Below, piece by piece: positions 1 to 24,156 of a stretch of 24,156 nucleotides of DNA. The position numbers and the translations under genes were made by a program. Below the pieces are notes generated by a model. It worked only from the letters and a program-made list of their open reading frames with translations, ran no database searches and was not told where the DNA came from. Location of the stretch: positions 1-24,156 of IMG/VR virus record IMGVR_UViG_3300034073_001696; one strand, given 5' to 3'. The stretch comes from a virus. Each line of letters starts with the position of its first letter. Within the stretch, counting starts at the first letter, position 1.

Positions 1-2
1 CT

Positions 3-809
3 GGTGATCTGGTCTTCACCGATGCCCGCCCCGGCAGCTTCATCGAGCTGCTGCGTAACCGCCTCGCACTGAGCAGCCTCGGCGTGACGATGCTCACCGG
101 CCTCAATGGCCCGGTGGCCATCCCCCGTCAGACCGGCGCTGCTACCGCGTACTGGGTGGCTGAGAAGGGTGCTCCGTCTGAGAGCAACCCGACTGTCGAC
201 CAGGTGAACCTGACGCCCAAGACCCTGGGCGCCTACACCGAGTTCAGCCGCCGCCTGATCCTCCAGTCGAGCATCGACGTGGAGAACATGGTGCGCAACG
301 AACTGGCGACCGTGATCGCGCTGGAGATTGACCGGGCTGCGCTGTACGGCCTGGGCAATACCAACCAGCCGCTGGGCCTGAAGAACATCACCGGCATCAA
401 CACCGAGGACTTCAACGCTGCTGCTCCCACCTATGCGGAGCTGGTGAGCATGGAGACCAAGGTGGCCGCTGATAACGCCGATATCGGCGCCATGGCCTAC
501 GTCACCAATGCCACCATCTACGGCGGCCTCAAGACCACCGAGAAGGCATCCGGCACCGCCCAGTTCGTGCTCGAGCCGGGTGGCACCGTGAACGGCTATA
601 ACGCCGTGAGGTCCAACCAGGTGGCAACCGGTGATGTGTTCTTCGGTGTCTGGTCCCAGATGCTGATGGGCATGTGGGGTGCGCTGGATCTGCAGGTCAA
701 CCCCTACGCCCTGGATACCAGCGGCGGTGTGCGGGTGACTGCCCTGCAGGACGTTGATGTGGCGGTGCGGCACCCCGAAGCCTTCACCCGCGGCAACAAC
801 ACCCTCTGA
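3..809 (+). CDS. Major capsid protein, HK97 fold (5'-truncated by window edge)
   Basis: This is the C-terminal 268 residues of an HK97-family major capsid protein, the subunit of the icosahedral head shell. The frame is open to the first base of the window, so the start, and any N-terminal scaffold region, lies upstream. A GTG codon at 84 is internal and should not be taken as the start. Family features seen are the stretch after the entry GDLVFTDARPGSF, the segment AYTEFSRRLILQSS followed by a helix ending in ALEIDRAALYGLG, then NQPLGLKNI, and the C-terminal pattern of a beta strand followed by VDVAVRHPEAF. These match the spine helix, P-domain and C-terminal strand of HK97-type capsids. The gene leads directly into small connector genes, as expected in a head module. 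A prohead protease and portal are expected upstream of the window. Confidence 0.93.
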   Translation, partial: GDLVFTDARPGSFIELLRNRLALSSLGVTMLTGLNGPVAIPRQTGAATAYWVAEKGAPSESNPTVDQVNLTPKTLGAYTEFSRRLILQSSIDVENMVRNELATVIALEIDRAALYGLGNTNQPLGLKNITGINTEDFNAAAPTYAELVSMETKVAADNADIGAMAYVTNATIYGGLKTTEKASGTAQFVLEPGGTVNGYNAVRSNQVATGDVFFGVWSQMLMGMWGALDLQVNPYALDTSGGVRVTALQDVDVAVRHPEAFTRGNNTL

Positions 810-820
810 TCTGAACGGCG

Positions 821-1033
821 ATGAAGATCCGCATCCTGCGCCAAACCTCGATCTATGGCCAGCCCGCACGGGTGGGTGATGTGATGGAGGCCTCTGAGTC
901 TGATGCCCGCTACCTAGTGGGCATCGGCAAGGCGGAGGAGGTGAAGGATGCGGGTCTTTGCCCAGTGGTGCTGGGTGAGCCGGCACCGGTTGAGGCGCCT
1001 AAGCCTCGCTCCCGCAAACCTCGCTCAAGCTGA
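821..1033 (+). CDS. Small conserved phage protein of the head module
   Basis: This is a 70-residue protein lying 11 bases after the capsid stop. Its first half, running from MKIRILRQTSIYGQPARVGDV to SDARYLVGIGKAEEV, has the look of small phage proteins often found beside capsid genes: a strand, a turn, then a short helix predicting a compact beta-alpha fold. The second half is Pro/Ala rich and ends in a basic Arg-Lys-Ser tail, probably disordered. No enzymatic motif is present. Its position suggests a structural or assembly role in head completion, but function is not known. Codon use matches its neighbours. Confidence 0.75.
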   Translation: MKIRILRQTSIYGQPARVGDVMEASESDARYLVGIGKAEEVKDAGLCPVVLGEPAPVEAPKPRSRKPRSS

Positions 1034-1035
1034 CC

Positions 1036-1425
1036 ATGGCGATCTTCCAGCAAACCCTCGAGAAGCTGCAGCACTTTCCGCTGCATCCTGTCGCCGAGGA
1101 AACGACCACCTTCACTGGTGCTACGACCAACATTGCCGACCTGAAGGATTTTGACGGCGAGATCCAGATCATTCTGGATTCTGGTGCTGCTGCTGCTAGC
1201 GGCACCATGACCGGCAAGATCCAGCACAGCGACACCACCGACAACGCCGACTTCTCCGACGTCACCGGTGGTGGCTTTACCGCTGTGGCCCAGGCCGCAT
1301 CGAAGCAGGTGATGACCCTGAACCGTGATGCCCTCAAGCGGTACATCCGCTTTGTTGGCACCATCGCCTCCAGTGGTACCACCACCTATAGCGTGAACGG
1401 TTACGGCCTGAAGAAGTACGGCTGA
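1036..1425 (+). CDS. Putative virion structural protein, head module
   Basis: This 129-residue protein starts two bases after the preceding stop codon. It is rich in Thr, Ala, Gly and Asp and appears to be all-beta, with alternating strands such as GEIQIILDSG and KRYIRFVGTI, and no transmembrane segment. Small beta-sandwich proteins between the major capsid and head-tail connector genes are commonly decoration or other virion proteins. I infer that role from position and composition only, since no specific family is firmly recognised. Proteomics of virions would settle whether it is packaged. Confidence 0.65.
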   Translation: MAIFQQTLEKLQHFPLHPVAEETTTFTGATTNIADLKDFDGEIQIILDSGAAAASGTMTGKIQHSDTTDNADFSDVTGGGFTAVAQAASKQVMTLNRDALKRYIRFVGTIASSGTTTYSVNGYGLKKYG

Positions 1426-1432
1426 TCACCTG

Positions 1433-1711
1433 ATGGCACTGTCTGAGGATCCCACGGTTTTCTTGCAGGACTTCGGGGTGGCAGTCACCGCCGGAGCTGT
1501 GAGCGGTCTGGGGATCCTCGACATGCCTGGTGAGTTGATTGCTGATGGGATGGTCATCAGCACGGATTACACCTTGCGGTGTGAAGCATCCAAGTTTGGC
1601 AGCCTGGCCTATGGCGCCAGCATCACCGTCAATAGCGTGAGTTATACGGTGAGGGAGAACCGTCTGATCGATGATGGGACGTTCTGCCTGATCTCTCTCC
1701 AGAAGACCTGA
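1433..1711 (+). CDS. Head-tail joining/attachment protein (lambda FII-like)
   Basis: This 92-residue protein has the pattern of the lambda gpFII-like head-tail attachment family. It has an N-terminal FLQDFGVAVTAG segment, a central GILDMPGELI strand, then ASITVNSVSYTVRENRLIDD and a short final strand ISLQKT. In the family this small beta barrel sits at the neck and joins the filled head to the tail. Length is normal for the group, which is about 90-120 residues. It lies between the head genes and the tail terminator, as expected, although several accessory genes separate them here. No signal sequence or membrane segment is present. Confidence 0.68.
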   Translation: MALSEDPTVFLQDFGVAVTAGAVSGLGILDMPGELIADGMVISTDYTLRCEASKFGSLAYGASITVNSVSYTVRENRLIDDGTFCLISLQKT

Positions 1712-1734
1712 CCACTCTCCCCTAGGCACTGATC

Positions 1735-2238
1735 ATGGCAATCGCGCATGAATCGACGGTAACGATCACCAGGCCGAGCAACACGACGGAGTACACGGCT
1801 GGTGATGTGATCGGCATTGCCGATGCGGGGACCCCTGCCAATGCAGGCAGCGCCATCCATGTGCTGAGCGGTGTTGCCAGCACAGATCGGTACGTGATTC
1901 TGCAGGAGCTGCAGCTGCTGGTGCATGTAGCAACCGTGCCGGCTGGGATGGCCGGTTTCCGTGTGCACTTCTACAGCCAAAGCCCTACGGCGATTCTGGA
2001 TAACGCGGCATACGATCTGGTAGCGAATGACCGTGCCAAGTGGCTGGGCAGCGTTGATCTGCCGACGCCGGTTGATCGCGGGAGCACGCTGGTCACTGGG
2101 GTGACGTACCCAGGCAGCGTGTTCAAGCTGGCTGTGGACAATACCCTCTACGTCCAGCTGCAGACGTTAGGGACGTTCACGCCTAGCAGCGGTGCAGTGA
2201 AGACCCTGCGTGCCCGGTTTATGGAGGCTGGGATCTGA
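1735..2238 (+). CDS. Putative virion structural protein
   Basis: This 167-residue protein is predicted to be mostly beta strand, with an opening AIAHESTVTITRPSNTTEYT that resembles beta-sandwich virion proteins. It has no hydrophobic membrane helix and no recognisable catalytic motif. The stop codon overlaps the start of the following fibre-like gene by one base (TGATG), so the two are probably translationally coupled. That coupling suggests the pair act together, for example as a base or anchor and a surface fibre. This is inference from position; no family is recognised with certainty. Confidence 0.65.
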   Translation: MAIAHESTVTITRPSNTTEYTAGDVIGIADAGTPANAGSAIHVLSGVASTDRYVILQELQLLVHVATVPAGMAGFRVHFYSQSPTAILDNAAYDLVANDRAKWLGSVDLPTPVDRGSTLVTGVTYPGSVFKLAVDNTLYVQLQTLGTFTPSSGAVKTLRARFMEAGI

Positions 2239-3296
2239 TGCGCCTGCATCCTGCCCGTGCTGCCGGCCTGCTGCGTGCGCCTTGGACGCCAGCCTGGGCA
2301 AAGGATGAACTGTGGCGTCGTGCGCGTGCAGTGCCGAGCCTCGACCTGCGGTTTGCGGACAACAAGTCGCTGGTTGATTCGGTCAGCGGTCAGAACCTGA
2401 TCACGTTCACCAGGGCCAGCACTGGGACGTATGTGGACTCCGATGGCGTGATCCGCAGCGCAGCGAATGACGTTCCGAGGTTTAACCACAACCCGCTCAC
2501 GGGCGAGTGCCTGGGGCTCCTGGTCGAGGAGCAGCGGCAGAATTTGCTGCTCAACAGCCAGACGCTGAGCACGCAGACCGTCACGGTAACGGCTGTCGCT
2601 CACACGCTGAGCTTCTACGGCACTGGCACGGTCACACTGTCAGGCACCTCAACGGCTGGGCCGCTGGTCGGCACTGCTGCCAATTCACGGGTGAGTCTGA
2701 CGTTCACACCAACCGCAGGGAGCCTGACCCTGACGGTCAGCGGAAGCGTAACCAATGCGAACCTAGAGATCGGGTCATTTGCTACTTCTTGGATCCCCAC
2801 CACCAGCACCGCCGCGACGCGCACGGCTGATGTCGCGTCGATTTCCGGGACTAATTTCAGTTCGTGGTATAGGCAGGATGAGGGGACGCTGTTTGCGGAT
2901 TACACGACCCAATCGACAAACGGGTTTTGCTTTGACGCCACTGGTTCGGCCACTTCAGATCGAATATATCTTCGATACTTAGCCATTCAGCATCAGCTCT
3001 ATGTAATAGACAACGGCGTCACCCAAGCGTCAATCTATGACACTACAGCTGCATCGTCGCAGTCCGCAAGAGTGTCAGTGGGCATGACTGCCAATAGTTT
3101 TGCGACTTATGCCAACGGTGGAGGTACTAGATCCAACTCTCTGGCGCAAGACGCTTCAGGGACAATGCCAACACTAGAGAAGATAAGCATTGGAACGGCA
3201 TTTAACAACGGAAGTTCAATGAACGGAACGCTCCGTCGCCTTGCCTACTTCCCCCAGCGCCTCCCCGACTCCTCGTTGCAATCCATAACCCTCTAG
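2238..3296 (+). CDS. Probable head/virion fibre protein with lectin-like C-terminal domain
   Basis: This 352-residue protein resembles phage surface fibre or decoration proteins. It has a short basic N terminus, then the segment TFTRASTGTYVDSDGVIRSA, then NPLTGECLGLLVEEQRQNLL. These segments occur together in many phage proteins that carry a carbohydrate-binding or LamG-like (concanavalin) domain. The C-terminal 150 residues, after WIPTTSTAATRTADVASISG, fit that lectin-like part. It lies in the head-neck region rather than with the tail fibres, so a head fibre is the simplest reading. From about 2850 to the end the DNA is clearly more AT-rich, with codons such as ATA, CGA and TTA that the neighbours avoid, suggesting that the binding domain was exchanged. 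Confidence 0.7.
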   Translation: MRLHPARAAGLLRAPWTPAWAKDELWRRARAVPSLDLRFADNKSLVDSVSGQNLITFTRASTGTYVDSDGVIRSAANDVPRFNHNPLTGECLGLLVEEQRQNLLLNSQTLSTQTVTVTAVAHTLSFYGTGTVTLSGTSTAGPLVGTAANSRVSLTFTPTAGSLTLTVSGSVTNANLEIGSFATSWIPTTSTAATRTADVASISGTNFSSWYRQDEGTLFADYTTQSTNGFCFDATGSATSDRIYLRYLAIQHQLYVIDNGVTQASIYDTTAASSQSARVSVGMTANSFATYANGGGTRSNSLAQDASGTMPTLEKISIGTAFNNGSSMNGTLRRLAYFPQRLPDSSLQSITL

Positions 3297-3298
3297 CC

Positions 3299-3631
3299 AT
3301 GTACTGCTACCGCTTCGACTCCCGCCAACAGTTTCGCAGTCTCGCTGCAGCCGAAGGCCTGATCAACGCTGACGATGAGCTGATCACCGGAGGCCACGGC
3401 TTCGCGGTGGATGAAATCGGCGTCATCACCGAAGGTGGTGAATACGACCCCGAGACGGGCGAGGTCATCACCCCACCCACCGCTCTGCCTGGGTATCACA
3501 TCAATACGGTAGGTCTAGCCCCTGAGGCATGGGATGCCTACCTCGTAGTGGTCAACTCCCCGGCCCGCATCTTCGCAGGTGGTGCCACCCAAGCACCCGA
3601 TACCGCAACCCTGGAGGAAATGCTGGCATGA
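3299..3631 (+). CDS. Hypothetical phage protein, possible fibre accessory
   Basis: This 110-residue acidic protein starts two bases after the fibre gene stop. It begins MYCYRFDSRQQFRSLAAAEG and contains two glycine-rich turns before a Pro-rich middle (ETGEVITPPTALPGYHINT). The C-terminal part, EAWDAYLVVVNSPARIFAG, looks like a beta strand pair. Small proteins of this type often follow fibre genes in phages and may cap or chaperone the fibre, but that role is inferred from position. The stop overlaps the next start (ATGA at 3628-3631), indicating coupled translation. Confidence 0.7.
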   Translation: MYCYRFDSRQQFRSLAAAEGLINADDELITGGHGFAVDEIGVITEGGEYDPETGEVITPPTALPGYHINTVGLAPEAWDAYLVVVNSPARIFAGGATQAPDTATLEEMLA

Positions 3632-3765
3632 CTTCTCCCTACATCCGGGCTGCCAAGAAGCACCCGAAGGTCAAGCAGCAGGCTGCCGAGCGCCTGAGTA
3701 AACGCCCTGATCGCCCGGTGAAGCCAGATAAGCCGGAGCCATCCAATGGCAAACCTGATCGCTGA
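3628..3765 (+). CDS. Small basic protein (45 residues), unknown function
   Basis: This is a short gene that starts with the ATG at 3628, inside the ATGA overlap with the previous stop. A good ribosome binding site (GGAGG near 3613-3617) lies the right distance upstream, which decides the start. The product is 45 residues long, very rich in Lys, Arg and Pro (about half charged), and likely disordered. It could bind nucleic acid or the acidic protein encoded just before it. The last 20 bases overlap the start of the metalloprotease gene. No homologous family is recognised. Confidence 0.6.
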   Translation: MTSPYIRAAKKHPKVKQQAAERLSKRPDRPVKPDKPEPSNGKPDR

Positions 3766-4273
3766 CGAGCTGGTCAACCACACCCGCTCATTTGTCTCGC
3801 GCAATGGCACGCTGACCTACGGCTTCGCCAAAGGCAGCTACACCCCGGTCTACCGCGACCTGATGAAAGGCATCATCGCTGAGGTGGATGATCGCCTGAC
3901 CGGCATCAGCTTCAAACGCATCAAGCCCGCCAGTGGCGCAGACCTCGTAATCAACCACGGCGAGCTGCCTGCTGGTGCATCCGGCGCTGCCGTCTGGGAT
4001 GACAACGGCTGGGAGATCCGCCTACCAGAACGCGGCTTCTCCACCACCATCTTCCGCCATGAGCTAGGCCATGTGCTCGGGCTGGGCCATGTGCCGATGG
4101 GCACCAACAGCCTGATGCAACCTGGCATGAACGGCGTCTACGACTTCACCAAGAAGGACTGGAAAGCTCTGGAGTCCATCTGGGGCAAAGGTGAGCTGCT
4201 GATGGCCGATGCTCAAGCGAAGGGCAAACGCAGCAAGGGGATGCTGGTGTTTTACGACAAGCCGCAGCAGTAG
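3746..4273 (+). CDS. Metzincin-type zinc metalloprotease (matrixin-like)
   Basis: This 175-residue protein has a complete zinc-binding signature HELGHVLGLGH at residues 105-115. His105, His109 and His115 are predicted zinc ligands and Glu106 the catalytic base, followed by a Met-turn candidate SLMQPG around Met124. That combination defines metzincins such as matrixins (M10). About 100 residues precede the motif, roughly a minimal catalytic domain, with no signal peptide and no Cys-switch propeptide visible. The C-terminal 40 residues are basic. The gene sits between neck and tail genes, so the enzyme may be a virion component that cleaves host surface protein, or an assembly protease. The family call is firm; the biological role is inferred. 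Confidence 0.85.
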   Translation: MANLIADELVNHTRSFVSRNGTLTYGFAKGSYTPVYRDLMKGIIAEVDDRLTGISFKRIKPASGADLVINHGELPAGASGAAVWDDNGWEIRLPERGFSTTIFRHELGHVLGLGHVPMGTNSLMQPGMNGVYDFTKKDWKALESIWGKGELLMADAQAKGKRSKGMLVFYDKPQQ

Positions 4274-4308
4274 TGTCCCCGACCTGAGCAGCCGTTCTGT
4301 CTCTACCG

Positions 4309-4665
4309 ATGCTTCCCTGCGCTTTCTGCAACGGTCGCACCAGCGTTGTCTGCACCGAGCTGCACCCTGATGGCCACCACCGCTGGCGGCGGTGTGAAAC
4401 CTGCGGCAAGACCACCCGCACCCTTGAGACCTATCTGCACGGGCGCCATCGTTGTGGGCCGCTACCTGGTGCCAAGCGCAAGCCCAAGCCTCGAGCACCA
4501 GGGGAGCGCAATGCCAATGCCGTGCTGACGGTGAAGGATGTGCAACGCCTCAGGGCGCAAGCTGCAGCTGGCACACCCCGCGCCGCGCTGGCGCAGCAGT
4601 ACGGCATCACCAAGAATCACGTCAGCCGGATCGTGCATCGCCGCCTCTGGGCGCATGTGCCTTGA
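4309..4665 (+). CDS. Zinc-ribbon plus helix-turn-helix DNA-binding protein
   Basis: This 118-residue protein has two recognisable parts. Residues 1-40 form a zinc ribbon with paired cysteines Cys4/Cys7 and Cys29/Cys32. The surrounding pattern (RRCETCGKTTRTLETY) is close to the N-terminal zinc ribbon of the repressor NrdR. After a basic Pro-rich linker, residues 72-114 form a helix-turn-helix of the resolvase or sigma region 4 type (AALAQQYGITKNHVSRIVHR). The NrdR ATP-cone is absent, so it is not NrdR itself. It lies within the late virion operon in a position where no standard morphogenesis gene is expected, so it may be a late regulator or a moron. No ribosome binding site was obvious. Confidence 0.75.
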   Translation: MLPCAFCNGRTSVVCTELHPDGHHRWRRCETCGKTTRTLETYLHGRHRCGPLPGAKRKPKPRAPGERNANAVLTVKDVQRLRAQAAAGTPRAALAQQYGITKNHVSRIVHRRLWAHVP

Positions 4666-4683
4666 GCTCCACAGACTGCAGGC

Positions 4684-5112
4684 ATGGCCACCAAACGGGA
4701 ACAGATCCTCGCCGCGGTAGCAACCACGCTGGCGGGCACCACAGGCGTGAGCACCAGGATCTACCGCTCACGACAGGAGGCCTTTGCTCGTAACGAGGCG
4801 CCTGCCATTGTCATCGAGCCGGGCAACGACACGGCAGCACCGGAGCCGGTCAGCACCTGCAAGATCGACTGGACATTCACTCTGGTGGTGGCGGTATACG
4901 CCCGCGGCACCATCCCTGATCAATCGGCAGATGCCACCATCCAAAGCCTCCACAGCAAACTGCTGGCAGATCGCAGCCTGGGTGGATTGGCAATGGATAT
5001 CTGGCCCCAGTCGGTTGATCCGCAGTTCGACAAGGGTGATCTGGCAGCAGCGTGGATCGTCTGCACCTATACCGTCCGCTACCGCACGGGTGTTACGGAT
5101 CTGAGCAGCTGA
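4684..5112 (+). CDS. Tail terminator / tail completion protein
   Basis: This 142-residue protein matches the pattern of siphovirus tail terminator proteins (lambda gpU position and type). It opens MATKREQILAAVATTLAGTTG, followed by a strand with IYRSRQEAF, PAIVIEPG, then a strand pair WTFTLVVAVYARG and a helix LHSKLLADRSLGG, ending YTVRYRTGVTDLS. In the family the protein forms a hexameric ring that stops tail tube growth and docks to the head connector. It is correctly placed just upstream of the tail tube gene. Length is typical (about 130-150 residues). Confidence 0.78.
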   Translation: MATKREQILAAVATTLAGTTGVSTRIYRSRQEAFARNEAPAIVIEPGNDTAAPEPVSTCKIDWTFTLVVAVYARGTIPDQSADATIQSLHSKLLADRSLGGLAMDIWPQSVDPQFDKGDLAAAWIVCTYTVRYRTGVTDLSS

Positions 5113-5149
5113 GGGCTGTCCATAGGTTGACGGAGGCGAGCAGAAGCTG

Positions 5150-5344
5150 ATGGCCAAGAAAACTCCCACGCCGGCCAAGATGCCATCAGAAGGTGGCATC
5201 TATCTGATCGACCCTGCAACGGGTGAGTGGGTGCTTCAAAGCCAGACCATGCCTGCACCGCCAGCGGCATCTGAGCCGGAAACCGTAACCACCAACGACG
5301 ATGGCACTGCTAACGCGGAAGCGCCTGCTGCTGGCGAAGACTGA
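5150..5344 (+). CDS. Small protein preceding the tail tube gene
   Basis: This 64-residue protein has a lysine-rich start and a short motif EGGIYLIDPATGEWVLQSQ, followed by a disordered Pro/Ala/Glu-rich tail. Short proteins with a GG-Y-x-x-DP-x-TG motif are commonly found immediately before tail tube genes in siphoviruses. The last 44 bases overlap the start of the tail tube gene in another frame. Function is unknown. A good purine-rich region (GACGGAGGCGAG near 5129-5140) lies upstream of the start. Confidence 0.65.
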   Translation: MAKKTPTPAKMPSEGGIYLIDPATGEWVLQSQTMPAPPAASEPETVTTNDDGTANAEAPAAGED

Positions 5345-6245
5345 AGAAACCTATGGCACCAGCGCAGCACCGCAGGGTGCTGATGCCTTGCTGGTGTCCA
5401 ACCTTGAGGTATCGCCCCTCGAGATTGAACTGCTGGATCGTGAGCTGATCACACCGTATCTGGGCAACTCAGAGAAGGTGGTGGGGCAGCGCATGGCCCA
5501 GGTGAACTTCGACGTGGAGCTGGCCGGCTCTGGTACTGCTGGGACTGCACCCAAGTGGGGCCGGATCCTGCTGGCCTGCGGCTTTGCCCAAGGCGGCACC
5601 CCTGGCACGGATGTGATCTACACGCCGGTGAGCGGCACCTTCTCCAGCGTCACGCTGGACTTCAACGCTGACGGCAACAAGCATCTTGTTACCGGGTGCC
5701 GCGGTACGGCCACGTTCAACCTGAACGCTGGTGAGATCCCGAAGATCAGCTTCCAGATGATGGGGATTTACAACGCCGTCACCGCTGCATCAGCTGCAAC
5801 GCCCACCTTCGACAACCAGGCTGATCCGGTGGTGGTGAACAGCGTCAACACCACGGCAGTGTCGGCGTTTAGCTTCTCGGCTTGCCTTGAGAGCTTCAGC
5901 CTGGATCTGGGCAATGAGACCCCCTTCCGTCAGCTGGCCGGTTGCACCCAGCAGGTGCTTATCACCGAGCGGGCACCGTCTGGGGAGATCAGCATCGAGG
6001 CACCCATCGTGGGCTCCAGTGCTGGGCAAAAGGACTTCTTTGCTGCCGTGTCGGCCCAGACGCTGGGAGCTATCACCTGGCAGCACGGGCAGACCGCCGG
6101 CAACATCGTCACCTTCAACGCCCCCACCTGCAATCTGGATTCACCCAGCTACGCAGACTCAGATGGCGTGATGATGCTCAACCTGCCGTTTATGCCGATT
6201 CCCACCTCGGCTGGCAATGACGAGATGACGATCACGCTGACCTGA
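5301..6245 (+). CDS. Major tail tube protein
   Basis: This 314-residue protein has the opening found in many phage tail tube proteins: MALLTRKRLLLAKTEETYGT, followed by ADALLVSNLEVSPLEIELLDR and a stretch predicting beta strands with GQRMAQVNFDVELAGSG. A repeated beta-rich core then runs to the end. In the virion it would stack as hexameric rings around the tape measure protein. The chosen start overlaps the preceding small gene by 44 bases and is supported by the conserved opening. It lies directly upstream of the tail chaperone genes, as in lambda and relatives. The absence of a sheath gene nearby argues for a non-contractile tail. Confidence 0.85.
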   Translation: MALLTRKRLLLAKTEETYGTSAAPQGADALLVSNLEVSPLEIELLDRELITPYLGNSEKVVGQRMAQVNFDVELAGSGTAGTAPKWGRILLACGFAQGGTPGTDVIYTPVSGTFSSVTLDFNADGNKHLVTGCRGTATFNLNAGEIPKISFQMMGIYNAVTAASAATPTFDNQADPVVVNSVNTTAVSAFSFSACLESFSLDLGNETPFRQLAGCTQQVLITERAPSGEISIEAPIVGSSAGQKDFFAAVSAQTLGAITWQHGQTAGNIVTFNAPTCNLDSPSYADSDGVMMLNLPFMPIPTSAGNDEMTITLT

Positions 6246-6281
6246 TCAGCACGCTTCTTCCCTCCTTACCCCTGACAACAG

Positions 6282-6653
6282 ATGGCATTTGTCCTGAAGC
6301 AGTCGGCTACATACAAGTGGCCTGTCACCATCCTTCTGCCTATTGATGGCGGCAAGAAGGAGAAGCACACCTTCGACGCAGAGTTTCGCAGGTTGCCGCA
6401 GTCACGGACAGAAGAGCTGGCAACCCAGCTCAAGATGCAAGAACGGGCCGACATTGATCCTGATCAGATCCTTCTGATGAAGGATGCAGCCAAAGAGATC
6501 TTGGTCGGATGGTCTGGCGTGCAAGATGACTCCGGCGAGGAGATTCCTTTCAGCGAAGCAGCCCTAGAGCAGGTGCTGGAGATTCAGATGGTGGCCGCTC
6601 AGATCATTCTGGGCTGGTTCAACAGCCTTGAGGTGGCGAAGAGAAAAAACTGA
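6282..6653 (+). CDS. Tail assembly chaperone, short product (lambda G analogue)
   Basis: This 123-residue protein is the unshifted product of the tail chaperone locus. It has the family's layout: an N-terminal beta segment with a Lys-rich turn (TILLPIDGGKKEKHTFDAEF), followed by alpha helices with many Glu/Gln residues, ending LEVAKRKN. It lies between the tail tube and tape measure genes, the conserved place for gpG-like chaperones that coat the tape measure during tube assembly. The stop codon follows directly after a slippery heptamer, and an alternative frameshifted product extends past it (see the 250-residue fusion entry). Confidence 0.82.
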   Translation: MAFVLKQSATYKWPVTILLPIDGGKKEKHTFDAEFRRLPQSRTEELATQLKMQERADIDPDQILLMKDAAKEILVGWSGVQDDSGEEIPFSEAALEQVLEIQMVAAQIILGWFNSLEVAKRKN

Positions 6654-7033
6654 CAGGCGCCGTTGATCACTGGTTTCACGGTGACGGCGGCGTAAACGAT
6701 GAGCTGCTGGCTGACCTGGCAGCGTATGGGGCGGATGCATCAGCCCTGCCAGAGCGGATGCTGCAGCCGGTTGAGTATGAGGTGTGGCCAGAGCATGAGG
6801 ATGCGGTGCTCATGTTCCTGCGATGCGAGACCCAATGGCGCACGATGAGCAGTGGCGTGATGGGGATGGACTATGGCGTGGTGCTGCAGCTGATGGATCT
6901 TTACGCTGTGGATAACAAACGCCAGGTACTCGAGGATCTGCAGATCATGGAAGGCCGCGCCAAGGAATTGATCAACGAGCAGGCAGCCAAAGCGGCTAAG
7001 ACTGCCAGCAAGCCTGCAGGGAGGAAAGGCTGA
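6282..7033 (+). CDS. Tail assembly chaperone G-T fusion made by -1 ribosomal frameshift
   Basis: A -1 shift at the A AAA AAC heptamer (6644-6650) joins the short chaperone to a second open frame that continues to the TGA at 7031-7033. This gives about 250 residues (123 from the first frame, 127 from the second). The -1 frame is open without interruption from the heptamer and reads LTGAVDHWFHGDGG right after it. An ATG at 6758 would cut off conserved N-terminal sequence and has no convincing ribosome binding site, so independent initiation is unlikely. The second part resembles the DUF1799 group of T-like tail chaperones (EYEVWPEHEDAVLMFLRCET). The design matches lambda gpG/gpGT, where both forms are needed in a fixed ratio. 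The stop overlaps the tape measure start (TGATG). Confidence 0.85.
6630..6689 (+). promoter_or_regulatory. Programmed -1 frameshift signal
   Basis: Three parts are visible. A Shine-Dalgarno-like GAGGTGG (6630-6636) lies upstream, with GAGG ending about 10 bases before the slippery site. The slippery heptamer A AAA AAC occupies 6644-6650 and is followed at once by the zero-frame stop TGA. A stem-loop candidate follows, pairing CGCCGT (6658-6663) with ACGGCG (6684-6689) and an inner CAC/GTG pair, starting 7 bases after the heptamer. This matches the dnaX-type arrangement (upstream anti-SD pairing, heptamer, downstream structure). The amount of shifting cannot be judged from sequence. Confidence 0.82.
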
Positions 7034-8952
7034 TGGCACTCAATATGGATGCTGTTCTGCGCATTGTTGCCAAGGTTGATGGCACTAATGCATTGCAGCG
7101 GCTTGGTGCAGAGTTGTCTGGCATTGGCCAGAAGGCTGGGGCAACGCTGTCTCCATTTGGCCAGATGAAAGGTGCCCTGCGGGGTGTGGCCGATGTGGCT
7201 GCAACCGTAGGGCTGGTCACCCTTGGCCGTGATTTGCTGAATGCAGGCATTGAGGCGCAAGCTGCATCAGTCCGCATCAATGCCCTGGCCAAGAGCTATG
7301 GGGAAGTGGATGGCGTTACCGAGGTAGCAGCAAGGGCAGCCAAGCAATTTGCTCTTGGCAATGTCGAAGCCCAGAACGCCGTGACAGATCTCTACGGCCG
7401 GCTGCGGCCGATGGGTGTGAGCTTGAAGGACATCGAGACGGTGTTTTTCGGGGTGAACAAGGCGGCCCGGCAGGTGGGGCTGTCGACTTACGACACCAGC
7501 GAGGTTCTGCTGCAGTTGAGCCAGGCACTCGGCTCGGGTGCGCTGCAGGGCGATGAACTGCGATCGATCATGGAGCGGATGCCGGCCATTGGCCAGGCGA
7601 TCGCGAAGGTGATGGGGGTCTCAGCTTCACAGATCAAGAAGCTGGGCAGCGAGGGCAAGATCACGACGGCCGTGATGATTCAGGCAGCGGCTGAGCTGCA
7701 GAAGATCGTCCCGCCGCCCCCGCCGGCGGTGATGAAGTACGAGAAGGCGCTGGCGGATTTGAGGACAACGCTGGGGGAGCGGTTGCTGCCGGTGTTGACC
7801 CCGTTCATTGAGGCGCTCACCGGCGCGCTGATCGTGTTCACCAAGCTGCCGGCTCCGATTCAGACCACAGCCGTGGCGCTAGGTGCATTGGCTTTGGCTG
7901 CAGGGCCGGTGGCCTCGGTGATCACAGGCATTGGCAATGCGTTGATGCTGCTGGGCAGCCTTCAGATAGGTGCCACGATTGCCGGCTGGCTTGGGGCAGT
8001 AGGCCCTGCCGTGGTGGCGATCAAGGCGGCGCTAGGTGGCTTGCTGGCCTGGATTGGTGGCACGTTGGTGCCTGGGCTGCTGGCGTTCTTCTCTGGCCCT
8101 ATCGGCTGGACCGTGCTGGCAGTGGCTGCGGTGGTGGCGATGGCCTACATGTTCCGTGAGCCGCTGATGCAGTTTGTCAGCTGGCTGTGGGAATGGGGTG
8201 AGCCAATCAGAGAGTTCTGGGCCGGACTATGGAATGGCCTGGTCGATTTTGTGGGCTTCAGTCTTGAAACCGTTGGCACGGTGATAAGCACCGCCGCCAA
8301 TACTTGGTTCACTGCCCTGCAAGCAGTCTGGTCAACTATTGCAACCGCATTCACTACCTATGTAACCGACCCAATCAGCCAAGCATGGACAACGGTGATG
8401 GAGTTCATGCCAACGGCCATGGAATCACTAGCCAGCGCAGTGCAGGGCATCTGGACAACCATGACTGACAATATCAAGTCAGTGGTCCGCAGCATGCTGC
8501 AATACATTGCCAACACCATCAACTCAGTTATTGAGCTGGTGAACTACGTCATCCGTGGATACAACAGCATCCCGGTAGCGGGTGATATCCCCCAGCTGGG
8601 CTATGTGACCGTGCCGGCCTTTGCTGAAGGAGGTACGGTCAATCGACCCACCCTGGCGATGGTGGGTGAAGGTGGCGAGCGGGAATATATCGTTCCCGAG
8701 AGCAAGATGGCCACCGCCTCGAGCAGGTTCCTTACCGGCTCCCGCGGCGCTGATGTGATCCCCTCCTCCAGCGGTGGCGGCAGCAGCAGCCGGGCGCCGG
8801 TGATCAATATCACTACCGGGCCGGTGCTCGAGTTTGACGGGCAGCGTTACGTGCGCATGGAGGATCTGGAGAAGGCCATGCGCGTCACCGCTGATGGGGT
8901 GATCGGCAGACTGCGGACACCTGCCGCACGCATCGCGCTGGGGAGAGCCTGA
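7033..8952 (+). CDS. Tail tape measure protein
   Basis: This 639-residue protein carries the N-terminal tape measure domain (LQLSQALGSGALQGDELRSI followed by MERMPAIGQAIAKVMGVS and a helix with KKLGSEGKIT). The long middle part, about residues 260-380, contains several hydrophobic segments likely involved in DNA passage through the host membrane. After it comes a helical part with regularly spaced Trp and Phe. The C-terminal motif FAEGGTVNRPTLAMVGEGGE, near residue 529, is typical of the family. In the virion the protein fills the tube and sets tail length. At about 0.15 nm per residue, a tail near 100 nm is expected, which is a short siphovirus tail (inference). The start overlaps the chaperone stop by one base. 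Confidence 0.93.
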   Translation: MALNMDAVLRIVAKVDGTNALQRLGAELSGIGQKAGATLSPFGQMKGALRGVADVAATVGLVTLGRDLLNAGIEAQAASVRINALAKSYGEVDGVTEVAARAAKQFALGNVEAQNAVTDLYGRLRPMGVSLKDIETVFFGVNKAARQVGLSTYDTSEVLLQLSQALGSGALQGDELRSIMERMPAIGQAIAKVMGVSASQIKKLGSEGKITTAVMIQAAAELQKIVPPPPPAVMKYEKALADLRTTLGERLLPVLTPFIEALTGALIVFTKLPAPIQTTAVALGALALAAGPVASVITGIGNALMLLGSLQIGATIAGWLGAVGPAVVAIKAALGGLLAWIGGTLVPGLLAFFSGPIGWTVLAVAAVVAMAYMFREPLMQFVSWLWEWGEPIREFWAGLWNGLVDFVGFSLETVGTVISTAANTWFTALQAVWSTIATAFTTYVTDPISQAWTTVMEFMPTAMESLASAVQGIWTTMTDNIKSVVRSMLQYIANTINSVIELVNYVIRGYNSIPVAGDIPQLGYVTVPAFAEGGTVNRPTLAMVGEGGEREYIVPESKMATASSRFLTGSRGADVIPSSSGGGSSSRAPVINITTGPVLEFDGQRYVRMEDLEKAMRVTADGVIGRLRTPAARIALGRA

Positions 8953-9416
8953 TGGCCAGGGCACAATCCCAGTACCTGCGCATCTATGACACCACTGGGA
9001 TCACCTTCCAGCGGTGGCAGAGCTACTACGGCGGCAGCACTGTGTCATGGGATAGCCAGAGCTGGCAGTACGTGCCCTTCATCGCGGATGGCATCACCGC
9101 TGGCATCAGTGGCGATGAGACCGATATCACCGTGACCGCACCAGCTACCACGCTGGTGATGCAAGCCTTTGAGGCAGCGATCAGCAGGGGCCGGCTGGTG
9201 GATCTGAGCATCTACCAGTTCGACACCATCCTGGGCAACAGCACACCCCAGACTGCGCAGGAGCTGGTGGCAGCCTTCACTGGCCAGGTAGTGGGCGGCA
9301 GTGGTGGGCTCACCAGCATGAGCATTCAGCTGGGCAATGCGCTTAGCCCGGTGGGTGCGCAGGTCCCGCCGCGGAAGTTCACCACCAAGATCATGGGCAA
9401 GGGGTGCAGGCTATGA
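8952..9416 (+). CDS. Minor tail / distal tail protein
   Basis: This 154-residue protein is encoded right after the tape measure gene, overlapping its TGA (TGATG). It is predicted to be beta-rich and ends in a basic C-terminal KIMGKGCRL with a single Cys. The position between tape measure and hub is that of the distal tail or lambda M/L-type proteins, which connect the tube to the tip complex. Features such as the strand pair DETDITVTAPATTLVMQAFE and the following ISRGRLVDLSIYQFD fit such a role. The specific family is not named with confidence. The stop codon shares ATGA with the next gene's start. Confidence 0.72.
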   Translation: MARAQSQYLRIYDTTGITFQRWQSYYGGSTVSWDSQSWQYVPFIADGITAGISGDETDITVTAPATTLVMQAFEAAISRGRLVDLSIYQFDTILGNSTPQTAQELVAAFTGQVVGGSGGLTSMSIQLGNALSPVGAQVPPRKFTTKIMGKGCRL

Positions 9417-11767
9417 GCTGGCTGAAGGCATCCGATCCGCTTGCCCTGCTTGCCATCCAAGCGGGCCAAGTGCCCAACCCATCACAGCAGGATGGTGCCG
9501 CCGGTGGTGGCCGGCTGGATACGGATCAGCGCTCGATTGCGTTTGGCGAACCGGTGCCCATCGTCTTCGCCCGCAGGCGCAATGGTGCTGGTGGGATCCT
9601 GATCAGCCCTGGTGCATCGGAATGCCGGTTTGAAAACGACACCAGCAATGCGGTCACTGCGTCGTATCTGCTGGTGCTGGGCGAGGGCCAGATGGATTCC
9701 ATCCCGGTGAAGGATGTGTTTCAGCGAGCCTGCCGTGTGGGCAGCCATACCCAGACCTACAACCGCCGCGCTGGCACCTGGCTGCCGGGGAACTACATCG
9801 TGGAGCGGGATGGGTACGACAAGCCGGAAGCCAGCTACATCTGCGGCTCGATTGGCCTGTACCCAGGCATGACCACGCTCAGCTTTCAGGTGACCATCCC
9901 TGATGGCTTTGACCAGTGGAAGCGGCAGGTGCATATCTTCATCCGCGGCGGGATGCGGGTCACCCGGCTGACGGATAGCGTCACCGGGCCAAGCGATAAC
10001 TTCGCTGACCTGGTGCGCTGGATGCTGATCAACAGCAGCCGGGTGCCTTCCGCGTTGATTGATACGGCAGCCTTCACCAGTGCGGCCACCTTCCTCGAGG
10101 CCAACCAATTCCTGTGCAACTGCTGGATTCAGGACGCGCAGAACTACAGCGACTTCATCGCCGGCTGGGCGCCGTACTTCCTGCTGGGCGAGAGCAATGT
10201 GGGCGGAAAGAAAGGCTTGCGGCCCCTGCTGCCGGTCAACAATGACGGCACCCTCAAGACCACGGCTATCACGCCTGAGTACGTCTTCGATGAAAGCCTG
10301 ATCCTGCCGGGCACCTTTGAGATTGAGTACACCAGCTGGGCCGACCGGCAGCCGTTTGTGGCGCAGATGACCTGGCGGCAAGAGCTCGAGGATGATGCTG
10401 CCATCATCCGCACGGCTGAGGTGCGGTTCATCAATACGGCTGAGACAGGCCCGTACGAGTCGCATGACCTAAGCGAGTTCTGCACCACCGAGCTGCATGC
10501 CGTGAAGGTGGGTGCCTACATCCTGGCTCGCCGCACCTATGTGACCCATACGGTGCGGTTTGCTGCCAGGCCCCAGGCGCACAATCGCATCCTGACGGTG
10601 GGCGACATTGTGCGGGTGAAGCTGAGCCGGCAGGCCAGCGGTGGTGGCCAGTCAAGCCATGACTACCTGTACCAGGTGGAGCGGATCAGCAAGACGCTTG
10701 CCGGGGACGTGAGCTACGAATGCAGCCACTTCCCGATTGATGACCAGAACCGCAGCATCGTGTCGCTGCTGGTGGCCAATGCCACAGGCACCGGCATTCT
10801 GCTGGATACCAATGCCACCGGCGTAGGCTGCGATATCAACTCCCCTACGGACAACACTATCCCCACTGAGGCGTTCATCATCCCAGGTGATGAGTTTGAT
10901 CCCGGTGGGTTTGATATCGGAACGGATGTAGCCGTAGATGCCGGCGAGGATATCGTGCTTGATGACATTGATATTGACGATATCGGTGGCGGGTCCAGTG
11001 GCGGCTCTGGCGGTGGCGGTGGGATTGGTGAGGTTGCTGCCAACCCCTCTGATGGTCAGGACGCCACAGCACTTGGCCCGGTACAGGGCACACCCACCAT
11101 TGGTGAAGCGGTCATCCCACCAGAAGGCGTGTGTGAAGGCGGCACTATTACGCGGATCATTGGCGTGGTTGGTGATGAAGCCAACGCGATAGTGCAGGAG
11201 GATGTGGAATGGAGCATCCCGATCACGCCGCCAGAAGAACTTGGTGGCGACTGGAATGGCAAGTTCGTGTCATTCCGGGTTTCTTGCCCGACAGGGGAAG
11301 AGCAAAGGACGGATCCAATCACGACACTTGTATTCGATCCGTCAATTTACAGCTATGCAAGATGGTCAGGTGTGAGCTGGAGTAATGGCTGGTTCGCACA
11401 GCCAGCGACAATCAGCACAACAACTGCTTGGGTTAGCATCGCAAATGGTGAAAAGCTGAGAGTTCGATACGCAAGTCTTGCAGGTGTGACGCCAAATGGT
11501 ACCGCGCCAGATTGGACAAGCGGCGTCACATACACATCAACACAGTCTGTCTCGTCAAGGCAGGGGTTTGCCGGTGTGCAGAGGGTAAGCGCAACCGGAT
11601 CACTTATTGAAACGCTTGCCATCGCGTCAAACGGCGCAGACGGAACAGGAAAGCTGCAGATTGCCGCAGGGACTTGGGAGTTTTCAAACGATGGATCAAC
11701 TGTTGCAGCGACATGGGCTGGCAACTATGCGCCAGGGTTTGATCCAAACGACCCGCTTCTGCCATGA
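9413..11767 (+). CDS. Tail tip / hub protein (lambda J-like position)
   Basis: This 784-residue protein is the largest in the module and lies where the tail tip or host-specificity protein is expected. The ATG at 9413 overlaps the previous stop (ATGA) and has AAGGGG 8 bases upstream, so it is preferred over an in-frame GTG at 9404. Residues 1 to about 500 appear folded and beta-rich, with the early segment IAFGEPVPIVFARRRNGAGG. Residues about 507-540 form an Asp-rich then Gly/Ser-rich linker. The last about 245 residues form a separate C-terminal part. From about 11330 the DNA becomes more AT-rich, suggesting an exchanged receptor-binding tip. It probably forms the baseplate hub and binds the cell surface (inference by position). 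Confidence 0.75.
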   Translation: MSWLKASDPLALLAIQAGQVPNPSQQDGAAGGGRLDTDQRSIAFGEPVPIVFARRRNGAGGILISPGASECRFENDTSNAVTASYLLVLGEGQMDSIPVKDVFQRACRVGSHTQTYNRRAGTWLPGNYIVERDGYDKPEASYICGSIGLYPGMTTLSFQVTIPDGFDQWKRQVHIFIRGGMRVTRLTDSVTGPSDNFADLVRWMLINSSRVPSALIDTAAFTSAATFLEANQFLCNCWIQDAQNYSDFIAGWAPYFLLGESNVGGKKGLRPLLPVNNDGTLKTTAITPEYVFDESLILPGTFEIEYTSWADRQPFVAQMTWRQELEDDAAIIRTAEVRFINTAETGPYESHDLSEFCTTELHAVKVGAYILARRTYVTHTVRFAARPQAHNRILTVGDIVRVKLSRQASGGGQSSHDYLYQVERISKTLAGDVSYECSHFPIDDQNRSIVSLLVANATGTGILLDTNATGVGCDINSPTDNTIPTEAFIIPGDEFDPGGFDIGTDVAVDAGEDIVLDDIDIDDIGGGSSGGSGGGGGIGEVAANPSDGQDATALGPVQGTPTIGEAVIPPEGVCEGGTITRIIGVVGDEANAIVQEDVEWSIPITPPEELGGDWNGKFVSFRVSCPTGEEQRTDPITTLVFDPSIYSYARWSGVSWSNGWFAQPATISTTTAWVSIANGEKLRVRYASLAGVTPNGTAPDWTSGVTYTSTQSVSSRQGFAGVQRVSATGSLIETLAIASNGADGTGKLQIAAGTWEFSNDGSTVAATWAGNYAPGFDPNDPLLP

Positions 11768-13101
11768 CCGCCTTTCCTGCGTTGATTCCAAGCTCTCGGG
11801 TCTTCACCCCTGGTGAATACCCGCACACCGCATTCCGCGCATGGAGTGGACTAGAAGGCCGAGTGCGGCATTCCAATGTGATGCTGGCCAGCACGCTCAG
11901 GTTGACCTTTATCAGCCTCACGGAGGCGAACATGCTGAGCATCCTCAGCCACTACACGAGCAGGCAAGGTGAGTATTTGCCCTTCACCATTCCCTCCCAG
12001 CTGCTCAGTGGCGTGAGTGCTGCGGCGGACTACACGCTAACGGGATACCAGTGGCGATATGCCGAGCCGCCGGTAGTGGACGATATCCCCTGCTCTGGCC
12101 ACAGCGTGGAGGTGGTGCTGGAGAGCGTGCCGTTTGAGGCAATCAGCCTCAGTGGTCTGGGTGCTCAGCTGGTGATCGCCTTTACCCCTGGCGTCGCTGC
12201 GGCGGCAAACGGAATACAGCAACAGGTAGAGTCTGCGTTTGCGCCAGGGCAATCTGCAGTTGCCTATGAATACAGTATTACAGCATCCATAGCTACTGCA
12301 AATGGTTTTGGCGTGCAAGTGGCATCCATGCTTGAAGCCGGTGCAGCCACGGGTAGCGCATTAATTCCAGAGTCATCAATCACCATCTCTTCAAGTTTGG
12401 CGCCTGGCGCAGCCATAGGCGGTGGCGCTGCAGCGCCAACATTTCAAGCCGCGGGGACAGTTCGAGTTAGTACAAGTGGTCTCACAGGGGCAAATGCTGT
12501 CCCATGGCCGACTCATGCTGTTGATGACATTGGCATTTTGGTAATTGAAACCAGCGGTAATGATTCAACTATTAGCGTGACCACACCTAGCGGCTGGCAG
12601 TCAGTGCCAGGGTCTCCAGTGACGGATATTGCTGATGCAACTGGATCCAAGCTTCAGGTCTGGTGGAAGCGTGCCGCCTCAACTTCTGAGGCAGGGGCCG
12701 AAGTGCCAGACTCTGGCGATCATCAGTTTGCACGGATCTATACATTTAGAGGTTGCGCATCGTCTGGCAATCCTTGGGATGTAACCACAACCGGAAACAA
12801 GACAACGGCATCGACAACCGCAACAGTGCCTGCTGTCACCACAACAGTTGGCAATACGCTGATTGTCATGATTGTTGGCCGCCCTAATGACAGCGGCAGC
12901 ACAACTCATTTTGGCGTTCCGTCCAATGCAAACCTGACAGACATCGCTGAACGTGGCGAGGTCGGCTCGGTTGGCAACAATGGTGGCGGATTCGTCGTTG
13001 CCACTGGCGTCAAGGCATCGGCAGGCGATACAGGCACCAGTACCTTGACCAAGACTGACAGCACAACTGACACCTACATGGTGATCGCCCTCAAGGGCTG
13101 A
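11764..13101 (+). CDS. Tail tip/fibre protein with duplicated minor-tail domain and C-terminal adhesin-like domain
   Basis: This 445-residue protein begins with a domain (residues 1 to about 125) that aligns with the whole 126-residue product of the gene at 13572-13952. Shared positions include FPxLxP, the G-x-YP pair, a Trp in the middle, an HY followed by a Gly, an (I/L)PS, W-(R/K)-YA-x-P and a final VxLxSV. A middle segment of Ala/Ser/Gly-rich beta repeats follows. The last about 220 residues (HAVDDIGILVIETSG, then YTFRGCASSGNPWDV) resemble phage adhesin domains. The start overlaps the hub stop by four bases (ATGA). DNA after about 12180 is more AT-rich. The protein likely joins the tip complex by its first domain and presents the rest outward. 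Confidence 0.7.
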   Translation: MTAFPALIPSSRVFTPGEYPHTAFRAWSGLEGRVRHSNVMLASTLRLTFISLTEANMLSILSHYTSRQGEYLPFTIPSQLLSGVSAAADYTLTGYQWRYAEPPVVDDIPCSGHSVEVVLESVPFEAISLSGLGAQLVIAFTPGVAAAANGIQQQVESAFAPGQSAVAYEYSITASIATANGFGVQVASMLEAGAATGSALIPESSITISSSLAPGAAIGGGAAAPTFQAAGTVRVSTSGLTGANAVPWPTHAVDDIGILVIETSGNDSTISVTTPSGWQSVPGSPVTDIADATGSKLQVWWKRAASTSEAGAEVPDSGDHQFARIYTFRGCASSGNPWDVTTTGNKTTASTTATVPAVTTTVGNTLIVMIVGRPNDSGSTTHFGVPSNANLTDIAERGEVGSVGNNGGGFVVATGVKASAGDTGTSTLTKTDSTTDTYMVIALKG

Positions 13102-13152
13102 CCATTCAACGCCAGATGACTGGGCAGACTGGGGGAGACTCACCATGGCACA

Positions 13153-13572
13153 ATGGCCAGCTTTATCTACAATTCCTGCATTGATGACATGGCGCGTGGC
13201 GCTATCGACTTTGATACAGACGACTTCATGCTGATGCTGGTCACCTCCAGCTACACCGCTAATAAGGACACGCACGACAAGCGGGATGATGTGACCAATG
13301 AAGTAGCCAATGGCAATGGCTACACCACTGGTGGTGATACCACTGTCTGCACGGTCACCAAAGACACGGGCAATGACAAGGTAACGCTGGCATTCTCGGC
13401 TGTCTCTTGGCCAACTTCAACGATCAGTGCTGCTGGTGGGGTGATCTACAAGTCGCGGGGTGGCGCATCGTCTGCTGATGAGCTTGTTGCCTTTATTGAT
13501 TTTGGTGGAACTGTTAGCTCAACCAGTGCCACCTTCAGCGTTGGGGCGAGCACCATCACACTGCAGAACTGA
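13153..13572 (+). CDS. Conserved phage tail-region protein
   Basis: This 139-residue protein opens MASFIYNSCIDDMARGAIDF and continues with DTDDFMLMLVTSSYTANKDT and KRDDVTNEV, a well conserved pattern in phage proteins found near tail fibre genes. It is predicted to be beta-rich and ends in a repeated strand motif GASTITLQN. Family function is not known; a virion tip or adhesin-associated role is suggested by position. The best ribosome binding site (GGGGGAG at 13131-13137) stands 15 bases away from this ATG, which is further than usual. The frame is nevertheless supported by the conserved opening. The stop overlaps the next start (TGATG). Confidence 0.72.
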   Translation: MASFIYNSCIDDMARGAIDFDTDDFMLMLVTSSYTANKDTHDKRDDVTNEVANGNGYTTGGDTTVCTVTKDTGNDKVTLAFSAVSWPTSTISAAGGVIYKSRGGASSADELVAFIDFGGTVSSTSATFSVGASTITLQN

Positions 13573-13952
13573 TGGCCGCGCCATACGACTTCCCCAGCCT
13601 GGCGCCTGTCGCTCGCCGGTATGGCCTGGGCGTCTACCCGGTCACGATTGAAACCGGCTGGGGTGGTGGCAATGTCCGGTTCCTGCATGGCACCACCAGG
13701 CATGGCATCAGCATGGAGCTCAGCTACGAGAACCTGACCCAGGCTGAAACCAAGCTGATCCGTGACCACTACCGCCTGCAGGATGGCGGCCATCAATCCT
13801 TCCTGCTCCCCTCCACCGTCTGGGCTGGTCAGTCGGATGTGACCAACATCGCCCCAACCGGTACCCGCTGGAAGTATGCCAGCGTGCCAGAGGAGACCCA
13901 CAAGTCTGGTGGGTACGTGGATATCACCGTCAGCCTGCTCAGTGTGCGGTAG
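13572..13952 (+). CDS. Minor tail protein, paralogue of the N-terminal domain of the fibre protein upstream
   Basis: This 126-residue protein is a stand-alone copy of the domain that begins the 445-residue fibre protein. It shares FPSLAP, GVYPV, a central Trp, LTQAE, DHYRLQDGG, LPSTVWAGQ, TRWKYASVPEE and the final VDITVSLLSV. In other phages similar single-domain proteins sit in the tail tip region. Two versions in one phage suggest that the two may be alternative or adjacent subunits of the tip complex. The start is coupled to the previous gene by TGATG. The protein contains no membrane segment or catalytic signature. Confidence 0.7.
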   Translation: MAAPYDFPSLAPVARRYGLGVYPVTIETGWGGGNVRFLHGTTRHGISMELSYENLTQAETKLIRDHYRLQDGGHQSFLLPSTVWAGQSDVTNIAPTGTRWKYASVPEETHKSGGYVDITVSLLSVR

Positions 13953-13959
13953 GAATGCT

Positions 13960-13978
13960 CTACAGACTGACGCTGTAG
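13960..13978. repeat. Short inverted repeat between tail and lysis modules
   Basis: CTACAG (13960-13965) and CTGTAG (13973-13978) form a perfect 6-base stem with a 7-base loop in the short gap before the lysis genes. It has no T-run after it and is too weak for a convincing intrinsic terminator. It could be a processing or regulatory hairpin separating tail from lysis messages, or chance. Confidence 0.3.
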
Positions 13979-13993
13979 CCACCTGCCCGTGTC

Positions 13994-14275
13994 GTGACGC
14001 CTGAGCCACAGCCGCCCCCATTTGTGGAACGGCGGAAGTTCAGCCGGATTCAGGTCATGGAAGCCACCGCTGCATCGGTGCTCAGTGCTGCCGTGATCGG
14101 CACTGCTGCTGGTGTGGGTTGGCTTGTCATTCAACTGCCGACCAGGCTGCAGCAGCTGGAGGCCAGGATCGTTCAGATCGTGGAAAACCAGGAGCTGTTC
14201 AATTCCAAGTTCATCGACCTGGAGAAGCAGGTGCAGGAGCACGACCGGCGGATCATTCGCCTTGAACTCCGATGA
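13994..14275 (+). CDS. Small membrane-anchored coiled-coil protein, possible spanin-like or holin accessory
   Basis: This 93-residue protein starts with GTG at 13994. It has a Pro-rich N terminus, a basic stretch (ERRKFSR), one hydrophobic segment at about residues 26-48, then about 40 residues of heptad-like charged helix (LQQLEARIVQIVENQELFNS, then LEKQVQEHDRRIIRLEL). An N-terminal anchor followed by a coiled coil is the layout of inner-membrane spanins (Rz), but this is short and no partner lipoprotein was found. It also resembles small coiled-coil proteins encoded beside holins. It opens the lysis cassette, and its TGA overlaps the next ATG by ATGA. Confidence 0.6.
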   Translation: MTPEPQPPPFVERRKFSRIQVMEATAASVLSAAVIGTAAGVGWLVIQLPTRLQQLEARIVQIVENQELFNSKFIDLEKQVQEHDRRIIRLELR

Positions 14276-14511
14276 ATCGCTTTTTCAAGGGCCAAGTTGA
14301 TGCCGGTCTTTTCATTCCGGTGCTGATCGGCCTGATTTATGCCGGGACTGGGGGCTGGTCTGAAAGCCGCTGGACTGGTGCACTGGCCATCATGGGTCTG
14401 GGCGGTGCAGCACGGGCAGGATTTGAGCGCGGTTATCAGACCTACAACCCTGATCTGCGCACCCCACAGCCCCGTGATGATCACGGGCGCTTCACCCGCC
14501 GTGAGGATTAG
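14272..14511 (+). CDS. Small membrane protein, holin candidate
   Basis: This 79-residue protein has a hydrophobic N-terminal half with one clear and one weaker membrane segment (AGLFIPVLIGLIYAGTGG, then WTGALAIMGLGGAARAGF). A polar, charged C-terminal tail (RDDHGRFTRRED) follows. Size, two-segment topology and charged tail fit a class II-like holin, which would permeabilise the cytoplasmic membrane and release the endolysin. It overlaps the previous gene by four bases and ends directly before the next start. No specific family is recognised, and the following two small proteins are rival holin candidates. Confidence 0.55.
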   Translation: MNRFFKGQVDAGLFIPVLIGLIYAGTGGWSESRWTGALAIMGLGGAARAGFERGYQTYNPDLRTPQPRDDHGRFTRRED

Positions 14512-14718
14512 GTGGACGATCACCAGCACCGCAGGGGTACAGATCGCTGGCACATCATGGAGCTGGCCATTCCGATTGGTGCTCTGTTCCTGCTGTTGAT
14601 CGGCTCGGTGTTTGCCTGGTCAATTCAGGGCACCGTCGATGAACAAAGGCGGTTGAGGCATGATTACGGCCAGCTCATGCAGAAGGTAGTTGATGCCTGC
14701 CGGAGGCCGTTCAAATGA
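14512..14718 (+). CDS. Small single-pass membrane protein of the lysis cassette
   Basis: This 68-residue protein starts with GTG at 14512, directly after the previous TAG, with GTGAGG 5 bases upstream serving as a possible ribosome binding site. An alternative is the ATG at 14557. It has one strong hydrophobic segment (MELAIPIGALFLLLIGSVFA) followed by a polar helix with charged residues (DEQRRLRHDYGQLMQK) and a basic end. It might be an antiholin, a spanin subunit or a second holin. The stop overlaps the following gene by ATGA. Function is not determined. Confidence 0.55.
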   Translation: MDDHQHRRGTDRWHIMELAIPIGALFLLLIGSVFAWSIQGTVDEQRRLRHDYGQLMQKVVDACRRPFK

Positions 14719-14918
14719 ACGTCCACTGGGGCTGGGATGACCTGCGGATCATTGGCGACATCATCGCCGGCAGCTTGCTGGCTGGTGCCCTCAGGCTGAT
14801 CGTGCTCAAGGCCTTCCTCGAGCCGGTGGCGGCGTATATCGGTCAACAGGCTTACCGCAGGGCAGACAAGGCCATGGGTGACCGGCTGCCTGATCTGCCG
14901 CCGATTGCTGAGCCATGA
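14715..14918 (+). CDS. Small hydrophobic protein preceding endolysin, holin candidate
   Basis: This 67-residue protein has a hydrophobic segment at about residues 12-41 (IIGDIIAGSLLAGALRLIVL onward) and an amphipathic or basic middle (YRRADKAMGDR). It ends with a Pro-rich tail. It lies directly before the endolysin gene, overlapping its start by four bases (ATGA). Holin genes commonly occupy that place, so this is one of three candidates in the cassette. Start ATG at 14715 overlaps the previous stop. Confidence 0.55.
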   Translation: MNVHWGWDDLRIIGDIIAGSLLAGALRLIVLKAFLEPVAAYIGQQAYRRADKAMGDRLPDLPPIAEP

Positions 14919-15994
14919 CCAAGACGCCCGTTCAGTTCCTTGATCTGTTCCGCTACTACAAGGGGCTGCCGCATCAGATCGCTGCCATCCAGCAGCTGGG
15001 CGAGCTGATCCCGGCCAGCCTGCTGCACCGGGAAAATGAATGGTTCCACACCTGGAGCCAAGCCGGGAAGCAGCCGGATCCTGATTGGCTGGCCCCGGCG
15101 CTGGCCATCATCAAGGAATGGGAGGGCCTGCGGCTTGAGGCCTACAAGTGCCCGGCAGGGGTGTGGACGATTGGGTACGGCACCACCCGATACCCCGGCC
15201 CCAGTGGTGGCCCTGTCCGCAAGGACGATGCCATCACGGTGCAGCAGGCGGACTACCTGCTGCAGACCGCACTCTTTGACCTGTTCGCTCCTGGGGTGTT
15301 CCACCTGATCCCCAACAGCAAGAAGTGGAGCGGCAATCAGATCGCTGCGCTGATCAGCTTTGCCTACAACGTGGGCTTGGCTGCACTGGAAGATTCGACC
15401 CTGCGCAAGCGGCTCAATGCCAATGAGGATCGGGTCAAGGTCGTTTCAGAGGAGCTACCTAAATGGGTCCACGCTGACGGCAAAGTCCTAGAGGGCCTAG
15501 TTCGTCGCCGCAACGCTGAAGTCGCTCTGTTTGTAGGCAAGCCGCTCCAACAAGAAGTGCCACAGCAACCCGCAAAGCTCTCACCTGAGAGCCCCTTCTC
15601 TGCACGCCTTACCCCTAACATTCGCCTCGGCGAATTTGCACTGGACCAAGAGGCTCGACGTTTTGATCATTCGTACCAGATCAACACTGCCGCTGAGTTG
15701 GCCGAGTTCTTGGAGCGGGTTCGCCGCAACTTTGGGAACAAACCCGTGGTGCTAACCAGCGGGTACAGGCCACCTGCAATCAACGCCTCCGTTGGCGGAG
15801 CAAGCGGAAGTGAGCACCTCTACAACGCACCTGGAGTGGGCGCAGTTGATTTCTACGTCAAAGGTGCTGACATCAAAGCCGTCCAATCGTTCTGCGACAA
15901 ATACTGGCCCTACTCAGTTGGATACGGCGCTCCAAAGGGCTTCGTTCATCTTGGTATTCGAGCCGGGCGCCCAAAGCTCAGATGGGATTATTGA
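14915..15994 (+). CDS. Bifunctional endolysin: GH24 muramidase plus M15 peptidase
   Basis: This 359-residue enzyme degrades peptidoglycan at lysis. Residues about 60-205 form a T4-type lysozyme (GH24) domain with the triad spacing Glu70, Cys79 and Thr85 (E-8-C-5-T), the P1/P21-like variant, followed by WTIGYGTT. Residues about 235-359 form an M15 D,D- or L,D-peptidase-like domain with LTSGYRPPAINASVGG and predicted zinc ligands His301, Asp312 and His345. Two activities would cut both glycan and peptide. About 60 residues precede the first domain without a signal sequence, so export probably relies on a holin. From about 15440 the DNA switches to codons uncommon in neighbours (CTA, CGT, ACT), implying that the peptidase part was joined from another source. 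Confidence 0.88.
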   Translation: MTKTPVQFLDLFRYYKGLPHQIAAIQQLGELIPASLLHRENEWFHTWSQAGKQPDPDWLAPALAIIKEWEGLRLEAYKCPAGVWTIGYGTTRYPGPSGGPVRKDDAITVQQADYLLQTALFDLFAPGVFHLIPNSKKWSGNQIAALISFAYNVGLAALEDSTLRKRLNANEDRVKVVSEELPKWVHADGKVLEGLVRRRNAEVALFVGKPLQQEVPQQPAKLSPESPFSARLTPNIRLGEFALDQEARRFDHSYQINTAAELAEFLERVRRNFGNKPVVLTSGYRPPAINASVGGASGSEHLYNAPGVGAVDFYVKGADIKAVQSFCDKYWPYSVGYGAPKGFVHLGIRAGRPKLRWDY

Positions 15995-16641
15995 CTAGCT
16001 AAATCACGCAGTCGCGTACCAATAGGAAGAAACCAGCACTCCTCAGGCCATCCAGCGCGAATCCGACGACGCACTGTCGCTGCAAGAAGGCCTGAGCGTT
16101 CTGCAGCCTCTACGAGCGGCAGTCTTTCGTTTTGCCAAGTCACATACACAGTATTGCCTCTATTTCTTTGCTGCTCTTGCTGAGTGGCCCAACGGCAATT
16201 ACCAGGAGAGTAGTTGCCATTCACGTCAATCCTGTCAATGCTATGCCATTTGGTTGGCTTCTTACCCATATCCTCTAGGAACCTGTCAAAACTATGCCAC
16301 TCCGGGGCAACCTTTATGCCGCGCCCTCCATACAAATGATACCTGTTATGCCTTGGATAGTTGCATCGCTGTATCATTGATTTCCAGGCTATGTGCTCTG
16401 GCGTGAGAGATAAGCCATGGGTTCTGAAGTTGAGCTTTTGCCGCTCAGCGTGGAGGCAGCCGCAGCTTTGCGCTTGCCCAGACCGAAGGTTCCCTGCTCG
16501 AACAACTGATTCATTTCCGCAGTCGCAGCGGCAGAGCCATTGAGTCGCTTTTTGTCCGCTGGGTTGAAGGGTTGATGGCGCTTGGCGAATCACAACCAAG
16601 CGCCCATACCGATGACCAGTCAGGTCTAGCCTTTGGCCCAT
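15988..16641 (-). CDS. Free-standing HNH-type homing endonuclease-like protein
   Basis: This 217-residue protein matches phage HNH endonucleases with an N-terminal zinc-binding region (Cys37, Cys39, Cys41, Cys60, Cys62), then TPEHIAWKSMIQRC, YGGRGIKVAPEW and an HNH-like segment near residues 123-141 (SIDRIDVNGNYSPGNCRWAT). The C-terminal part (residues about 157-190) looks like a NUMOD-type DNA-binding helix-turn-helix ending RIRAGWPEE. The ATG at 16641, with GAGG 8 bases upstream, is preferred over a TTG at 16683. It is read opposite to the endolysin and overlaps its end by 7 bases. The DNA is less GC-rich than its neighbours, consistent with a mobile gene. The role would be to cut intron- or gene-less alleles and spread. 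Confidence 0.82.
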   Translation of the reverse strand: MGQRLDLTGHRYGRLVVIRQAPSTLQPSGQKATQWLCRCDCGNESVVRAGNLRSGQAQSCGCLHAERQKLNFRTHGLSLTPEHIAWKSMIQRCNYPRHNRYHLYGGRGIKVAPEWHSFDRFLEDMGKKPTKWHSIDRIDVNGNYSPGNCRWATQQEQQRNRGNTVYVTWQNERLPLVEAAERSGLLAATVRRRIRAGWPEECWFLPIGTRLRDLASQ

Positions 16642-16703
16642 CAGCTCATCCTCAGTGAGTTGGTCACGCTCCGGGGGCTGCAACCCGCCGGGGCACCCTC
16701 ATC

Positions 16704-16895
16704 CTAGGGAGCCTGCATCCCCCTGCTGCGGCACATCATCCGCATGATCTCTATGGCCCGCTGCCCGCAGTAGCACCGCACTGCCACATCACGGCCTACC
16801 ACCTGCCAGCAGGCTGATCCGCGTTCATCTCGGCCAACTGTGATGAATGGAAATACAGGCTGCGCAGACTGTTGCAGTAGCTGCTGCACCGCCAT
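16704..16895 (-). CDS. Small Cys-containing protein, unknown function
   Basis: This 63-residue protein starts at the ATG at 16895, with GGAGGG 4-5 bases upstream, a strong ribosome binding site that decides the start over an upstream in-frame one. It contains a strand-rich middle (QPVFPFITVGRDERGSACWQ) and a C-terminal helix (CYCGQRAIEIMRMMCRSRG) with three cysteines within 15 residues. Those cysteines could bind a metal, but the spacing is not one I recognise. It lies between the endonuclease and a methyltransferase-like gene. The start shares the CCATGG at 16892-16897 with a possible gene on the other strand. Confidence 0.6.
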   Translation of the reverse strand: MAVQQLLQQSAQPVFPFITVGRDERGSACWQVVGRDVAVRCYCGQRAIEIMRMMCRSRGMQAP

Positions 16896-17175
16896 GGAAC
16901 CCTCCAGCAGTTGGCTCATCCCCAAGCTCAGTCTCATCACCCAGGCGCAGATGGAACTGGATCGGCGGGTGGCGGCCAGGATGAGCAGGGATCAGCTGTG
17001 TGCGCTGGTGGATGACCTGATCATCAGCTGGTACCAACACATGAGTTCGTTGGATCAAGCACTCGGGCGGGTGCGGCAGCTCGAGGTGCAGGTGGCCCTG
17101 GCTGAACCGCCTAAGCCGGGATGGCCTGAGCCGTCAACTGAGCACTACCGCTGGGCGCAAGAGTTAAGAGGTTGA
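16894..17175 (+). CDS. Small helical protein on the strand opposite to the operon
   Basis: This 93-residue candidate (from ATG at 16894; an ATG at 16840 is also possible) is probably mostly helical: ITQAQMELDRRVAARMSRDQ followed by LCALVDDLIISWYQHM and a heptad-like LDQALGRVRQLEVQVALAE. Third codon positions are GC-rich like real genes in the window, and the minus-strand alternatives look like shadows. No clear ribosome binding site was seen, which lowers confidence. Its end overlaps the 3' end of the minus-strand methyltransferase-like gene by 65 bases. It would be the only sizeable + strand gene inside the early region. Confidence 0.5.
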   Translation: MEPSSSWLIPKLSLITQAQMELDRRVAARMSRDQLCALVDDLIISWYQHMSSLDQALGRVRQLEVQVALAEPPKPGWPEPSTEHYRWAQELRG

Positions 17176-17758
17176 GCTGATCCATCAATGGCGGCAGGCT
17201 TCTGCTCCCCCACTGCTCACCCATGGCATCAGCCACGCCTTGATAGGTGCGGGAGCGTTCCTTCCAGCGATCAGGGCCAGGGGGCATCAGGTGCACCCGC
17301 TCCTCACGACCCTCGACGCAGTTGGTGGGCCGCAGCCGTGGGAGATTCTTGAGCCAGAAGCAGGTGGCTTTGACCTCGCCGTGGCCGAACTGCCATGGCT
17401 GGATGATCTGATCCGGCTGGCGGATGCGGGAGTTGATCAGGCTGACGGGGTTCTCAATGCACCAGCGTGGGATGGGTGCATCCATAAGCAGACGGACAAA
17501 GGCCAAGGCGCGATCCACCCGGCCATCGGCGTACTTCTGAGCGAACCAGCGGCAGCCGCTGATGGCCAGATCCGTACAGGGGGGATGGGCCACCATGAGA
17601 TCCCAGCTCTGGCTCAACACCTCCTCAACAGGGCATTGCAGGTGCCATGCAGGGTCCGCTTCACAGGGGAGCAGGTCACAGCTCCATGCGTCGTGCCCAT
17701 GTGAGCGGAAGGCATCACGGACCCTGCCGCTGTATTCACAGGCGACTAGCACGCGCAT
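17111..17758 (-). CDS. Small C5 cytosine methyltransferase-like protein
   Basis: This 215-residue protein has landmarks of cytosine-C5 methyltransferases. It has a SAM-binding-like start (MRVLVACEYSGRVRDAF), HPPC at residues 58-61 corresponding to the catalytic PC motif IV, and ENP at 102-104 in place of the ENV motif VI. A conserved end RSRTYQGVADAMGEQW follows. It lacks the length for a target recognition domain, so it may be a very small methyltransferase, a relative acting on another substrate, or an inactive form. The ATG at 17758 follows the sigma factor stop closely; a TTG at 17764 is an alternative. Related proteins in phages are usually annotated as DNA methyltransferases. Confidence 0.7.
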   Translation of the reverse strand: MRVLVACEYSGRVRDAFRSHGHDAWSCDLLPCEADPAWHLQCPVEEVLSQSWDLMVAHPPCTDLAISGCRWFAQKYADGRVDRALAFVRLLMDAPIPRWCIENPVSLINSRIRQPDQIIQPWQFGHGEVKATCFWLKNLPRLRPTNCVEGREERVHLMPPGPDRWKERSRTYQGVADAMGEQWGSRSLPPLMDQLNLLTLAPSGSAQLTAQAIPA

Positions 17759-17760
17759 AC

Positions 17761-18732
17761 TCAAGCCACCAGCAGGCTGAGCTGCCCCGGCGCCACCTTC
17801 ACCCGCCGCCGCTTCACCACCTTCGACACGGCCACTACCGGCTGCCTGGGGATGGCGATCAAGACGAGCTGCACCGCCTGATGGCGTAGCTGCTGCTGCA
17901 GTCCCTCCAGCCGCTGCTCCAGCTGCCGCACGCTCAACCCATACCGTGCCGCCAGTTCCTTCGGCTTCACCTCCTCGCCGTCCAGGCCCCAGGCCATCGA
18001 CAGCAGGTCGCGATCTGTACGCGGCAGTTTGCGGATCAGGCCACGCAGCTGCTCAATCTGCCGCCACCGATCCTGCTGCTCCTCCTGCTCCTCGAGCGTC
18101 TGGTCATACGTGGCGACCACATCACCTAGATCTGGGCCATCGTCATCCAGCTGCACATCGAGGCTGGAGATAGGCCGGGCATTGATCAGCAGCTGCTCGA
18201 ACACGGCCATGCTCACGCCGAGCTCAGCCGCCAGTTCTTCGCGTGTGGGCGTGCGGTTCAGCTCACGCTCCAGCCGGCGGGTGATGGGCCCGAGGCGGCC
18301 CAGGTGCTGGCTATGGGAGCCGGGGATAGCGACCAGCCGGCCATGCTGATCAATGTGCCGGTTGACTGCCTGCCGGATCCACCAGTACGCATAGGTGGAG
18401 AAGCGGTAGCCGCGGTGCGGGTCGAAGCGCTCTACCGCACGGATCAGTCCTTCATTGGCAGCCTGGATCAGATCTTCGGTGGTGGTCTTCTTGGCCAGCC
18501 GGTGGCAGTGCTTGCTGATGTATGAAACGGCGAGTCTGAGGTTGGCGCGTACAAAGCGCTCCTTTGCCCTGCGGCCGCGGCGTTTGATGCCAGGGGGGCA
18601 GGCATCAGGGCCATCAGGATGATGCAGCCAGGCCTGGATCTGATTGCCCAGTTCGATCTCCTCCGCTGGCGTGAGCAGGGGGATACGACCGATCTGATCC
18701 AGCCACCAGCCCAGGCCAGATGCGGCTGCCAT
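17761..18732 (-). CDS. Sigma-70 family RNA polymerase sigma factor
   Basis: This 323-residue protein is a sigma factor with regions in order: 1.2 (LDQIGRIPLLTPAEEIELGN, residues 11-30), 2 (residues 55-126, with RFSTYAYWWIRQAVNR at 110-125), 3 (about 130-182, LERELNRTPTREELAAELGV) and 4 (about 218-275, with KELAARYGLSVRQLEQRLEG). Its nearest look is to group 1/2 factors of cyanobacteria, but region 1.1 is absent. The -35 helix in region 4.2 departs strongly from the usual TRERIRQIE. A basic tail of about 45 residues follows region 4. The start at 18732 overlaps the previous small gene's stop (TAATG) and has GAGG upstream, so it is preferred over a GTG at 18774. It likely redirects host RNA polymerase to phage promoters. 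Confidence 0.9.
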   Translation of the reverse strand: MAAASGLGWWLDQIGRIPLLTPAEEIELGNQIQAWLHHPDGPDACPPGIKRRGRRAKERFVRANLRLAVSYISKHCHRLAKKTTTEDLIQAANEGLIRAVERFDPHRGYRFSTYAYWWIRQAVNRHIDQHGRLVAIPGSHSQHLGRLGPITRRLERELNRTPTREELAAELGVSMAVFEQLLINARPISSLDVQLDDDGPDLGDVVATYDQTLEEQEEQQDRWRQIEQLRGLIRKLPRTDRDLLSMAWGLDGEEVKPKELAARYGLSVRQLEQRLEGLQQQLRHQAVQLVLIAIPRQPVVAVSKVVKRRRVKVAPGQLSLLVA

Positions 18733-18902
18733 TACATCCTCGACAGCTTCGCTACCACCACCACCTGCAGGCACAGGAACAGTGCTTGCATCCAGAGGAT
18801 GGACACCATCAGCCGGCGCAGGTCACGCAGGCTTTCAACAGGCACCACCCGCACGCCGGCGTAACGGTCAGGGCGGATGTTCGGCATCTCGATACGGGCC
18901 AT
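18732..18902 (-). CDS. Small single-pass membrane protein coupled to sigma factor
   Basis: This is a 56-codon gene that fills the gap between the exonuclease and the sigma factor. Its ATG overlaps the exonuclease stop (TGATG at 18904-18900), and its TAA overlaps the sigma start (TAATG). Such tight coupling on both sides strongly supports it. The product has a basic, polar first half (MARIEMPNIRPDRYAGVRVV) followed by a hydrophobic segment LMVSILWMQALFLCLQVVVV near residues 31-50 and a short basic end. It could anchor a partner at the membrane or act as an anti-sigma-like factor, but that is speculation from location. Confidence 0.68.
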   Translation of the reverse strand: MARIEMPNIRPDRYAGVRVVPVESLRDLRRLMVSILWMQALFLCLQVVVVAKLSRM

Positions 18903-19816
18903 CAGTCTTCAGAAGCGAGGTGTTCAAGGTGCATCCATGCCCACGGCGGCAGCTCCAGGGGCACCGGCGCAATGTCGTAACCGGGCCACCAGCCCAGCTC
19001 TGATGCAGCGACAACGGCCTGCAGGGCACGGCGATACAACCGCCGACCCATTGAGGCCTGGTCATTGGTGAGGCGATACCGGGCAACCTGATACGGCTGC
19101 TCCTTCTCAATCGCCACAAACTCAAACGCCACCGGCCGGCCGATCAGCGCACCCTCTGGCAGGCGCAGCACCTGCTCGAGCGAGCGTGCGCAGTGGAACA
19201 GGCCATCGGCATAGAACGCCGCCTGCAGCAGGTAGTGGTAGTTCGCTGCCGACTTGCCAAACTCCGACGTACTGGCGTCAGCGGTGGTCTTCAGGTCGAG
19301 GATCAGGATCTCGTCATCTGTGATCCGAACCGCATCCAGCCGGCCCTTGCATTGATGCCCACTGGTTTGGTCAATCCAATGCAGGGTGAGCTCATTGAGC
19401 TGCAGGTTCTCCGGCGTTGGCTTGAACCACGGCCCAAGGGCAGCGTGCTGATGGACAGCTTCAGCCATCGCCGCGGCCAGCTGGTGCTCATTGGCCTGGG
19501 CAATGGTCTTGCCTTCTGCTGCTGCAGCCTTGGCAGCCTCAGCAAAGGCCTTGGTGGTGGGGCCATTGGTGCAAGGCACAATCGCCTGCCATTCCTCGGG
19601 CTCCAGCAGCGCCTGGTGGAGCAGCGTGCCGATCCTGAAGGCTGGTGAATCCTTTGATGGCGGCCGGTCTGGTGACAGGAAGGCGTGCCATGCGTGAGCT
19701 GGGGTGCGTGTGATCGCCACCTTCAACAGGCTGGCGTTCCACCCCTTGAGCTGTTCGTAGTCCTGCCGGGGCATTGCGGGCAGCACCACCGCCTGGAGCT
19801 TGGTTGCGCTCACCAT
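18902..19816 (-). CDS. RecE / exonuclease VIII-like PD-(D/E)XK nuclease
   Basis: This 304-residue protein has the layout of phage RecE-type exonucleases of the PD-(D/E)XK fold: an N-terminal part with FRIGTLLHQALLEPEEW (His67), then Glu142, KGRLDAV (Asp161), ILDLKTT (Asp174, Lys176) and a helix with YLLQAAFYAD (Gln198). In the family it resects double-stranded DNA 5'-3' to leave single strands for an annealing protein, in recombination or replication. No RecT-like annealase is visible in the window, and it may lie beyond the right edge. The gene ends in a TGATG overlap with the small membrane protein gene. An in-frame ATG at 19774 is an alternative start. Confidence 0.82.
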   Translation of the reverse strand: MVSATKLQAVVLPAMPRQDYEQLKGWNASLLKVAITRTPAHAWHAFLSPDRPPSKDSPAFRIGTLLHQALLEPEEWQAIVPCTNGPTTKAFAEAAKAAAAEGKTIAQANEHQLAAAMAEAVHQHAALGPWFKPTPENLQLNELTLHWIDQTSGHQCKGRLDAVRITDDEILILDLKTTADASTSEFGKSAANYHYLLQAAFYADGLFHCARSLEQVLRLPEGALIGRPVAFEFVAIEKEQPYQVARYRLTNDQASMGRRLYRRALQAVVAASELGWWPGYDIAPVPLELPPWAWMHLEHLASED

Positions 19817-19953
19817 TGGCTGCAGGCCGCAGGGGAGGGGGCGTAGCTGGAGCAGGAGCGCTGCAGGCTGGTTTCAGCAGGCCCGGCCAGCAGCATGGCT
19901 GCGGCAGTCAGGATCAAGACTGCGATCAAGTGGAGGCGAGAGGAGAGTGCCAT
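19810..19953 (-). CDS. Possible small secreted or membrane peptide
   Basis: This 47-codon candidate has a hydrophobic segment after a short basic start (MALSSRLHLIAVLILTAAAM followed by LLAGPAETS), resembling a signal peptide. A short tail with two cysteines follows. Its TGA lies within the start of the exonuclease gene (7-base overlap), and third positions are GC-rich. No ribosome binding site is visible, and the + strand candidate at 19952-20080 starts at the same palindromic CCATGG. Either or both could be real. Function is unknown. Confidence 0.4.
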   Translation of the reverse strand: MALSSRLHLIAVLILTAAAMLLAGPAETSLQRSCSSYAPSPAACSQW

Positions 19954-20080
19954 GGAGGAGATCAGGAAGGATGTGGGCAGGGGGCTGATCAAGCCAGACC
20001 CGTCTGCCATCAACGATTCGAAAGAGCTGGCCGCGGCAGCTGACCAGCCGGTGATTGCCGTCAGAGGTGCGCATGACTAA
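19952..20080 (+). CDS. Possible small + strand protein (42 residues)
   Basis: This 42-codon candidate is read opposite to the surrounding operon. It is preceded by AGGAGAG (19941-19947) a few bases upstream, a better ribosome binding site than most genes here. The product opens MEEIRKDVGRGLIKPDPSAI, is charged and contains an Ala-rich helix. It has no similarity I recognise. It occupies a gap of about 260 bases between the exonuclease and the 58-residue protein genes. The competing minus-strand peptide means only moderate support. Confidence 0.35.
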   Translation: MEEIRKDVGRGLIKPDPSAINDSKELAAAADQPVIAVRGAHD

Positions 20081-20253
20081 GACCAGACCCGTAAACTGTA
20101 GCGGTCTGGACTGAGATCAGCAACAGGCAAAACCTTAAGCATCGTCGTGTGGTTAGCGGCCTGTGCCAGTGATGGCGTGATGAATGCCCGCCCATTGCGG
20201 GGGGTGACGACGTACCAGGGGCGGTCCTGGGCATTGGCCAGGGCTTGGGCCAT
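20077..20253 (-). CDS. Small protein (58 residues), unknown function
   Basis: This gene starts at the ATG at 20253, one base after the stop of the alpha-CTD-like gene (TGAAATG), which identifies the start; the longer frame upstream of it lies across another gene and is not used. The product is 58 residues, with a compact sequence RPWYVVTPRNGRAFITPSLA followed by a helix and a strand. It is probably a small alpha/beta protein without a membrane segment. The function is unknown. Its tight coupling suggests it works with the transcription-related genes around it. Confidence 0.55.
   Translation of the reverse strand: MAQALANAQDRPWYVVTPRNGRAFITPSLAQAANHTTMLKVLPVADLSPDRYSLRVWS
20083..20109. repeat. 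Inverted repeat, 7-base stem
   Basis: CCAGACC (20083-20089) and GGTCTGG (20103-20109) form a perfect 7-base stem with a 13-base loop. The repeat extends to 10 pairs with one mismatch. It lies inside the end of the 58-residue minus-strand gene and just after the stop of the + strand candidate. No U-run follows on either strand, so terminator activity is doubtful; it could be an operator or RNA processing element. Confidence 0.35.
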
Positions 20254-20254
20254 T

Positions 20255-20575
20255 TCAGTTCTTGTCACGGTGGAACCTGGCGATGGAATCAGTGATGACC
20301 GTTGCGCCGACTGATCCGATATGGCGGATGGTGCGCAAGCTGGTTTCCGGCAGTGGCGCCACCTCATGGATCCACTTGTATCCGGCACGCCGGAGGGCGC
20401 CGTAGTACAGGGTCGGCAGCTGCAGATCCGATAGCGGCACGTGCCGGTGATTGGTGGAGAGGTAGTGATTGGCGAGGGCATTGGCAAAGGCGATCACCTT
20501 GCTCTCCTCACTGCCACGCTGGTCGTACCAGAGGCTGAGGGCCTGCCCTGGTGATAGGCGTGCTGGCTTGGTCAT
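20255..20575 (-). CDS. Protein with RNA polymerase alpha C-terminal domain-like (helix-hairpin-helix) fold
   Basis: This 106-residue protein has a C-terminal half (residues about 51-101) that reads like an alpha-CTD: LQLPTLYYGALRRAGYKWIH, EVAPLPETSLRTIRHIG and then a helix ending TVITDSIARF. In alpha, this region binds promoter UP elements and activators. The position equivalent to the DNA-contacting Arg265 is not kept, so DNA contacts may differ. The N-terminal 50 residues are helical and unrecognised. It overlaps the coiled-coil gene start (ATGA). As it shares an operon with a phage sigma factor, a role in steering host RNA polymerase is plausible but inferred. Confidence 0.65.
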   Translation of the reverse strand: MTKPARLSPGQALSLWYDQRGSEESKVIAFANALANHYLSTNHRHVPLSDLQLPTLYYGALRRAGYKWIHEVAPLPETSLRTIRHIGSVGATVITDSIARFHRDKN

Positions 20576-20838
20576 GCGTCTTCAATGAGTTGGCGTCGAA
20601 GGGTTTGAAGGCTGATGGCATTGAGGCCGGCCCTGCTGAGCTGCTCGAGCTGCAGATCGATCAGTGCGACCACCCGGCCGCGCTCCTCCTGCCGGCCGCA
20701 CCGCAGGGCCTGCTGTACGGCATTGCTCTGGCTGAGCTCCTCGGCTGCCTTGGCAACCTGCTGCTCGCGCTGCTCCAGTTCAAACTGCTGCTGCTGCAGC
20801 TCACTGAGCAGCTCATGAATGGTCTGGAGTCGATTCAT
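20572..20838 (-). CDS. Coiled-coil protein, unknown function
   Basis: This 88-residue protein starts at the ATG at 20838, overlapping the preceding stop (ATGA), rather than at an earlier in-frame codon at 20913, which lies within the upstream gene. It contains a Gln/Glu-rich helix (LLSELQQQQFELEQREQQVA) with strong coiled-coil character and then a second helix with EERGRVVALIDLQLEQLSRA. No catalytic motif or membrane segment is present. It may be an oligomerisation partner for the DNA-binding proteins on either side. Both ends share four-base overlaps with its neighbours. Confidence 0.65.
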   Translation of the reverse strand: MNRLQTIHELLSELQQQQFELEQREQQVAKAAEELSQSNAVQQALRCGRQEERGRVVALIDLQLEQLSRAGLNAISLQTLRRQLIEDA

Positions 20839-21446
20839 GCAACACGCTCCCAGTGGTAGCCCGCTGCTCGATTGCCGGTCTTCACCGCATAGTGGATGGC
20901 TGAGCGGGTGCACCAGTGCGCCTTGCCTGCCTCCATGGCGCAGCGATAGGTGAAGCCGGTTTCAATGCACCGCACCGGGCAGCGGGTGCCAGGCTTCTGG
21001 ACGATGGGCAGGCTGGACAGGTGCTCAGCCAGTTCCTTGCTCTCCAGCAGTTGGTAGAGCTTGGAGTAGGGCTGGCCGGCAAAGCATTCAGGACGCTTGC
21101 GGGCCAGGTTCTTCAGGCTCTCGCGGGAGATGTAGATCTTCTTCCCCTGCCGGAAGCACCTGATCGATCCTTGGCGGCACCAGCGGCTGATGGTGGTGTC
21201 ACTGATGGAGGCCAGCTCTTGGATGGTGCTGGTGCTGACGTATTGCCCAACGCAGGCGGTGGTGTAACCCAATCGCCTGAGTCTGTTCTGCATGCTCGAG
21301 CGAGAGCGTGCGGGGTAACCGTTGCAGGATGCCCAGTGGGTGTAATGACGCACCACCAGATCCCATGGGTAGTCACTGGCCAGGGAGGTGAGCTGCTCGG
21401 TTTCGGCAGCGCTCCACTTGGTGCCGCCGGGGATGGAGCTTGCCAT
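20835..21446 (-). CDS. Multi-domain DNA-binding protein (Myb-like, MerR-like HTH, NUMOD-like)
   Basis: This 203-residue protein contains three apparent DNA-binding parts. Residues about 9-60 look like a SANT/Myb-type helical domain (TKWSAAETEQLTSLASDY). Residues about 70-118 resemble an excisionase or MerR-type winged helix (TIQELASISDTTISRWCRQG, then KKIYISRESL). Residues about 156-201 resemble NUMOD/IENR1-type domains (PVRCIETGFTYRCAMEAGKA, ending GNRAAGYHWE). No nuclease motif is present. The ATG at 21446 overlaps the TAA of the 50-residue gene (TAATG). It is probably an early transcription or replication regulator. The domain assignments are by eye, with the MerR-like part the clearest. 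Confidence 0.65.
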   Translation of the reverse strand: MASSIPGGTKWSAAETEQLTSLASDYPWDLVVRHYTHWASCNGYPARSRSSMQNRLRRLGYTTACVGQYVSTSTIQELASISDTTISRWCRQGSIRCFRQGKKIYISRESLKNLARKRPECFAGQPYSKLYQLLESKELAEHLSSLPIVQKPGTRCPVRCIETGFTYRCAMEAGKAHWCTRSAIHYAVKTGNRAAGYHWERVA

Positions 21447-21598
21447 TACCGGGCACACTCCATCGCGGTGGCCCGTTCATGGATGATGCGGCGCATCAGA
21501 TCGCTGATGCCTTCATCCTGCTGCTGCAGTGCCCGCAGCTTCTCAATGTCTCGCACCGGAACGAGGATGCTCAGCCGGCGTGTCTCCTGCTGATTCAT
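21446..21598 (-). CDS. Small ribbon-helix-helix-type protein (50 residues)
   Basis: This short gene begins with the ATG at 21598, overlapping the methyltransferase stop (ATGA), and ends in a TAATG overlap with the next gene. The product, MNQQETRRLSILVPVRDIEK followed by a helix (LRALQQQDEGISDLMRRIIH) with a basic region, fits the Arc/MetJ/CopG ribbon-helix-helix fold: a short beta strand then two helices, dimeric, DNA-binding by the strand. It may repress or autoregulate the early operon. The fold call is by pattern only. Confidence 0.6.
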   Translation of the reverse strand: MNQQETRRLSILVPVRDIEKLRALQQQDEGISDLMRRIIHERATAMECAR

Positions 21599-22476
21599 GC
21601 CACCTCCTGCAGTTGGAACAGTTGGCCAGCAGATCCCTCAGCCTGCTCGAGGAACTTGGCTGCCTGCTTGGCGTACTCAGGCTTCAGCTCCACACCGATA
21701 TACCGGCGGCCCATCTTCAGGGCTTGGTACCCCGTGCTGCCGATCCCATTGAATGGATCCAGTACCAGCTCGCCTGGGTTGCTGTAGAGCGTGATGCACC
21801 GCTCAATCACATCCAGCTGCAGCGGGCAGATGTGCTTCTCATCCTGCTGGCCCTTGGCCTGCCGGCCATTGAGCACCTTGGTCTGATTGACCTGCATCCA
21901 TACCGGGCTGGCCAGCTCCTGCCACATGCTCACCGGCAGATCCTCGGGATCATGGGTGATCGGATCTGGGTTTTCCTGATCCTTGCGGAAGAAGAGCATG
22001 TAGTCCGGCATGCCAACCCGGCTGCGGCTGCTGTCCTTCTTGAGCTGCTTGTACAGCAGGCCCAATGCCTTGGTCCGCTGCATCTCAATGACCGGATCCT
22101 TCCAAATGGTGCAGCGGGCGTGATACACCCAGCCGGCATCCTGATGGGCGCGGATCAGGTCACCACCAAAGTCATGCAGCCCGATGAATCCGTCTTTGCT
22201 CTTGCGGGCTGGCAGGTCTGAGCAGTGCACGCATGCCATGCGACCGGGCTTCAGCACCCGATACAGCGCCTGCGTGAAATAGGCATAGTGCTCCATGAAC
22301 TCGGCATGGCTGTTGCAGTTGCCCATATCGCGCTCAGAGTCTGAGTACACGAAGAGGTCCGAAAATGGAGGCGAGAAAATCGCCAGATCGATCATGCCCT
22401 CAGGCAGACCGTTCATGATCTCGATGCAGTCGGCCAGGTAGACAGCCCACCGTTGGCCTTGATAGTCGGGTTTCAT
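21595..22476 (-). CDS. DNA methyltransferase, beta class (N4-cytosine or N6-adenine)
   Basis: This 293-residue protein has a catalytic motif IV SPPF at residues 35-38 near the start and the SAM-binding motif DPFNGIGSTG at 240-249 near the end. That order defines beta-class amino-methyltransferases. SPPF is more common in N4-cytosine enzymes, whereas DPPY is typical of N6-adenine enzymes, so cytosine is favoured. The middle region would hold target recognition. No matching restriction endonuclease gene is visible, suggesting a solitary methyltransferase that protects phage DNA from host restriction or marks it. Start and end are coupled with the helicase and ribbon-helix-helix genes by ATGA overlaps. 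Confidence 0.88.
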   Translation of the reverse strand: MKPDYQGQRWAVYLADCIEIMNGLPEGMIDLAIFSPPFSDLFVYSDSERDMGNCNSHAEFMEHYAYFTQALYRVLKPGRMACVHCSDLPARKSKDGFIGLHDFGGDLIRAHQDAGWVYHARCTIWKDPVIEMQRTKALGLLYKQLKKDSSRSRVGMPDYMLFFRKDQENPDPITHDPEDLPVSMWQELASPVWMQVNQTKVLNGRQAKGQQDEKHICPLQLDVIERCITLYSNPGELVLDPFNGIGSTGYQALKMGRRYIGVELKPEYAKQAAKFLEQAEGSAGQLFQLQEVA

Positions 22477-23855
22477 TGGCAGAGGAAATCAGGGAGTTGA
22501 ACCTTGGGGGTGCGGGTATATGCCTTCTTGTTTGCAGCCTGCTGGTAGCCATTCATGGCCTCAGCCATGGCCCGCTTCATGCTTGCGTGATCCTCAGCCT
22601 TGCGCTGCACGTTGTTCCAGATGTTCGTTTCCGTGTCACTGATGATCACGTGACAGGTGACGGGCTTGGTTTGCCCAAAGCGCCACGCCCTGCGAACAGC
22701 TTGATAGTGCTGCTCATAGCTGTGGCTGACACTGGCAAAGATGACCGTATTAGCGTGTTGCCAGTTGAGGCCAAGGCCTGCCAGCTTCGGCTTGGAGACG
22801 ATCACCCGCCGCTGGCCGAAGGTGAACGCATCCAATGCCGCCACCTTGGCATCAGCATCCATCGAGCCGTGCACCTCAATGGCATCAGGAATAGACGATG
22901 CCAATGCTGAGGATTCGTCGTTGGTTTCGCACCAGACGATGACCGGGCCGGTGGCGGTGTTGGCCAGCTCTGCAGCACGGGCAACCCGATCCGCCATGGT
23001 CAACCGCTTCTCGCGGTGGATGGTGGTGGCTGATCCATCGGGGATGCGGAACAGCATGCCCTCGGGTACGGCCTGGGTTATGTCGGCTGCGATGGTGTGC
23101 AGCTCGTACTGCAGCGGCGGCAGCACAAAGCCGTCATCGTCACCACCAAGATCCGATGGCAGCGTTGCGGTCCTGCTCCAGCTGCTGACCCATCGCCAGA
23201 AGTCAGCCTGCGCGTGACCCTTCAGCCGCCAGTTCTGGCTGGCGGTGCTGGTGTCATTAATGAACCAGCGGCACAGCATCTCCATGCTGCCCAGGTGCCC
23301 AAGGAACTCGGAGTGGTTGCCCAGCTCCATGTGGTCATTGGGCGCTGGTGTGGCGGTGGCTGCCAACCGGTAGGGCGTGCTGCTGAATGCCTCGCACAGC
23401 ATCCGCTTGGTGGGGCCGCTGAAGCTCTTGAGGATGCTGGATTCATCCAGCACCACCCCGCCGAAGGCGCTGGTGTCGAGCTTGGGCAGGCGCTCATAGT
23501 TGGCGATGTTGACGCCGGCCCATACGTCGGACTGCTCGCGGATGATGCGGGCATCAATGCCGATGGACTCACACTCGCGCTGCATCTGGCGTGCCACTGC
23601 CAGGGGGGTGAGGATGAGCGATGGCTTGCCGGTGGCATCCATGAACTCAGCCGCAGCGGCTGCCTCAACCCTCGACTTGCCTAGGCCCGTATCGAGAAAG
23701 GCCGCGGCCCTCCCCTTCTGGCAGGCAAAGTCCAACGTGGCGTGCTGGTGGGTGAAGAGATCCCACCGATGGCGGGGCTGGAAGCCATCACAATCAGCAG
23801 CCACACCCTTGGATGCAATGAAGGCGCGGTAGCGCTCAATGGTGGCGGCTGTCAT
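22473..23855 (-). CDS. Superfamily 2 (SNF2-like) DNA helicase/ATPase
   Basis: This 460-residue protein is an SF2 ATPase. Motif I is DTGLGKS (residues 55-61), motif II is LDESS (Asp137, Glu138), motif III is TATP (167-170), and the C-terminal motif VI region reads QAVRRAWRFGQTKPVTCHVI, typical of SNF2-type helicases. The segment NWQHANTVIFASVSHSYEQH precedes it. It likely remodels or unwinds DNA during phage replication or recombination. Its length is short for SNF2 proteins but normal for phage versions. It starts in a TGATG overlap with the preceding gene and ends in an ATGA overlap with the methyltransferase gene. Confidence 0.88.
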   Translation of the reverse strand: MTAATIERYRAFIASKGVAADCDGFQPRHRWDLFTHQHATLDFACQKGRAAAFLDTGLGKSRVEAAAAAEFMDATGKPSLILTPLAVARQMQRECESIGIDARIIREQSDVWAGVNIANYERLPKLDTSAFGGVVLDESSILKSFSGPTKRMLCEAFSSTPYRLAATATPAPNDHMELGNHSEFLGHLGSMEMLCRWFINDTSTASQNWRLKGHAQADFWRWVSSWSRTATLPSDLGGDDDGFVLPPLQYELHTIAADITQAVPEGMLFRIPDGSATTIHREKRLTMADRVARAAELANTATGPVIVWCETNDESSALASSIPDAIEVHGSMDADAKVAALDAFTFGQRRVIVSKPKLAGLGLNWQHANTVIFASVSHSYEQHYQAVRRAWRFGQTKPVTCHVIISDTETNIWNNVQRKAEDHASMKRAMAEAMNGYQQAANKKAYTRTPKVQLPDFLCQ

Positions 23856-24148
23856 CAGCCCGCCTCCGCATCCTCGAGGAACTCGCCCTCAATCAACTCG
23901 GCCTGATCCACGTCACCCAGCTGGCGAAGCTCTGCAATCCGCTCCTCGCTGACGATCAGATCACCGTTGCCGTCCTTGCCCTCGTTCCACAGCTGCACAC
24001 GCTTGGGCATCGCCAGCATGCGCATCACTGCATCGAACTGCTCAGCCGGCAGCTCGTTCAGTGCCGTGATCTCGAAAGCGGTGCAGAGCTGGGAAAGAAA
24101 GGCTTCACGGCCCACGTCATCCAGCACGGCATTCATGGCATTGGCCAT
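23855..24148 (-). CDS. Acidic protein, unknown function (may continue past the window)
   Basis: This 97-residue sequence (or the C-terminal part of a longer one) begins with an ATG at 24148, only 8 bases from the window edge. The reading frame remains open to the edge, so the true start may lie outside. It contains helices with AFLSQLCTAFEITALNELPA and AVMRMLAMPKRVQLWNEG and ends in a very acidic tail (EGEFLEDAEAG). It might be the end of a recombination or replication protein, but no family is recognised. Its stop overlaps the helicase start (TGATG). Confidence 0.6.
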   Translation of the reverse strand: MANAMNAVLDDVGREAFLSQLCTAFEITALNELPAEQFDAVMRMLAMPKRVQLWNEGKDGNGDLIVSEERIAELRQLGDVDQAELIEGEFLEDAEAG

Positions 24149-24156
24149 GGTCTGCA

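Follow-up and report, generated by a model that had tools for sequence, protein, structure and literature searches.

A phage sigma-70 factor with a putative clamp-docking tail may couple transcription to replication in freshwater cyanosiphoviruses

The sigma factor described here has changed residues at the positions that ordinarily read the -35 promoter element and ends in a flexible tail bearing peptides that resemble the binding motif of the bacterial sliding clamp. On balance we favour the interpretation that this sigma couples phage transcription to phage DNA replication by way of the host beta sliding clamp, DnaN.

The gene lies on a virus record of 24,156 bases, the whole of which is referred to below as the window, and the gene families encoded there are those of siphovirus head, tail, lysis and replication functions. 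Synechococcus phage S-LBS1 is the nearest named relative, the two being 80% identical in helicase and methylase DNA, 90% in the head protein and 67% in the sigma, and the window virus is a small cyanosiphovirus related to S-LBS1 that infects freshwater cyanobacteria. A separate observation concerns the N6/N4 DNA methylase at 21595-22476 (minus strand), which shows 87% protein identity to its S-LBS1 counterpart and 76% DNA identity to EBPR podovirus 2 gp1, an unusual closeness suggesting that phages of different hosts have recently exchanged the gene.

The gene and the sigma regions that bear on its function are as follows.

17761..18732, minus strand: sigma-70-family gene, likely ATG start, stop at 17761; alternative GTG start at 18774
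18628..18702, minus strand: sigma region 1.2 (Pfam PF00140, residues 25-49, E 4.8e-9)
18337..18555, minus strand: sigma region 2, containing FSTYAYWWIRQ and retaining the -11A/melting residues (Pfam PF04542, residues 74-146, E 2.5e-17)
18091..18303, minus strand: sigma region 3, extended -10 residues changed (Pfam PF04539, residues 158-228, E 2.5e-13)
17902..17934, minus strand: region 4.2 recognition helix SVRQLEQRLEG, -35 readers replaced (alignment to E. coli RpoD)

This open reading frame is a genuine sigma-70-family gene, and the earlier note, which had recognised it as a phage-encoded sigma-70 factor, is borne out by the Pfam matches, by a match to PHROG 351 'RNA polymerase sigma factor' (E 5e-58) and by a Foldseek search of the structural model in which SigA chains were the top PDB matches. 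Read from the GTG the frame (17761-18774, minus strand) encodes 337 amino acids; the ATG at 18732, at which the earlier note had placed the gene end, opens a protein beginning with MAAASGLGWWLDQIG and is the likelier start, since the sigma proteins of the QLSLF-tailed relatives begin with MAPPSGLSWWLDQIG. The Pfam search of the window sigma returned regions 1.2, 2 and 3 above cut-off and no match to a region 4 model. An AlphaFold model based on a 31-sequence alignment, which superseded a poor single-sequence model (pLDDT 45), folds regions 1.2 to 4, with a pLDDT of about 78-88 in the region 4 blocks and below 50 at residues 303-337, which were read as disordered. The claim that regions 1.2 to 4 are all present is thus supported by Pfam for the first three, and for region 4 by the predicted fold and not by Pfam.

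Alignment to E. coli RpoD established that the window sigma retains Y425, F427, T429, Y430, W433, W434 and Q437, and has Asn in place of T440. The first six of these residues we take to be those that flip the -11A and melt the DNA, while R451, H455 and E458 presumably contact the extended -10 element and R584, E585, R586 and R588 presumably read the -35 element. In the window sigma the extended -10 residues are altered (R451A, H455S, E458Q), as are the -35 readers (R584V, E585R, R586Q, R588E), with Q589 kept. The sequence SVRQLEQRLEG that had been reported for the region 4.2 helix, and the replacement of four -35-reading residues within it, were therefore confirmed, and the proposed conservation of the -10 contact holds for the seven retained residues and fails at positions 440, 451, 455 and 458. 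Among 33 close relatives FSTYAYWWIRQ is invariant (33/33), and the -11A and melting residues are near-invariant across the whole phage-only clade to which these sigmas belong. Of the -35 positions, 584 is occupied by T, V, A, P, I or S in the 33 relatives and 586 by A, Q, R, V or K, and 589 varies as well; Arg is found at position 585 in 31, and 31 have an acidic residue, Glu or Asp, at position 588, where E. coli has Arg. The wider clade shows no shared consensus at the -35 positions, and the -35 and extended -10 readers are lost or drifting, a loss that is incomplete since the clade representatives L176 and L178 retain R584, E585 and R588. As no clade consensus has emerged and position 588 is acidic in nearly all close relatives, the pattern points to a loss of ordinary -35 reading and not to a new -35 word, and it looks as if ordinary -35 reading has been lost with the fold of region 4 being kept. 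An altered -35 specificity, as originally proposed, thus probably places the emphasis wrongly. It could still be argued that region 4.2 recognises another kind of -35 element and that the basic tail provides non-specific DNA affinity only, as region 4 folds confidently in the AlphaFold model and the preference for Arg at 585 and an acidic residue at 588 implies some constraint within the subclade; we consider this unlikely, however, given the lack of a shared consensus in the wider clade, and a purely basic tail does not explain why Q-L-x-L is kept in 33/33 relatives while the linker diverges.

Besides the apparent loss of ordinary -35 reading, which we prefer to a new -35 specificity, the window sigma is distinguished by what follows the recognition helix.

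17764..17880, minus strand: C-terminal tail of 39 residues, predicted disordered (pLDDT <50 at 303-337), absent from host sigmas
17854..17871, minus strand: inner clamp-motif-like peptide QLVLIA; a QLxL-like peptide is found here in 30/33 close relatives
17797..17823, minus strand: basic linker KVVKRRRVK, Arg-rich and poorly conserved by position
17770..17784, minus strand: terminal clamp-motif-like peptide QLSLL; Q-(L)-x-(L/F) follows the linker in 33/33 relatives

The tail (QAVQLVLIAIPRQPVVAVSKVVKRRRVKVAPGQLSLLVA) consists of an Arg/Lys-rich linker with QLSLL at its end and a second copy, QLVLIA, after region 4.2, and its notable feature is the possession of two QLxL peptides as well as its basicity. 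The earlier description of a basic C-terminal extension of about 45 residues was accurate as to charge, the length being 39 residues beyond the recognition helix. The host sigmas examined end within about 15 residues of that helix, and none of them has a QLxL-bearing tail. The consensus for binding to the beta clamp is QLxLF or QL(S/D)LF, mostly at the C-terminus (PMC4549789, PMC9690074); the window peptide QLSLL is one residue off QLxLF, and the exact QLSLF is the terminal peptide in relatives L004, L005, L006 and L030. Judged by this resemblance, the tail looks like a clamp-docking tail, a feature that the earlier note had overlooked. Further tail ends among the virus contigs include QLTLLAIA, QLSLFAA, QLALPLV, QLALFGPLE, DQLELL and EQLRLF, and several relatives have weaker terminal motifs (QLVLEVA, QLRLVVA). 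When columns were counted from the motif, all 33 close relatives were found to have Q-L/M-x-L/F after a basic linker, with Leu at position 2 in 33/33 and at position 4 in 31/33, and the five linker positions before the motif (-5 to -1) reached an agreement of at most 12/33; as the Q is fixed by construction in this count, what carries weight is that no member lacks such a site. The motif stands well upstream of the C-terminus in four clade representatives. The tails of L009, L014, L018, L023 and L032 run past the motif into a conserved GGFPRNW(V/T)xL stretch.

The occurrence of QL.L in the tails exceeds chance by three tests. The pattern is present in the tails of 13/17 clade representatives, as compared to a mean of 0.45 and a maximum of 4 in 5,000 shuffles of the tails, and a looser motif, defined post hoc, is present in all 17 (shuffle maximum 9). 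A count of all patterns specifying three of four residues ranked QL.L first in the 17 tails (13/17; best shuffle pattern 7/17), and outside the window's subclade it was still the top pattern with 6/10, a number equalled by one shuffle. When 2,085 ORFs from phage loci, each with 150 or more amino acids, were scanned blind for QLxL[FL] in the last 30 residues, the motif was detected in 10/122 sigmas versus 8/1,963 other ORFs (odds ratio 22, p 1e-8, the rows not being independent). A broader motif pattern had in part been picked after the tails had been seen, and more weight is therefore given to QLxLF as published and to the pattern count, which is unbiased. Among other phage sigmas QL.L was present in 4/46. 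A strict link between a degenerate region 4.2 and a QLxL tail was also considered and rejected: many degenerate phage sigmas are tail-less, so that one feature does not closely follow the other and only a trend is apparent.

The matches among the non-sigma ORFs include a TnpB-type gene (QLGLFVV) and the methyltransferase-like neighbour of the sigma gene, in which the peptide is located as follows.

17165..17179, minus strand: QLNLL, close to the C-terminal end encoded by the neighbouring DNA-methyltransferase-like gene (17111-17764, phrog_757)

Two methyltransferase-like genes have QLNLL near their end, namely this neighbour (minus strand; MDQLNLLTLA...) and L003:10954-11574 (VVRQLNLLSVA), and on account of this ending the neighbour (phrog_757) may bind the clamp too. 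In L002 (2510-2660; compare window 17111-17784) the sigma frame is fused to the C-terminal part of its methyltransferase-like neighbour. The junction lies within CAGCTCA, which is common to both QLxLL-coding stretches, and the hybrid retains one QLNLL. The TnpB-type gene is an inserted IS605 OrfB/TnpB-type gene (L368:1308-2867, minus strand) and its ending is an exact match to the clamp motif; transposases are a known class of clamp binder (PMC4549789).

Short hydrophobic peptides have many potential partners, and the QLxL peptides of the tail could bind a partner other than the clamp, such as the RNA polymerase beta flap, to which the inner copy would lie close as it directly follows region 4.2, or a phage protein. 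In addition, a separate clade of phage sigmas (L057, L062-L070, L072, L076, L080, L251-L253, L273 and L295) has an unrelated conserved ending, SSSL(T/I)WGW(G/S), so that conservation of a sigma tail does not by itself mark a clamp motif. Another partner is nevertheless decidedly unlikely in our view, as the invariant Gln, the QLxL spacing and the variants QLSLF, QLALF, QLRLF and QLALPL fit the clamp motif specifically, and as the same peptide occurs in the methyltransferase-like neighbour and the TnpB-type gene.

A quick maximum-likelihood tree of regions 1.2-4, from which the tails were excluded and for which no bootstrap was run, placed the 17 tailed-lineage rows in one phage-only clade (SH-aLRT 98), with the window's subclade at SH-aLRT 100. 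Every QLxL-tailed lineage fell inside this clade and the host group 1-3 sigmas fell elsewhere. A sigma tree had been named in the earlier note as a refutation test; in the tree obtained the window sigma is not among the host group 1-3 sigmas, and the phage-only clade of 17 representatives supports the claim of a phage-dedicated sigma. That the gene is an ordinary host group 2 sigma taken up by a phage is barely conceivable: its regions 1.2-3 are plainly RpoD-like and the S-LBS1 copy is annotated 'cyanobacterial RpoD-like', yet we reject this origin on the tree, which sets the phage-only clade outside the host groups, and the promoter-reading residues and tail are unlike those of every host sigma examined. 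As all tailed lineages of this phage-dedicated group lie in one clade, the tail is best read as an old, retained feature and not as the product of many gains; the tails of the clade members may have a single origin and hence would not be independent gains.

The S-LBS1 orthologue of the window sigma, gene A33 (ATS93205), is 67% identical to it and shares its location, after the replication genes and convergent with the lysozyme gene; its tail, SVQLVLVAV...LQLVLVEAP, has QLVLV where the window has QLSLL, and the paper on S-LBS1 makes no mention of a clamp (PMC6157547). The marine cyanosiphoviruses S-CBS1 and S-CBS3 encode sigma-70 proteins at the same genome position, but these have a canonical region 4.2 (SRERIRQ, SREAIRQ) and short tails with no QLxL, are about 40% identical to the window sigma over half its length, and lie outside the clade. 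In L307 and L179 (ORFs ending at 5972 and 5966) two sigma genes stand in tandem, a tail-less one whose region 4.2 is canonical being directly upstream of the tailed QLSLFAA sigma, an arrangement that is as expected if each reads a different promoter class. A tailed sigma 62% identical to that of the window was also observed on L082, a 5.6-kb contig of a Synechococcaceae MAG, which is probably a phage contig or a prophage piece in the bin.

A clamp-docking tail would act on a clamp supplied by the host. The DnaN proteins of Synechococcus RCC307 and Cyanobium ATX 6A2 are 29% identical to E. coli beta overall, and both are identical to it at L155, T172, G174, H175, L177, P242, N320, Y323, M362 and P363, which we take to be the peptide-pocket residues of E. 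coli beta; judged by these positions, the host DnaN keeps the pocket nearly unchanged. In the phages searched, where the window's own contig is a fragment, a bacterial-type DnaN domain was not found, nor was a family A polymerase or a Pol III alpha, and a primase-polymerase was present in five. It is thus probably the replisome and clamp of the host on which these phages depend. Iteron-like repeats of short words (GCCTAACCT, TTTGGGACA or CGTAATG) adjoin a large PrimPol-like gene, and the same loci have a stretch rich in AT as well as a near-palindrome centred on GCAGATCC...CGATCTGC, an arrangement that looks like an iteron-type replication origin.

L360:34236-34641: iteron-like locus
G009 contig, about 1100-1600: iteron-like locus
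G010 contig, about 950-1400: iteron-like locus
G003 contig, about 2500-2900: iteron-like locus

A T4-like late promoter was not found in S-LBS1, the window or seven relatives: the exact sequence TATAAATA, of which few copies are expected by chance at 60% GC and of which variants are possible, is absent from all of them. Inspection of the intergenic gaps of S-LBS1 and the window revealed no convincing repeated box, the window being without the terminase end, the expected site of the main late promoter. In the window and eight related genomes TATAAT was seen once as compared to 7-9 expected and TATGAT 16 times as compared to 40-64 expected, and TATAAT, TATGAT, TACAAT and TATACT are rarer than other AT-rich hexamers; this rarity of consensus -10 words indicates only an avoidance of stray -10 sites.

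In the mechanism that we propose, region 2 of the sigma would bind host core RNA polymerase and open a -10-type promoter, as expected by homology, while region 4, still folded, would probably sit on the beta flap and, given the loss of its reading residues, read no -35 box. The flexible Arg-rich tail would then insert one or two QLxL peptides into the DnaN pocket, as motif, conservation and pocket suggest, and the polymerase would be tethered upstream of the promoter by clamps that replication had left on the phage DNA, a hold that would replace the -35 contact. The putative targets are late genes, as the earlier note had suggested. One polypeptide and the host clamp would in this way do the job of T4 gp55, gp33 and gp45. 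Clamp-binding inhibitors such as the toxin SocB exist (PMC9690074), and the tail might instead bind the clamp in order to impede host replication, to take it over or to stay near forks, and not to activate promoters; this we regard as highly improbable, as the core-binding and melting regions of the sigma that bears the peptide are intact and T4 offers a direct precedent for activation. Extended from the window sigma to the clade, promoter activation through the clamp would mean that single-polypeptide sigma-70 factors have swapped -35 recognition for docking on the host beta clamp, and that T4-style coupling arose twice, on this second occasion with neither a phage clamp nor a coactivator, a generalisation to which we give slightly less than even chances. 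If true, replication-coupled expression would be open to phages of 35-45 kb that borrow the host clamp, a simple peptide motif would predict such expression, and whether beta can activate any bacterial promoter complex would become testable.

The known binders of the bacterial beta clamp resemble the window sigma in that a disordered tail carries a short Q-L-x-L peptide at the C-terminus, but they act in replication, repair or transposition, whereas the window protein is a sigma. In the largely open-access literature searched, no bacterial-type sigma with a clamp motif was found and work on clamp-binding sigmas was confined to the T4 type; clamp-activated transcription has been described as unique to T4 (PMC9690074) and to T4-related phages (PMC2988020). 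The T4 late system is alike in having a sigma 2 domain and, on a flexible and divergent linker, a short clamp epitope at the C-terminus, the epitope of the window sigma being putative, and in lacking ordinary -35 reading (PMC2988020, PMC9690074). In T4 gp55 a hydrophobic C-terminal clamp epitope is carried on a divergent linker of variable length, and gp33 binds the flap (PMC2988020). Sigma 2 and the flap-binding part are thus two proteins in T4, whereas the window has one full-length sigma-70 protein; T4 also supplies its own clamp, gp45, docks on it by an epitope of the LDFL type and uses a TATAAATA promoter of 8 bp, in contrast to the putative QLxL-type epitope for bacterial beta in the window phage, for which neither a phage DnaN nor such a promoter was found. 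Members of the gp55 family have sigma 2 only and no sigma 4-equivalent domain, whereas region 4 of the window sigma is predicted to fold; on account of this region, and as no DnaN-type phage clamp and no TATAAATA promoters were found, the window sigma is not assigned to that family. Artificial gp55-gp33 fusions with an internal epitope are still functional in vitro (PMC2988020), and it is the layout of such a fusion that the window sigma, with its inner and terminal peptides, resembles.
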